A stretch of 64,000 bases of DNA from Lentisphaerota bacterium (GTDB lineage Bacteria; Verrucomicrobiota; Lentisphaeria; Victivallales; Victivallaceae): NCBI GenBank assembly GCA_015061805.1, contig SUVV01000011.1, positions 1 through 64,000 of the forward strand, read 5' to 3'. Below, one piece after another: positions 1 through 64,000 of this stretch (position 1 is its first letter; the number at the start of each line of letters is the position of its first letter). The position numbers and the translations under genes are program-made. The notes beneath the pieces are model-generated. The model saw only the letters and a list, made by a program, of their open reading frames with translations. It was not told the DNA's origin and did not search any database.

Positions 1-189
1 CTGCACATTTCCCTTGCTGAAAACATTGATTATTCCCGGAATTTCTCCAGATTCAATAAATGGCATTACCGCCTCTTTTGCAAAAGAGGTTCCGCTTTCG
101 CGACAGGTAACGCTCTCCTGACCGCAACAGCCGGATGCAAATCCGGTAATCATTACCGCTAATACAAGTGATTTCCAATTGAATTTCAT
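1..189 (-). CDS. Putative lipoprotein, N-terminus of a serine beta-lactamase-like hydrolase (partial)
   Basis: Only the first 63 codons lie in the window; the gene runs off the left edge. The ATG at 189 follows an AAAGG-like ribosome-binding site. The protein starts with a basic Met-Lys end and a hydrophobic stretch, then a lipobox-like ASGC at residues 18-21, so it is probably a lipid-anchored exported protein. Residues 48-63 read FIESGEIPGIINVFSK, which resembles the start of class C beta-lactamase/esterase-family domains, where a short helix is followed by a PG-x-x-x-x-x-x-K/R strand. The catalytic SxxK would lie outside the window, so the family call is an inference from a short stretch. 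The lipoprotein signal is the firmer part. Confidence 0.5.
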   Translation of the reverse strand, partial: MKFNWKSLVLAVMITGFASGCCGQESVTCRESGTSFAKEAVMPFIESGEIPGIINVFSKGNVQ

Positions 190-617
190 TTGTTTTTACC
201 TTTTGTTTTGTTTCACTGCTATCCGGTAAAAATCACCGGAATTTTACATTAAAAACGCTGAAATCTTTAATATTTTACCCCAAAATACCCAACGATGCAT
301 TACAATAGCATATATTCTCAACTTTTCAACTTTATTTCCTGATATTGTTTTGAAAAAATCGTACTATACAAACATGACTTAATCTCCCCGATCATACAAT
401 GTTTACTAAACGGCTACAACTTTTTTCTTCCAAGCGGAATAATTCCGTAAAAATGCGGAACAATGTCAATTTGTTTTGATATTATTCCGAAGCAGGGGAA
501 ATTTATGCACTGTTAAATCGTCAGCAGAGATTGATTTTTATGTATTTCATGATATATTACTGCAATCTTATAATATCAATAAAAAACTAATGTTTTACAG
601 AAATAGAATAAATAAAG
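190..617. other. AT-rich intergenic region between divergent genes
   Basis: These 428 bases hold no convincing gene. The region is markedly AT-rich. It contains a 13-bp interrupted palindrome, CGGAAT-A-ATTCCG, at 435-447; a related half-site ATTATTCCG recurs at 481-489. A promoter for the rightward gene is seen at 531-558. Upstream signals for the leftward lipoprotein must also lie here, but none stands out. Confidence 0.5.
531..558 (+). promoter_or_regulatory. Sigma70-type promoter of the zinc-ribbon nuclease gene
   Basis: TTGATT at 531-536 and TATATT at 553-558 are separated by 16 bp. This matches the promoter pattern seen upstream of many genes in the window. The start codon follows about 60 bp downstream. 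Confidence 0.45.
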
Positions 618-2573
618 ATGACTCTAAATGACTATTGTAAACTGAATAACAAGGAACATTTGTTGCAAGAATGGAATCATCTTCGAAATGGCAATATAAC
701 TCCCCAAGATATATGTTGGGGTAGTAATAAAAATTTTTCATGGAAATGTTTGGTTTGTGGATATGAGTGGTCGGCAAGACTTGCAGATAGAACAAGAGGA
801 AATACAGGCTGCCCTGCTTGTGCAGGAAAGGTGCTTATTTCAGGAGTTAATGATTTAGCATCCCAATTTCCCCAAATTGCCAAAGAATGGCATCCGACAA
901 AAAATGAGAGTTTATTACCTAGCCAAGTAAGGGCTAATACTCTCAAAAAGGTATGGTGGAAATGTTCACTCGGTCATGATTTTCTACAATCAATTAATTT
1001 GCGAACAAAGCGCAACCATAAATGTCCTTATTGCAGTAATCAAAAAGTCATGCCCGGTTACAATGACTTACATAGTAAATATCCTGAAATTGCCAAGGAA
1101 TGGCATCCTACAAAAAATGCTACTTTATCTCCTCAAAATGTTTCAACTGGTTCCAAACAAAAAGTGTGGTGGTTATGTCCTAACGGGCATGAATATGAAC
1201 AGGCTATTAGTAAAAGAGTTTCTCGCCAACAAGGCTGTCCTTATTGCTCTGGTCATAAAAAAGCACAGAAAGGGATAAATGATTTTGAGACAAAATTTCC
1301 AGAAATTGCCAAAGAATGGCATCCTACAAAAAATGGAGTTTTAACTCCTTCTGATTTAACTTACGGAAGTGGAAAAAAAGTGTGGTGGATATGCCCAATC
1401 GGTCATGAATACCAAGCTGTTATCAGAGACAGAGGAATCGGAAATACTAAATGCCCTGTTTGTAATGCCAGAAATACAACATCTTTTCCTGAACAGGCCA
1501 TTTTTTATTATATTAAGCAATTCTATGCTGACGCAATCAATAAATACAGTGAAATATTTGATACATCCATGGAATTGGATATTTATATTCCGTCATTGCA
1601 AATTGCAATTGAATATGATGGCTCAGCGTGGCACAAGACTCAAGAACATCATCAACGAGAACGAAAAAAATACAATGTTTGCCAGACAAATGGGATTTTT
1701 TTAGTTAGAATCAAGGAATGTTGCAAAATAAAATGGAACGATGCCGCAGATGAGGTATTCTATCTTTCTAAAGTAAAAAGACATAATTTGGGAGAATTAG
1801 AAAAAGCTATTAAGTGGTTGTTGAGCATGCTCAATGTTAAGGATGGTGCGGATGTTAATTTAAATAGAGATAAACATAAAATATTGAGATATGTTTACAG
1901 AATAGACAACTCTTTAGCGGATAAAAGACCTGACGTCGCAGCGAAATGGAATTTCAAAAGAAATGGCTATCTAAAGCCAGAAATGTTTAGTGTCAGTTCC
2001 AATGAAATTGTTTGGTGGCTGTGTCCTGAATGCGGCAATGAATGGCAATGCAGCATAAACAGTATGACCCGAAAAGGTCGTTTGGGGTGCCTCGAATGTT
2101 CTAAAAAAATAAGAGGAAAAACTTTTACAAAAGGAATTGTCGCTAAAATCGGATCGCTTGCAGAAAATATGCCTGAATTAGCCCAAGAATGGCATCCTGA
2201 AAAAAATGGTACTTTAACACCTAATGATATTTCCGCAGGAAGATTTAAGCCGGTCTGGTGGTTGTGTTCAAAGTGTGGATATGAATGGCTGGCAAGCCCT
2301 AACAACCGCAAAAAAGGAGTCGGGTGTCCTTGTTGCTACGGCAGAGTTCCCCAAATCGGAGTAAATGATTTAGAAACTACGCATCCGGACATTGCCGAAG
2401 AATGGGATTATGAAAAAAATGGCGAGTTGCGTCCTAATCTGGTGAAGCCGGGGTCTGGGCGTAAAGTTTGGTGGAGATGCAAAGTGTGTGGCAATGAATA
2501 TTTAGATGTCATTAGAAAAAGGACTTCCAGAAAAAATAAAAACAGTTGCCCAAATTGTAAAAGCAAGATTTAA
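618..2573 (+). CDS. Seven-repeat treble-clef zinc-ribbon protein with central Vsr/DUF559-like nuclease domain
   Basis: This 651-residue protein has seven copies of a ~60-residue unit of the DUF4379 (probable zinc-ribbon) type. Each unit contains an EWHPTKN-like motif, a KVWW-x-C-x-x-x/C-G-H/N-E strand and a closing CPxC pair. Units lie at about residues 14-70, 80-140, 150-211, 221-283, 432-495, 513-574 and 584-650. Between units 4 and 5, residues 288-400 form a restriction-endonuclease-like domain: E292, D321 in MELDIY, then E332-x-D334 in AIEYDG with H339, the Vsr/DUF559 arrangement. Several units (2-4) replace the first CxxC with C-x-x-GH. It is probably a DNA-binding nuclease; the target is unknown. 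The gene is much more AT-rich than its neighbours, which suggests horizontal acquisition. No strong Shine-Dalgarno precedes the ATG. Confidence 0.8.
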   Translation: MTLNDYCKLNNKEHLLQEWNHLRNGNITPQDICWGSNKNFSWKCLVCGYEWSARLADRTRGNTGCPACAGKVLISGVNDLASQFPQIAKEWHPTKNESLLPSQVRANTLKKVWWKCSLGHDFLQSINLRTKRNHKCPYCSNQKVMPGYNDLHSKYPEIAKEWHPTKNATLSPQNVSTGSKQKVWWLCPNGHEYEQAISKRVSRQQGCPYCSGHKKAQKGINDFETKFPEIAKEWHPTKNGVLTPSDLTYGSGKKVWWICPIGHEYQAVIRDRGIGNTKCPVCNARNTTSFPEQAIFYYIKQFYADAINKYSEIFDTSMELDIYIPSLQIAIEYDGSAWHKTQEHHQRERKKYNVCQTNGIFLVRIKECCKIKWNDAADEVFYLSKVKRHNLGELEKAIKWLLSMLNVKDGADVNLNRDKHKILRYVYRIDNSLADKRPDVAAKWNFKRNGYLKPEMFSVSSNEIVWWLCPECGNEWQCSINSMTRKGRLGCLECSKKIRGKTFTKGIVAKIGSLAENMPELAQEWHPEKNGTLTPNDISAGRFKPVWWLCSKCGYEWLASPNNRKKGVGCPCCYGRVPQIGVNDLETTHPDIAEEWDYEKNGELRPNLVKPGSGRKVWWRCKVCGNEYLDVIRKRTSRKNKNSCPNCKSKI

Positions 2574-2987
2574 AAAAGAATATTTTTTATATTTGCCCTA
2601 CACGATGCTCACCCTTAAAGTCGATGGTCGAAAAGTTGATGTTCTCTTACTCGGTTTGAGGAACGCTTATCACCTCCACCATTTTATATGTACAAATTGA
2701 TTATTTTACGATTTTTCATCCGTATTTACAGATTTTGCGTTTGATTATTGGCTTTGCAATATTATATTATGGCGTGACGACATCTGTAAATATGTACAAA
2801 GGCTGAAACGACAATGCGACCAGCGGCTTTGGGCTTCCCTTGTCAGGCATGATAGAGGATAAGTTTCGTTCCTGGTACTGTGACCGGATGGCAGCAAAAT
2901 TTGCGTTGATCAAATGTGTAAATGAATTCATCCGCGATTACAACAACGGATTATTCAAATAAGAATTTCAATTCAAGGATTTTTTTA
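2574..2987. other. Intergenic region with short inverted and direct repeats
   Basis: These 414 bases separate the AT-rich nuclease gene from the normal-composition chromosome. TATTTACAGAT at 2723-2733 is repeated inverted as ATCTGTAAATA at 2782-2792. ATATGTACAAA at 2686-2696 is repeated directly at 2790-2800. A 37-codon open frame at 2849-2962 might be a gene remnant. The repeats could mark an old insertion boundary, but they are short and no transposase is present. Confidence 0.4.
2849..2962 (+). pseudogene. Possible 37-aa ORF or gene remnant
   Basis: An ATG at 2849 opens a short frame that ends with TAA at 2960-2962. The product starts MIEDKFRSWYCDRMAAKFAL and ends in YNNGLFK. The frame stays open for another 14 codons upstream of the ATG. 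The sequence looks protein-like, but there is no ribosome-binding site and I recognise no family. It may be the decayed 3' end of a gene lost when the neighbouring island inserted. Treat it as tentative. Confidence 0.2.
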
Positions 2988-3635
2988 ATGGAAAAGTATT
3001 ATACCTCGTTCGCCAAAGATCAGTGGAATCAGGACGACTGGCTCATCGTCCGCAGTCCGAGATGGCAGGAAATCAGCCATTGGATCCAGAAAGATGACTG
3101 CATTTCCAACTATGTTCCAGATGATCTCAAACCGGAAGATATGCAAATGGGCCGCGACCGTACCGGCGAAAGTTATATCAGCATGTTGCTCAAACAGCCG
3201 ATCACCGGCAGTGCCCGCTTTGCCGCGACCTGTGCATTTCACAGCCGCATGGCTCCGTTGCTCGTGCTTTCGCGTGAATTGACCCCGGTTCACCACGAAC
3301 ATCTTGAAGTCGTTGTTTACGATCGGGGTGTCAATTTGTGGCACCACTTCTACAACGATGGCAAACCGTCCTGGAAACTGCTCTCCTTTATCGACCTCGA
3401 TCTGGCACTCGATGAGAAACACACTCTGACCGCTGAAATGATTTTCACTCACAAAGGCCGTTTTCTGCTGATGGGGTGCGATGGCAAAAACTTCGGATGC
3501 CGCATCGCCGACGACTGGCCGGAAACTTACTACGCCGGTTTCACCGGATGTGAAGGCAGAAACAGTTTTTACGACTTCACTTTTCTCCCCGGCAGAACCG
3601 ATTCCGATGCGATGAAAGAGCGCGTATCGGACTGA
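2988..3635 (+). CDS. Hypothetical protein, possible concanavalin-like beta-sandwich
   Basis: A 215-residue protein with no signal peptide, so probably cytoplasmic. The ATG at 2988 is preferred over an in-frame ATG at 2922 because an AAGGA ribosome-binding site (2975-2979) precedes it. The middle and C-terminal parts alternate hydrophobic strands with charged turns. The ending (YYAGFTG-CEG-x-NSFYDFTF) resembles the last strands of ConA-like/jelly-roll carbohydrate-binding folds, as do the evenly spaced Trp and Tyr residues. No catalytic motif is evident. The gene stands alone and is followed by a strong terminator. Confidence 0.6.
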   Translation: MEKYYTSFAKDQWNQDDWLIVRSPRWQEISHWIQKDDCISNYVPDDLKPEDMQMGRDRTGESYISMLLKQPITGSARFAATCAFHSRMAPLLVLSRELTPVHHEHLEVVVYDRGVNLWHHFYNDGKPSWKLLSFIDLDLALDEKHTLTAEMIFTHKGRFLLMGCDGKNFGCRIADDWPETYYAGFTGCEGRNSFYDFTFLPGRTDSDAMKERVSD

Positions 3636-3655
3636 TGTTTTGAGATTCGGCTTTT

Positions 3656-3690
3656 GCGGCAGCGGCATTTTTGTCTCTGCCGCGTTTTTT
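3656..3690 (+). terminator. Rho-independent terminator
   Basis: GCGGCAG (3656-3662) pairs perfectly with CTGCCGC (3677-3683). The stem is followed by G and six T residues. It lies 20 bp after the stop codon at 3635. Confidence 0.8.
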
Positions 3691-3777
3691 CTCTGCCCCT
3701 TTCCGGATTTCGAAATCTTACTCTTGAAAAAAACGCAAATCACCTTATTGTTGTAAAACAAAAGAGGAGCGTTTTGC

Positions 3778-4740
3778 ATGTTGTTGGATGAAGTTTTGAG
3801 AAAGAGTTCCGCTCTGCTTGCAGCGATGCTGACCATGGCGGCAGCGTGGTGCTGTTTTCATTTGCCCGGCGCTCATTTGCCGATGGTCGCATTTGCATTC
3901 CTTGCGGCATCGGCATTGTGTGATATATCCAGGTTCAATTTGCGGATGCGCCGCTGTTTTGCTATGATCGGCGGAGCGGCTGCAACCCAGATCGCTCTTG
4001 GAACAGTTTCAAATCATCCGCTTGTCCAACTTCCGGTTGCCATGATTTTTTCTTACATCATATTATCTTGCATGGCAGACCGTCAGGCGGCGATAATCGT
4101 TTTGCTGACGGCGTTTCTCTCGCTGCAGTCGCCGCCGGGGCTGACCGCCGCGCTGGAACGCAGTATGGATATGCTGGTCTCCGGGATTACGGTATTGCTG
4201 ATAACGACAGTTTGCAATCTCTTTGCTCCGGATATCGCCGGAGAATCATATCAGCCACAGCCCTATTCACCCCGGCAAAGTGCCATCATTACAGCTGAAC
4301 TTGCTTGTGGATTCATCATATTTCTGCTGCTGAAACATGAACAAGCGGTATGGATAATGCTGACGATCCTCTTTATTCACATGGCGGAAAATCCGCGAGC
4401 CCCCCTGCCCGGTCTGGTAAAACGGCGGATCGCCGCCACCCCGATCGGAATTCTGCTTGGCGGAGCATATCTTGCGGCATTCGGATCGTTCAACTACCGG
4501 GCAAGTTACATTGTGCCTTTGACCGGAACCTTGGGATTTTTTATGCTTTACCTCAAAAATGATTATTTTCTCTTTACACTGCTGTTTATGTTTACCCTTA
4601 CCGTTTTCAGCGATTGGATGCTGGGGAGTTACCACCGCTTCCACTTTACGGAAATCCTTTTTGTCCGCAGTCTTGCGACTGTCATCGGTGGAATCCTGTT
4701 GTTGTGCGGTAAAGATCTCATGGGAAAAGAGGCGGTATGA
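3778..4740 (+). CDS. FUSC/DUF2955-type inner-membrane efflux protein
   Basis: A 320-residue polytopic membrane protein with about ten hydrophobic segments in two similar halves, split by a hydrophilic linker near residues 150-170. This is the layout of short fusaric-acid-resistance-like (FUSC, AaeB-like) proteins; the length fits the DUF2955 branch rather than full-length AaeB (~650 aa). A GAGGAG ribosome-binding site lies 8 bp before the ATG. Its stop overlaps the start of the HlyD-type adaptor gene (ATGA), and a TolC-type gene follows, so the three should form one tripartite exporter. Substrates of the family include aromatic carboxylic acids; the actual substrate here cannot be inferred. 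Confidence 0.72.
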   Translation: MLLDEVLRKSSALLAAMLTMAAAWCCFHLPGAHLPMVAFAFLAASALCDISRFNLRMRRCFAMIGGAAATQIALGTVSNHPLVQLPVAMIFSYIILSCMADRQAAIIVLLTAFLSLQSPPGLTAALERSMDMLVSGITVLLITTVCNLFAPDIAGESYQPQPYSPRQSAIITAELACGFIIFLLLKHEQAVWIMLTILFIHMAENPRAPLPGLVKRRIAATPIGILLGGAYLAAFGSFNYRASYIVPLTGTLGFFMLYLKNDYFLFTLLFMFTLTVFSDWMLGSYHRFHFTEILFVRSLATVIGGILLLCGKDLMGKEAV

Positions 4741-5756
4741 AGAATTTCCTCCGGCGGCAATTTCTGTTTATTCTGTTGTTGAGTTTCTTTGTTTGCTGTG
4801 CAGTGTACTGGCTTTACTGGCATCTGACCCCATTTACGGCTGACGCATTTGTTTTCGCTGACACGCGGGCGGTGACACCGTGGGTGGAAGGGTACATCGC
4901 AGATATTTATGTCAAAAACAATCAGACGGTAAAAAAAGGCGAACCGCTTTTCAGCACCTACACTCCGCCCTACGAACTGAAAGTCAGAATGCTTGAACAC
5001 GAAATCGCCGCAACTGCCGAAAAACTTGCCGGATGCCGTGCCGCCATGCTTCAGGCCGAAGCGGAGATTCAAGGCTTCGAAGCCGACATCGCCAACAGCC
5101 GCTATCTGCACAGCCGCGCACAGGAGATGTTGAAAACCGCCGCAATTTCAGAAGATTACGCGGTGCTTCAATTGCGTAATTTGAAGGTCGATCTATCCAA
5201 AAAATCTGCCGCACAGCACAAACGCCAGACCATTCTTCACGAATGCAGAACCCTTGAAGCCACCTTGAAAAAACTTTCTGCAGCCTTGGATCTCAACAAA
5301 ATCTGGCATCGCCAAACCACCGTTACCGCGCTGAACGACGGCATTGTGACCAATATGATGATCTCCCCGGGGAGTTACTGTAAACCGGGCGAAGTCCTTT
5401 TTGCTCTGGTGGACACCTCAAACTGGTATGTGCAGGCCAACTTCAAAGAGAGCGAACTTTCGGAGATCCGCCCCGGCACCGGCGCGGTCATCCGGTTGCG
5501 CCAGTACCCCGGAAAAATCTATCGCGGCATCGTTGAATCGCCCCGGCTGAGTGCCGAAAAGCGCCTGACTTCTCCCCGAAGCGGCATGACTGAAGTAAAA
5601 AAAGAGAACGAATGGTTCCTGCTGCCGCAACGCTTCCCGGTGCAGATCAAAATTCTCGATCCGGATGAGATGCTCAATTTCGGTGCGAGTGCCTATGTGA
5701 CCCTGGACATTCCATCCCGGCCGTTCCGGCAATTTTTCTGGGAATTATTTTTGTAA
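4737..5756 (+). CDS. HlyD/EmrA-type periplasmic adaptor (membrane fusion protein)
   Basis: This 339-residue protein has one N-terminal membrane anchor (residues ~8-28). A half lipoyl motif follows (VEGYIADIYVKNNQTVKKGE, residues ~43-62), then a long heptad-like coiled-coil hairpin (~85-185). The second lipoyl half and beta-barrel follow (VTALNDGIVTNMMISPGSYC, then VQANFKESEL). That order is typical of EmrA/AaeA/HlyD adaptors, which bridge an inner-membrane pump and an outer-membrane channel. The start overlaps the FUSC stop codon by 4 bp and the TolC-like gene begins one base after its stop, which implies translational coupling and a shared complex. Confidence 0.88.
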   Translation: MKNFLRRQFLFILLLSFFVCCAVYWLYWHLTPFTADAFVFADTRAVTPWVEGYIADIYVKNNQTVKKGEPLFSTYTPPYELKVRMLEHEIAATAEKLAGCRAAMLQAEAEIQGFEADIANSRYLHSRAQEMLKTAAISEDYAVLQLRNLKVDLSKKSAAQHKRQTILHECRTLEATLKKLSAALDLNKIWHRQTTVTALNDGIVTNMMISPGSYCKPGEVLFALVDTSNWYVQANFKESELSEIRPGTGAVIRLRQYPGKIYRGIVESPRLSAEKRLTSPRSGMTEVKKENEWFLLPQRFPVQIKILDPDEMLNFGASAYVTLDIPSRPFRQFFWELFL

Positions 5757-7181
5757 ATGATGATGAAGAGCTTATTTCTGCTGTTATTTCTTTTGCTGTT
5801 GTGCGGTTGTTTCAAAAATGGAGATAACTTTTCCACGCTCAATGATTATGCGCGTACCTTTGACAGCATCCGCAAGGTGCAGTTGAAAAGCCGGGATTTT
5901 CTCACTCTCGCCGAAGCCCGGGAACTGGCGCTTGCCAATAATCCGACACTGCTTGCCGCAGCAAATTCAATACATTCGGCACAATACAGTTACTATCGTT
6001 CATTGAGTGCGTGGTCACCGGAAATATCGGCTTCATGGGAAGTGGGGAACACCTTGTCGCAGGGTAATGATCTCCGCCATCCGCCGCCGGGGATATTTGA
6101 AAGAGAAAACCGCTTTTCCACCTCCGGGACACTTTCGATGACGTGGCTGCTGTTCAACGGACTTGCCAGAGAATTGGATATTCTGGTTGCCAAACTGGAA
6201 TACGACCGGAGCATTGCCGCCGCCGAAGATGTCAAGCGGCTGCTGCTGCGGGCGGTGGTATACGTCTGGTGCGACATCCATCTGGCAACCGAAGAGATCA
6301 GTATCTTTCAGGCTGATGAAGCGTTTCAGAATGCCGCGCTCCGGCAGGCACAGGAACAATTCAAAGCCGGCCACATCTCTTACGCTGCCGTGTTGAACTT
6401 CAAGGTGCTTTCCGCCAAGGCCCGCAGCCGCATTGAACTTGCAAAATACCATCGGCAGACAGCAGTCAATGCTCTCGCCGCATTGCTCGGATATAACGCT
6501 AAAGAATTCCCTGCCGACATAAAACTTGAAGCTGTGACCTCTCCCCGGATGGAACTTCATCACCCGCTGGAATACTATCTGGAACAGGCGATCCGCCATC
6601 GTCCCGACCTGCGTTCCGAAAAACTCCAATTTGAAAAATCCATCCGGGAAAAACAATCCGCATATGCCGGTTTCATGCCGGAGTTTCATCTGTTTGCCGA
6701 TTTTGATTTTGCGGCGGAGGCATCCCGATACCGGGAGCATGGTATCGTCACTTCCCACTATAACACACCGCAATTTGCCTATGGGATCGTCGGCAAATGG
6801 AATATTTTCCGCGGCTTCGACTCATGGAATGAACTCCGCCGCAAAAAGGCACTGGAAAAGGTCGCATTCCGGGGATTGAATAAAAAATATCTCGATGTCA
6901 CCGTCGAGGTCAATGATGCGTTGGAACATTGCCGGAATACGCTGATTCAAATTTCAATATTCCGCGAGATGGCTCTCTGGGTTCAGGAGCAACGCAATTT
7001 GATCTACAGCGAATACCTCAACGGCAGAGAAACTATCGCCCGGGTCAATCAGGCGCAAAGCGAATTGGTCGAAGCACAGAGCAGTCTTGTTCTCTGGGTG
7101 ATCCAGTCGCGCAAGGCATTTGCCCAGTTTCAAGCCGCGCTCGGCACTGATACCGTCATAAAAAACGAAAGGCAGGAGTAA
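5757..7181 (+). CDS. TolC-family outer-membrane efflux lipoprotein
   Basis: A 474-residue protein. After a leucine-rich signal peptide, a lipobox LLCGC (Cys ~17) predicts lipid attachment, as in OprM-type channels. The body has the duplicated TolC/OEP pattern: ALANNPTLLAAANSI near residues 55-70, a long helical hairpin, and a second repeat starting at IRHRPDLRSEKLQFE near 283-297. Ala- and Gln-rich coiled-coil segments alternate with short strand regions. It is the outer-membrane exit duct for the FUSC/HlyD pair immediately upstream. Three successive ATG codons occur at the start; the exact initiator is undetermined. Confidence 0.88.
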   Translation: MMMKSLFLLLFLLLLCGCFKNGDNFSTLNDYARTFDSIRKVQLKSRDFLTLAEARELALANNPTLLAAANSIHSAQYSYYRSLSAWSPEISASWEVGNTLSQGNDLRHPPPGIFERENRFSTSGTLSMTWLLFNGLARELDILVAKLEYDRSIAAAEDVKRLLLRAVVYVWCDIHLATEEISIFQADEAFQNAALRQAQEQFKAGHISYAAVLNFKVLSAKARSRIELAKYHRQTAVNALAALLGYNAKEFPADIKLEAVTSPRMELHHPLEYYLEQAIRHRPDLRSEKLQFEKSIREKQSAYAGFMPEFHLFADFDFAAEASRYREHGIVTSHYNTPQFAYGIVGKWNIFRGFDSWNELRRKKALEKVAFRGLNKKYLDVTVEVNDALEHCRNTLIQISIFREMALWVQEQRNLIYSEYLNGRETIARVNQAQSELVEAQSSLVLWVIQSRKAFAQFQAALGTDTVIKNERQE

Positions 7182-7330
7182 GCAACGCTTCCCCTGCCCC
7201 GGAACGGCAAAATCACTTGCCGGCTTTGATATCTTTAAGCATTTGCACCGCTCACTTACGAACAATGCTGTATTCTCCGGGAAATATTCCTGAAATCAAA
7301 TATTTATTTTTGAATGCAAACAGAATCCGT

Positions 7331-7358
7331 TTGCAATGCACAAGTATGATGATATATT
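7331..7358 (+). promoter_or_regulatory. Promoter of the S66 carboxypeptidase gene
   Basis: TTGCAA (7331-7336) and TATATT (7353-7358) with a 16-bp spacer, 30 bp before the start codon. Same pattern as other promoters in the window. Confidence 0.5.
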
Positions 7359-7388
7359 ATAAAACGCAGATCACAGAAGGAGCCGCAC

Positions 7389-8384
7389 ATGAAAAAGTTA
7401 TTTTCAATCATTTCCGCCATATTGGGCATTTCCACTATCGGGTATGCCGCGAATGAAGATCCGGAAATTTTTGACAAAGTCAATAAAGATATAAAACCAT
7501 ATATCAATATTATGCCGCCCGGTGTCAAAACTATCGCCTGCATCTCTCCCGGCTCATATCCCGGTTCAAAACTACACCGCCGGGGCATTGAAATTCTTCG
7601 CAAGGCAGGCTATAAAGTCAAAGTCATGCCGCACGCTTTTGTCCGGGAAGAGGGCAAAAACCACGCTCCGGCCGCAGGAAAAGTTGCGGACTTTTATGCA
7701 GCATGGAACGATCCGGAAGTCGATATGATCTTCTGTATCCGCGGCGGAATGGGCAGTGAAAATCTGCTCGATAATATCGACTGGAAAAAATTGAAGAAAC
7801 GTCCGGAACTTTATGTTCAGGGATACAGCGATGCAACGTTGATCGTTTGCGCTTTGGTTGCCAGAAACAACGGTCATCCGATTGCCGGAGTAATGGCAGG
7901 TTCTCTGCCGGGGATCACCGCCGATGCAATCGATGCAATGAAAAAAATCAATCACGGTGAACAGCTTGGCCCGATAAAAGTAGAAACCCTGATCCCCGGA
8001 GATTGCCGGGGACTGCCTCTGGCGGGTTCGCTCTGGAAACTCTGTCGACTGGTTGATAAAAATTATTGTCCGGATGCAACCGGCAGAATCATTTTCATTG
8101 AAGCATCAAAAATCAAACCGGAACAGGTTCGTGAAAAACTTCAATATATGATCGACAAAAAGTTTTTTGTTGGAGCCGCCGGTGTCGTATTTGGACAATT
8201 TGCCAAAATTGATTCTCCGGCAGAACTTCAAAAAGTTTTGAAAGAAATCGCTCCAAAATTCGGCGTTCCGGTTTACAATGGTTATCCATTCGGTCACATA
8301 TCCCGCTGTTACAGTGTTGATTTCAGCCGCAGTGTAGAAATACGCAACGGCAGCGTTGTTTTCCCGGCAGTTGAAAAAAAGTAA
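7389..8384 (+). CDS. Exported LD-carboxypeptidase-like protein (peptidase family S66)
   Basis: A 331-residue protein of the muramoyltetrapeptide carboxypeptidase (LdcA) family, which trims D-Ala from the tetrapeptide stem in peptidoglycan recycling. The catalytic triad is visible: Ser147 in GYSDAT, Glu238 in IFIEAS and His303 in PFGHISR. The IRGGMGS motif (118-124) fits the family. Unlike LdcA of Escherichia coli and Pseudomonas, which is cytoplasmic, it begins with a clear cleavable signal peptide (residues 1-20, ending GYA-A), so it should act in the periplasm. It carries its own promoter. Substrate could also be another LD-peptide, as in MccF-like relatives. Confidence 0.85.
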   Translation: MKKLFSIISAILGISTIGYAANEDPEIFDKVNKDIKPYINIMPPGVKTIACISPGSYPGSKLHRRGIEILRKAGYKVKVMPHAFVREEGKNHAPAAGKVADFYAAWNDPEVDMIFCIRGGMGSENLLDNIDWKKLKKRPELYVQGYSDATLIVCALVARNNGHPIAGVMAGSLPGITADAIDAMKKINHGEQLGPIKVETLIPGDCRGLPLAGSLWKLCRLVDKNYCPDATGRIIFIEASKIKPEQVREKLQYMIDKKFFVGAAGVVFGQFAKIDSPAELQKVLKEIAPKFGVPVYNGYPFGHISRCYSVDFSRSVEIRNGSVVFPAVEKK

Positions 8385-8434
8385 CCATACTGCAGAATTT
8401 TTTACTTAAACAAATTTGAATATACTCACCAGAA

Positions 8435-9106
8435 ATGAAAATAGACCTCCATATCCATACGACCGGATTTTCGTTTTGCGGCAAACTTTCAGCAGCGCAA
8501 ATCGTTGATTTTTACAAACAAGCCGGTTACGACGCGATCGTTATAACCAACCACTTCAACTCAATTTCAAAGCAGTGGTTCCTTGAGCACGGCGGAACTG
8601 ATTACCATAAATCCTATTTTGATACCATCCGTCAGGCGGCGGAACTCGGAGAAAAATGCGGACTTTCGGTCCTTGGCGCTTTTGAATTGCGTTTTGATGA
8701 AAGTGAGAATGATTATCTTGCCTATGGCATGACAGAGGAACAATGTATCGATCATGAAAAAATCTTTTCCATGACGGCGGCGGAATTCGGAACTTTTGCC
8801 CGGGATAACGATATTCTTTTTTATCAGGCACATCCATTCAGAAACCGGATGACCGTCGTGCCACCGGAACACCTTTTCGGAATAGAAGTCCTGAATACCC
8901 ATCCGCGCCACGACAGCCGCAACGATATTGCACTTGCCTGGGCGGAGAAATATAATTTGCATAAAATTGCCGGATCCGACTGCCACCAGATCCAGGATGT
9001 TGGAACCAGCGCAATTTTCACGGATTATCCCGTAAAAAACATGAGTGATCTGGTTCACGTTTTGAAAAATGATCTTTATACATTCAGTGAAAACCGGAAA
9101 ATATAA
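8435..9106 (+). CDS. PHP-domain metal-dependent phosphoesterase
   Basis: This 223-residue protein begins MKIDLHIHT, the first metal-binding motif (HxH) of the PHP fold. Further probable ligands are His40 in TNHFN, Glu84 in AFELRF, His133 in YQAHPF and the GSDCH near residues 180-184. This set is characteristic of PHP hydrolases, which cleave phosphate esters with a trinuclear metal site. There is no transmembrane or signal segment, so it is cytoplasmic. No strong ribosome-binding site is visible. Substrate is unknown; relatives include histidinol-phosphatases and 3',5'-nucleotide phosphatases. Confidence 0.8.
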   Translation: MKIDLHIHTTGFSFCGKLSAAQIVDFYKQAGYDAIVITNHFNSISKQWFLEHGGTDYHKSYFDTIRQAAELGEKCGLSVLGAFELRFDESENDYLAYGMTEEQCIDHEKIFSMTAAEFGTFARDNDILFYQAHPFRNRMTVVPPEHLFGIEVLNTHPRHDSRNDIALAWAEKYNLHKIAGSDCHQIQDVGTSAIFTDYPVKNMSDLVHVLKNDLYTFSENRKI

Positions 9107-9192
9107 TCGGTTTGCACAAAAAGCAATACGCACCAAAGACATTTTGAGCCAATGCTGCATCAAAGCGACAGACAAAAGGTGTCAACAATGGC

Positions 9193-9221
9193 TTGACAAA
9201 ACCGATATCCTGGACTATATT
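9193..9221 (+). promoter_or_regulatory. Promoter of tRNA-Val
   Basis: TTGACA (9193-9198) and TATATT (9216-9221) with the ideal 17-bp spacer, ending 18 bp before the mature tRNA. A TATAAT at 9221-9226 would give a spacer of 22 bp and is less likely. This is the cleanest promoter for defining the local consensus. Confidence 0.75.
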
Positions 9222-9239
9222 ATAATACATTCAAAATCC

Positions 9240-9316
<77 letters not shown>

Positions 9317-9403
9317 TCCTATGCTGAAGCTGCGGGTGGCAAGCCATCCCGCTTGTATATGATACGAGCGAATATTTGTTGTATTACGAACTTGAGTTTT
9401 TCT

Positions 9404-11338
9404 ATGATAGTCCGGATGTGGAACTTTTTTTATTCGCTCTACCAGAGCGCCTGCCGCCGCTTCACCTGGCTGCACAACTTTGTGCTTTATGCGGTTATCG
9501 GAGTACTTGCGGCGATCTTGGATTATTCGATCTTCTGGAGTGTGTGGCACTTTGCCGGACTCCCCCCGGAATTTGCAAGTTTGATCGGAAATCTGTGCGG
9601 ATTTCTTTTCACTTTCACCGGAAACACCTTTTATAATTTCAAAAAATCGACCCATGTCGTATTCCGTTTTGTTTCCTATTTTCTGATCACGATCGGCGGA
9701 ATGACCCTTTCCACGCTGCTTATTCACTACGCAAAAGCAATGATGAATGTCCATATTCTCAAGGCGGTTCTGGTTCTGTTTGTGATCCCCGCCATTCAAT
9801 TTATCCTCAACAAAAAGATCACCTACCGTGATTTTTCAGAAGGCAGTACCGCATTGAGCATCGACCCCGGCAAAAAAACTTTTCTGCAGAAATTTTTTGT
9901 TATTTTCCTGCTTGTTTCCGGATTGATGTGGGTGATCGTCCCCTCGACTTACCACTCCGCGCTCCACTTTGACCCGGCGGAAACGCTGATGTGGGGAAGC
10001 ACTTTCAACTGGGGCAGCGCCAAGCACCCCCCCATGTCCGGAATAATGCTTTACAACTTCTGCCGGATTTTCGGATTTCCCAATTTCGCGATTTTCCTTT
10101 GCAGTCAACTTTGCGTTACGATCGGATTTGTCTATATCTACAAACTTGCCCGCTGTTTTTTCAAGCAGAATGAAAGCGTTATTGCCACATTGCTGATCAC
10201 TTTCTACTTTTTCTACAACTTTGAAACTCCGAAATTCAATGCGAATATCCCCCATCTGCTCTTTATGCCGATGATGTGTTACTACTTTTACCGGGGATGT
10301 ACTGCCAATAAATGGCATCACTGGCTGTTGATGGCGGCGGCTTCTGCCGGAGCGTGTCTGAGCAAGTATTCGGCCGGGGTGCTGGCGATTTCATTCATAC
10401 TGTTTTTCGTTGTCAACAAGGAAGCAAGACGGGTTCTGCTTTCGATCAAGCCCTATGCCGCAGGAATATTTTTCTGTGCGCTGATGACTCCGCATATCCT
10501 GCATTTGATCGATACCGGATTTCTGGTACTGCACTACATCAATCACGGTAAAGCGGTCAAGTATGGTTATTTCATGCAGATCGCGGTTCTTGCCGGTGCG
10601 ATAATCGTTCCTCTCTTGTGCATGAGCGCGGTCGCATTTATCACGCTTTGGATCGGAAATAAAAAATTCCCGGGCTGGAAACTCGCCATCCGTACTCCGG
10701 AGGCGATGCAGTATGCCCTTTGTATTATCGGTGGTCAGGCGGCGTTTCTGCTGGGAATGGGATTCCTCGGACACCGGCTGCTGACCATTTGGACATTCCC
10801 CTTGTTCCTCACTGCCGGAATAGTTGTCATGTCGCTGGTCAAGACTCCGGTCTCAGAACGCACTCAAAAATGTTTTGCCGCATTGTGCGCTCTGTTTGCG
10901 GCGGTCATGCTGCTGATACCGCTGATCCACTACAACACCACCAGCAAATACCGTTATCATCTGAACAAGGCAGAATTACGCGCTGCGGCTGAAAAATTCT
11001 ATTATGAACAGACCGGCAAAGCCATTCCCTTTGTCATCGGCGATATCTGGGATGCCGCCATGCTTCAAAACAGTTTATGCTATAGAGTCAAGGCCTCCCC
11101 CTGCTCTGACCCGATCCTGACCGGACTTCACCGGGAATTCATCGCCCGCAACGGTGCGATTGCGATAACCCGCGGCCCCGACAATGCTTCGCGGGAAATC
11201 AAACAATTCTTTGATGTTGAACTCAAATGGCACAAGATCGATCTCGAATATCAAGCCAGATTCGGAACGAAAAAAACTTTCACTTTTTTCCTTGCTGCTG
11301 TGCCGCCGACAATCGCTGAACAGGATATGACGAAATGA
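9404..11338 (+). CDS. GtrA-like domain fused to a GT39/ArnT-type membrane glycosyltransferase
   Basis: A 644-residue polytopic protein. Residues ~22-145 form a four-helix GtrA-like domain (VIGVLAAILDYSIFW, then FLFTFTGNTFYNFKKS and an ending IPAIQFILNKKITYRDF). GtrA proteins are thought to flip undecaprenyl-phosphate-linked sugars. The rest is a GT39/ArnT-like glycosyltransferase with an early luminal acidic motif (FDPAETLMW), a HPP motif (KHPPMSG) and many membrane helices. GT39 enzymes transfer sugars from polyprenyl-phosphate donors in the periplasm, so the fusion would couple donor supply and transfer. I chose ATG 9404; ATG 9416 is an alternative, and the longer frame overlaps the tRNA. 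The next gene overlaps by 4 bp. Confidence 0.78.
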   Translation: MIVRMWNFFYSLYQSACRRFTWLHNFVLYAVIGVLAAILDYSIFWSVWHFAGLPPEFASLIGNLCGFLFTFTGNTFYNFKKSTHVVFRFVSYFLITIGGMTLSTLLIHYAKAMMNVHILKAVLVLFVIPAIQFILNKKITYRDFSEGSTALSIDPGKKTFLQKFFVIFLLVSGLMWVIVPSTYHSALHFDPAETLMWGSTFNWGSAKHPPMSGIMLYNFCRIFGFPNFAIFLCSQLCVTIGFVYIYKLARCFFKQNESVIATLLITFYFFYNFETPKFNANIPHLLFMPMMCYYFYRGCTANKWHHWLLMAAASAGACLSKYSAGVLAISFILFFVVNKEARRVLLSIKPYAAGIFFCALMTPHILHLIDTGFLVLHYINHGKAVKYGYFMQIAVLAGAIIVPLLCMSAVAFITLWIGNKKFPGWKLAIRTPEAMQYALCIIGGQAAFLLGMGFLGHRLLTIWTFPLFLTAGIVVMSLVKTPVSERTQKCFAALCALFAAVMLLIPLIHYNTTSKYRYHLNKAELRAAAEKFYYEQTGKAIPFVIGDIWDAAMLQNSLCYRVKASPCSDPILTGLHREFIARNGAIAITRGPDNASREIKQFFDVELKWHKIDLEYQARFGTKKTFTFFLAAVPPTIAEQDMTK

Positions 11339-12072
11339 AATTAGATATACTTTTGCCGCTTCATAAACCCCGCGCCGGATGGGAAACGATCATCGTTGAT
11401 GCCATTGGCAATCTGCAGAAAGAGATCGGTTCTCTGGGAGAGATCCATCTCTATATCACCAATGACGGCGCGCCGGATGAATACTATTCAAAAGCGGCGC
11501 TTGAACAGGTTTCCCAAGCGGTCAACGGAAACTTTCACTTCCTTAAATATGAGAAAAACCGCGGTAAAGGTTACTGCTTGCGCCATCTGGTCAGGCACGC
11601 GACCGGAGATTATATGGTTTATACCGACGGAGATTTTCCTTTCGGCTGGCAGTCAGTTGCGGAGAATTTCAAAGAGTTGATCGCCGGAGCGGATGTGACC
11701 ATGGGACGGCGCAGCCGGAGTTACGGAGAGGTGCTGACCCCTTTCCGCAAATGTCTTTCCGGAGGATTGAAAATTCTGAACCGGATAATGTGCGGACTGC
11801 CGGAAGAAATCCAGGACACTCAGGCAGGATTGAAGGGCTTCAACCGGCGCGGTCAGGAAGTTTTTCTCATGACGACGGTGGATTCATTCGTTTTTGACAC
11901 GGAATTCATTCTGCTGGCGTGGAAAAAAGATTTGAAAATATCTCCGCTGGATGTCCAGCTCAAACCCGGATTAAAATTATCTTCAATGGGCTTCAAGGTG
12001 ATGTTCCGGGAATTGTTCTGTTTCGCCAAAGTCCTGTGGCAAGTCCGGATCAGAAAGCGTTACAAAAAATGA
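11335..12072 (+). CDS. Glycosyltransferase family 2, dolichyl/undecaprenyl-phosphate sugar synthase-like
   Basis: A 245-residue soluble or membrane-associated GT-A enzyme. It shows the family start (LDILLPLHKP), the nucleotide-sugar acidic region (YITNDGAPDE), the KNRGKGYCLR motif and the metal-binding DxD-like YTDGDFPF at ~98-105. KNRGKG and an ending with DTQAGLKGF are typical of DPM1-like enzymes that load a sugar from a nucleotide donor onto a polyprenyl phosphate. This fits its place between a GtrA-GT39 fusion and a polysaccharide deacetylase. It overlaps both neighbours by ATGA junctions. No C-terminal membrane helices are present, unlike many DPM homologues. Confidence 0.82.
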   Translation: MKLDILLPLHKPRAGWETIIVDAIGNLQKEIGSLGEIHLYITNDGAPDEYYSKAALEQVSQAVNGNFHFLKYEKNRGKGYCLRHLVRHATGDYMVYTDGDFPFGWQSVAENFKELIAGADVTMGRRSRSYGEVLTPFRKCLSGGLKILNRIMCGLPEEIQDTQAGLKGFNRRGQEVFLMTTVDSFVFDTEFILLAWKKDLKISPLDVQLKPGLKLSSMGFKVMFRELFCFAKVLWQVRIRKRYKK

Positions 12073-12857
12073 AAACGCCGAAATTACTGCTCTCTTTTGA
12101 TATCGAAGAATTCGATTTGCCACTTGAGTATGGAGCCGCCATCTCTGTCGATGACAAGTTTGAAATATCCCGCAAAGGAACAGCGGCGATCCTCGATCTG
12201 CTCCGAGAAACCGGAACCAGAGCCACATTTTTCACCACCGGAGAGTTCGCGCTCCGTTATCCGGAACTGATTTCCCGAATGGTATCCGACCGCCATGAAG
12301 TGGCTTCCCACGGCATGAATCACACCACCTTTGAAGTTGCAGACCTGCAAAAATCGAAGGCCGTTCTGGAAGAGATTTCCGGACAGATTGTCACCGGATT
12401 CCGGATGGCGCGTCTGGCGCCGGTGGATAAAGCCGAGATCAAAGCTGCCGGATATATTTATGAGTCTTCGCTCAACCCCATCTGGCTGCCCGGACGTTAC
12501 TGCAATTTGCGCGCGCCCTTGCTGCCGTTTCAGGAAAATTGCGGACTGTGGCAGTTTCCGGTATCGGCGATGCCGGGAATCCGTTTCCCGCTGTTCTGGT
12601 TATCTTTCAAAAATCTGCCGCTTTCAATTTATACCATTGCAACAACCCTGGCGATCCGGCTCACCGGATATTACAATATGTACTCTCACCCGTGGGAATA
12701 CAACGATCAAGCCGGAGAAAAAGAGTGGCAGATCCCCGGATTCGTCGTCCGTCATGCCGGAACCGGGCAATTGCTGCGCCTGAAACGCCTGATCAAAAAA
12801 CTCTCCTCCCAAGGCGAATTCATAACTTTTTCAGAGTATCTGAACGAAATAAAATGA
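12069..12857 (+). CDS. Polysaccharide deacetylase family protein (NodB/CE4 fold)
   Basis: A 262-residue protein with CE4 motifs: SFDIEEFD (residues 9-16, catalytic-base region), TFFTTGEFA near 54-62 and the metal-binding segment HEVASHGMNH near 75-84. A late SHPWEY motif (~203) resembles the CE4 variants found in polysaccharide-export clusters. No signal peptide is visible, so it may act on a cytoplasmic lipid-linked sugar, as ArnD-type enzymes act on their undecaprenyl-linked substrate. The start at 12069 is set by the ATGA overlap with the GT2 stop; a longer upstream frame exists but would overlap that gene heavily. It likely removes an N-acyl or O-acyl group before transfer by the GT39 enzyme. 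Confidence 0.8.
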   Translation: MKTPKLLLSFDIEEFDLPLEYGAAISVDDKFEISRKGTAAILDLLRETGTRATFFTTGEFALRYPELISRMVSDRHEVASHGMNHTTFEVADLQKSKAVLEEISGQIVTGFRMARLAPVDKAEIKAAGYIYESSLNPIWLPGRYCNLRAPLLPFQENCGLWQFPVSAMPGIRFPLFWLSFKNLPLSIYTIATTLAIRLTGYYNMYSHPWEYNDQAGEKEWQIPGFVVRHAGTGQLLRLKRLIKKLSSQGEFITFSEYLNEIK

Positions 12858-14677
12858 AAAAAGCGGTATATTTGTTATTATTTTTTATAAACATCCTGCC
12901 GCTCTACGGGGAAAAGGTCATCGTCTTTGAAAAACCTCAAGCCAACGCCCGAAGTTTGATCGCCGACAAAAAATTCTTTAAGGAAACCGGATACAAGCCC
13001 AGGATGCTGGTCGAGGAACATCCGCTGGTATTCATCCATAATATGACCGAGGTCAAAACCGCTTCCGGATTGACCGGATTTTTGCGCGATGATCTCGCTG
13101 TCGGTGCTGATGGAAAAAGTATTGAGCGCCGCCGCGAAACTCCTTATGCCAAGATGTTTGCCGGAATTCTTGCGGCAATATTTCTGGCATTCATCTCGTT
13201 CCGGGCATGGAAGTATGGTCTGAAAGAGTGGCACTTGATAATGTTTCCGGTACTGGTGCGGATAATTCTGCTGTCGATCACCCTTTACCGTTGGGATTGT
13301 GTTTACACCATTGCTTCGGATGAACCGGGATATTTTGAAACCATCAGCGATATGATCAAGGGTAAATGGAGCGGTCCGTGGCGTTTTACGGTCGGGACCG
13401 GATTCTTTTACCTGCCTTTTATTCTGCTGTTCAATGCGAAAACATTTTATGACATCGTCCCGTATTTCAATATTTTTTCAGCCTATGTCATTGCCCCGGC
13501 GATTCTGGTGACCGGCTACCTGATATTGCGAAAACTGAATGTTTCCGGCAAAAAAAGTTGTGCCGCAATGCTGATTTGGGCAATCGTACCGTTTGTGGCA
13601 TTTCATCTGGAGGACTGGGATATCTGGAAGTTTCAGCACATCTTTCTCTTCCCGAAACTTTTTGCCGATTTCCACCGGCTGGTATTTTACGGATTCTGTA
13701 TAAATTCCGGATTCAATGCCATGAGTGACACACCGGGATTGCTGACGGTGATGTGCTGTTTCCTGATGGCGCTCTCGATACCGCCCCAATGCCGTTATGT
13801 GTGGTGCTTTGGGATGCTCTACGGCTTTGCCTGTCTGATCCGGATAAATTATATTCTGCTGGCTCCGGCATTATTCTGGATATGCTTTTGTAAATTCAAA
13901 GATTCCGGAAAACTGTTAAAGGCAGCCGCGATTGGGGTTGGCGGATTCCTGGCAATATTTGCCATTCAGTTGATCTGCAATGCCATCCAATTCGGAAATC
14001 CGCTGACCTTCGGCTACATTCTGCATTATACAGAAAACGCCCTGCCCGACCGTCCGGTATCAGGCTTTACCTGGCACACCTTTTCCCGTTTGACCTTCAC
14101 CCGGTATCTGCTGCAGAGCAATCTTCCGGTTTTAGCAATCGGCGGAGCCGCACTGTGGGTGATGGATGACCGCTTTACGAAACGGGTATTGACACTGATG
14201 GGAATTCCGACATTGCTGTTTTTCTGCGGCTACAGTCACACGTTCTGCGATGCCAGAAGATTTATTTTTCCAACATTTGCAGCATTTCTGATGGCGATAC
14301 CGGCAGCATACAATGTCTGGAACGGAATATCCAGACTCCGGATGTGGATGATACTCATCCTGTTGACCGCGATGGTGATGGTAACGACTCCGGTGAATGC
14401 CTACTGGAAAAACCTGCCGCTGCAGATCGGAGATGGCTTCTTTTTGAAGTTCATGGCCGTCGCCGTCCCGCTGGCTTTGACTGGAATGGCGGTTGACCTT
14501 TTGCGTAAAAAACACAAAGACAGCGCGATTTTCATCTTGCTGTCCATGCTCTTTTATTATGCGCCATCCGAAGTACTGGGCGCAGGTTTGCTGTTACTGT
14601 TGCTGTGGGAGATCGGCATTGACCGGATCTCCGCCAGACTTATTGAAAAAGTCCGGTCGCGCTCTTTGAAGCAATAA
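12854..14677 (+). CDS. Multispan membrane protein, probable GT39-like glycosyltransferase
   Basis: A 607-residue protein with an N-terminal signal-like helix, a ~90-residue soluble region, then about eleven membrane helices from residue ~100 on. After the first of these helices an acidic motif ASDEPGYFE (~157-165) sits at the position of the catalytic Asp of GT-C enzymes. Mid-protein motifs HLEDWDIWKF and the DRPVSGF loop also fit large periplasmic loops of GT-C proteins. It begins in an ATGA overlap with the deacetylase, so it is the fourth gene of the same operon. I infer a second lipid-linked-sugar transferase, but similarity to characterised families is weak. Confidence 0.62.
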   Translation: MKKAVYLLLFFINILPLYGEKVIVFEKPQANARSLIADKKFFKETGYKPRMLVEEHPLVFIHNMTEVKTASGLTGFLRDDLAVGADGKSIERRRETPYAKMFAGILAAIFLAFISFRAWKYGLKEWHLIMFPVLVRIILLSITLYRWDCVYTIASDEPGYFETISDMIKGKWSGPWRFTVGTGFFYLPFILLFNAKTFYDIVPYFNIFSAYVIAPAILVTGYLILRKLNVSGKKSCAAMLIWAIVPFVAFHLEDWDIWKFQHIFLFPKLFADFHRLVFYGFCINSGFNAMSDTPGLLTVMCCFLMALSIPPQCRYVWCFGMLYGFACLIRINYILLAPALFWICFCKFKDSGKLLKAAAIGVGGFLAIFAIQLICNAIQFGNPLTFGYILHYTENALPDRPVSGFTWHTFSRLTFTRYLLQSNLPVLAIGGAALWVMDDRFTKRVLTLMGIPTLLFFCGYSHTFCDARRFIFPTFAAFLMAIPAAYNVWNGISRLRMWMILILLTAMVMVTTPVNAYWKNLPLQIGDGFFLKFMAVAVPLALTGMAVDLLRKKHKDSAIFILLSMLFYYAPSEVLGAGLLLLLLWEIGIDRISARLIEKVRSRSLKQ

Positions 14678-15314
14678 GCTGCTCAAACGCCTCATCCGGA
14701 AACGCCGCTTCAACGGAACCGCCGACACTCTTCAGCGCCGCATGATACTGCCGGGAAAGTTCATTTGCACCCAGCCATGATTTCTGCTGACATACACGAT
14801 CCAGCGCATTTACCACGTCAGATGCGATCGAAGTATAAAATCCGGTCAGCAGATCTTCGGCTTTGCCGGCGTTTTTCCGGCACTCATGATATCTCGCCAT
14901 AGCATTGAGATACAACACCTCCGTCCGGGGAAAATGAGAACACATCAAGTTCCACGGTTCGCCATCCGGCAGCGTGTGATCGCCGCTGTCCCGGAAATCG
15001 GTTCGCAAAAGAACCGTCGGCATATCCACCATTTTGGCAAAGCAGAATTCAACCACCGTTCCGGAATCGAGGTCAGTACCATCGAAATTGGCTATCAGCA
15101 AATCGCTGTTGAACAGCAGTTTGAAGTCTTCATCCCGGATACTCTGCGAAGTTCTGGAAACGACCTCGCATTCGCCATCCTGCGGCAAAAGCAGTTGATA
15201 GCGGTTGCCGGAAAGGCGTTCAACTGCGTTTGCCAACAGCAGATTCCCGGCGAGATCTTTATGATCAAAGAGGTCGCCGGCAAAATATATTTTCAGCGCC
15301 CGGGTCCGATTCAT
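14640..15314 (-). CDS. Nucleoside 2-deoxyribosyltransferase-like protein
   Basis: This 224-residue protein has the NDT-fold signatures: IYFAGDLFD at the N-terminus, SDLLIANFDGTDLDSGT (residues 70-86), and the probable nucleophile Glu89 in VVEFCFA. Family members transfer or hydrolyse the glycosidic bond of (deoxy)nucleosides in salvage. An unusual C-terminal extension (~150-224) of helices follows. It overlaps the upstream MATE gene by 4 bp (ATGA). Its 3' end overlaps the converging membrane-protein gene by 38 bp (14640-14677), so the two coding regions share sequence on opposite strands and leave no room for a terminator. Confidence 0.78.
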   Translation of the reverse strand: MNRTRALKIYFAGDLFDHKDLAGNLLLANAVERLSGNRYQLLLPQDGECEVVSRTSQSIRDEDFKLLFNSDLLIANFDGTDLDSGTVVEFCFAKMVDMPTVLLRTDFRDSGDHTLPDGEPWNLMCSHFPRTEVLYLNAMARYHECRKNAGKAEDLLTGFYTSIASDVVNALDRVCQQKSWLGANELSRQYHAALKSVGGSVEAAFPDEAFEQLIASKSATGLFQ

Positions 15315-16705
15315 CCTGCAGACTCCGCAGTTTTTTCCAATGCTTCACGGCGTTTCTGTTCTGATTTGCGAACCATTTTGCGGCACACGAAAATCAGCAT
15401 GATTCCGGTACCGGCGGCAACCAGCGCCCAGGAAACCGGGTAAGAGATCATAACATTCTGCATGCGCGGATCATGCGGGAAGATAAACAATATCCAAAGC
15501 ACCCGGAATGCACACGCTCCAAACAAGGAGATGATCGTGGGCCCAAGTGAATACCCCAGACCGCGCAGTGAACCGGTCAAAACTTCGATCGATGCCACCA
15601 TGAAGTAGAACGGCAACTGATAATTCATCCGGATAACACCCCAATCGATCACCGCACTGTCAGGATTGTAAATACCGAGCAATTGACGTTTCAGCACCAG
15701 AGCCGCTCCGCCGAGCACAAATGCGGTAACGCAGGCACAGGAAAGACACAGCAATATACTCCGGATGACCCGTTTCGGCTTGTCGGCACCGTTATTCTGA
15801 CCGACAAAACTCACCACCGCCAGACCGAAGGAACTGAATGCCACATGCACCACCCCTTCAATACTCAAAGCAGCAGTACTTCCGGCAATCGCCTGTTTAC
15901 CGAAGGAGTTGATCGTCGACTGAATGATCATGTTGGAAATCGAATACATCATTCCCTGCACCCCGGCAGGCACACCGATACGGAACAATTCTTTTACGAT
16001 ATGCTCCTTGATGTGGAGCCGTTTCCAGACCAGCCGGTACTGTTCGCGGGAAACATTGAGCGCCCGCAAGACCAGGATCGCCGAGAGCACGTTGGAAAGC
16101 TTGGTCGCAATGGCAACACCGGCAACATCCATTTTGAAAACGATGACAAACAGCAGATTGAGCCCGACATTCACCGTTCCGGCGATCATCATGTAGGTCA
16201 ACGGGCGTTTGGTATCACCGATTGCCCGCAGCACAGCACTTCCGAAACTGTAAAGCACCATAAACGGAATTCCCAGACAGCAAATCCAGGTGTAAAGACA
16301 GGCTTTGTCAAAAATTTCAGCCGGCACCGCCATCCAGTGCATCATCGGACGGGTTATCGCAACACCAAGAATACACATAAGGATTCCGCCGATCAAAGCC
16401 ACCGCGATAGAGGTGTGAACCGAACTGAAAATATTTTTGCGGTCTTGGGCCCCGGTGTAACGGGAAACCAGCACGTTCACCGCTGAAGCAACACCCCAGA
16501 ACAAGTTGAGCATCAAATTGTTGAATCCGGGAGCCGCACCCACAGCCGCCATTGCGCCGCTGTCCGCAAATCTTCCAACTACGATCAAGTCAGCCGCATT
16601 GAACATCAATGACATGGCATTTGCCATCATCAACGGCATGGCGAAACGGATGATTTTACCGAGCAGCGGCCCATTGGTCATATCGACCTGATATTTTTTT
16701 GACAT
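15311..16705 (-). CDS. MATE-family efflux transporter
   Basis: A 464-residue protein with twelve membrane helices. It has the MATE start (MTNGPLLGKIIRFAMPLM), a characteristic first-helix pair (MFNAADLIVVGRF) and the internal repeat starting near residue 245 (LFRIGVPAGVQGMMYSISNM). MATE proteins export drugs or metabolites in exchange for Na+ or H+. The start at 16705 follows a GGGAAAG ribosome-binding site. The gene lies 22 bp after proA and overlaps the deoxyribosyltransferase gene, forming a three-gene minus-strand operon. Transport substrate is unknown. Confidence 0.92.
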   Translation of the reverse strand: MSKKYQVDMTNGPLLGKIIRFAMPLMMANAMSLMFNAADLIVVGRFADSGAMAAVGAAPGFNNLMLNLFWGVASAVNVLVSRYTGAQDRKNIFSSVHTSIAVALIGGILMCILGVAITRPMMHWMAVPAEIFDKACLYTWICCLGIPFMVLYSFGSAVLRAIGDTKRPLTYMMIAGTVNVGLNLLFVIVFKMDVAGVAIATKLSNVLSAILVLRALNVSREQYRLVWKRLHIKEHIVKELFRIGVPAGVQGMMYSISNMIIQSTINSFGKQAIAGSTAALSIEGVVHVAFSSFGLAVVSFVGQNNGADKPKRVIRSILLCLSCACVTAFVLGGAALVLKRQLLGIYNPDSAVIDWGVIRMNYQLPFYFMVASIEVLTGSLRGLGYSLGPTIISLFGACAFRVLWILFIFPHDPRMQNVMISYPVSWALVAAGTGIMLIFVCRKMVRKSEQKRREALEKTAESAG

Positions 16706-16727
16706 AATAAAATCTTTCCCTGATTGT

Positions 16728-17969
16728 TTAATCGCGGAGCTGTCCGTTTCCGACAGCGACCCATTTGTAACTGCAAAGTTCTGCCGGTCCCACCGGACCA
16801 CGGGCGTGAAGCCGGTCGGTACTGATGCCGACGACAGCGCCCATGCCGTAATCGCCGCCGCCGGACAGCCGGGTGGAGGCATTGACCAGTACCGAAGCCG
16901 AATCGACTCCGGCGATGAACCGGTCCGCCAAATCCTGACTGGAGGTGATGATCCCGTCGGTGTGTCCGGAACCGTGTTCGGCAATATGTTTCATTGCTTC
17001 ATCAATGCCGTTGACCAGCTTGATCGAAAGCGTACTGCTCAAATATTCGGTATCCCAGTCGCTGTCACTTGCCAACGTGCAGCCGGGGACTCTCGTACAG
17101 AAATCAGCACATCCCCGGATCTCAACGCCGTGAGCTTGCAGGGCATTGGCAATGTTTTTCAGCATGGCATCTGAAACTGCGGAATCGATCAGCAATGTTT
17201 CCAGAGCATTGCACACTGCAACATTCTGACATTTTGAATTGACCACAACCTGAATCGCCATATTTTCATCGGCATCCGCAGCGATATATTGATGGCAAAT
17301 GCCGTCATAGTGTTTCAAGACCGGAATACGGGTTCCTTCGGCGATCGCCTTGATCAGACTTTTTCCGCCGCGGGGGATTATGAGATCGACATACGCATCC
17401 TGCTGAAGCAGTTCAGTTACCGCCGAACGGTCAGCGGTATCGATCAACTGGATGGCATCTGCCGGCAAACCGGCTTCAAGTGCAGCGGAACGCATCGCCT
17501 GCGCCAGGATCCGGTTGGTCCGCAGTGATTCAGAACCGCCTTTAAGGATCACCGCATTGCCGCTTTTGAGAGCCACGGCGGCGGCATCGGTGGTGACATT
17601 CGGACGGGCTTCGTAAATCATGGCGATAACGCCGATCGGCACCGCAACTTTCTTAACATCCAGCCCGCTGGGCATGACGCGAGCATCCAGTACGCGTCCG
17701 ACCGGATCGGGAAGCGCGGCAGCTTCCTGCAGACGTTTGACCATATATTTGAAAACTTTTTCATCTACCGTCAGGCGTTTTTTGAATGCCGGAGTAAGTT
17801 CACCTGCCGCCGCAATGTCAGCGGCATTGGCATCCAGGACCTGTTGTTTGCATTCGATCAGTTTGTCGGCCATGCTGTTCAGTGCTTTTGCCCGGCTTTC
17901 CGGGGAACAGCATCTCAAGAGCCGGGAAGCCTCCCGCGCCCGGACTGCCATATTTTCAACGATTCCCAT
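16728..17969 (-). CDS. proA: Gamma-glutamyl phosphate reductase (ProA)
   Basis: A 413-residue enzyme that reduces gamma-glutamyl phosphate to glutamate semialdehyde with NADPH in proline synthesis. Family landmarks include VAVPIGVIAMIYEARPNVT, the LKGGSE motif, the PRGG-x-x-L segment, the catalytic Cys in NVAVCNALETLL, and the ending motif RGPVGPAELCSYKW. Length matches the family. The ATG at 17969 has an AGGGAG ribosome-binding site 7 bp upstream; an ATG nine codons further upstream lacks one. proB is not adjacent; MATE and deoxyribosyltransferase genes follow in the operon with no obvious metabolic link. Confidence 0.96.
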   Translation of the reverse strand: MGIVENMAVRAREASRLLRCCSPESRAKALNSMADKLIECKQQVLDANAADIAAAGELTPAFKKRLTVDEKVFKYMVKRLQEAAALPDPVGRVLDARVMPSGLDVKKVAVPIGVIAMIYEARPNVTTDAAAVALKSGNAVILKGGSESLRTNRILAQAMRSAALEAGLPADAIQLIDTADRSAVTELLQQDAYVDLIIPRGGKSLIKAIAEGTRIPVLKHYDGICHQYIAADADENMAIQVVVNSKCQNVAVCNALETLLIDSAVSDAMLKNIANALQAHGVEIRGCADFCTRVPGCTLASDSDWDTEYLSSTLSIKLVNGIDEAMKHIAEHGSGHTDGIITSSQDLADRFIAGVDSASVLVNASTRLSGGGDYGMGAVVGISTDRLHARGPVGPAELCSYKWVAVGNGQLRD

Positions 17970-18087
17970 CTCACACTCCCTGTCACAAATAATCAATTAT
18001 CTTGATAATATACCACAAAACAGCCGCACTTTCAATCGTTTCAAAAATTAACGGCTGCTTTTTTCTGTTTTTTAACAGCAAATTGAT

Positions 18088-18116
18088 TTGCAAAAACAAA
18101 AAAGTTGCAGTATCTT
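18088..18116 (+). promoter_or_regulatory. Promoter of the phosphoesterase lipoprotein gene
   Basis: TTGCAA (18088-18093) and TATCTT (18111-18116), 17-bp spacer, 42 bp before the ATG. Matches the local consensus except for one base in the -10 box. Confidence 0.45.
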
Positions 18117-18157
18117 AAAAACATACATCCACCAAATAAACAGAAAAGGGATAAAAA

Positions 18158-19387
18158 ATGTTCAAAAAGAGTTTGATTTGGACCAGTGCTGTTTCAGCGA
18201 TGTTCTTCTGCGTCGCCTGCAGCAGTGTTGCTCCGGCCAAGAGTGCCGCTCCTGCGGCGAAACCCGTTGTCAAGAGTGAAGTCGCCAAACCGGCTGCCAA
18301 AACTCCGGCAAAAGCAAAGAAACCGGCAAAAGCCAAAAAAGTTGTCAAAGCCCCCGCTCTGACCGCCAAAGGTTCCTGGACGATGGTGATCGTGCCTGAC
18401 ACCCAGACCTACATCAAGCAGATCGAAAATCATGGTATTCTCGATATGATGCTTGCCTGGATGGTCCGCCGCCGCGAAGAGATGAACATCCAGCAGGTTC
18501 TCTTCACCGGAGACCTGACCTACGGCAACGACCAGGGATATGTCGATCAGCCCAGCGGAATGCGCTTCTACCGCAGCGGCAGACTGCGCGACCTGATCGC
18601 TCACGAACAGTGGAAGGCCTTCTCCCGTCTGATGGAACGTCTCGACGGCGAACTCCCCTACATTCTCTGCACCGGCAACCACGACTACGGCTACAGCAGT
18701 GCGGAAAACCGCGCCTGCCGTCTCGGCGAATACTTCCCGATCGACCGCAACCCCCTCACCCGCCGTCAGCTGGTCGCCTGCGCCAACAACACTTTCGGAG
18801 AAAAGACTCTGGAAACTTCGGCGTATGAATTCACCGCTCCCCTCCCCGATGGCAGAAAATTCCTCGTTATCACCCTGCCCTTTGCTCCGACTGAACAGGA
18901 TCTGAAATGGGCGAAGTGGATCGCTGACAACAAACGCTTTGAGAACCACATCGGTATCGTGCTGACCCACTCCTACATGCGCGCCGACGGCAACCGCATC
19001 GAAAAGGAAAAATATGCTTTGAGCAAAGCCGGCGGTGCCCCCGGTGAACAGATTTTCCAGAAGTTGGTCTATCCCTCCAAGAATATCCGCATGGTAGTTT
19101 GCGGTCACGTCTGCAAACCGGATAAATGGGAAGCCGCAGTCGGTTTCTCCTGGGCAAAGAACAGCGCCGGAAAGAGCGTTGCCCAGATGGTCTTCAACAC
19201 TCAGGCTATCGGCGGCGGATTAAGCGGCAACGGCGGCGACGGCTGGCTGCGTCTGCTGGAATTCATGCCGGACGGCAAAACGGTCAAGGCGACCACCTTC
19301 TCGCCCTTCTTCTTCGGTTCGACCTCCACCAACCACATGGCGTGGAAAACCGATAAACGCAACCAGTTCACTTTCGTTCTGGAATAA
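18158..19387 (+). CDS. Calcineurin-like metallophosphoesterase lipoprotein with Ala/Lys/Pro-rich linker
   Basis: A 409-residue exported protein. A signal peptide ends in the lipobox VACS (Cys21). Residues ~26-70 are almost only Ala, Lys, Pro and Val (PAAKTPAKAKKPAKAKK), a basic flexible linker like that of histone H1 or cell-wall spanning regions. The catalytic domain follows, with metallophosphoesterase motifs in order: VPDTQ, GDLTYG, GNHDY, LTHSYMR and CGHVC. Metal ligands are therefore intact. It is probably anchored in a membrane, holding the enzyme through the cell wall; the basic linker may bind peptidoglycan or acidic polymers (inference). Codon usage is strongly biased, suggesting high expression. 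A strong terminator follows immediately. Confidence 0.85.
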   Translation: MFKKSLIWTSAVSAMFFCVACSSVAPAKSAAPAAKPVVKSEVAKPAAKTPAKAKKPAKAKKVVKAPALTAKGSWTMVIVPDTQTYIKQIENHGILDMMLAWMVRRREEMNIQQVLFTGDLTYGNDQGYVDQPSGMRFYRSGRLRDLIAHEQWKAFSRLMERLDGELPYILCTGNHDYGYSSAENRACRLGEYFPIDRNPLTRRQLVACANNTFGEKTLETSAYEFTAPLPDGRKFLVITLPFAPTEQDLKWAKWIADNKRFENHIGIVLTHSYMRADGNRIEKEKYALSKAGGAPGEQIFQKLVYPSKNIRMVVCGHVCKPDKWEAAVGFSWAKNSAGKSVAQMVFNTQAIGGGLSGNGGDGWLRLLEFMPDGKTVKATTFSPFFFGSTSTNHMAWKTDKRNQFTFVLE

Positions 19388-19400
19388 GCGATCGTAAATC

Positions 19401-19428
19401 AAAGGCGTTCCGAAAGGGACGCCTTTTT
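19401..19428 (+). terminator. Rho-independent terminator
   Basis: An 11-bp stem with one G-T pair, AAAGGCGTTCC/GGGACGCCTTT, is closed by a GAAA tetraloop and followed by five T. It ends 7 bp before the next start codon, which leaves almost no leader for the downstream lipase gene. Confidence 0.9.
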
Positions 19429-19434
19429 CAGTCT

Positions 19435-20163
19435 ATGAAAAAAGCGTTACTTCTGATTTTATTGTCAGTAGCAATAACCGACTGCTGCACCGGGGAGATT
19501 TCAGAAATGCAGAATCAGGACACCAAAGAATCAAAAACCTTAGTCGTACTTATTCACGGTTTCTGCAAAGGAGCCGATGACATGCAATATTGGAAAAAAC
19601 ATCTTGCTCCGGAATTTTCCGATGTGATAACCCCGGATCTGCCGACGACATTTTCCAGTTTTGAGCGTTGTCTGGAAAAGTTGACCCAAGCCATTGATGA
19701 CGCCTCACCGGAACAGTATGACCAGATCTTTATCGCCGGACACAGCATGGGCGGTCTGCTCGCCAGAGAATATCTCCAACGCCAACGCCCCGGAAATGTA
19801 AAAAAACTCATCTGTGTCGGCACTCCGCATTACGGCTCAAAACTTGCGGATATTGCGTTATGCCTGCCGGGAGCAGGCATGATCTGGAAACCGCTCCATG
19901 CGCTGAAACTCTCGGCCAGACAGCAGTTGACCACTCCGGAAATCCCCGGATTGGAGATCGCAGTTATCGTCAGCACCAACAATGGACATTGGCCTGGAAA
20001 ACTCTTCTTGAGTGATCAGGCTGATGGGCTGGTTGATCTGACCTCGGCTCATGCACCGGATGCAAAGCACGTTTCCCGCACCGGAGCGGCACATGTCAAA
20101 ATGCAATACGACAGAGAAACGGCGGATTTGATCAAGAAATTCTTTATTCACGGACAATTTTAA
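19435..20163 (+). CDS. Alpha/beta-hydrolase (lipase-like) exported protein
   Basis: A 242-residue protein with an N-terminal signal sequence (MKKALLLILLS) ending in a possible lipobox around TDCC. The alpha/beta-hydrolase fold is evident: oxyanion motif VVLIHGF, nucleophile elbow GHSMGG (~99-104), a catalytic Asp in SDQADGLVD and His in the closing AAHVKM segment. PHYGSKLAD resembles family lipases/acyltransferases. It would cleave an ester in the periplasm. No ribosome-binding site is seen; the ATG abuts the preceding terminator, so a promoter must overlap the upstream gene's 3' end or read-through is needed. The propeller lipoprotein gene follows 15 bp downstream. Confidence 0.75.
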   Translation: MKKALLLILLSVAITDCCTGEISEMQNQDTKESKTLVVLIHGFCKGADDMQYWKKHLAPEFSDVITPDLPTTFSSFERCLEKLTQAIDDASPEQYDQIFIAGHSMGGLLAREYLQRQRPGNVKKLICVGTPHYGSKLADIALCLPGAGMIWKPLHALKLSARQQLTTPEIPGLEIAVIVSTNNGHWPGKLFLSDQADGLVDLTSAHAPDAKHVSRTGAAHVKMQYDRETADLIKKFFIHGQF

Positions 20164-20178
20164 TTTCAGGTGATGAGT

Positions 20179-21249
20179 ATGAAAAATCTTCTTCTGCTGA
20201 ATTCAGCTTTTCTTGTGCTTGCCGTACTTTGCGGATGTTCCGCCTCCGGCTTCATGGCGGTATCGATCGCCGGAAATGCTTCCGGCGGAGTCTACAATGT
20301 AAAATCTGCCAAAGAGATAATTCATACTCCGCTTCCCCGGCTGAATTATATGGTGCGCGATCGGCACACCGGATTATATTACGCAACTCAAAACGGCATT
20401 GCCCAATCCAAAGTGAACCGTTCCGGTAATGTTGTCGTCATGCAAAAGCAAAGCGATGGAACCATGCGGATTTTGCAGACCGCGCCGGTCAACGGGATAA
20501 CCCCCTGCCATTTGACCATATCACCCTGCGGAAAATACCTTTATACCGCCAATTACAGTTCCGGGGATATTGCTGAATTCAGGATAGAAAAAGGCAAACT
20601 CGTATCCCCTCCCCGGCTGATCCGGCACCAAGGCTCAAGTGTGACCAGGCGGCAAACAGCGCCGCATCCGCACTTTGCAGGTTTCAATCCCGGAACCGGA
20701 GAACTTTTTGTCTGCGATCTTGGAACCGATGAAGTCGTGATTTACGACAGTAAACTCAAATCTGTTGACAAATTGAAACTTGCCCCCGGAGCCGGGCCGC
20801 GCCATCTGGCATTTGCTCCGGATGGTAAAAGTATCTATGTTGCCAATGAACTCAACAGCACCATAACATCTTTTTTCAAAACTGCTTCCGGCTGGAAAAC
20901 TGTAAAAACCGTAACCACCCGTCCGGCAAATCCGGTTGCCAAAAAGAATTTTCCGGGAGCGGTCAAAATCACTTCCTGCGGCAGATTCTTCTTTATCACC
21001 AACCGGGGAGACGATACACTTGCCATGTTTGAAACACTTGAAAACGGCGATTTCCGTCTGATCAAAAATGTTCCATCTCAAGGATCGTATCCGAGCGACA
21101 TCCTGTTTTGTGACAATGAAAAAACCGTTATTACAGTCAATCTGAAAAGCGGAACTGCCGCCGGATTCAAATTGAATAAGGCGGCAGCTGATCTGATTCC
21201 GCTCGCAGGGACGTTTTCCATCCCCCGCGGGATCGGATTGTGTGAATAA
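20179..21249 (+). CDS. Lactonase-family (6-phosphogluconolactonase-like) seven-bladed propeller lipoprotein
   Basis: A 356-residue exported protein. After the signal peptide the lipobox is VLCGC. The body consists of repeated ~45-residue blades with motifs such as ITPCHLTISPCGKYLYTANY, APGAGPRHLAFAPDGKSIYV and SYPSDILFCDNEKTVITVN, the pattern of YbhE-type lactonases. YbhE is cytoplasmic and hydrolyses 6-phosphogluconolactone; a lipoprotein form must act on another, extracytoplasmic, lactone or only bind ligands. The ATG at 20179 follows an AGGTGA site; GTG 20170 and ATG 20173 are alternatives. It converges with the next gene with only 6 bp between. Confidence 0.78.
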   Translation: MKNLLLLNSAFLVLAVLCGCSASGFMAVSIAGNASGGVYNVKSAKEIIHTPLPRLNYMVRDRHTGLYYATQNGIAQSKVNRSGNVVVMQKQSDGTMRILQTAPVNGITPCHLTISPCGKYLYTANYSSGDIAEFRIEKGKLVSPPRLIRHQGSSVTRRQTAPHPHFAGFNPGTGELFVCDLGTDEVVIYDSKLKSVDKLKLAPGAGPRHLAFAPDGKSIYVANELNSTITSFFKTASGWKTVKTVTTRPANPVAKKNFPGAVKITSCGRFFFITNRGDDTLAMFETLENGDFRLIKNVPSQGSYPSDILFCDNEKTVITVNLKSGTAAGFKLNKAAADLIPLAGTFSIPRGIGLCE

Positions 21250-21255
21250 GTTTCT

Positions 21256-22938
21256 TTACCGGCGCTGATTGCGTCGGTAGAGATCATTCAAACGTTCGAT
21301 TTTGATATAGTCAAAGCGCACCTTGCCGGGGCTGCCTTCGCGGATGAGCAGATAATATTTGTAGTTGGCGCGGCTCTTATACATATCCACAACGTAACGC
21401 TGTACTCCATTGTCGCCGGGCTCGGTGTAGAAACGGTTGTTTCCATTGCTGGTCGGCTTGGGATTACGCATGGTGAGTGTCCAGCGGAGTTTCCCCTGTT
21501 TACCGTGCATTTTGATCGTCACCCGGAACTGGGTATAGGTGGGGCCTGCCCAGATTTCATCCGGGAAAACGAGCCTGGCTTCGCGTTTGAAGTCATAGTA
21601 TCCATCCGCGTCGAGTTTGACCGGAGTATTGCTTTTAAGACCTTCCAGAAATTTGCAATCTTTCATCGGGTTGCTGCTTTCAAAGACCACCGTGGAAGGA
21701 GTTTTGACGGTTCCAGTGGCAAATTCTCCGGAGATGGTTTTGCCGACCTTGCCGAAAATATGCTGCGGAGTCACTTCCACTTTGTACTCTTTGTTTGAAT
21801 CAAGATATCCGTTGTTGATAAAAGTCGTCACCTTATCCGGACGGAAATCAAGATCAAAGTCCCCCATCACATCTTTGCGGCTGAAACGCACCCATTTACC
21901 GTTATCTTTGCGGAAAAGTTTCAATTGATAAGTGAACACTCCGTCTTTGTGTCCGGCCTTGGGGAATTCGATCACCGCGCCGTCATGCTCCACCTTGACC
22001 GAAACTTTGGAACCGGGGGCAAATTCAGGAGCAGTCGAAGAAGCCGTACGTTTGGCTTCAGTGTAAAGCGCGGTTTCCGGAGAATAAGGCAGCGAAACCA
22101 CCCACGGTGTATCCGGCTGATATTCACGTTTGCTCTTGCAGAAAAAGCGGCGCATGACCAGTTTCTTTGGATAAACTTCCATGATGAGAGCCATGTCGGA
22201 GTAACGGGAGGCAACCACGTTGCCAAGCAGTACCGCGTGCCAGTAGGCAAGACCTCCGGCGTTGACCGCGGTGAATTTTCCCTGCCAGATATTCAGTTCA
22301 TTGGCAAGAGTACCGTGGATATGTCCGGAAAATTGAATGACCTGCGGATATTTTTCCAGAATCATGCGCCGCCAGCCGACTCCCCAGGTGTCGCTATCCC
22401 AAACGGTGCTTCCGGCGGGCATGTGATCGATCAGAAAAACCGGTTTATCAGGAGTATCTTTGACTGCTTTGGAGACAAGTTCTTCGAACTTCTGCATACT
22501 GACCGACTGCCGGACTGTCACGAAATTATATCCGTTGATTTTGGAAATCGATTCCGGGTCATGAAAAATTTTGAGATGCTTTTTCAAAAGAGCGAAATAC
22601 TGATCTTGAGAAATTTTACGGTCACGGCCGAGGTCATGATTGGCGTAGGCAAAAAATTCGACCGGGGCTTTTTCATTTCCATAAACCGCGCTCACGGCAT
22701 CCCGGTAGTTTTTGTAAGATTTTTCATTGAACCGGTCGGCAATATCACCACAGTTGACGACGATATCGACCTTGTGCTGACGGAAAAGTTTGTAGGCTTC
22801 ACGCACCAGAACCGCCGATTCCGGTTTTTCTTTAACGTGGGTGTCGGTAATAAAAGCGACACGCATGATCGGCTTGGCGGATGCAAAAACGGCACAGCAG
22901 AAAAGTGCTGTCACCACCGTAAAAATTCTCTTTGACAT
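21256..22938 (-). CDS. Exported calcineurin-like phosphoesterase with C-terminal beta domains
   Basis: A 560-residue protein. A signal peptide (residues 1-21, ending ASA-K) is followed by a metallophosphoesterase domain with ITDTH, NCGDIAD, ANHDLG (GNHD variant with Ala in place of Gly), DHMPAG and FSGHIHG. From ~residue 285 the remainder is strand-rich (fibronectin-like segment with GSKVSVKVEHDG, then a closing carbohydrate-binding-like sandwich with GNNRFYTEPG). It probably acts outside the cytoplasm on a phosphoester, perhaps in polysaccharides. The start has an AGGAG site 9 bp upstream. Confidence 0.8.
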   Translation of the reverse strand: MSKRIFTVVTALFCCAVFASAKPIMRVAFITDTHVKEKPESAVLVREAYKLFRQHKVDIVVNCGDIADRFNEKSYKNYRDAVSAVYGNEKAPVEFFAYANHDLGRDRKISQDQYFALLKKHLKIFHDPESISKINGYNFVTVRQSVSMQKFEELVSKAVKDTPDKPVFLIDHMPAGSTVWDSDTWGVGWRRMILEKYPQVIQFSGHIHGTLANELNIWQGKFTAVNAGGLAYWHAVLLGNVVASRYSDMALIMEVYPKKLVMRRFFCKSKREYQPDTPWVVSLPYSPETALYTEAKRTASSTAPEFAPGSKVSVKVEHDGAVIEFPKAGHKDGVFTYQLKLFRKDNGKWVRFSRKDVMGDFDLDFRPDKVTTFINNGYLDSNKEYKVEVTPQHIFGKVGKTISGEFATGTVKTPSTVVFESSNPMKDCKFLEGLKSNTPVKLDADGYYDFKREARLVFPDEIWAGPTYTQFRVTIKMHGKQGKLRWTLTMRNPKPTSNGNNRFYTEPGDNGVQRYVVDMYKSRANYKYYLLIREGSPGKVRFDYIKIERLNDLYRRNQRR

Positions 22939-23025
22939 AACAGTTCTCCTTTTTGAATTAAAATTGAGTTTTCTTTAATATGCCATAAAAATAAAAAAAA
23001 TCAAATCCTGATTTATGCCCATGTC

Positions 23026-23053
23026 TTGTTTTTATTGCAGAATCGTGTATATT
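23026..23053 (+). promoter_or_regulatory. Promoter of the pterin-synthase-like gene
   Basis: TTGTTT (23026-23031) and TATATT (23048-23053), 16-bp spacer. It lies 55 bp before the start and would produce a ~50-nt leader containing the hairpin at 23065-23103. Confidence 0.4.
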
Positions 23054-23064
23054 CAGTGTTGCAG

Positions 23065-23103
23065 CTCTCCTCAATTTATCAATCTTACCGAAAAAAAGGA
23101 GAG
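23065..23103 (+). promoter_or_regulatory. Leader hairpin that covers the ribosome-binding site
   Basis: CTCTCCT (23065-23071) is perfectly complementary to AGGAGAG (23097-23103), with a 25-nt loop. The right arm contains the AGGAG ribosome-binding site of the downstream gene. The pairing could restrain translation until it is disrupted. It does not match the preQ1 riboswitch pattern I know. Confidence 0.4.
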
Positions 23104-23107
23104 AAAA

Positions 23108-23674
23108 ATGAGAAGCATCACAACGTTCGACATCCAGTACGCCCACCGTTTCTACAACTTCAAGGGAGAGGCCCAATATCTGCATGGTCACACCGGCACA
23201 TTGACCATTGAGGTCGAAGATTCCATCAACTGCGGAGTCAACATGGTCTACCCCTGCAATGAGATCAAGAAAATCGCGTGGAATGTGTTGAAAAATTTCG
23301 ATCACGCGCTGGTACTGCGGCAGGATGATCCCCTGCTCCCGGCGATTCTGGCGGTCTACGAAGAACAGGGCATCCGTAACGGCGCACCTACCAATACCAT
23401 GAAAGGCCCGGCATTCAAAACGGAACTTGCGACTGCCCATCCGGAGTGCCGTCTGGTCATTACTAAAGAAACGATGACAACCGAAGGAATGATCAAAATC
23501 GTCTACCACCTGTTGAAAGATCAGCTCAATATCGTAAAAATCACCTTCCGCAGCGGTGACAATACAGCAAGCGAATGTTTCCCGGTTGAGCATACGATCG
23601 ACCGCTGTCCCTGCTGCGGAGTCACCATGGGTGCCGACGGCATCTGTCCGAAGTGCGGCTGCAGGAAGAAATAA
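23108..23674 (+). CDS. 6-pyruvoyl-tetrahydropterin synthase/QueD-like protein with C-terminal zinc ribbon
   Basis: A 188-residue protein with the T-fold PTPS/QueD signature: the zinc ligands His in YAHRF and HGH in YLHGHTG, then a FDHALVL strand and the late acidic NTASECFPVE. QueD makes 6-carboxy-tetrahydropterin for queuosine. However, the catalytic Cys expected four residues before HGH (CxxxHGH) is Ala here, with Glu one residue earlier, so classical QueD chemistry is doubtful; PTPS-III enzymes use a Glu nearby. The C-terminus adds a four-Cys zinc ribbon (CPCCG...CPKCGC) not found in standard QueD. No other queuosine genes are adjacent. The ATG at 23108 has an AAAGGAG site; an earlier in-frame start lacks one. 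Confidence 0.78.
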   Translation: MRSITTFDIQYAHRFYNFKGEAQYLHGHTGTLTIEVEDSINCGVNMVYPCNEIKKIAWNVLKNFDHALVLRQDDPLLPAILAVYEEQGIRNGAPTNTMKGPAFKTELATAHPECRLVITKETMTTEGMIKIVYHLLKDQLNIVKITFRSGDNTASECFPVEHTIDRCPCCGVTMGADGICPKCGCRKK

Positions 23675-23682
23675 CGTTTTGT

Positions 23683-23700
23683 AAAACCGCCGCAAGGCGG
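23683..23700 (-). terminator. Terminator-like hairpin of repeat unit 1
   Basis: On the minus strand CCGCC-TTGC-GGCGG is followed by TTTT and then ACAAAACG. A weaker tract than in units 2 and 3. Confidence 0.5.
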
Positions 23701-23899
23701 AATCAACAACTGCCTCACGCATGTCGGGCTGAAAAAGCCCGACGATATGCGCAATGCCAGTCGCCCAAGGAGCGATATCGCGCTGCTATCTGCGAGTTTT
23801 TACAAGGCGAAGCCGAGGGATCCGTCTTCGCTAAAGCTACGCCGGGACAAGGTGGACTTGTGTCCTCGACCACATCGGCACAGGAGCAAGATAAAAAAA
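23687..23899 (-). repeat. Structured repeat unit 1
   Basis: A 213-bp unit. Leading hairpin CCGCC-GCAA-GGCGG at 23687-23700. Main hairpin: outer CGCAT/ATGCG and inner GTCGGGCT/AGCCCGAC with GAT bulged on the 3' side, 23718-23751. Its middle part (about 23782-23850) is unlike units 2 and 3 and contains a separate GCGAAG/CTTCGC pair, so it looks like a substituted module. It ends GGAGCAAGATAAAA. Confidence 0.7.
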
Positions 23900-23913
23900 C
23901 CGCCGCGAGGCGG
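23893..23913 (-). terminator. Intrinsic terminator of repeat unit 2
   Basis: On the minus strand CCGCC-TCGC-GGCGG is followed by seven T. On the plus strand the hairpin has no T tract, so the direction is minus. Confidence 0.65.
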
Positions 23914-24094
23914 AATCAACAACTGCCTTACGCATGTCGGGCTGAAAAAGCCCGACGATATGCGCAATGCCAGTCGCCCAAGGAGCGATATCGCACAGCC
24001 GGGCGTGTTTTGCGACGAGCACGATGTGGGAGTGGACTTGTGTACTCGACCGAGGCTGAGTCCGCCGTAAAGGCTCGCGGGAGCAAGATAAAAA
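23900..24094 (-). repeat. Structured repeat unit 2
   Basis: A 195-bp unit. The leading hairpin has loop GCGA instead of GCAA. The main hairpin is the same as in unit 1. From AAGGAGCGATATCGC onward, a 64-bp block is identical to unit 3. The 3' part differs (GAGT/ACTC pair, then a unique ~45 bp) before the same GGGAGCAAGATAAAA ending. Confidence 0.7.
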
Positions 24095-24108
24095 CCGCCG
24101 CAAGGCGG
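24090..24108 (-). terminator. Intrinsic terminator of repeat unit 3
   Basis: On the minus strand CCGCC-TTGC-GGCGG is followed by five T. It is the first terminator met by transcription leaving the DUF4387 gene, about 180 bp after its stop. Confidence 0.65.
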
Positions 24109-24290
24109 AACAAACACTACCGCTCGCCTGCCGGGCGTTCAGCCCGGCGGTAGGCGCACCTCCAGCGGCGAAGGAGCGATATCGCACAGCCGGGCGTGTT
24201 TTGCGACGAGCACGATGTGGGAGTGGACTTGTGTCCTCGACCACATCGGCACAGGAGCAAGGCGCGCTCCGGCAAAGCGAGATCGCTCCG
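24095..24290 (-). repeat. Structured repeat unit 3
   Basis: A 196-bp unit. The main hairpin is rewritten while pairing is kept: outer CGCCT/AGGCG, inner GCCGGGC/GCCCGGC, with a GGT bulge. GGAGCGATATCGC (24173-24185) is matched by an inverted copy with one mismatch, GCGAGATCGCTCC (24277-24289), which closes the unit next to the stop codon of the operon transcribed toward it. Confidence 0.7.
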
Positions 24291-24593
24291 TTATATTTCC
24301 AAGTTGCCTAATGGGAAATGCTGTTGACTGCCGTAGACATCGCAGTCCTGCGGCGAACCGCTGGAACAGTTGCGCGGCAACACCACTTTGACCGTTAAAA
24401 TCCGGTCAAATGGTTTGATCGCCACTGCAGATTGCGGAACATTGTAAAGTTCAGCGATCTTCTCTGCAGAAAATCCCGGAGAAGTCAACACCTTGCGGTA
24501 TTTCTCCTCCTCATCGAACATCAAATCGATGGTCACTTGAAATGGTCCGGCATTTTTACTGCGGCAGACCAGAGCAATATCATAAAGTTTCAT
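24291..24593 (-). CDS. DUF4387 family protein, partner of AtuA
   Basis: A 100-residue protein with the DUF4387 pattern: YDIALVCRSKNAGPFQVTID, an MFDEEEKYRKV segment and an ending IKPFDRILTVKVVLPR. In other bacteria this small protein is encoded beside, or fused to, AtuA-type (DUF1446) proteins and probably forms a complex with them; its biochemical role is not established. Here it is the last gene of a six-gene minus-strand operon and overlaps atuA by 4 bp. The repeat array begins right after its stop codon. Confidence 0.85.
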   Translation of the reverse strand: MKLYDIALVCRSKNAGPFQVTIDLMFDEEEKYRKVLTSPGFSAEKIAELYNVPQSAVAIKPFDRILTVKVVLPRNCSSGSPQDCDVYGSQQHFPLGNLEI

Positions 24594-25939
24594 TTTATCA
24601 CCATGGTTTTGACCTCAAATTCCAACGGAAGATCGGTCAGATGATAGAGTGCAAATTCATAAACTTCGCCGCCGGAGAAATCGGAGGGCGAGAAGGGAAA
24701 CGCCAGGTTTCCGGCGGTCGCTTTGCGCTGGGGAAATCCCTGATGCAGCGCCTTTGAACGGGCCAAACCGACCAGAGCATCCGCCTGTTCCTGCGTCGGA
24801 GCAATGGCTTCAATGACCAGACCGACTTCCCGGGGGAGAGTGGTCGGAGCTTCATTGCTTCCGGTGACGGCGTCCAGTCCGTAGCGCAAAAAGCGCAGAG
24901 AATACTCTCCGGGATTGACGAAAGTTGCCGATTCAGCGACTGCTGCACGCACGCCGTTTTCGATTTCGTCAAGGTGAGCGATACCGGAGGGGTCGCGCAT
25001 TCCGGCAATGGTGATCGCGCGGCAGCCGACCTTGACCGTACCTTCAAGTTTGGTGGTCTGCTTATCAGCCGGAACCAGTTTGCTGCCTCTCACCAGAACT
25101 TTGCGCGGAGAGAGTTGTTCAAATGAACTGTTGGAGAGATCGATCTTTCCTTCCGGTTCATAGAAGCAGTTGGGATCAGGCTGTTCGTAGAGCGAGTGCG
25201 CCGCAACTGAATCCGGGGTACAACTGCGCGCCGGGTTGGGCGGTTCAACGGTGAAGTGATCTTCATACATCTCCACGACCAATGAATCGTTGGCACCAAC
25301 CGGACGGGCGCACAAAGCTCCGCATTCGGCGATTTTGGCAGCATGAAGCGCCAAGCCGGGATCAAAGCCTTTCCAGATCGGGAAAGAAGCGAAAACGGCG
25401 GTATCGCAGCAGCGTCCGGCGACGATGACTTCGGCGCCGGATTCAAGGGCTTCGATAATGGGGTCGGTTCCGAACTGAGCGACCGGATTGACCAGTTTAT
25501 CCACCAGTTCCGCTCTGAATTCCGGAGAACCGCCGCAACTGGAGAGGTGTCCATCGGCGGCACGGCGCATGAATTCCCGATCCAAGTCGGAGTAGATCAC
25601 CGCGACATTGAAAGAGGTTTTCTGTTCGGCGGCGATTTCTCCGATGATTTCCAGCACGCTCTCGACATGGGGACGGGCACCGGAACCACCGGCGCTGCCG
25701 ATTATCAGCGGTATCTTGCGCTCTTTGATATGGGGCAGGATCAGCGCCAGATCGCGTTTCACCTGCAATTTTTTGACAAATCCCCTGCCGCTTCCCAGAT
25801 AATAGGGTCCGGGGTCGGTGGAACCGGCATCAACGCCGACAAAATCCAGTTTTTCTTTGAGCGCATTTTCCAGACTGACCGGGGAATAACCGTACCCCAG
25901 AAGTCCGCACAAAGAGAGATAACGAATCGGCTCTTTCAT
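24590..25939 (-). CDS. AtuA family protein (DUF1446, acyclic terpene utilisation-like)
   Basis: A 449-residue protein of the AtuA/DUF1446 family: LGYGYSPVSLENAL, FVGVDAGSTDPGPYYLGSG, LIIGSAGGSGARPHV, and VAGRCCDTAVFA are diagnostic segments. AtuA is needed for citronellol/geraniol catabolism in Pseudomonas, but its reaction is unresolved and most homologues occur in unrelated pathways. Here there are no terpene-CoA genes; neighbours are a class I hydro-lyase pair, an M20 amidohydrolase and an enolase-superfamily enzyme, pointing to catabolism of a hydroxy- or amino-dicarboxylate-like compound (inference). Both ends overlap neighbouring genes by 4 bp. Confidence 0.85.
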   Translation of the reverse strand: MKEPIRYLSLCGLLGYGYSPVSLENALKEKLDFVGVDAGSTDPGPYYLGSGRGFVKKLQVKRDLALILPHIKERKIPLIIGSAGGSGARPHVESVLEIIGEIAAEQKTSFNVAVIYSDLDREFMRRAADGHLSSCGGSPEFRAELVDKLVNPVAQFGTDPIIEALESGAEVIVAGRCCDTAVFASFPIWKGFDPGLALHAAKIAECGALCARPVGANDSLVVEMYEDHFTVEPPNPARSCTPDSVAAHSLYEQPDPNCFYEPEGKIDLSNSSFEQLSPRKVLVRGSKLVPADKQTTKLEGTVKVGCRAITIAGMRDPSGIAHLDEIENGVRAAVAESATFVNPGEYSLRFLRYGLDAVTGSNEAPTTLPREVGLVIEAIAPTQEQADALVGLARSKALHQGFPQRKATAGNLAFPFSPSDFSGGEVYEFALYHLTDLPLEFEVKTMVIK

Positions 25940-26559
25940 CCATTCACCTCGGTATAGGTGTAGTTTTCAGGGATACCGAGCGCTTTTTCGATTTCCGGCA
26001 TCTTGGCATCGGCTTCGCGGGCCAGTTCCTCAAAATAGTTGTTGCCTTCGGCATCGATCGCCACGAAAAAGGGTCCGAAGTGATCGACTTCATAGATCCA
26101 GGTGCATTCGGTTTTTCCGAGTTCTTCAAGGAAGTGGACATCATGGACTTTTTTCACCTGACCGCGCAGGGCGTTACCGCTCAAACCGATCTTGGTAAGA
26201 TAAACGCCGCCGGTCTCCTTGAGCGCCTGCGCGGTACGCGGGCCCATGGTGGTTTTACCGATAAGGGTGCGGAGATTGAATTTTTTTACCACATCAGCAC
26301 CGTAGCGCTCAAAGCGGATGGAACTGGTCGGTTCGCAGCTGACAACTTCCCACTCGTCGCCATTCTGCTTCATCACCGGGCCGACATGCAAGAAGCAATT
26401 GATCTTTTCATAGTCGATCGGCGGATAAATGTCATCTTCCACAGCACGGATGTGCAGACGGCTTCTGCCGGTAAAAAGCAGACCGCTGACCGTCACCATT
26501 TCACCAAGTTTCAACGATTTTGCATCACTTGCCGACATTGGCAGCTTGATATCTCTCAT
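25936..26559 (-). CDS. Fe-S hydro-lyase beta subunit (tartrate dehydratase/fumarase C-terminal type)
   Basis: This 207-residue protein matches the beta subunit of two-subunit class I fumarases and L-tartrate dehydratases (TtdB). Visible family motifs: VSGLLFTGRSRLHIRA, LHVGPV, the PTSSIRFERY segment near residue 85, the IGKTTMGPRT segment (~105) and WIYEVDHFGPFFVAIDAEGN. The beta subunit forms part of the substrate-binding swivel domain, while the alpha subunit holds the cluster. The alpha gene lies 2 bp upstream. Fumarate, tartrate and related 2-hydroxy diacids are all possible substrates; context does not favour a plain TCA-cycle fumarase. Confidence 0.88.
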   Translation of the reverse strand: MRDIKLPMSASDAKSLKLGEMVTVSGLLFTGRSRLHIRAVEDDIYPPIDYEKINCFLHVGPVMKQNGDEWEVVSCEPTSSIRFERYGADVVKKFNLRTLIGKTTMGPRTAQALKETGGVYLTKIGLSGNALRGQVKKVHDVHFLEELGKTECTWIYEVDHFGPFFVAIDAEGNNYFEELAREADAKMPEIEKALGIPENYTYTEVNG

Positions 26560-26561
26560 TT

Positions 26562-27461
26562 TTACAGTTCTCCAGTGTAATCGATATTTCCGTTTCCGTC
26601 GATTTTAGCGATCCAGCGGCGGCCGACCAGGCATTGGGCGTTGACCGCGACCGGAAGAGCGGCAGTGTGAGTAACTGCCACATCCAGATTGATCGCCAGT
26701 ACCGCATTGATGCCGCGTGATCCCATGGGACCGATACCCAGAGCGCGTGCGGCATCGTAGAGTTCAGTTTCCAGACGGGCGACTTCCGGGTCGGAATGTT
26801 TGGAACCGATCGGACGGAGCAGTGCGGCTTTCTTGGCAAGGCTCATGCACAAATCGGCAGTTCCGCCGATACCGACGCCGATGATGGCGGGCGGGCAGAC
26901 TTTTCCGGCATAGCAGGCATCTTTGATACATTCAATAACGAACTTTTTGATACCGGCTTCGCCGTCGGCGGGGAACATCATCCGGTAAAAGGTTCCGAAA
27001 ATTTCCGATCCGCCGCCTTTGGGCACAGCAAGTATCTCCATACCGTCATCGTCACGATCGAAAACGATTTCAACTTTGGGCATACCGGGACCGATATTGT
27101 CGCCGGGATTCTTGCGGGTCAGCGGATGAACCATGGTCGGGCGCAGGAAGCACTCGGCAGTGGCGCGGGCGGTGGCTTCTTCAGCGCAGGATTTCAGCAC
27201 ATTGAAGCCGCCTTCGACCTCAGTTTTGCTTCCGGCATGGATGAAGAACATGGGGAAACCGGTATCGGCACAAACCAGACCGTTTCCTTTTTCCGAAAGG
27301 TCGGCATTCTGCAGACTGACTTCCAGGTGTTTTTTTGCCATCGGGTCGCTCTCTTCGGCAAGGGCGCGCTGAAGCGCTTTCCGGATATCCGGCGGCATTT
27401 TGGTTGCGCCGAGCCGGATGGCATTATACATTGCATCTACAATGGTTTCACGCTTTATCAT
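26562..27461 (-). CDS. Fe-S hydro-lyase alpha subunit (tartrate dehydratase/fumarase N-terminal type)
   Basis: A 299-residue subunit of the TtdA/class I fumarase N-terminal family. Three cysteines that should hold the [4Fe-4S] cluster are present: Cys64 (LVCADTG), Cys189 (KVCPPAIIG) and Cys277 (NAQCLVGRR). MVHPLTRKNPGDN and the PKGGGSE motif contribute to substrate binding in the family. It should pair with the adjacent beta subunit to add or remove water on a dicarboxylate. The start is within the tail of the M20 gene (14-bp overlap), so translation is coupled. Confidence 0.9.
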   Translation of the reverse strand: MIKRETIVDAMYNAIRLGATKMPPDIRKALQRALAEESDPMAKKHLEVSLQNADLSEKGNGLVCADTGFPMFFIHAGSKTEVEGGFNVLKSCAEEATARATAECFLRPTMVHPLTRKNPGDNIGPGMPKVEIVFDRDDDGMEILAVPKGGGSEIFGTFYRMMFPADGEAGIKKFVIECIKDACYAGKVCPPAIIGVGIGGTADLCMSLAKKAALLRPIGSKHSDPEVARLETELYDAARALGIGPMGSRGINAVLAINLDVAVTHTAALPVAVNAQCLVGRRWIAKIDGNGNIDYTGEL

Positions 27462-28758
27462 AGTCGTACTCCTCTCTTGATGTGAAAATTTCTTTGTATT
27501 TCAAATAGGTTTCTTTATCCATAATTTTCGGCAATGCAGCGATGGCATTACCTCGAACAGCACCGTCAGCCAGCAGGGAAACGGCATCCATCGCCAGAAG
27601 TTTCGCTCCATCGATGTAGGCTTTTTCCGGGTCGGTGACGACAAAATCTTTGGCATGCGGCGAACCGGTGAATCCGGCACAATATGCGTGCAGAGCCGGC
27701 ATCAGCATACTGACATCCCCCATATCGGTCGATGAACCGCGATGACCGAAGTTGGTCAGGATGCCGCCGTTGAGCATTTTCAAGTTTTCAGCATGAACGG
27801 CATTGAGTTCCGGACAACTTTTGTACGGCATATAACCGCCCAGATTGGTGACGGTGACTTTGCCGCCGAATGCCATTGCCGCACCCCGGATACAGCGGTC
27901 AACCACAGCGCAGGCGTTTTTCACCGCATCGGGGGTCTTGGCGCGCACCTGAAGTTCCAGTTCGGCTCGGGCAGGAACGACGTTGACCGCATTGCCGCCG
28001 TCGGAGATGATGCCATGAATACGCACGCTGTCTTTATCATCAAAGGTGTCGCGCTGGGAATCGATCATGTTCAACGCCTGCCGCGCCATAGTGGCGGCAT
28101 TGATCCCATCCCACGGGCGCAAGCCGCCGTGAGCGGCTTTGCCTTCAAAAACGATCTGCTTCATGCAGAAACCGTTGAAACTCTCCGGAGTGAAGGTGTC
28201 GTGGCCGGCATGAATGAGCAGTACCGCATCGATATCATCCAGATATCCCTGTTTGATGAATTCCGGTTTGCCGCCGCAGAAAGAGATTTTGCCGGAAGAA
28301 ATAAGCTCGCGGCAGTATTCCAGACTTTGAAACTCTTCCGCCGGAACCGCAATAAATGCCAGAGAACCCGACAACTCCTTTACCACCGGCACCAGCGCTT
28401 GCGCCGCCCCCAGCATCATCGCCAACTGAGCATGATGTCCGCAGGCATGGGCAGCCCCGGTTTCGGGGTCGGCAAAGGTGTGTGATGGAACCGGAAGCGC
28501 ATCCAATTCACCCATAATGGCAATACGCGGTCCGGGTTTGCCGCTGTCGATATCCGCACGGACACCGGTGATGGCGAGTCCGGTGCGGACCGTAAGTCCG
28601 AGTTTTTCCAATTCGGCACAAACCAATGCGGCGGTCTTTTCCTCCCGGTAACCGAGTTCCGGGTTGTGAAGTATTTTTTCTGCAAAATCAATGATCTCCT
28701 GCCGCCGGGATTCCACGGCGGCGATCATCTGCTGTTTCAATCTGCTGCTGTCACTCAT
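27448..28758 (-). CDS. M20-family amidohydrolase
   Basis: A 436-residue metal-dependent amidohydrolase of the M20D group (hippurate hydrolase / aminobenzoyl-glutamate / N-acyl-amino-acid type). Diagnostic segments: NPELGYREEKTAALV, GELDALPVP, ACGHHAQLAMMLGAA (metal ligands), PAEEFQSLEY, AAHGGLRPWDGINA (dimerisation domain) and SSTDMGDVS. Such enzymes release an amino acid or amine from an N-acyl conjugate. It overlaps the enolase-superfamily gene by 4 bp; an N-acyl amino acid racemase plus amidohydrolase is a known functional pairing, which supports an N-acyl amino acid as pathway intermediate (inference). Confidence 0.88.
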   Translation of the reverse strand: MSDSSRLKQQMIAAVESRRQEIIDFAEKILHNPELGYREEKTAALVCAELEKLGLTVRTGLAITGVRADIDSGKPGPRIAIMGELDALPVPSHTFADPETGAAHACGHHAQLAMMLGAAQALVPVVKELSGSLAFIAVPAEEFQSLEYCRELISSGKISFCGGKPEFIKQGYLDDIDAVLLIHAGHDTFTPESFNGFCMKQIVFEGKAAHGGLRPWDGINAATMARQALNMIDSQRDTFDDKDSVRIHGIISDGGNAVNVVPARAELELQVRAKTPDAVKNACAVVDRCIRGAAMAFGGKVTVTNLGGYMPYKSCPELNAVHAENLKMLNGGILTNFGHRGSSTDMGDVSMLMPALHAYCAGFTGSPHAKDFVVTDPEKAYIDGAKLLAMDAVSLLADGAVRGNAIAALPKIMDKETYLKYKEIFTSREEYDYDKA

Positions 28759-29858
28759 GCAAAAAACTCCTCCTGCTTGTATTTTTCCAATACGCTCATG
28801 TCGGGTTCCACGTCCAGACCGGGACGGTTGCGCATTGTATAGGTTCCCGGCTGTTCGGTAGTGAGCAGCGGAGTACCGAGGTTTTCTACATAGAACTTGT
28901 CAACCGGAGAAATATCGGACGGATAATTCACATGCGGCAAAGTGGCAAGGTTGGCGACAACAGTCGTCCCCAGAGAAGATTCCCCCATGCCGCCGAGCCA
29001 ACAGCCGATGTTGTTCTCTCCGCAAAGTTTATGGATCTCCAACGCGGGAGTTATACCGCCGACCCGGGCGTATTTGATATTGATGACCTTGCAGGCACCG
29101 ATCTCTATCGCCTGACGGGCATCCTGAACCGAACAGATGCTCTCATCCAGACAAATGGGAGTAGCGATCTGTTTCTGTAATTTGGCATGGTCAATAAGGT
29201 CATCATGCATCAGCGGCTGCTCGATCATGGCAAGGTTGTATTTGTCCAGAGATTTGAGCATGTCAATATCATCGAGAGTGTAAGCGCTGTTGCAGTCTAT
29301 ATGGATGGTCAGATCCGGATAAACACTGCGCACTGCATCCAGCATATCGCACTCCCAGCCGGGGCAGAATTTCAACTTTATCCGGGGATAGCCCATTGAA
29401 GTCATTTTGTCGATACCGGCAATCAGATCATCAAAAGTTTTCAACACGCCGAAGCAGTAACCGATGGATGCTTTTTCATGGGTTCCTCCGATAGCCTGTT
29501 TCAAAGGTATCCCCTGCTTTCGGGAGAGCAGATCCCAGAGAGCAACGTCAAATGCCGCTTTTGCATACTCATTTCCGCGGATGGGAGCAAGAAGCTGCTG
29601 CAATTCGGCTCCGGAATCAAAGTTGCGTCCCAGCACCTTGGGAACGATAAAATCCCGGGCAATAGTAAAGGTCGTCTTGTCAGTATAGCAGGAAAACATC
29701 GGTCCGCCGCCGGGAGCAACTTCGCCCCAACCGGAGAAACCTTCTGACTCAAGTTTCACCACCACGGAATTGAACGCCTTCTGGGTGCCAAAAGCAGTAG
29801 TGTACGGATTTTTGATCGGATTGCAAACACGATACATACTGATTTTTTCAATTTTCAT
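28755..29858 (-). CDS. Mandelate racemase/muconate lactonising enzyme superfamily protein (OSBS/NSAR-like)
   Basis: A 367-residue enolase-superfamily enzyme with complete catalytic apparatus: Lys161-x-Lys163 (IKLKF), metal ligands Asp188 (HIDCN), Glu213 (MIEQP), Asp238 (CLDES), and Lys262 (INIKYARVGG). The KxK plus distal Lys arrangement is that of the MLE subgroup: o-succinylbenzoate synthase, N-succinylamino acid racemase, dipeptide epimerase or muconate cycloisomerase. No menaquinone or beta-ketoadipate genes are nearby, while an M20 amidohydrolase follows, so N-acyl amino acid racemase is the best guess. First gene of the operon, divergent from a LysR regulator. Confidence 0.85.
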   Translation of the reverse strand: MKIEKISMYRVCNPIKNPYTTAFGTQKAFNSVVVKLESEGFSGWGEVAPGGGPMFSCYTDKTTFTIARDFIVPKVLGRNFDSGAELQQLLAPIRGNEYAKAAFDVALWDLLSRKQGIPLKQAIGGTHEKASIGYCFGVLKTFDDLIAGIDKMTSMGYPRIKLKFCPGWECDMLDAVRSVYPDLTIHIDCNSAYTLDDIDMLKSLDKYNLAMIEQPLMHDDLIDHAKLQKQIATPICLDESICSVQDARQAIEIGACKVINIKYARVGGITPALEIHKLCGENNIGCWLGGMGESSLGTTVVANLATLPHVNYPSDISPVDKFYVENLGTPLLTTEQPGTYTMRNRPGLDVEPDMSVLEKYKQEEFFA

Positions 29859-29886
29859 AGAATAACCTCCCGATTTGTCTGAAGGA

Positions 29887-29915
29887 AATATAATTTCACT
29901 ATTTGATTTTTACAA
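29887..29915 (-). promoter_or_regulatory. Promoter of the catabolic operon
   Basis: On the minus strand TTGTAA (29915-29910) and TATATT (29892-29887) are 17 bp apart. The element overlaps the LysR promoter on the other strand, so regulator binding could affect both. Confidence 0.5.
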
Positions 29916-29931
29916 CATCACAATGTATATT
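29903..29931 (+). promoter_or_regulatory. Promoter of the LysR gene, overlapping the divergent one
   Basis: TTGATT (29903-29908) and TATATT (29926-29931), 17-bp spacer. An inverted pair TTGATTT (29903-29909) / AAATCAA (29948-29954) and an imperfect palindrome around 29926-29942 (TATATTAATTGATATA, with mismatches) are candidate LysR sites. Confidence 0.5.
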
Positions 29932-29974
29932 AATTGATATATTTTTCAAATCAATAAAGGGATATAAACAATCA

Positions 29975-30862
29975 ATGGAACTTACGACCTTAAAATATTT
30001 TGTCACCGTTGCCAAAGAATTGCACTTCCGGCGCGCCGCCGCCAGACTGAACATCACGCAGGCGCCATTGAGCGCGGCGATAAAAAAGTTGGAAGATGAA
30101 CTGGAAGTGCAGCTTTTTGAACGAACCAGCCGTTCGGTAAAACTGACCGCCGCCGGAACATTATTCCTTGCAGAAGCTGAAGCGGTTTTGCAAAGAACAG
30201 AAACCGCATTGACCCGGATGGCGGATCTGCGTTCAGGAAGCACCGGTCAACTCTCGATCGGATATAACGAAACCGCATTGAACACCTTTCTGCCGCAACT
30301 GCTCTCCACTCTGCGCAACGGCTTTGGCAACATCCAGTTTGAATTGCGCGAACTGGAAACTGCAGAACAGTTGAATTTTCTCCGGGACGGAACGATAGAT
30401 ATCGGTTTCATGCGCCCCTACGGCTTCGACCTTACCGGTTTGGAACATCGTCTTATCTGGCGGGAATCTTATGTGCTGGTCATGCCGGAAGATCATGAAC
30501 TTGCGGCAAAGAATACCATTTCAGCAGCTGATCTTTCCGGAAAAAGTGTCATTCTCTTTGCCCGTGATGTCAATCCGATGATCTATGACCGGATAACGAT
30601 TTCGCTTTCGACCGGACAACTTCCGTCGCCGCACTTCCGTCAGGATGCCCGCAACAAAAGTTCAATGCTCGCGCTTGCCGCTGCCGGATTCGGAGCAGCC
30701 CTTCTTCCGGAGTCAAGCACCAGAGAGCTGCACCGCGATCTGGTCAGCCGTCCTTTGGATATCCCCCTGCCTCCGGTGGAAATCATGGCGGTATGGAATC
30801 CGGAGCGGACCTCAAGGGTTCTTCATAAAATCCTGGACTGTCTGCCCGGTAAAACGCGTTAA
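29975..30862 (+). CDS. LysR-family transcriptional regulator
   Basis: A 295-residue protein with the classic LysR N-terminus: LKYFVTVAKELHFRRAAARLNITQAPLSAAIKKLEDEL and LFERTSRSVKLTAAG. The C-terminal effector domain (~90-290) has the usual two-lobed pattern starting STGQLSIGY. It is transcribed away from the MR/MLE-M20-TtdAB-AtuA-DUF4387 operon, with overlapping promoters, the standard layout for a regulator activated by a pathway substrate or intermediate. The ATG at 29975 is chosen because the canonical LysR start aligns there; a longer in-frame start at 29903 would include the promoter. Confidence 0.93.
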   Translation: MELTTLKYFVTVAKELHFRRAAARLNITQAPLSAAIKKLEDELEVQLFERTSRSVKLTAAGTLFLAEAEAVLQRTETALTRMADLRSGSTGQLSIGYNETALNTFLPQLLSTLRNGFGNIQFELRELETAEQLNFLRDGTIDIGFMRPYGFDLTGLEHRLIWRESYVLVMPEDHELAAKNTISAADLSGKSVILFARDVNPMIYDRITISLSTGQLPSPHFRQDARNKSSMLALAAAGFGAALLPESSTRELHRDLVSRPLDIPLPPVEIMAVWNPERTSRVLHKILDCLPGKTR

Positions 30863-30870
30863 AAAATATT

Positions 30871-30899
30871 TTGCTTTTTTCTTCTTGCAGTGCTATATT
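30871..30899 (+). promoter_or_regulatory. Promoter of the MDR oxidoreductase operon
   Basis: TTGCTT (30871-30876) and TATATT (30894-30899), 17-bp spacer, 38 bp before the ATG at 30938. Confidence 0.5.
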
Positions 30900-30937
30900 A
30901 AAAACACAGTTTATTCTGCACACAGGGAAAGTAAAAT

Positions 30938-31894
30938 ATGTACGCAATGACATTGGATGACAAGCTCAATTTCAAGTGGTGCGAAACGGCGGATCCAGTC
31001 CGCAAAAACGGCGAGATCCTGATCAAAGTTTCCGCAGCGGCAGTCAATCGTGCCGATCTGATGCAAAAAGACGGCTGTTATGCCTCTCCGCCGGATTGGC
31101 CGCAATGGTGCGGTCTGGAAGTATCCGGCATTGCCGTTGAAGTTCCGGAAAATTGCCATATCAGAGTTGGAGATAAAGTCTGTGCGCTGCTGGGCGGCGG
31201 CGGCTATTCCGAATATGTCACCGCACCTGCCGGCATGGTACTTCCGGTTCCGGAAAATGTTTCCATGGAAGCCGCCGCTGCCATTCCCGAAGTCTGGGCA
31301 ACAGTCTACCTCAATTTGCAGCTGGAAGCCGGCGGATTGAAACCCGGAGATACCTTCTTTGTGCAATCTGGTGCCAGCGGTGTCGGTCTGGCCGCGATCC
31401 AGTTCGCCAAATTCAAAGGCGCCAAAGTCATCACTACCGTCGGAACTGACAGCAAAGCGGAGTTCGTCAGAAAACTCGGTGCCGACATCGTTGTAAACCG
31501 CAAGACCGAAGATCTCCGTCCGGTACTTGCCGCCAATCCGCCCGATGTGGTGCTGGATTGTGTCGGCGGAAAAATCATGGGAGAAAACCTCCGGCAAATG
31601 GCTTTCGGCGGCCGCTGGATCATGATTGCGACCCTCGCAGGAGGAATGACTGAAATCGATCTGGAAACCATCTGGCGCAAACGTATAAAATTGATCGGCA
31701 GCACACTCCGCAGCCGGACTCCGGAAGAAAAAACCGCCGTTCTGCAAGCCTTAAAAAATGAGTTATGGCAGGCTTTTTCAACCGGGAAACTGATCAATAA
31801 TATCCATGCCACGTTCCCCATTCAGGAGGTTGAAGCAGCTCACGCCATCCTCCGCCGGACAGAAAATATCGGCAAAGTTGTTCTTTCATTTTAA
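30938..31894 (+). CDS. MDR-family NAD(P)H:quinone oxidoreductase-like protein
   Basis: A 318-residue medium-chain dehydrogenase/reductase without the structural zinc loop, as in QOR/PIG3 types. Segments: VSAAAVNRADLMQKDG, GLEVSGIAVEV, then the nucleotide-binding GASGVGLAAIQFAK and a KVVLSF ending. These enzymes reduce quinones or enones with NADPH. It is the first of three closely spaced genes (gaps of 17 and 18 bp) with the DHQase-SDR fusion and the sialidase-like gene, suggesting a shared catabolic task on a sugar- or quinate-derived compound (inference). Confidence 0.85.
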   Translation: MYAMTLDDKLNFKWCETADPVRKNGEILIKVSAAAVNRADLMQKDGCYASPPDWPQWCGLEVSGIAVEVPENCHIRVGDKVCALLGGGGYSEYVTAPAGMVLPVPENVSMEAAAAIPEVWATVYLNLQLEAGGLKPGDTFFVQSGASGVGLAAIQFAKFKGAKVITTVGTDSKAEFVRKLGADIVVNRKTEDLRPVLAANPPDVVLDCVGGKIMGENLRQMAFGGRWIMIATLAGGMTEIDLETIWRKRIKLIGSTLRSRTPEEKTAVLQALKNELWQAFSTGKLINNIHATFPIQEVEAAHAILRRTENIGKVVLSF

Positions 31895-31911
31895 TTCAAG
31901 GAGATCCTGTC

Positions 31912-33417
31912 ATGAAATACGGTCCGCTTTTCGGGATCTGCAGCAAACACCGTACCCCGGAAGATCTGATTGAAAATATTCTGCAGTTTGAAAATGCCGG
32001 AGCTCACGGCGTGGTTATCAACTTCGATGAACTTGACCGGCAATACTGGACATTTGACCACTTCAAAGCAATTCTCTCTGCGGGAAAAAGAGTAGAAACT
32101 TACGCATGTTTCTACCGGAACAAGCACACCACCGATCTCAATGATAAAACCCGTGCTGAATATTTACTCATGGCAAGTCTTGCCGGTGCCGACATTGTCG
32201 ATGTCATGGGGGATCTGTTCGACCCCACCCCGTTTGAACTCTCTTTGAATCCGGAAGCAGTGGCAAAACAGAAAGCATTGATCGCCCGACTCAAGCAGAA
32301 CGGCTCAACAGTTCTGATGTCATCGCACATACTGCAGTACCGTTCCTATGAGGATACATTGAAATATTTCCACACCCATCTGGAACGCGGAGCCGATATT
32401 TCCAAAGCGGTATTCGCCTGCACTTCCCAGGAGGAACTTATGGAAAGCCGACGCGTTTCTGATGAACTCTGCGCCAACTTTCCAATGCCGTTCGTCTATG
32501 TCTGCAGCGGCGAATTCGGCAAGAAATTCCAGCGTTACGAAACCCTGCTCAACGGCAGTCTGATGACCTTTGTCCGGCTCAATGACAACGATACTCAACC
32601 GGGAGTTAAGCAGGCTCTCGAATATATGAGAAGACACACTCCGTGGGCGGCCGCCGCAGAAAGATGCGACTGCGGAGAATTTATCGGCAAAACCGCAGTC
32701 ATCACCGGAGGTGCTTCCGGCATGGGACTGTTGGCCTCAAAACGCTTTGCCGCGCTCGGAGCATCAGTCCTTATGGTCGATATCAATAAAGATGCTCTGG
32801 AAAATGCCGCAAATGAGATCCGGGAACAAGGCGGCCGAGCGATTGCGGTTACCGCCGATGTCAGAAAATACAGTGATGCTGCAAATGCGGCAGAAACTGC
32901 CATCAAAGCGTTCGGCAGAATCGACTATCTGCTCTGTTTTGCCGGTGGATATGAACCGCGCTGCTGTAAAAGCAATGTCCCTTTTTATGAACAGCCCATC
33001 GAAGTCATTGATTGGGGGATCGATGTCAATTTGAAAGGTGCGGTCTACTTCGCCCGGGCATGTATGCCTGCGATGATAAAACAAAATTACGGTGTTTTCG
33101 TATGTCTGGGGTCGGTCAGCGGCGTCGAAGGAAACGGCAAAGGTCCCATGTACGGCACAAGCAAAAACGGTCTTTCGCAATTTGTCAAAGGCGTTGCACT
33201 TGCCGGAGCGCCGCACAATGTCCGTGCCGTATGTGTCGCGCCGGGGCCGGTCATGACCAGAAAAGGTATGGCGGCGATGAAAACTCCGCTGGGAAGAGCT
33301 GCTGAACCGATAGAAGTTGTTGATTTCATCATGCAACTGTGTTCGGATCGTTCAAGTTTCATCACCGGTTCGACTCACTTCATCGACGGCGGATATCTGT
33401 GTAACTTCGGACGCTGA
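31912..33417 (+). CDS. Type I 3-dehydroquinate dehydratase-like domain fused to a short-chain dehydrogenase
   Basis: A 501-residue fusion. Residues 1-~245 resemble type I dehydroquinases (Schiff-base TIM barrels): MSSHI with His139 at the position of the catalytic His, ADISKAVFAC with Lys165 at the Schiff-base Lys, and a closing GEFGKKFQRYETLLNGS like the family's G-x-x-G-x-x-x-R...GS. Residues ~256-501 are a complete SDR: TGGASGMG (265-272), CFAGG, VCLGSVSG, Tyr414/Lys418 in YGTSK, and the IDGGY ending. Type I DHQases dehydrate 3-dehydroquinate; joined to an SDR the enzyme might link dehydration to a redox step on quinate-, shikimate- or sugar-acid-like substrates. Ribosome-binding site AAGGAG. 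I know of no described protein with this architecture. Confidence 0.8.
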   Translation: MKYGPLFGICSKHRTPEDLIENILQFENAGAHGVVINFDELDRQYWTFDHFKAILSAGKRVETYACFYRNKHTTDLNDKTRAEYLLMASLAGADIVDVMGDLFDPTPFELSLNPEAVAKQKALIARLKQNGSTVLMSSHILQYRSYEDTLKYFHTHLERGADISKAVFACTSQEELMESRRVSDELCANFPMPFVYVCSGEFGKKFQRYETLLNGSLMTFVRLNDNDTQPGVKQALEYMRRHTPWAAAAERCDCGEFIGKTAVITGGASGMGLLASKRFAALGASVLMVDINKDALENAANEIREQGGRAIAVTADVRKYSDAANAAETAIKAFGRIDYLLCFAGGYEPRCCKSNVPFYEQPIEVIDWGIDVNLKGAVYFARACMPAMIKQNYGVFVCLGSVSGVEGNGKGPMYGTSKNGLSQFVKGVALAGAPHNVRAVCVAPGPVMTRKGMAAMKTPLGRAAEPIEVVDFIMQLCSDRSSFITGSTHFIDGGYLCNFGR

Positions 33418-33435
33418 ACGCAGGATGAATGGATT

Positions 33436-34608
33436 ATGAAAAATAAAATTCCGATAATGGTGGGCGTAATCGCCAGTATCTCTGCCGCTGCCGCTCCGGA
33501 AATAACATTGCAGCAGATAAAAACCGGTTTCAAGGGAAAATTCTGTTATGTTCATGCCCGGGCGGGAATGACTCCTGACGGCAGAGCGATCATCACTACT
33601 CAGCCGTTGCTCCTGAAAGGTACAGATGTTTTTTACAGTCTGGAAATGCTCAAAAGCAATGACGGCGGCAAGACATGGAGCAACTTTGAAAAATCAAAAA
33701 CTCTGATCCGGTATAAATATGATGCCGAACGGGAATATGTTATTTCTGATGCAACACCGTTTTATCATAAAAAAAGCGGCAAACTCATTATTACCGGACA
33801 CAGCGTTGTTTATTTGGGAAACCGCATAGCTCCCCCTCCCCGCCCGCGCCAAACGCTGTGGAGCATATTCGATTTTGCTTCCGGGGATTGGGAAAAACCG
33901 CGGCCGCTGGAAATGCCGGATGAGAAGTTCAACAGCGGTGCCGGTTCGACACAGATATTGGAACTGCCGGACGGCGATCTGCTGATCCCGGTTTATTGTG
34001 CTTCGGACGGAGGATTGAATTCACAGGTTCTCAAGTGCAGTTTTGACGGAAAATCATTAAAAGTCAAAGAGACCGGCTCACCGCTTTCAATCAATATCCG
34101 GCGCGGCTTATATGAACCATCGATAGCGGAACACAACGGCAGATATTTCCTTGCCATGCGAAACGACAAACAGGGATATATCGCGGTGAGCGATGATGGA
34201 TTGAATTATTCCGAACCGATCCCGTTGTGTTTTGATGATGGGCAAATTTCCGGGAATTACAACACCCAGATGCACTGGATAAAGGGCGGAAGCAAACTCT
34301 ATTTAGTCTACACCAGACGCGGAGCAGACAATGACCATGTATTCCGTCACCGGGCACCGCTGTTCATGGCAGAATTCGATCCGCAGGAACTCTGCATCAT
34401 CCGCAATACGGAAGTTGTCGCCGTTCCGGAACGGGGAGCGCGACTCGGCAACTTCGGCTGTCTGCAAATCAGCGACAACGAAGCCTGGGTTATTGCCGCA
34501 GAATGGATGCAGACTACCGCGCCGGATCCATCGGACTATACAAAATGTATGAAGTACGGCAGTGACAATTCCATCTGGATAGCCAAGATCAAATTCAAAG
34601 AAAAATAA
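33436..34608 (+). CDS. Exported sialidase-family (BNR/Asp-box) protein
   Basis: A 390-residue protein with a short signal sequence (residues 1-20, ending SAAAA). One Asp box, SNDGGKTWS, is clear near residue 76, and further strands (YIAVSDDGLNYSEP, NYNTQMHWIKGG, LVYTRRG) show the six-bladed sialidase propeller. Candidate catalytic residues include the RAG-x-x-x-x-DGR start. Family members hydrolyse terminal sialic acids or act on other glycans; only an experiment can separate true sialidases from look-alikes. Third gene of the operon with the MDR and DHQase-SDR genes. Confidence 0.72.
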   Translation: MKNKIPIMVGVIASISAAAAPEITLQQIKTGFKGKFCYVHARAGMTPDGRAIITTQPLLLKGTDVFYSLEMLKSNDGGKTWSNFEKSKTLIRYKYDAEREYVISDATPFYHKKSGKLIITGHSVVYLGNRIAPPPRPRQTLWSIFDFASGDWEKPRPLEMPDEKFNSGAGSTQILELPDGDLLIPVYCASDGGLNSQVLKCSFDGKSLKVKETGSPLSINIRRGLYEPSIAEHNGRYFLAMRNDKQGYIAVSDDGLNYSEPIPLCFDDGQISGNYNTQMHWIKGGSKLYLVYTRRGADNDHVFRHRAPLFMAEFDPQELCIIRNTEVVAVPERGARLGNFGCLQISDNEAWVIAAEWMQTTAPDPSDYTKCMKYGSDNSIWIAKIKFKEK

Positions 34609-34633
34609 TTTTACTTTTTTTCCAAAAACCGAC

Positions 34634-34662
34634 TTGTATTTACCAGTTCACGGCACTATATT
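34634..34662 (+). promoter_or_regulatory. Promoter of the DUF3142 operon
   Basis: TTGTAT (34634-34639) and TATATT (34657-34662), 17-bp spacer, 39 bp before ATG 34702. Confidence 0.5.
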
Positions 34663-34701
34663 TCACCCTCTCCAAAAATTTACACAAAGGGTGGATTGTC
34701 T

Positions 34702-35802
34702 ATGCGTTCCGGAATCATTTTTTGCCTGCTGCCGCTGCTGTTGAATGCGGCAAAACCGGATGTTTACGTCTGGCAGCGCAAACACACCCCGGAACTGGAA
34801 TCCGGTATCATTGAATTTCAGAAATCCGGAGGCGGCAAATTCTATTTCCTGGCGGGCGAACTTGAAAATGACCGAACTATATCCGTTCCTTATCCGCCTT
34901 TTCACTTCATGTCGGCAAAACGCATAACTCCGGTCATCCGCATCCACATCAAACATCTTAAAAGCACTCCGGAAAAACTCGCTGCCAAAGTGTTGAAACT
35001 CTACGCACCGTGGCAGAAGTGCAGTTCTCTGCAAATCGATCTGGATGCCCCGGAAAGCAAAATCGATTACTACACCTCATTGATGAAAGAGTTGCGCGAA
35101 CAACTTCCTGATGTTGAATTGTCAGCAACCGTACTGCCCTGCCATTTGCGTCACCGGGAAAAATTCCGCAAATTAGCCGGCGCCTGCGATTTCTACGTCC
35201 TGCAAATCCACGGTCTGGAAAAACGCAACGGCGAATTTTCACTCATCAACAAAAAAACTGCGCTTGAAGCGATTTCCCGTGCGGTCAATCTCAAGCGGAA
35301 ATTCAAAATCGCCATACCGGTCTATTCGCACAATATCAACGGGATCACCGTCAAACCGGATTTGGAACTGGTTCGCAATATCTGCCGCTTTGCCAATCGC
35401 AATAACATCGGGATAATCATCTTCCGTTTGTGGTCGCGCGGCGATGGTGAAACTCTCTTTGTCGCAGCTTTACTTGATATCTGCCGGGACACCCGCAACT
35501 ATCCAGCCATGATTGATCACCGCTGGGACAAATCTTCCGATGGAGCATGGCACTTGTATATCCGTAACTTCGGATATTTTTCTGAAACAATTTCCCTTGA
35601 TTTACAATGGGCACCGGGCTTTATTATCACCGATGCCGACACTTTCAATGGAGCAGAATTTTCTTTTGACCGTAAAAAATTGACGCTCACGCTGCCGCCG
35701 GATCAGGAGGAAAAAGTCTTTCTATGGCTGCGTACCCCTGCTCCGTTTGACAAAGCGAATTCACCATTAACCATAACCGGAAAGGACACTCACGCAAAAT
35801 GA
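34702..35802 (+). CDS. DUF3142 family exported protein
   Basis: A 366-residue protein with a short signal peptide (ending LLNAA-K). Family-like segments: DVYVWQRKHTPEL, VIRIHIKHL, SLQIDLDAPESKIDYYTSL, LSATVLPCHLR, DFYVLQIHGLE, IAIPVYSHN and GIIIFRLWSRGD. These give a TIM-barrel-like pattern with conserved acidic residues, reminiscent of glycoside hydrolases, but no activity has been described to my knowledge. It overlaps the next gene by 4 bp; pairing of a DUF3142 gene with a large solenoid gene is also seen in proteobacteria. The ATG at 34702 has a GGGTGG site upstream. Confidence 0.75.
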   Translation: MRSGIIFCLLPLLLNAAKPDVYVWQRKHTPELESGIIEFQKSGGGKFYFLAGELENDRTISVPYPPFHFMSAKRITPVIRIHIKHLKSTPEKLAAKVLKLYAPWQKCSSLQIDLDAPESKIDYYTSLMKELREQLPDVELSATVLPCHLRHREKFRKLAGACDFYVLQIHGLEKRNGEFSLINKKTALEAISRAVNLKRKFKIAIPVYSHNINGITVKPDLELVRNICRFANRNNIGIIIFRLWSRGDGETLFVAALLDICRDTRNYPAMIDHRWDKSSDGAWHLYIRNFGYFSETISLDLQWAPGFIITDADTFNGAEFSFDRKKLTLTLPPDQEEKVFLWLRTPAPFDKANSPLTITGKDTHAK

Positions 35803-37820
35803 ATTTGAAACTCCCGCTCATCCTCTCAACTGTAACCGCCGTAATCTCCTCCGCTCCGGCATGCGCTCCTTATTTTTCGCCCTCTTATCTGGCTCCCGGT
35901 AATGCCTATTCGGTTACCCTGAATAAAAAAGCCGCATTCAAGCGTTTTGTTCAAATGCATCAGGATCTGCTCCCTGCCCCGTTTGCGTTTCCGATGGGGA
36001 CAAGCACTCTTAAGGCGGAAAGAATCGATTTTGCCAATGCGGTAAAAAAACGTCTGACAAAACTCTCCGTTGAAAAACAGGAAGAATTGATTGACAAGTA
36101 CACCGAAATTACCACTTTGTGGCGACAGGGACAACGCTTACCAAAAAATGAACGACCGGAACGGATGCTGCCGCCGGAACTGCTTGAATTCGAACTGTAT
36201 TTATACGGCTACGAAGAATTGCTCAAAAACAGCGAACTTGCCGACACTCCCGCCGCATGGAAAAAACTGCTGGATCTTCCCGCTGAACAGCGCCATTACC
36301 GCACCGCCTGGGTTCATTTCATGCTGGGAAATCACTTCAAAAATGATTGCCACATCCACTACGAAAACTGCCGCAATGCCGTCCGTTCCGGTTTTGCCGA
36401 TACCGCCGGGGTCGCCTTGCGCAGTTACACGCTGGAAATCCGTTACAGCAAGCACCCGGCGCTGGTCATCCGCCGCGCCGCCGAAGCCGAATTGAGCGGT
36501 TCGCCGTTGGAATTCATCAACACTATCGACCGCTACTGGATAAAAAAACGTTCCACACCGGAGTATCTCATCATGCTCGAAGATCCGTTGGCAAGAGAAT
36601 TTCTGGCGATCGCAGACCATTCTCCGCGCTTTGACAAAATGATAGGAAACTATAAACTCCGCAGCGCCGACATCCGTGCCTGTCATGCTTACGCAAAAGG
36701 TGACATGGTTCTTGCCCGCAACTATCTGAAGAAATTGAAAAAGCCCACGCTGCTTTCAGTTTACATCGAAGCCAAACTCGCCCGCCATACCGGAAACACT
36801 TTCCTCGCCGCAAAAAAATTGCGCCAATGGCTCAAGATGGCAGAAAAAGCAACTCCGGTCGATAAAAATGACCTGATCGATGTCTATGATTACCATAACA
36901 AAATCAATGCAGAAAAGGATGTTTACGGTCTGCTTGGCAGTGCGTTGATTTTCCGGCACAACTTTCTGGAAGCGGCAGAATATTTCTACCGGGCGAATTC
37001 CGAAACCGATCTTCACATCATCCTTGAACGCTTTTTCACCCTGGATGAAGCCGCCGGTTTTGTGGCAAAACTGGGAAATTCCCAACTCGACAAGCAGTAT
37101 AAATATCTGGTTTCCCGCCGGGCTTTCCGCGAAAGCAACTTTGAACTTGCCGCACGTTATCTTCCGGAAAATGAATTGCCTAACCTGAAAAACTACATCA
37201 GTTTTATGGAACAGAGCAACAATAAGTCGCTGGATACCGACACCCGCGCCATCGCACTTTACAATGCAGCAAAGATCCTCCGTTATCACGGCATGGAACT
37301 TGCCGGGACCCAGGAGGCTCCGGACTACTTCCCCGGCGGATTCGGAACCGGCCTGCCGTATGACTTCTGCAATGACTGCCGATACAACAAATACCTCGGA
37401 CGCTGGACATTGTGCCGGGAACATATTGCATGGCATAATAACGACAATACATTAAGTTTCCCCGGCTTCAACGCTCCGAAAGATTACCGGAATATGCCTC
37501 AAACCCAGCGTTATCACTATCGATATGGAGCCGCACGGCTTGCCATGAAAGCAGGAAACATCGCACAGGACGATGATCTGCGCGCAATAATCTATATTTT
37601 CGGCGGCAACTGCCTGCGCAAGACCAGTTTGCCCGAAGCGGACATTTTTTATAAAATGCTGGTCAACGAATGCCGGGGCAGTCTGTTGAGCAAACTTGCC
37701 GACCGTCAGCGCTGGTTCCCGACGGACTGCGTCCGGATGAATAAAGAAGTCAATCACCCGACTCCGCTTAAAGATATGGCGGCGGTAAAAGCGTTGATCA
37801 ATGAGATATTTCCCAAATAA
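35799..37820 (+). CDS. Exported helical-solenoid (TPR-like) hypothetical protein
   Basis: A 673-residue protein with a signal peptide ending ACA around residue 22. The body is almost wholly alpha-helical with repeated 30-40-residue helix pairs (AYAKGDMVLARNYLKKLKK, IEAKLARHTGNTFLAAKKL, ALIFRHNFLEAAEYFYRA), as in TPR/Sel1-like solenoids, so a protein-binding role in the periplasm is likely. A Cys pair in DFCNDCRYNKY near 525 could bind metal or form a disulfide. Translation is coupled to the DUF3142 gene, suggesting that the two proteins form a complex. I do not recognise a named family. Confidence 0.65.
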   Translation: MNLKLPLILSTVTAVISSAPACAPYFSPSYLAPGNAYSVTLNKKAAFKRFVQMHQDLLPAPFAFPMGTSTLKAERIDFANAVKKRLTKLSVEKQEELIDKYTEITTLWRQGQRLPKNERPERMLPPELLEFELYLYGYEELLKNSELADTPAAWKKLLDLPAEQRHYRTAWVHFMLGNHFKNDCHIHYENCRNAVRSGFADTAGVALRSYTLEIRYSKHPALVIRRAAEAELSGSPLEFINTIDRYWIKKRSTPEYLIMLEDPLAREFLAIADHSPRFDKMIGNYKLRSADIRACHAYAKGDMVLARNYLKKLKKPTLLSVYIEAKLARHTGNTFLAAKKLRQWLKMAEKATPVDKNDLIDVYDYHNKINAEKDVYGLLGSALIFRHNFLEAAEYFYRANSETDLHIILERFFTLDEAAGFVAKLGNSQLDKQYKYLVSRRAFRESNFELAARYLPENELPNLKNYISFMEQSNNKSLDTDTRAIALYNAAKILRYHGMELAGTQEAPDYFPGGFGTGLPYDFCNDCRYNKYLGRWTLCREHIAWHNNDNTLSFPGFNAPKDYRNMPQTQRYHYRYGAARLAMKAGNIAQDDDLRAIIYIFGGNCLRKTSLPEADIFYKMLVNECRGSLLSKLADRQRWFPTDCVRMNKEVNHPTPLKDMAAVKALINEIFPK

Positions 37821-37981
37821 AGAAAATTGTCTCAGCAAAAGAAGAAGATGATTTGAAACGCAATCCGGCAAGTTTCTCCACCCGCGCCAACTTTTCGGGA
37901 TACTTCTGACGTTGGAGAGTTGTCAACGGAATATTGTTCCATATATTTACGCAGTTCGTTGCGGCTGGTCTCTTTCGTTTT

Positions 37982-39328
37982 TTATTTTCCTTTTTTGATT
38001 TTTGCCATATAATCAGCCAGCGCCTTGTTGAAATGATGTTCTCCGGCGGTGTGCGGAGCTGTCGGCGTGGTGGTCATGAATTTGGCAGTATCTTTGGGCA
38101 GATTGTTGTAAAAAGCGTAAACGCTGGTAGGACAACAGACCGTGTCGATAAATCCGGTACAGGTGTAGATCGGGCATTTGATACGGCGGCCGAAGAAAAC
38201 ATCATCATAGTATGCCATGGTTTTGGTGGCTTTTTCGACTTCAGCTTTATCTTTCAAATCCTGATAAACTCTGGGCCAGCCGCTCTGACGTCCGGCAAGA
38301 CATCCGGAGTGGTCGCTCATCGCAGGAACCATCGCACGACACATGGTGACATCGGGATCGAGAGCAGCGGCAACGATCGTCTGGGCACCGCCCTGACTGC
38401 CGCCGTTGACGATCAGGTTTTCGCCGTCCCATTCCGGAAGCGATTTAACATACTGCAAAGCACGGATAACGCGCATGTAGACATTTTTGTAGAAATATTT
38501 TTCCCGGTCTTCTTTGCCGGAGTGGTTGTATCTGCCGCCGCACTCTTTACCGATGGCAATGCGCGTTTTCTGATAGAATTCCTTAGATTTGCCATTGGCA
38601 ATACCGTGGGCGTTGACGTCAAACACAATGATGCCCATAGCAGCGTATTTATGCTGGATGGTGGAGCTGCGGAAACCGGCGCCGTGGTAGGTGACCATCA
38701 CCGGAAGCGACTTCGGTCTGGCATTTTCCGGAATGATGAGATATCCGGAAACGGGACGGTTGGCAATACAGTTTACTTTCATATCGTAAACTTTGTATTT
38801 GCCCATGAGATTTTTCGGAGTGATGTCAACTTTTTCCAGAACCTTGATGGGCTGAGCGAGAACCGCTTTTCTGATATTGCCCCAGAACTCATCGAAGTCG
38901 GCAGGTTCTTTGATGGCGATATCGATCTTTTCCGGCTCGATCATCGCGCCGATACCGCCGGAAACGTTACGATCGACCATCTTGCCCCGGTACATCACCT
39001 TGCGGCGGAGAACTTTGCCGTTTGGACCTTTGAATGTGCAATAGAGATGAACCCAGCCGGGTTTATCCAGACTGGTACTCAATGTCAGCGGTTTTTCCGA
39101 AACCGCCGCAGTTCCGGTTTTGACCGGCTTATTATTGTGATTGAGTTTGTATTCAACGGTGTATCCGGCAGGCACTTTGCCATCAGCAAAAAGCTGGGCG
39201 GTAAAAGTGATTTTTTCTCCTGCTTTGTAAAAAGCCTCCGGCTTGCAGGTGGTGAACTTCATGGTATATTCGACCGCCTCAAGCGAAAAGAGCGCAGCGA
39301 ATACAGCCAGCAGTACAAATTTTTTCAT
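37982..39328 (-). CDS. Acetylxylan esterase / cephalosporin C deacetylase family esterase
   Basis: A 448-residue exported protein (signal peptide 1-18). An N-terminal beta-sandwich (~20-130) precedes an AXE1-type alpha/beta-hydrolase domain: PADFDEFWGNIRKAVL, the oxyanion YHGAGF, nucleophile motif GGSQGG, catalytic Asp in CTGFIDTVCCPTSVYA and His in APHTAGEHH. CE7 esterases deacetylate xylo-oligosaccharides and other acetylated sugars. The extra N-terminal domain is common in Bacteroidetes and PVC homologues. The start has a GGAG site nine bases upstream. Confidence 0.88.
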   Translation of the reverse strand: MKKFVLLAVFAALFSLEAVEYTMKFTTCKPEAFYKAGEKITFTAQLFADGKVPAGYTVEYKLNHNNKPVKTGTAAVSEKPLTLSTSLDKPGWVHLYCTFKGPNGKVLRRKVMYRGKMVDRNVSGGIGAMIEPEKIDIAIKEPADFDEFWGNIRKAVLAQPIKVLEKVDITPKNLMGKYKVYDMKVNCIANRPVSGYLIIPENARPKSLPVMVTYHGAGFRSSTIQHKYAAMGIIVFDVNAHGIANGKSKEFYQKTRIAIGKECGGRYNHSGKEDREKYFYKNVYMRVIRALQYVKSLPEWDGENLIVNGGSQGGAQTIVAAALDPDVTMCRAMVPAMSDHSGCLAGRQSGWPRVYQDLKDKAEVEKATKTMAYYDDVFFGRRIKCPIYTCTGFIDTVCCPTSVYAFYNNLPKDTAKFMTTTPTAPHTAGEHHFNKALADYMAKIKKGK

Positions 39329-39489
39329 TTTTCAACTCCATCTTATTTGGGTGTTATATCAGAAAATACCGGTGCGGTTAATATACTACACTTTGCAAAA
39401 ATTTACAATAGAAGTATAAAATTTTTCAACCGGTCAACATTCCTGCAAAAAATCGGTGAATTTTTCAACAAATTTCAGAAAAATCCCCC

Positions 39490-39518
39490 TTGAAAACCAC
39501 CGCAATACAGTATATAGT
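39490..39518 (+). promoter_or_regulatory. Promoter of mraY
   Basis: TTGAAA (39490-39495) and TATAGT (39513-39518), 17-bp spacer, 53 bp before the ATG. Confidence 0.45.
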
Positions 39519-39571
39519 ATGTACCTCACACGATTTGCATTTTCACCCACAACACATAGAGGTTTTTGTAT

Positions 39572-40666
39572 ATGCTTTACTATCTTGCTCTGTTCAAGAA
39601 TTCCTGCGGTCCGCTCCGTCTGTTTGATTATGTTACTTTCCGCGCCGGCGGCGCCGCGGCGACCGCCTTTTTCATCGTGCTGCTGCTGGGCGCTCCCTTT
39701 GCCCGGATGCTCCGCAACCTCAACTTGCGCGCGGCTGACCGTTACGACGGACTCATCCCCCCCGAACTTCTGGACAAACGCAAAAACAGCACCCCCTGCA
39801 TGGGTGGAGTGCTGATGCTGGCAAGCATTGTGATATCCTCTCTGCTCTGGCTGCGCCCCTCCAGTCTTATCGGTTGGATCCTGGTCGGCGGAACCACGCT
39901 TTTCGGTGCTTTGGGCTTTGTCGATGATGCGTTGAAAGTTTTCCGTCAGGATCGGGACGGTCTGCCGGAAAAGCCGAAACTTGCCGGACAATTCCTGATC
40001 GCCGCCATTGCAGTTTGTGCTTTCAGCTTTGCTCCGGAAACCTCCGGACTGATGAAAAACTTTTATATTCCCTTTCTCAAAACGCCGCTCTTTTCCGGAA
40101 GCTGGCTGATTCCGGCATTTTCGGTGCTGGCGATCGCGGTGATGGTCAATGCGGTCAACTTCACCGACGGCAAGGATGGTCTGGCTTCGGGATGTACGAT
40201 TTTCTGTTCATTCACCTTTGCGGTATTCACCTATTTGATGGGACACAAGATTTTTGCCAACTACCTCGACCTGCCATTTATCAGCGGTATCGAAGAAGCG
40301 GTGGTATTTGCTTTCGCCATCTGCGGCTGCTGTATCGGATTCCTCTGGCACAACTGCCATCCGGCGGCGATGTTCATGGGAGATACCGGAAGTCTGGCAC
40401 TCGGCGGAGCGATCTCTCTGCTGGCAGTACTGGTGCGTCAGGAAATTCTGATGTTTGTTGTCGGCGGAGTATTCACCATGGAATTTGCTTCTGTGGTACT
40501 GCAGCGCTATTACTACAAGATGACCCAAAAGCGGATTTTCCTCTGCTCTCCCATCCACCACCACTTTGAACGTCTCGGCTGGACCGAAACCCAGATCGTC
40601 GTACGCTTCTGGATCCTCTCCGGCCTCTTTGCCATGATTGCGCTCGGAACCCTGAAACTCCGCTGA
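39572..40666 (+). CDS. mraY: Phospho-N-acetylmuramoyl-pentapeptide transferase (MraY)
   Basis: A 364-residue membrane enzyme making lipid I from UDP-MurNAc-pentapeptide and undecaprenyl phosphate. Diagnostic motifs: KRKNSTPCMGGVLML, LGFVDDALKVF (catalytic Asp pair), NAVNFTDGKDGLASG, FMGDTGSLALGGA and CSPIHHHFE. About ten membrane helices; length is normal. Unlike in most bacteria it is not embedded in a dcw cluster: neighbours are an esterase and an ankyrin protein, and it has its own promoter. The ATG at 39572 follows AGAGG; a TTG two codons upstream is an alternative. Confidence 0.96.
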   Translation: MLYYLALFKNSCGPLRLFDYVTFRAGGAAATAFFIVLLLGAPFARMLRNLNLRAADRYDGLIPPELLDKRKNSTPCMGGVLMLASIVISSLLWLRPSSLIGWILVGGTTLFGALGFVDDALKVFRQDRDGLPEKPKLAGQFLIAAIAVCAFSFAPETSGLMKNFYIPFLKTPLFSGSWLIPAFSVLAIAVMVNAVNFTDGKDGLASGCTIFCSFTFAVFTYLMGHKIFANYLDLPFISGIEEAVVFAFAICGCCIGFLWHNCHPAAMFMGDTGSLALGGAISLLAVLVRQEILMFVVGGVFTMEFASVVLQRYYYKMTQKRIFLCSPIHHHFERLGWTETQIVVRFWILSGLFAMIALGTLKLR

Positions 40667-40702
40667 TTGCAAAGATTTCCCGTTTCCGGCACTTGATTTT
40701 AC

Positions 40703-40753
40703 ACTTCTCCATCGTAAGTTGATTATTGAAGAAACCGCTTGCGATGGAGGAGT
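40703..40753 (+). promoter_or_regulatory. 16-bp leader hairpin burying the ribosome-binding site of the ankyrin gene
   Basis: The 16 bases at 40703-40718 pair without interruption with 40738-40753 (14 Watson-Crick and two G-U pairs), with a 19-nt loop. The right arm contains the whole GGAGGAG ribosome-binding site (40746-40752), which sits 7 bp before the ATG at 40760. There is no T tract, so a simple mraY terminator is unlikely. The structure should block ribosome entry unless melted or remodelled. Confidence 0.65.
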
Positions 40754-40759
40754 TATTTT

Positions 40760-49968: not shown

Positions 49969-51702
49969 ATGAGCAAACTTGAATCTTTTGCCGCACTCGG
50001 CGTTGCGGAATATCTGCTGGATGCCCTCGTAGAAAAGGGTTTTCAGGAACCTACCGACATCCAGAAACTGGCAATACCGCTGCTGCTTTCCGGAGGAAAG
50101 GACATCATTGGTCAGGCATTGACCGGAACCGGCAAAACTGCGGCGTTCGGATTGCCGATCCTGCAGGAACTGGAACGTTCCGATGCTCCGGCGGCGCTTA
50201 TCCTTGCCCCGACCCGGGAACTTTCCATCCAGATCGCAGGCGAACTCGAATCGCTCCAGGGCAGCAAAGCCCTGCGCATCGCCACCATCTACGGCGGACA
50301 GGCGATCCCCATTCAGTTGGGCGTGCTGAAAAAAGGCGCGGATATCATCGTCGGCACCCCCGGACGGGTGATGGACCTTTACCGCCGCAAGGCGCTTCAG
50401 CTGGACAACCTCAAATTCGCCGTACTTGACGAAGCCGATGAAATGCTGGACATGGGATTTGTCGATGACATCCGGGAAATCCTCGCGTTGACCAATCCCG
50501 ACAAGCGGATGTTGATGTTTTCAGCGACTATGCCCAAAGAGATCATGGCTATTGCCGCCGAATTCATGCGCCCGGAATTTGAAATCGCCCGCGCGGCAGT
50601 CAACGCCACCAACACCGACCTTACCGAACAGATCTGTCACGAAGTAAAACGCGAAGACAAGATCGATGCCCTCGCCCGTGTGATCGAAAGTCTGCCCGAA
50701 ATTTACGCGCTGGTATTCTGCCGTACCCGCGCCGATGTGGATGAGGTCACAGAAAAACTTTCAGCATTGAAGTATCATGTTGAAGCGCTCCACGGCGAAA
50801 TTTCCCAGGCCCAGCGGCTCCGGGTCATTGAAAGTTTCAAAAAGCGCAAATTCCCGGTACTGATCGCCACCGATGTCGCCGCCCGCGGCATCGATGTCAA
50901 CGACCTCAACTGCGTGATCAACTATTCCATGCCGCAGAATCCGGAAACCTACATCCACCGTATCGGGCGAACCGGACGCGCCGGAAAACACGGTATTGCA
51001 ATCACTTTTGTCACTCCGCGCGAACAGCGCAAAATGCAGCAGATCGCCGCTGCCATCAAAACCGATATCGTAAAGCGGCCGCTGCCCAGTGAAAGTGAGA
51101 TCATCGAAGCCAAAAAGAATATGATTGCTGATGATATCGCCAAACTTACTGCTGATGAAAATGCCGTTTCCGGATATTTGAACTTCGCCGAACAGTTGTG
51201 CGCCTGTGCCGACCATCCGGCGCAGGTGGTGGCAGCTCTGCTCAAACTCCACTTCGGCGACAAACTCAATTGCATTCCCGGTCTGACCAAGCCGGAGATG
51301 AAAAAACTGCTGCTTTTCGCAGGAAGAGTCCACGGCTTGACCCTCCCCGTCCTGCTGCAGACCATCTCCGAAGAGGCCGGCATCCGCGGCGGTGCGCTGG
51401 GCAAGATCATCATCAAAGCGGACAAGACCTTCATTGAAGCCTCGCCCAAAGATGCGGACAAGATCCTTGCAGTATTCCGGGATGACCCGGAACTGCGTTT
51501 CAAGCTGGATGACGGCAGAGATGAAAAACGCAAAAAAGAGCGCCGGGAAAAACCGGAAAGACCCGCCGGAGGAAAACCTTCCCGCCGCGAACGCCGCGAG
51601 CAGGAAAAGTTTGCCAAAAAAGCCGGAAAGGCTGACAGCAAACCGGTAAAGCGCCCCTCTTTGCGCGATGATCTCAAAGAACTGCTCGAAACCGGAATTT
51701 GA
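49969..51702 (+). CDS. DEAD-box RNA helicase (DeaD/CsdA-like)
   Basis: A 577-residue ATP-dependent RNA helicase. Motifs in order: Q-motif region (FQEPTDIQKLAIP), GTGKT, PTREL, GTPGR, DEAD, SAT, FCRTR, TDVAARGID and HRIGRTGR. A DbpA-like RNA-binding domain follows (~430-510, GLTKPEMKKLLLFAGRVHGL and GGALGKIIIKADKTFIE), then a highly basic tail (~520-560, RRERREQEK). CsdA/DeaD proteins assist ribosome assembly and mRNA turnover, often in the cold. No obvious Shine-Dalgarno precedes the ATG. Confidence 0.93.
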   Translation: MSKLESFAALGVAEYLLDALVEKGFQEPTDIQKLAIPLLLSGGKDIIGQALTGTGKTAAFGLPILQELERSDAPAALILAPTRELSIQIAGELESLQGSKALRIATIYGGQAIPIQLGVLKKGADIIVGTPGRVMDLYRRKALQLDNLKFAVLDEADEMLDMGFVDDIREILALTNPDKRMLMFSATMPKEIMAIAAEFMRPEFEIARAAVNATNTDLTEQICHEVKREDKIDALARVIESLPEIYALVFCRTRADVDEVTEKLSALKYHVEALHGEISQAQRLRVIESFKKRKFPVLIATDVAARGIDVNDLNCVINYSMPQNPETYIHRIGRTGRAGKHGIAITFVTPREQRKMQQIAAAIKTDIVKRPLPSESEIIEAKKNMIADDIAKLTADENAVSGYLNFAEQLCACADHPAQVVAALLKLHFGDKLNCIPGLTKPEMKKLLLFAGRVHGLTLPVLLQTISEEAGIRGGALGKIIIKADKTFIEASPKDADKILAVFRDDPELRFKLDDGRDEKRKKERREKPERPAGGKPSRRERREQEKFAKKAGKADSKPVKRPSLRDDLKELLETGI

Positions 51703-51720
51703 TAATACAACCACACAGAA

Positions 51721-51765
51721 AAACTGCCTTTGCCGCTGTATTTCATACCGCGGCAATGCAGTTTT
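51721..51765 (+). terminator. Rho-independent terminator after the helicase gene
   Basis: AAACTGC and TTGCCGC on the left pair with GCGGCAA and GCAGTTT on the right, with a small internal bulge and a ~13-nt loop, followed by T. Confidence 0.7.
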
Positions 51766-51843
51766 GATCCCCCGTATTACCGCTTGAAAGTGAAGTTGTA
51801 AAACAAAAATATTGTTTTTTTGTTACTTTTACTGAAAATACTA

Positions 51844-51872
51844 TTGAAAAATCAACTTTCCCGGGTTATATT
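51844..51872 (+). promoter_or_regulatory. Promoter of the GntR-type regulator gene
   Basis: TTGAAA (51844-51849) and TATATT (51867-51872), 17-bp spacer. Expected start of transcription is ~51879, immediately before the palindrome at 51881. Confidence 0.65.
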
Positions 51873-51880
51873 AATAGGCG

Positions 51881-51898
51881 TATACCAAAAATGGTATA
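51881..51898. promoter_or_regulatory. Perfect 18-bp palindromic operator
   Basis: TATACCAAAAATGGTATA: two 7-bp arms TATACCA/TGGTATA around AAAA. It covers the expected transcription start of the GntR-type regulator gene, the usual place for an autorepression site. The regulator encoded just downstream is the obvious candidate binder. Confidence 0.7.
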
Positions 51899-51915
51899 GG
51901 CTAACTTACGGAGAT

Positions 51916-52962
51916 ATGATCGATATGGCTTCGGCAACAGGTCTGCCGCGCAGAGTGGAAAGCGCAAGAAACGCGCTTATCACCTATATTCACGATCGCC
52001 AATTGAAAACCGGCGACCGCCTGCCCGCCTATGCCAGTTTGCGTGCTGAATTCGGCTTCGGAAGCCAGACTATCGCCGCCGCAGTCGATTCCCTCTGCCG
52101 TCTCGGAGTGCTTGAAGTAAGAGACAAAGTCGGGCTTTTCGTAGCGGACCCGGATGGAGGTCACCTCACCGGCAGAACGATTGCGGTAGCTGTCCGTCCG
52201 CTTTCCGGAAGTGCTTATTCCGCGACCCTTGCCGGTTTCATCCAGAAACAGCTTACCGAACGTTCCTGCCGCTGCGTAACCTTTTATCAGGCATCCGACC
52301 CGCTGGATTCCCCTGCCCCGGCGCTTGATGAATTCCCCGGTCTGGAACAGGCGATAATTGAAAACCGCTGCGACGGCATCATTACGCTCTGCCCGCTGGC
52401 AAAAGATTCCCAGGATAAACTTTCCCAGCAGAATATCCCCTGCTGTTTCATCGGTGACGATGATGCGGTAACCATGCCGTTGAGCGTTGTCATCGAAGTC
52501 AACCGCTTCATAAAAGAGGCAATTTCAGAACTTCAAAGTTCCGGATGCCGCAAAATCAATCAGATCTGCACCTCGCAGGAACAGCTGCATTTGCGCCGTC
52601 AGGAAAATATCGATTCCATGATCGGCGTATCCTATGACGGCGGCGCGGCCATTGCGGATAAACTGCTTTCTCTCGCTCCGGAACTCCGCCCGGATGGTAT
52701 CGTCTGCGACGACGACACCGTTGTCAGCGGACTTCTGGCGCAGCTGATATCGAAACAACTGCCGGAAATCTCCTATCTCCCGCAGATCGCCACGATCGTT
52801 CACGGCGAACTCAAGGAGCGTTACCCATCCGGCAAAATGATCCTCTTTCAGCAGAACATCGAAGAGTTCGCCACGATGGCAGTCGATCTGCTGTTGAGTA
52901 TTCTCCGGGGAGTTTCCCCCGCTGAACAACGTTTGTTATACCGGTTCACGCCGGTTTCGTAA
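51916..52962 (+). CDS. GntR-family transcriptional regulator with LacI-type ligand-binding domain
   Basis: A 348-residue protein. Residues ~10-80 form a GntR winged helix (ARNALITYIHDRQLKTGDRLPAYASLRAEFGFGSQTIAAAVDSL and GVLEVRDKVGLFV). Residues ~90-345 form a periplasmic-binding-protein-like sensor as in LacI/AraR (IIENRCDGIITLCP, RPDGIVCDDDTVVSGLL, IEEFATMAVDLLLSILRG). This AraR-like combination usually senses a sugar. The operator at 51881 suggests autoregulation, and the aminotransferase/dehydrogenase genes 51 bp downstream are likely targets or co-operonic. ATG 51925 is an alternative start, with better spacing from GGAG. Confidence 0.85.
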   Translation: MIDMASATGLPRRVESARNALITYIHDRQLKTGDRLPAYASLRAEFGFGSQTIAAAVDSLCRLGVLEVRDKVGLFVADPDGGHLTGRTIAVAVRPLSGSAYSATLAGFIQKQLTERSCRCVTFYQASDPLDSPAPALDEFPGLEQAIIENRCDGIITLCPLAKDSQDKLSQQNIPCCFIGDDDAVTMPLSVVIEVNRFIKEAISELQSSGCRKINQICTSQEQLHLRRQENIDSMIGVSYDGGAAIADKLLSLAPELRPDGIVCDDDTVVSGLLAQLISKQLPEISYLPQIATIVHGELKERYPSGKMILFQQNIEEFATMAVDLLLSILRGVSPAEQRLLYRFTPVS

Positions 52963-53013
52963 AAAAGAAATCTTCTCAACCACAAAAACCTAACCAAAAT
53001 GGAGGAAACAAAA

Positions 53014-54285
53014 ATGGGTATTGAGAATCTCGCAATCAATGGAGGTAAGAAGGTCTTTGAAGGTGCCTTCCCGACCTGGCCGACCTTCAACCCCGCTGTC
53101 TATGACAAAGTCACTGACATCCTGAAATCCGGCAAAGTCAACTACTGGACCGGTAAAGTCGGTATGGAATTCGAAAAGAAATGGGCTGAATGGCTCGGCG
53201 TCCGCAACGCCATCAGCGTTGCCAACGGTACCTGCGCTCTGCACACCGCTCTCGCTTCTCTCGGCGTTGGCCCCGGAGACGAAGTCATCTGTACCTCCTA
53301 CAGCTTCATCGCTTCCAGCTTCTGCGCCCTGCAGGCCGGTGCTCTCCCTGTCTTCGTTGACTGCGGAACCGACCACCTGATCGATCCCTCCAAGATCGAA
53401 GAAGCCATCACCGAACGCACCAAAGCCATCGTCGTCGTCCACCTCTATGGTATCGTCGCTGACATGGATCCCATCATGGACATCGCCAAAAAGCACAACC
53501 TGTACGTCGTTGAAGACTGCGCCCAGTGCTTCGGCGGTATTTACAAAGGCAAAAAAGCCGGTACCATCGGTACTGTCGGCTGCTTCAGCTTCTGCCAGAG
53601 CAAACACTTCACCACCGGTGGTGAAGGCGGTATGGTCGTCACCAACGACGACGATCTCGCCTGGGAATGCCGTTCCTTCCGTGACCACGGCTATGACGTC
53701 AAAGCCAAACTCAACCTCCTCGAAATGGAAGGCAAACAGCTTTACATCCACCGTCGCGTCGGCTTCAACTTCCGTATGACCGAAATTCAGAGCCAGATCG
53801 GTCTGTGCGAACTGGAACGCTTCGACGACTGGAACCTCAAAAACCGTATCCGCAACGGTAAGATGCTGATCGCCGCCCTCAAGGATCACCCGCTGGTGAA
53901 ATATGCTCCGGTCGACACCGAAGAACGCCAGAACGCCTTCTGGTGGGCTCCGTTCGTCCTCGACACCGATAAATTCAAAGATGGCGTTGACACCAAGCAG
54001 TTCATCGCCGCTATCGCTGCTGAAGGCGTGCCCGTCTACAGCGTTCTGTGGCCGGAAATGTACAAGGAACAGGCCTACACCGACCGCAACGGTTTCGGTA
54101 CCGCCAAGTATCCGTTCCACGATCCCAAGGCCCGCAACATCGATTACTCCAAGTTCAACTGCAAGATGGCGAACTGGATGACCGACCGTACCATCAGCTT
54201 CTTCACCCACCCGACCTACGACGAATGCCACGTTCAGGCTATGATCGATGCCTTCAAGAAGGTCGCTGAAGCTTTCATGAAGTAA
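53014..54285 (+). CDS. DegT/DnrJ/EryC1/StrS-family aminotransferase
   Basis: A 423-residue PLP-dependent sugar aminotransferase. Key segments: VANGTCALHTALASLGVGPGDEV, SYSFIASSFCALQAGA, VVEDCAQCFGG (Asp for PLP), CFSFCQSKHFTTGGEGGMVV with the PLP-binding Lys in SKHFT, and NFRMTEIQSQIG. Family members transaminate nucleotide sugars or, in the StsC branch, scyllo-inosose. The pair with a Gfo/Idh/MocA dehydrogenase just downstream fits an amino-cyclitol or amino-sugar pathway (inference). GGAGG site 8 bp before ATG 53014. Codon usage is very strongly biased, suggesting high expression. Confidence 0.9.
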   Translation: MGIENLAINGGKKVFEGAFPTWPTFNPAVYDKVTDILKSGKVNYWTGKVGMEFEKKWAEWLGVRNAISVANGTCALHTALASLGVGPGDEVICTSYSFIASSFCALQAGALPVFVDCGTDHLIDPSKIEEAITERTKAIVVVHLYGIVADMDPIMDIAKKHNLYVVEDCAQCFGGIYKGKKAGTIGTVGCFSFCQSKHFTTGGEGGMVVTNDDDLAWECRSFRDHGYDVKAKLNLLEMEGKQLYIHRRVGFNFRMTEIQSQIGLCELERFDDWNLKNRIRNGKMLIAALKDHPLVKYAPVDTEERQNAFWWAPFVLDTDKFKDGVDTKQFIAAIAAEGVPVYSVLWPEMYKEQAYTDRNGFGTAKYPFHDPKARNIDYSKFNCKMANWMTDRTISFFTHPTYDECHVQAMIDAFKKVAEAFMK

Positions 54286-54295
54286 GGGTTTTATC

Positions 54296-55363
54296 ATGGC
54301 AAAAGTCAAGTATGCGATCATCGGTTTCGGCGGAATTGCCGAGAACCGTATCGCCAAAGAAGGTTTCGGTTGCGACAAGAGCCGTTTCAACGGTCTTGAA
54401 AACGCGGAACTGGTCGGCGCCTTTGACGTCAACCCCGCCCGTAAAGCCGCTGCCGAAGCCCTGAATCTGAAGTGGTACGATTCTATCGACGCGATCATCG
54501 CCGATAAAGATATCGATGCTGTCTACATTGCCACCAACAACGCTTCCCACGCTTCCATCGCTATCAAGGCGATGGAAGCCGGCAAGCATGTCATGGCGGA
54601 AAAACCGTTGGCGACCAGCGTTGCCGATGGTACTGCCATGGTCAAGATGGCGGCAAAGAAAAAACTCAGCCTGACGGTTGACCACATGATGGTCTACAAT
54701 GCTTTCAACCAGTTGGCGCGCAAATATGTTGCCGCCGGCAAACTGGGCAACGTCGGTGACAGCTGCTTCCACATGGAATTCCTTTTCGGAGCAACTCCGG
54801 AAGAAGCCGCCACCTGGCGCTGCAGCAAGATCGAAGAAATGGGCGGTCCCATCGGTGATGTGGCTTCCCACTGCGTCTACATGGCTGAATTCATCTTCAA
54901 CAGCAAGATCGCTTCTGTCCAGGCAGTCTATCTGCCCAAGACCCTGGGTATCGTCGCTGAAGACGGTGCCTACATCAAATTCACGCTGGAAAACGGTCAG
55001 GTCGGCTCTTTCAAGGTCGCCTTCTCCGAAGCCCGCGGCGGTTTGATCGGCACTTTGAGCAACCTCGGTTTCGAGATCTACGGTGATGCCGCTGTCCTGC
55101 GTGGCTTCGGTACCATGTTCCAGCTCTCCGGAACCCCGGATGAACCCTACGCCCAGCGTTTGGAACTCGAATGTGCCAAGGGTGTCAAGCATCTGCGTCC
55201 CCGCAAATTCCCGAACATCTATCAGCAGATCATTACCAAGCATGCCCAGTCGATCATCGACGGCAAGCCGATCAACGCTGAAGACGGTCTGCGCAATTTG
55301 CGCGCATGTATCGCCATGCACAAATCCGCCAAGAGCGGTGGTAAACTGGTCAAAGTCAAATAA
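54296..55363 (+). CDS. Gfo/Idh/MocA-family NAD(P)-dependent oxidoreductase
   Basis: A 355-residue sugar or cyclitol dehydrogenase. The Rossmann start (KYAIIGFGGIAENRI), the YIATNNASHASIAIKAMEAGKHVMAEKPLA segment with the catalytic EKP motif, and GGPIGDVASHCVYMAEF with the conserved Asp/His pair are all present. It lies 10 bp after the DegT aminotransferase and shares its strong codon bias. A dehydrogenase that makes a keto sugar followed by transamination is a standard route to amino sugars or amino-inositols. A perfect 15-bp terminator follows. Confidence 0.9.
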   Translation: MAKVKYAIIGFGGIAENRIAKEGFGCDKSRFNGLENAELVGAFDVNPARKAAAEALNLKWYDSIDAIIADKDIDAVYIATNNASHASIAIKAMEAGKHVMAEKPLATSVADGTAMVKMAAKKKLSLTVDHMMVYNAFNQLARKYVAAGKLGNVGDSCFHMEFLFGATPEEAATWRCSKIEEMGGPIGDVASHCVYMAEFIFNSKIASVQAVYLPKTLGIVAEDGAYIKFTLENGQVGSFKVAFSEARGGLIGTLSNLGFEIYGDAAVLRGFGTMFQLSGTPDEPYAQRLELECAKGVKHLRPRKFPNIYQQIITKHAQSIIDGKPINAEDGLRNLRACIAMHKSAKSGGKLVKVK

Positions 55364-55389
55364 TCATTATTTGATTTATCCATATACCG

Positions 55390-55426
55390 AAAGGCTGTTG
55401 CAAACACGTTTTGCAACAGCCTTTTC
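55390..55426 (+). terminator. Rho-independent terminator
   Basis: AAAGGCTGTTGCAAA (55390-55404) pairs perfectly with TTTGCAACAGCCTTT (55410-55424), with a 5-nt loop and a following T run. It may also work for the converging gene. Confidence 0.92.
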
Positions 55427-55447
55427 TGTTGTGTATACCTCAAACCA

Positions 55448-57268
55448 TTATTTCACAGAAAAACGGAGGACGGCTGCGCCGTCTTTATTCAGGGGGATGT
55501 TATAGAGGCGGTAGATGCCGCTGCGGTTGACCAGACGGACATCGGTGGGTCGGATGGGGATTCCGGTCAGGTTTTCGATGTTGACATTGGCGATATCGAT
55601 GGAAGTTCCATCAAGTTTGCCGGAATAGATTTTTTCTCCATTGTTTTCCAGGAGCGGCAGGGTGATTTTGCCGTCGTGGTATTTTCCCTCGAGCAGGATC
55701 GTCACCGTGACCCCTTTTTCATCGAAGCGGCAATCCCAGACGATTGTGCATCCCTGATAGTATTGATTCACTGTAAAATCGCCATCATTTCCGGAACGGA
55801 ACATCCAGCGGCCGGGATTGTCGGCGGCATTGACGGTATTATTCTGTTCATCTTTCCAAGAGGCGGTGATGGAACAGTTTTTCCGCAAACCGACATCTCC
55901 GGTAACGTACTTCGGAGTTGCGGTAAAGGGCAGCACCGGCAGAACTGCATATTCCGCACCTTTGAGCAGGATTCTGCCCAAGCCGACCGAATCGTTGAAA
56001 AAGTCATCCGAAAAATTGAATTCCAACGCGTGGCCGTGGGCATTGCCGAAGACCTTGTAAAAGGAGTCGGTCATCGCAAACGAATAGTTGCCTTTTTCTG
56101 ACGGACAGGGGCGTTCGGCAATGGTATCATCCGCCCACAGCGCCGCCATTCCCATGACTGAAGCGGCGTAGAGTGAATAGACCGAGTAATGACCGTAACT
56201 GTCACAACCGTGGCGACTGTCGATATGGAAACGGTTTTTGATGTGGAACGGCTGCTCTTTTCCGGCAAAATGTTTCTGAACCGCCGCCGCGCTCAAGTGC
56301 GCCTGCCGTTTGAAAGCCCCGGCAAGTTCCGGGTCACGGCTTTTGTAAATATTGGCATGATATTCGCACAACGCCGCGATGATGCCTTCCTGAAAATTAA
56401 ACAGCGCCGAACGTCCGCCGAATGGCGCCACCGCCTGCGGCGGCATGTAAAGCAAAGTTGTTTTGGCTCCGTTATCCAGAATTTTACTCAATTTTTCAGC
56501 AAGTTTTCCTTTGTAACCGAAACTCAACGCTGCCGCCACCTGCAGCCGGGTGGTGAAATCGTAAGTGAACGGGTCGCGCGGATCACGGTAAAGTCCGTTG
56601 TCATCAAAATTCGCAATTTGAGCGGTGATATAGGTTTCAAAGAAGCGGTTTCCCCACAGCCACTCTCCGCCGCCGATCCCGATGCTCTCGCGCATGGATT
56701 CGCCGCAGGATGAGTAGACCACCCAGTTGCCGAGGGTGTGCAGATCACGATGATCCGGTTTCACCCGGAAATAGACGACTTCCGGTTCGACTTTGGCAAG
56801 AGCATTCCGCCAGCGGGCAAGGCGTTCTGCCGGAGCGATATTTTCCAGAGCGTATATAGCAGTGGTAAGTTCACGCATCCAGAAGTCTGGAGATTCTTTG
56901 CGCCGCAGTTGCGGCAGTTTATCACAGCAGTAGTCCATCACCCGGAAAACCGTTTCTTTCAAATCCGGAATTCTGCCGGACTTGAGCAATATCGCCGCCG
57001 GAGAAGCAAAACGGCAGGAGGTCTGGTTCCACTCCCGCTTGATCACCGGGTCGATCACCGCGCCTCTTTCATCCACCCATTTTGCCGCATTGCGGACAAT
57101 GGGTTCCATCATGTCCAAATAGATGTTGCGATCGATCCCGCTGGGCCGCCACTCCGCCGGAGCCGGTGAAGAGTGGATTTTTTCAAAAAGCGCCTGCAAA
57201 GGAAATCCCTGAACTGATGCACTCAACATGACCGAACTCAACATAATAATACCTGCAAATTTTTTCAT
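55448..57268 (-). CDS. Exported alpha-toroid-like hypothetical protein, possible glycoside hydrolase or lyase
   Basis: A 606-residue protein with a signal peptide (1-20). The first ~400 residues are helical with hairpin repeats such as HTLGNWVVYSSCGESMRESI, TRLQVAAALSFGYKGKL and HGCDSYGHYSVYSLYAASV, like the (alpha/alpha) toroid of polysaccharide lyases and DUF2264-type proteins. The last ~200 residues are strand-rich, as in the beta-sandwich that follows such toroids. Conserved His/Tyr clusters (DSYGHYS) could be catalytic. The family is not certain. The ATG at 57268 has an AGGA site with good spacing; the ATG at 57277 is part of that site. Confidence 0.6.
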   Translation of the reverse strand: MKKFAGIIMLSSVMLSASVQGFPLQALFEKIHSSPAPAEWRPSGIDRNIYLDMMEPIVRNAAKWVDERGAVIDPVIKREWNQTSCRFASPAAILLKSGRIPDLKETVFRVMDYCCDKLPQLRRKESPDFWMRELTTAIYALENIAPAERLARWRNALAKVEPEVVYFRVKPDHRDLHTLGNWVVYSSCGESMRESIGIGGGEWLWGNRFFETYITAQIANFDDNGLYRDPRDPFTYDFTTRLQVAAALSFGYKGKLAEKLSKILDNGAKTTLLYMPPQAVAPFGGRSALFNFQEGIIAALCEYHANIYKSRDPELAGAFKRQAHLSAAAVQKHFAGKEQPFHIKNRFHIDSRHGCDSYGHYSVYSLYAASVMGMAALWADDTIAERPCPSEKGNYSFAMTDSFYKVFGNAHGHALEFNFSDDFFNDSVGLGRILLKGAEYAVLPVLPFTATPKYVTGDVGLRKNCSITASWKDEQNNTVNAADNPGRWMFRSGNDGDFTVNQYYQGCTIVWDCRFDEKGVTVTILLEGKYHDGKITLPLLENNGEKIYSGKLDGTSIDIANVNIENLTGIPIRPTDVRLVNRSGIYRLYNIPLNKDGAAVLRFSVK

Positions 57269-57394
57269 TATTTTCATCCTGAAGTATGATACATTGTCAT
57301 TACCTTAAAATAACGCCGTTTTCAGGAGAAAGCAAGCCGGAAACAGATATTTGCCGGTTGCCGGAGAAATTTTAAAAATTTTCAGCGTTTCAGT

Positions 57395-57423
57395 TTGACA
57401 ATCACCGACAATACAATTATAGT
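57395..57423 (+). promoter_or_regulatory. Promoter of the five-gene H-X9-DG operon
   Basis: TTGACA (57395-57400) and TATAGT (57418-57423), 17-bp spacer, 42 bp before the first ATG. Confidence 0.65.
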
Positions 57424-57464
57424 ATGTACGGAGGGTTTCAAGTTAAAACCGAAAAGGATTTGAA

Positions 57465-58040
57465 ATGAAAAAAACAGCTTTTTTGTCAATGGCCGCTGTA
57501 ACGTTGATTGCATTTTCCGGGTGCGGAGATAATTCAAAACCGGCTCCGCAGAAACAGCCGGCAAAACCGGCTGCCGCCTACCCTGCCGCAGTAACCCGAT
57601 CCCTCAAACGAGCCAACACCATGGCGTGTTCCCAAAATTTGAAGCAGTTGGGAATGGCGCTCAACATGTTCGTCATGGACAATAACCGCTTCCCGCAAAA
57701 AAATGGCGTTTCCGGATTGCAGGAACTCGTTTCCCAGCAGAATTACCCGACCTCCATGCTCTGCTGTCCGGCCCGGCGCCCGGAAAGCCTCGATGAAAAT
57801 TCCGTGGCATTCCTCTACCTCGGCGCGCTGGCCTCGCCCGGCGCCGGAAATCAGCCGGTCGCCATCGAAAAACCAGGACGCCACGGTAACAATACCGCAG
57901 TCCTCTTTGCCGACGGCAAGGTTAAAAACTTCACCGTCCCCGGAGAATATACCAGCGTCACCCAGGCAGTTGAATTGGCAGCACCCGCCAATCTCCGCGG
58001 CAAATATCTTGAAGTTGTCAAACAGATCGAGCAGAAATAA
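57465..58040 (+). CDS. H-X9-DG domain lipoprotein (prepilin-like domain without pilin helix)
   Basis: A 191-residue exported protein. The signal peptide ends in a lipobox, FSGC (Cys20), then a Pro/Ala/Lys linker. The rest matches the globular part of DUF1559-type prepilin-like proteins of PVC bacteria: SLKRANTMACSQNLKQLGMALNMF, a CCPARRPES cysteine segment and the H-X9-DG signature (His in RHGNNTAVLFADGKV). The usual methylated N-terminal pilin helix is replaced by a lipid anchor. Homologous to the C-terminal third of the protein encoded at 59238-60800. First of five co-directional genes. Confidence 0.8.
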   Translation: MKKTAFLSMAAVTLIAFSGCGDNSKPAPQKQPAKPAAAYPAAVTRSLKRANTMACSQNLKQLGMALNMFVMDNNRFPQKNGVSGLQELVSQQNYPTSMLCCPARRPESLDENSVAFLYLGALASPGAGNQPVAIEKPGRHGNNTAVLFADGKVKNFTVPGEYTSVTQAVELAAPANLRGKYLEVVKQIEQK

Positions 58041-58057
58041 TCTTCAAAGGAGTGTAT

Positions 58058-59221
58058 ATGAAAAAAACAATTTTCACTTTACTCGCGGTATGCGGGACAT
58101 TGCTCTTAAGCGCCGCGCCGGATGATCTCCAAATCTACCGCGCCACCACGCGGCACGTTGACTTTGACGGGAATATCCTGACTTATTACAACACAACGGA
58201 ACTCTTTTCGCTGTTGGATTCGCTGCCGGAATTTCTGGGAAAGATTTTGAGCGCGCTCAATGAAACTCCGGACAAACAGAAGTTGATTGAAGATTCAGTC
58301 AAACTGGCGGTCGACGGATTCAATTTCAAGGCGGTGCGGGCGACTGCATGGAGCCAGAAAGAGATCAAACCCGATCTCTACATCTACAAGTCAAGCACCT
58401 ATCTCGGCAAATCAGCGCAAATGCCCGGTTTGTTTTCCCTTGCCGGAGTAAACGGCAACCTTTCCCTGCAAGGTGCGCTGGCGATGCTTCCATCGGATGT
58501 CATTTTCGCCCACCAGTCCCAATTGCAGCCGGGAAAATTTTATGCTCATTTGACTGCTCTTGCCCGGAATTCCAAAAATCCGCAAATTGCCGGAGCTGAA
58601 AATCTGTTGAATATCATGATCAACCAACAGAAGATCAATCTTCCGGCGCTGCTGAACTCTGCCAGTGGACTTTATACCTTGATCATTGCCGGAGAAACTC
58701 CGGAAACCTTCCGTTTTTCTTTGACTATCCCCGACCGCTACGGGCTGCTTTCAGCAAAGCTCAAGCAGGATTTGCCCCCGGTCCCCAATGCCCCCGGGCG
58801 TTCAAAGCTGCCGATTCCAGCCATGAAAGGTTTTGAATTCATCCAGCCGGAGTTCGTCTATCTGGAAAAAGAGGTGATCCTGGTCAGCAACTTTGACCGC
58901 TGTCTGGGCAAAATCCACCGATCCTGCGAACTCCGTGCCGATTTTCTCCGTTTGCTTCCGGCGACCGGAGCCGGATTCACTGTCCTGAAATTCACTCCGG
59001 CGGCGTTGGCGAACTTGAAAAAGAGTTTCAAAAATCAGCCGACAATAATGGAACTGCTCAATACGCTCTCTCCTGCCAGCGCCGCTGAAGTCATCCGGAT
59101 CACGCCGGATGGAGTTCACAGTATCGGTGTGGCAGATTTTTCGATAAGTTCAGCTTACTACAAGTTCAGCCACAAGATGAGTACTGTCATCAGCAATATC
59201 CAAGCCGCAAAAAACAAATGA
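58058..59221 (+). CDS. Exported hypothetical protein, paralogue of the N-terminal part of its downstream neighbour
   Basis: A 387-residue protein with a signal peptide ending LSAA. I recognise no named family. It aligns by eye with residues ~30-370 of the next gene product: DLYIYKSSTYLGKSAQMPGLFS against the neighbour's CWVYKSYHYLGRKNMQLPSIFS, and LIIAGETPETFRFSLTIPDR against FCIAGTTPADLAIRIDIPDR. It lacks the H-X9-DG domain, which here is encoded as the separate upstream gene. ATG 58058 has an AAAGGAG site. Same operon as its neighbours. Confidence 0.75.
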   Translation: MKKTIFTLLAVCGTLLLSAAPDDLQIYRATTRHVDFDGNILTYYNTTELFSLLDSLPEFLGKILSALNETPDKQKLIEDSVKLAVDGFNFKAVRATAWSQKEIKPDLYIYKSSTYLGKSAQMPGLFSLAGVNGNLSLQGALAMLPSDVIFAHQSQLQPGKFYAHLTALARNSKNPQIAGAENLLNIMINQQKINLPALLNSASGLYTLIIAGETPETFRFSLTIPDRYGLLSAKLKQDLPPVPNAPGRSKLPIPAMKGFEFIQPEFVYLEKEVILVSNFDRCLGKIHRSCELRADFLRLLPATGAGFTVLKFTPAALANLKKSFKNQPTIMELLNTLSPASAAEVIRITPDGVHSIGVADFSISSAYYKFSHKMSTVISNIQAAKNK

Positions 59222-59237
59222 AAGTGAGAAATTTGAT

Positions 59238-60800
59238 ATGAATAAAAAAATCTGTACTCTCATTGCTGTATTCAGCGCGGTTGCCTTATTTGCTTCAACT
59301 CCCGCAACCAAAAGCGATATGCAGTTCGCTCTGGACAAAGTGGATCAGGGCGGCGAATATCTTTTCGTCTCATCAAGCGTCCAGGAATATGTAAAATTCC
59401 TTGAAGAACTGCCGCCGTCCCGGAAAGTCGAAGTCCGGCTGCAGCAGTTGATCCTGCGTACCATGTACCGGGTGATCGGGATGAATTTGGTCAAAGCACA
59501 GGCAACAAGTTCCAAAGAGGTTGCGCCGGGATGCTGGGTCTACAAATCCTACCACTATCTGGGCAGGAAAAACATGCAGTTGCCCAGTATTTTCAGTTGC
59601 ATGGGAAATTCCAACCGGAAACTTGATCTGGCAAATCTGCCCGCCAACACACTCGCCGCCGCCTCGATAGATATCGATTTCGGAGCGATATATAATTTAC
59701 TGAGCCGGGAGTTATCCTCCATCGATGAATTGAAAAATGTTCTCCCCGCCATGGAGGAGAGTGCCAAACAGCAAGGTATCGATGTAAAAAAACTCACCGC
59801 TTCAATCAATGGCACGTTCAAATTCTGTATTGCCGGAACCACCCCCGCTGACCTTGCGATACGCATTGATATCCCCGATCGGAACGGCGAAGTTTCCGCC
59901 TTTATCCGCAAAAGTTTACGTCTGGCCCCCGATGCCGGCGAAACCACTTTGCCGCTCTTTTTCATGCCGGTCAAGGTCAAATTCAACAACCGGAACATCA
60001 CGATTTCCAATCAGAATCAGCTTTCTGCTGCGGCCGGAACGCTCGGTCAAGTCCCCGCCTTTGCCAATTATATTTCCCGCATCGGTGACATCGGCGACTC
60101 CTACGCTCTGGTCAACCTCAATCAGCAGATGATCAACACCATCAATGCGATGCTGCCTCCGGAACTGCGCAAAACGCTGACGCTCGTTCCGGTTTCCGCA
60201 CTTTTGATCGGCAGAAACGATCAGGATGGTATCCTCGCCATCGGAGCCGCCAATTTCTCCGGAACCAAAATGGTCACTGTCGGCACGACTTCGATTCTGA
60301 CCGGAATGCTCATCCCGGCTCTCAAAACCGCCCGTGACCGGGGACAGCAAGTCAACTGTATACACAATTTGAAACTGATCGCAACCGCGCTCGCAATGTA
60401 CGCCTGCGATAACAAAGATGCCCTGCCCGCCGGAAACGGCATCAGAGGATTGCAGGAACTTGTGGATAAAGAATATATCACAATTGAAGACTTCTCCTGC
60501 AGAGCCAAGCCGATCGTCTATCCGGATAAGAAACTGACCGCCGCCTGCCCCTACATCTACATTGGAGGTATCTATGGCAAAATTACTCCTGATGGGGTAA
60601 ATCTGCCGGTTATATTTGAAAAACCCGGTTTCCATCCGCACACCAAACATGTTAATGTCGCCTTTGCCGACGGTCACGTTGAATCGGTCATTGTTGACAA
60701 TTACAACACCCCGGCACAAGTCATCGGCGCGCTCAACGTCAAGCACAAATATCCGGCGGAACTGTTGGACAAAATGGTTCGGGCGGTTGCTGAAAATTGA
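59238..60800 (+). CDS. Exported two-domain protein: DUF-like sensor region plus prepilin-like H-X9-DG domain
   Basis: A 520-residue protein with a signal peptide (1-20, LFAS). Residues ~25-370 are homologous to the upstream 58058 product. Residues ~370-520 begin with SILTGMLIPALKTARDRG, like the end of a prepilin helix, and go on to NLKLIATALAMYACDNKDALPAGNGIRGLQELV and the H-X9-DG motif HTKHVNVAFADGHV. This second part is homologous to the 57465 product. The protein is therefore equivalent to a fusion of its two upstream neighbours. Function unknown; possible surface assembly. Confidence 0.78.
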   Translation: MNKKICTLIAVFSAVALFASTPATKSDMQFALDKVDQGGEYLFVSSSVQEYVKFLEELPPSRKVEVRLQQLILRTMYRVIGMNLVKAQATSSKEVAPGCWVYKSYHYLGRKNMQLPSIFSCMGNSNRKLDLANLPANTLAAASIDIDFGAIYNLLSRELSSIDELKNVLPAMEESAKQQGIDVKKLTASINGTFKFCIAGTTPADLAIRIDIPDRNGEVSAFIRKSLRLAPDAGETTLPLFFMPVKVKFNNRNITISNQNQLSAAAGTLGQVPAFANYISRIGDIGDSYALVNLNQQMINTINAMLPPELRKTLTLVPVSALLIGRNDQDGILAIGAANFSGTKMVTVGTTSILTGMLIPALKTARDRGQQVNCIHNLKLIATALAMYACDNKDALPAGNGIRGLQELVDKEYITIEDFSCRAKPIVYPDKKLTAACPYIYIGGIYGKITPDGVNLPVIFEKPGFHPHTKHVNVAFADGHVESVIVDNYNTPAQVIGALNVKHKYPAELLDKMVRAVAEN

Positions 60801-60823
60801 TTCACCTCAAAGGAATAAAGAAT

Positions 60824-62086
60824 ATGCGCTTCACGGGAATAACTCTGTTGATAACGGCAATTGCATTCACCGCATTTGCCGCACCGGAAACAACTGCTAA
60901 AACTAAAACTGCTCAAGCCAAAAAGAGTGTTACCGCAAAAAAAGCAATTGCTCCGAAGAAAAAAATCAACAAAAATCAGAAAAAACGGATTCCTCCCCCC
61001 GCTCTCGTAAACATCTCCGTAATGGCTCCCAACGGCGGCGATATCACTGCGATCATGCTCAAAGCAATAAAGACCCGGACTCCCCAAATCGTCTTTGACA
61101 AACCGGGTATCTACGAAATGCAGCCGATTGCCCTGCCCCGTCAGGTGCGGATCATCCTTAATGATGGCGTGACCATCAAGGCGTTGCCGCAGAAAATTGT
61201 CAAAGGCAGTAAAGTTAAAGCACTTCCGGGACTTTTCAGCGCCAACAGAGTAAAACAAATCCACATCAAAGGCAATGGAAATGCCGTGATCCAGGGCGGC
61301 GAATTGCCGGTGTTTGCATTCAGCAGTTCCAACAACCTCTCGGTTACCGGAGTGACTGTCACCGGTGGCAAGTGCGCCATTGATGCCAACAACTGCTGGA
61401 ATTTCCGGATTTCAGACAGCGCATTTGACAACGTTTCCGGCGAAGCCGCGATCTTCACCGCCGGCGGCTGGAACCACATGAACAATGTCCAATTCCGCAA
61501 CATGCCCTGTCACGCGTTGACCATTGTCGCCAGCAGCAATGGCAGAATTCCCAATATGACCTTGGATAACTGCGAATTTTTCAACAACAACACTTCTGTC
61601 AAAGTGATTGCTCCTGCGAAATTCACCATCAAACCGGTCGATCCCAAAAAGAATCCGAAATACCGTCCGCCCCGGTTGAATTTCCGGAACTGCCGCTTTT
61701 TCAACAACTCCGGCACCGACCTTGAACTCTACGGCGCACTTGACAACGCTTTGGTACGTATTGAAAACAATGTGTTCACCAATCCCGCCAACCGTGCGAT
61801 CAAGTTCAGGGAATTCATCGCAGGCAACGGAGTTTCCGCCGAGATATACAACACCATATTCCGTCCGGCAAAAACTAATCCCGGCATTCCGATTCTGGTT
61901 CATTCACTCCAGGATAAGCCCTTCGGAAATATCAAATTCGTCAAAACCACCGTCTGCCAGCCGGTGAATAAAAAAGCCATCGCCTTTGAATTGAAAAAAA
62001 ATCAGGGCAATATCGCCGGTACCTTGCCGGTGGTCGCCGATGATGGCAGTGTCAAAAATGCAGAACTTGTCATGGAGGGAAAATAA
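60824..62086 (+). CDS. Exported right-handed beta-helix protein with basic linker
   Basis: A 420-residue protein. A signal peptide (ending AFAA) is followed by a Lys/Ala/Thr-rich stretch (~25-60; AKKSVTAKKAIAPKKKINKN). The rest has the pectate-lyase/beta-helix layout: an edge motif APNGGDITAIMLKAI...DKPGIYEM, then repeated short strands with Asn ladders (NNLSVTGVTVTGGKCAIDANNCWNFRISDSAF, split here for family features only). Such folds bind or cleave acidic polysaccharides; no catalytic residues are obvious. ATG 60824 has an AAAGGA site. It overlaps the flavin reductase gene by one base. Confidence 0.78.
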   Translation: MRFTGITLLITAIAFTAFAAPETTAKTKTAQAKKSVTAKKAIAPKKKINKNQKKRIPPPALVNISVMAPNGGDITAIMLKAIKTRTPQIVFDKPGIYEMQPIALPRQVRIILNDGVTIKALPQKIVKGSKVKALPGLFSANRVKQIHIKGNGNAVIQGGELPVFAFSSSNNLSVTGVTVTGGKCAIDANNCWNFRISDSAFDNVSGEAAIFTAGGWNHMNNVQFRNMPCHALTIVASSNGRIPNMTLDNCEFFNNNTSVKVIAPAKFTIKPVDPKKNPKYRPPRLNFRNCRFFNNSGTDLELYGALDNALVRIENNVFTNPANRAIKFREFIAGNGVSAEIYNTIFRPAKTNPGIPILVHSLQDKPFGNIKFVKTTVCQPVNKKAIAFELKKNQGNIAGTLPVVADDGSVKNAELVMEGK

Positions 62087-62655
62087 TGGCAGATAAAGCG
62101 ATCTGGCCGGGCAGCACTCAACTTGCCCCGGTGCCGGCAGTCCTTGTCGGCTGCGGCAATGGTACTGATTTCAAGCATAATCTCATCACGATCGCCTGGG
62201 CTGGCATCGTCTGTTCGACGCCGCCGATGGTGAGTGTCAGTATCCGCCCGGAACGTTATTCCCGGGGACTGGTCGAAAGCACCGGTGAATTCACCATCAA
62301 CGTCCCCTCCGTCGCGATGGCACATGCAGTTGATTACTGCGGCATGGTCTCCGGACGGGATATCGATAAATTCGCGGCAGTAAATCTCACCGCCCGCAAA
62401 GGCAGCAAAGTTGCCGCTCCGATCATTGAAGAGTGCCCGCTCGCGCTGGAATGCAAAGTTGTTCACTCGCTCAAACTGGGTTCTCACATCATGTATGTCG
62501 GTGAAGTGGTCGCGGTTCAGGTCGACCGCAACTTTATCGATGAGAAGGGCAAATTTGACCTTGCCAAAGCCGATATTCTCGGTTACGCTCACGGCAACTA
62601 CTACGGCTTGGGCGAAGCAGTCGGTTCATTCGGCTTCTCGATCAAGAAAAAGTAA
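62086..62655 (+). CDS. Flavin reductase-like protein (FMN-binding split barrel)
   Basis: A 189-residue cytoplasmic protein of the flavin-reductase/NADH:FMN family: PVPAVLVGCGN, NLITIAWAGIVCSTPPMVSVSIRP, the LVESTGEFTINVP segment and an ending ILGYAHGNYYGLGEAVGSFGFS are typical. Such proteins use FMN to reduce substrates or to supply reduced flavin. It starts on the last base of the preceding stop codon, so it is tightly coupled to the beta-helix gene despite an unrelated location. Followed by a strong terminator. Confidence 0.85.
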   Translation: MADKAIWPGSTQLAPVPAVLVGCGNGTDFKHNLITIAWAGIVCSTPPMVSVSIRPERYSRGLVESTGEFTINVPSVAMAHAVDYCGMVSGRDIDKFAAVNLTARKGSKVAAPIIEECPLALECKVVHSLKLGSHIMYVGEVVAVQVDRNFIDEKGKFDLAKADILGYAHGNYYGLGEAVGSFGFSIKKK

Positions 62656-62679
62656 CAGATAAATCCGTACAAAAAAGAT

Positions 62680-62717
62680 TTCGCCGGCTGGGATCACTCT
62701 CAACCGGCGAATTTTTT
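62680..62717 (+). terminator. Rho-independent terminator
   Basis: TTCGCCGG (62680-62687) pairs with CCGGCGAA (62704-62711) and an inner TGGGA/TCTCA stem continues the hairpin. Six T follow. Confidence 0.88.
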
Positions 62718-62742
62718 CTGAAATATCTGTTATGTAAAAATT

Positions 62743-63702
62743 TCACTTCACCATTTTACCGCCTTTGTAGACACGGTCAATACTGGCGAGCAGTTTCGCC
62801 CAGCAGAAGGGGCGCTTTTTGGGATCATTATGGAGAGTTGCCATCAGCAGTTCTTCAAAGTTGGGCGGCACATCGGGATTGTGTTCACTCAAAGGAGTGA
62901 TATCACCTTTACGCATTGCAACGACGATTTCCGCGATATTGCGCCCTTTGTAGGGCAGATGTCCGCCGGAGAGGCAATAGTAGACCGTCGCACCGAGAGA
63001 GAAAATATCACTGGTGCAATCCACGTTGCGCGAATCCATATACTGCTCCGGCGACATAAAGCCGGGAGAACCGAGCGATGTGCCATCCATCGTCAACACC
63101 GTATCGGAATTGAGCAGAGATTTGGCAATACCGAAGTCCAACACCTTGATAACGCTGTTGTCATCGATCATGATATTGGAAGGTTTGATATCCCGGTGGA
63201 GCAGTTTCATCGAATCCCACGCATAGCGGAAAGCATTGGCAAGCACGCCCATCATGTAGATACAGTATTCACTGGTAAAGACATAATTGAGATGCACCAT
63301 CTGTGAAAGGTTCAATCCGGAAACATATTCCATCACGATATATTCCGAACCGTCATCAAACCAGGAATCGTAGGTCTGCACGATGTTTTCATGGGAAAGT
63401 TCGCTCAGCAGTTTGAATTCCCGGCGGAAACGCTCCCTGCCGGTGCTTTTGCCGCGCAAATCACTCTTGAGAACTTTCAACACATAGCGGGAATCAAAAT
63501 CATCCAGCGGATGACAGAGAAAGATCTTGCCCATGCCGCCTTCGGAAATCGCTTTCAACACCCGGTAGTTGCCGACGACACAACCGGCACTGACGGTGGC
63601 AAAGGAGTCCGGACCGCTGACCACCGGAGCGGTTCCCGGTTCACAGACGATCGTTTTATCAAAATCGTCAATTTGATTGTTTTCAAGATTTTCGTCGAGC
63701 AT
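62743..63702 (-). CDS. Hanks-type serine/threonine protein kinase
   Basis: A 319-residue protein kinase. The Gly loop is SEGGMGKI (53-60), the ATP Lys is Lys76 (YVLKVLK), the catalytic loop HRDIKPSN (169-176), DFG 189-191 and the activation-segment end SPEQ (217-220). It has no transmembrane or PASTA segment, so it is cytoplasmic, unlike PknB. An N-terminal 45-residue extension carries DKTIV, a likely phosphorylation site that FHA domains recognise in related systems. The DxK in the catalytic loop predicts Ser/Thr specificity. No cognate phosphatase is adjacent. Confidence 0.92.
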   Translation of the reverse strand: MLDENLENNQIDDFDKTIVCEPGTAPVVSGPDSFATVSAGCVVGNYRVLKAISEGGMGKIFLCHPLDDFDSRYVLKVLKSDLRGKSTGRERFRREFKLLSELSHENIVQTYDSWFDDGSEYIVMEYVSGLNLSQMVHLNYVFTSEYCIYMMGVLANAFRYAWDSMKLLHRDIKPSNIMIDDNSVIKVLDFGIAKSLLNSDTVLTMDGTSLGSPGFMSPEQYMDSRNVDCTSDIFSLGATVYYCLSGGHLPYKGRNIAEIVVAMRKGDITPLSEHNPDVPPNFEELLMATLHNDPKKRPFCWAKLLASIDRVYKGGKMVK

Positions 63703-63815
63703 AAAGCAGAATATGACCTGTTAGTTTTTGATATGCTATAAGATAGCATCATCCCCCTACATTGTCAAACAGTAATGTAAAAAAAAGGTCAATTTTTCTG
63801 CACGGAAGCGAACGG

Positions 63816-64000
63816 TTATTTTTTCAGCACAAAGTCGGCCAGTTCAGGAATTTTCGTCAGTTTATCTTTGGCAGAATCCGGAAATTTGTTCCGTTCTATC
63901 ACCGTCAGCATGCACTTCAAAGCAGAAAGCCGTTTTTTGTATCCATAAATATTGGAACCACGATAACTTTCGATTTCCCGGAACAGAAGTTCCATTACAG
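63816..64000 (-). CDS. Hypothetical protein, 3' part only at the window edge
   Basis: An open frame runs from the right edge to TAA at 63818-63816. Its last ~60 residues are helical and basic (LLFREIESYRGSNIYGYKK, then ALKCMLTVIERNKFPDSAKD and ELADFVLKK). An ATG at 63995 could be a start, but the frame continues off the window, so the true start is unknown. I do not recognise the family. It reads in the same direction as the kinase gene, 113 bp upstream of it. Confidence 0.55.
   Translation of the reverse strand, partial: VMELLFREIESYRGSNIYGYKKRLSALKCMLTVIERNKFPDSAKDKLTKIPELADFVLKK

Follow-up and report, generated by a model that had tools for sequence, protein, structure and literature searches.

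Modular palindromic repeats abutting gene ends in a lineage of Lentisphaeria: a putative family of non-autonomous mobile elements

The stretch of DNA analyzed here (hereafter, the window) comprises 64,000 nucleotides from a Lentisphaerota bacterium (GenBank assembly GCA_015061805.1, contig SUVV01000011.1, positions 1 to 64,000), whose genome, denoted G000, amounts to 2.29 Mb in 34 contigs. A tandem array of three non-coding units lies in the window between two convergent genes, one for a 6-pyruvoyl tetrahydropterin synthase family (6-PTPS-like) protein on the plus strand and one for a DUF4387 protein on the minus strand, the latter being the last of a minus-strand run of genes with AtuA-like and fumarase genes. 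As related arrays show, the minus strand is the sense strand of the array. The unit starts are at 23683, 23896 and 24091 (spacing of 213 and 195 nt). In the sense direction, a unit consists of a hairpin of about 118 nt with inverted ends (H3), followed by H2 and then by H1; H2 is the hairpin that a first-pass annotation of the sequence had called the main one, and H1 its first hairpin. The array, and with it the H3 of unit 3, begins 1 nt past the TAA stop codon of the DUF4387 gene. The features are as follows.

23108..23674, plus strand: gene for the 6-PTPS-like protein, convergent neighbor, stop at 23674
23683..24290, minus strand: whole array of three tandem units, in sense order unit 3, unit 2, unit 1
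24290-24091, 24090-23896 and 23895-23683, minus strand: units 3, 2 and 1, respectively
24291..24593, minus strand: DUF4387 protein gene, upstream of the array in sense, stop codon 24291-24293
24173..24289, minus strand: intact type-a H3 (117 nt) of unit 3, whose ends, GGAGCGATCTCGC / GCGATATCGCTCC, contain a single C.T mismatch
24220..24242, minus strand: center of the unit 3 H3, GGTCGAGGAC acaa GTCCACTCC
24125..24156, minus strand: H2, main bulged hairpin of unit 3, 3' bulge GGT
24095..24108, minus strand: H1 of unit 3, terminator-like when read in sense, with TTTTTATC behind it
23982..24086, minus strand: chimeric large hairpin in unit 2, with a type-d left arm (24050-24086) and a type-a right arm (23992-24032)
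23931..23964, minus strand: H2, main bulged hairpin of unit 2, 3' bulge GAT
23900..23913, minus strand: H1 of unit 2, terminator-like when read in sense, with TTTTTTTATC behind it
23769..23890, minus strand: large hairpin of unit 1, chimeric, left arm of type a (23870-23890), right arm d-like (23779-23822)
23820..23851, minus strand: insert of about 32 nt in the center of the unit 1 large hairpin, matching repeats elsewhere in the genus and order
23718..23751, minus strand: H2, main bulged hairpin of unit 1, 3' bulge GAT
23687..23700, minus strand: H1 of unit 1, with TTTTAC next in sense

The first-pass annotation had described tandem structured repeats at this place, with coordinates that are correct within 4 nt; the description holds, and what it missed are the hairpin of about 118 nt, the minus sense strand, the abutment on the DUF4387 stop codon and the chimeric hairpins of units 1 and 2. 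The matched changes that it reported in H2 are present (outer stem CGCAT/ATGCG to CGCCT/AGGCG, inner stem GTCGGGC/GCCCGAC to GCCGGGC/GCCCGGC), as are the retained 3' bulge (GAT, GAT and GGT in units 1, 2 and 3) and the constant H1 stem CCGCC-n4-GGCGG with variable loops (GCAA, GCGA, GCAA). The array region folds at -289.4 kcal/mol, compared with -222.4 (sd 8.0) in 100 shuffles, none of which is as good (z -8.35). A protein-coding repeat was rejected, as the array holds short open frames that overlap one another on the two strands. The insert in unit 1 (...CGTAGCTTTAGCGAAGAC...) matches repeats in members of the genus (e.g., G012 and G006) and also in G028 and G035, which belong to the same order, and because of these matches is probably a separate repeat.

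The array belongs to a dispersed family. The array region yields 56 BLAST matches in G000, and a covariance model of H2, with at most 150 candidates scored per genome, recovers 61 copies in G000, 70 in G018, 13 in G003, 11 in G045 and 3 in G008, with no match in the other 29 of the 34 genomes of the genus. Outside the genus, the same model gives two marginal matches only (E about 5e-4) among 288 sampled genomes of the phylum, a sample that includes four of the carriers. Parts of H3, without H2, have BLAST matches in 17 of 40 relatives (G000 excluded), which adds further members of the genus and a few genomes of the order; there, the matching parts are components of other repeats. The H2-bearing unit is therefore restricted in its distribution, whereas the H3 middle is not. 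Among 18 named stretches that contain the left end of the repeat, 12 come from Lentisphaeria or Lentisphaerae genomes, two of these records carrying the source names sheep colon and roe deer cecum; the other six are single matches in other bacteria, lack H2 and are taken as chance. An Rfam search of the window and 20 loci produced tRNAs only, with no other family above the gathering cut-off, in agreement with the earlier statement that no known RNA family is recognizable. Among the results listed by searches of open-access papers, none dealt with such repeats in Lentisphaerae, which is weak evidence of novelty. That the repeat is an element of viral contigs was rejected, as one H3 center pattern has no exact match in them, and a flanking protein led no further because it belongs to a long repetitive open frame. 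Some arrays of G000 reach contig ends (C10:1, C19:50156 and C8:75583), so that the repeat probably breaks the assembly and the true copy numbers may be higher.

Alignment of the copies with a covariation check shows that the matched changes extend far beyond the three units of the window. In 59 H2 copies, hand-picked from 83 unique windows, 94.9% of the 708 cells are paired, and 8 of the 12 pairs have changed on both sides, against a shuffle mean of 2.7 and with 0 of 500 shuffles as high; these shuffle controls, here and for H3, ignore relatedness, and their results are counts, not probabilities. When the partner is slid, pairing falls to 29-39%, and an unpicked set of 101 unique H2 copies gives a similar picture pair by pair. 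The bulge, 3-4 letters long, is kept in all 59 copies. For H3, the 31 copies that possess a left end comprise 1216 cells, 93.0% of them paired, and 14 of 40 pairs have changed on both sides (shuffle mean 8.2, 0 of 500 as high); the measure of further pair types is equalled by 19 of 500 shuffles. The end helix of H3 is paired in 99.2% of cells, with 4 of 12 pairs changed on both sides and its C.T mismatch retained in 28 of the 31 copies. The H3 ends vary by species yet match each other (GGAGCGATCTCGC/GCGATATCGCTCC, GGAGCGTTCTCGC/GCGATAACGCTCC, GGCGCGTTCTCGC/GCGATAACGCGCC), with a further such pair within G000 (GGAGCAATCTTGC/GCAATATTGCTCC), and the inner stems, which differ among the H3 types a-e, also covary. 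Copies with broken stems, which count against conserved structure, do exist: 23 of the 59 H2 copies lack pairing at the fifth outer position, and among the large hairpins there are chimeras that combine two types.

The first-pass annotation had attributed the matched changes to selection on RNA or single-stranded DNA structure. This reading is supported in part. The covariation is real, and the wobble pairs give no sign of selection on a sense RNA: on the sense strand, G-T occurs 5 times and A-C 12 times among 1178 lettered cells of H2, and 23 and 35 times, respectively, in H3, where type d is partly misaligned. Given that G-T is not commoner than A-C, the data do not single out a sense-strand RNA. 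The rarity of half-changed intermediates (3 cells with one-sided changes vs 59 with two-sided changes, of 708 in H2) also fits the correction of palindromes or the exchange of whole modules. Under palindrome correction, template switching during replication would copy one arm onto the other, such that hairpins are kept perfect without any function. Apart from the rarity of half-changed H2 pairs, this scenario is in keeping with the low numbers of both G-T and A-C intermediates and with the visible exchange of arms and halves. However, such a blind process would erase the H2 bulge and the C.T mismatch of H3, both of which are retained as described above, and a mixture of old subfamilies could equally yield few intermediates. 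We consider palindrome correction a real possibility, albeit one that is rather less than probable; it is compatible with a mobile repeat and competes only over the cause of the covariation. The covariation is accounted for no less well by correction of one palindrome arm by the other, or by recognition of folded DNA, than by an RNA function.

The arrays have a distinct position relative to genes, as called by a codon-bias script. In an initial count of 32 islands of the repeat in G000, 13 were flanked by convergent genes and 14 by co-directional ones; no island separated divergent genes, and 5 were left unassigned. The background of the window is 7 convergent, 34 co-directional and 6 divergent of 47. 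Altogether, 67 arrays hold H2, 28 in G000 and 39 in G018. Five of these have no gene within 600 nt upstream; in 56 of the other 62 (24 of 26 in G000, 32 of 36 in G018), the nearest upstream gene reads in the sense of the array (binomial p 3e-11), and, of the two exceptions in G000, one lies behind a tRNA gene encoded on the strand of the array. Of 50 left-end matches, 27 start 1-11 nt after a stop codon (open frames of at least 60 codons) and 16 within 12 nt after a T-tract, which, by eye, often belongs to a terminator. Either criterion is satisfied by 42 of the 50, compared with 13.9% of random positions in the 3' intergenic sequence of the window, the sole source of this control, in which sites are treated as independent; the p-values for position are too small because at least three sites seem to be common to G000 and G018. 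Among the remaining eight matches, four represent right ends on the opposite strand and three are internal copies, and one starts 30 nt after a stop codon. At one G000 site (C27:10544, L013), the array begins 6 nt past the T-tract behind a tRNA gene; targets are thus not necessarily protein-coding.

Occupancy of gene ends is fluid between species. The 3' end of the DUF4387 gene was compared in 13 genomes including G000, a distant 14th match being left out; the array follows 1 nt after the TAA in four (G000, G018, G045 and G003) and is absent in nine, and the sequence beyond the array, by eye, differs among G000, G018 and the pair G045/G003. Another conserved gene, matched in 32 of the 34 genomes of the genus, has TPP-enzyme domains and, weakly, ferredoxin domains; it is followed by an array after a T-tract in G000 and by two in G045, one 2 nt past the stop codon and the other after a T-tract; at the other 22 loci, there is no match to the H2 or H3 model in the 300 nt behind the gene, and in G018 a different repeat with an H3-like center is seen, by eye, at the far end. 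Behind groEL, G000 alone has a model match among 23 loci. Eleven further G000 sites, compared across 40 rows of relatives, yielded model matches in 4 rows, with an array at the same junction only in G018 at the C17 site; by eye, an H3-like start is visible in three more rows (G003 L287, G045 L273, L303) and parts in the other direction in two (L283 and L286). We infer recent movement of the repeat. Two conserved proteins in this comparison are 96-98% identical among G000, G018 and G045, but the DUF4387 proteins of the other three carriers share only 72-75% identity with that of G000, and the gene ends (G018, G045, G003) are 74-88% identical in DNA; the compared species are thus not very close, and the differences in occupancy may be old. 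Furthermore, the downstream flank differs as well at most of the compared sites, so that clean filled/empty pairs are few, and no clean target-site duplication was seen at these sites.

The position behind genes brings up the possibility of a cis-acting RNA module of the 3' UTR or terminator kind, whereby the transcript of the upstream gene would fold into H3-H2-H1 and thus be ended or protected, mobility being secondary. The fixed polarity, the abutment on stop codons and the covariation of H2 and H3 would all be expected of such a module. The DUF4387 junction is suggestive in the same sense: by eye, at least five array-free orthologues have an ordinary intrinsic terminator at the junction, and the four carriers have none between the stop codon and the array. 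In the window, H1 scans as terminator-like in sense in two of the three units (3 and 2, with a T-run after H1). However, the array region contains 3 terminator-like sites in total vs 1.4 (sd 1.3) in shuffles, and the T-run behind H1 varies among the other copies. The T-tract within 12 nt before 16 of the 50 left ends implies that many arrays seem to follow a terminator that already exists; there is also no excess of G-T over A-C on the sense strand, occupancy varies between species and some H3 are broken chimeras. On balance, a cis-acting module appears unlikely to be the primary nature of these arrays, although they may have an RNA or terminator role.

The large hairpins of units 1 and 2 look like reciprocal chimeras, that is, one hairpin split at its center by a whole unit. 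Unit 2 combines a left arm of type d with a right arm of type a, and unit 1 a left arm of type a with a d-like right arm. The left arm of unit 2 pairs with the right arm of unit 1 at -29.3 kcal/mol vs -20.1 within its own unit (6 of 500 shuffles did as well), and the left arm of unit 1 with the right arm of unit 2 at -19.8 vs -14.7 kcal/mol (17 of 500). In addition, TTTAC in the left arm of unit 2, the sole exception among 7 matched d-type left arms, pairs with GTAAA in the right arm of unit 1, a right-arm form found in 2 of 6 matches. The simplest history is the opening of a d-type hairpin at its center by an a-type unit in permuted form; either a site-specific enzyme or ordinary homologous recombination within the center of about 23 nt may have made the chimera. 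The reciprocal chimera is seen in one array only, that of the window; longer arm segments that include H1 show no crosswise contrast between the two units, and a coarser test on 22 tandem arrays did not flag unit 2 of the window and missed unit 1. In that test, 8 of 50 H3 had a left arm that favored the right arm of another copy by a margin of 1.5 kcal/mol or more; the margin reached about 10 kcal/mol or more in two cases, with no clear reciprocal pair. Elsewhere in G000, a type-e hairpin lies inside the outer end of an H3 hairpin at C7:2197 and C29:4662, and at C29:4768 a new H3 starts directly after the center of a type-e hairpin; these arrangements look like nested insertions into loops.

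Taken together, these observations lead us to favor, with moderate confidence, a lineage-restricted, non-autonomous family of modular, palindromic mobile repeats that is similar to BIME, BOX and SPRITE and has new features. Under this interpretation, copies would be dispersed by mobility, with a trans-acting enzyme or recombination machinery handling the folded single strand, which would keep the shape while the sequence drifts. Arrays would grow when a unit inserts into the center of the hairpin of another unit, or by unequal recombination, and an array in place might often substitute for the transcript end of the upstream gene. The covariation need not mean an RNA function because the array is one of many polar, gene-end-associated and seemingly mobile copies; clean covariation can stem from a mobile repeat and does not imply a regulatory RNA. 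The surprising parts are the near-flush, polar placement behind stop codons or T-tracts and the apparent growth by splitting of hairpins. A more specific and rather speculative proposal, which we deem improbable, is a hairpin-cassette system that senses the ends of gene expression units, with circular or single-stranded units in one orientation and structure-guided insertion by an enzyme unrecognised so far. Such cassettes would enter either where translation stops or shortly behind the end of transcription and would join existing arrays via the central loop of the folded hairpin, with structure and not sequence as the guide. Dispersed bacterial palindromes are already known, and their targeting and growth are poorly understood; the two kinds of sites, the fixed polarity and the readable split-hairpin array make target choice and array growth directly testable.

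In its way of working, the mobile repeat family that we favor is closest to modular interspersed repeats, and it can be compared with several known systems. According to one study (PMC3049150), BOX elements of streptococci have modules at both ends and, between them, inner units in varying number, such that array length is variable; BOX and the pneumococcal SPRITE, a single hairpin with a T-rich tail close to the 3' ends of coding sequences, are both enriched between convergent genes. The Lentisphaeria repeat resembles BOX, by description rather than by module sequence or structure, in its modular composition, variable array length and enrichment between convergent genes, and SPRITE in the hairpin with a T-rich tail near the 3' ends of coding sequences and between convergent genes (PMC3049150). 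In terms of the A-(B)n-C order of BOX, it has a distinct left end and repeated inner units, with a right end that lacks a definition of its own. The distances of BOX to genes follow the general intergenic pattern (PMC3049150), whereas the Lentisphaeria repeat abuts a stop codon or T-tract. Unlike SPRITE, it has a three-hairpin unit, forms tandem arrays and is inconstant in its T-run. MITEs are short, non-coding elements with inverted ends and an uneven presence between genomes. The repeat shares with them, as commonly understood and as portrayed in another paper (PMC2817692), its shortness and non-coding nature, terminal inverted repeats (the H3 end helix) and uneven presence between genomes; it differs in the polar placement and the exchange of hairpin halves at the center, and no parent transposon was seen in the stretches read.

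BIMEs, according to that paper (PMC2817692), are mosaics of REPs in alternating orientation, associated with a REP-associated tyrosine transposase (RAYT), REP palindromes likewise keeping complementary changes in their stems. The possibility of a RAYT-driven REP/BIME system draws on these similarities, namely, dispersed, imperfect intergenic palindromes, mosaic tandem composites, a bulged stem and compensatory stem changes (PMC2817692). The abundance is also of the REP/BIME type, with 61 and 70 H2 copies in two genomes and two or more H2 in 34 of the 67 arrays. However, the repeat fails the tests of head, orientation and RAYT: whichever strand is read, no GT(A/G)G head immediately precedes the H2 stem on its 5' side (59 copies, by eye, H2 alone); 33 of the 34 arrays with two or more H2 are uniform in orientation and only one is mixed; and no RAYT flanked by the repeat was detected in the incomplete genomes G000, G018, G003 and G008. 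In the search for Y1 transposases (PF01797), which covered G000, G018, G003 and G008, none was found in the copy-rich G018 or in G003, and the single Y1 open frame of G008, a genome with 3 H2 copies, has no H2 or H3 in the stretch around it. The Y1 of G000 is a broken IS200-type remnant with stops (L082:1501-1815, C29:20906-21220) without an adjacent copy of the repeat, on a contig that holds several arrays. Furthermore, the repeat differs from BIMEs and REPs in its much longer hairpin, of about 118 nt with inverted ends, and in its near-flush placement behind stop codons. We therefore reject RAYT-driven REPs as very unlikely.

An integron-like cassette array with attC-type sites, suggested by the tandem units with a folded, bulged hairpin and by the whole unit inserted at a hairpin center, can be dismissed almost entirely: the attC cores (RYYYAAC...GTTRRRY) occur in 0 of 83 H2 windows, as the initial failure to see an attC site had indicated, no integron integrase is found above the cut-off in the five carriers, and there are dozens of arrays per genome. 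As for the other enzymes that might mobilize the repeat, the reverse-transcriptase route was set aside, with no RVT_1 in G000, G003, G045 and G008 and one partial match in G018, and no transposase gene was seen between H3 ends in the stretches read. None of these searches tied a mobilizing enzyme to the repeat; such an enzyme may be missing from the data because the carrier assemblies are incomplete and several arrays reach contig ends.

Other repeats also occur behind genes in these genomes. A different structured repeat, which starts with GGCGGCGCGCC and continues into a long hairpin with a GCCGGGG-like arm, lies close behind stop codons in G003, G045 and G018 (L287, L288, L300, L301 and L266). 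An inverted repeat around AAAACTTTTTTTCACGAGAAAAAAAGTTTT, probably another dispersed family, recurs after genes in G000 (C17:23462-23491 and C8:37957-37986), and similar sequences are present in loci of G003 and G018.
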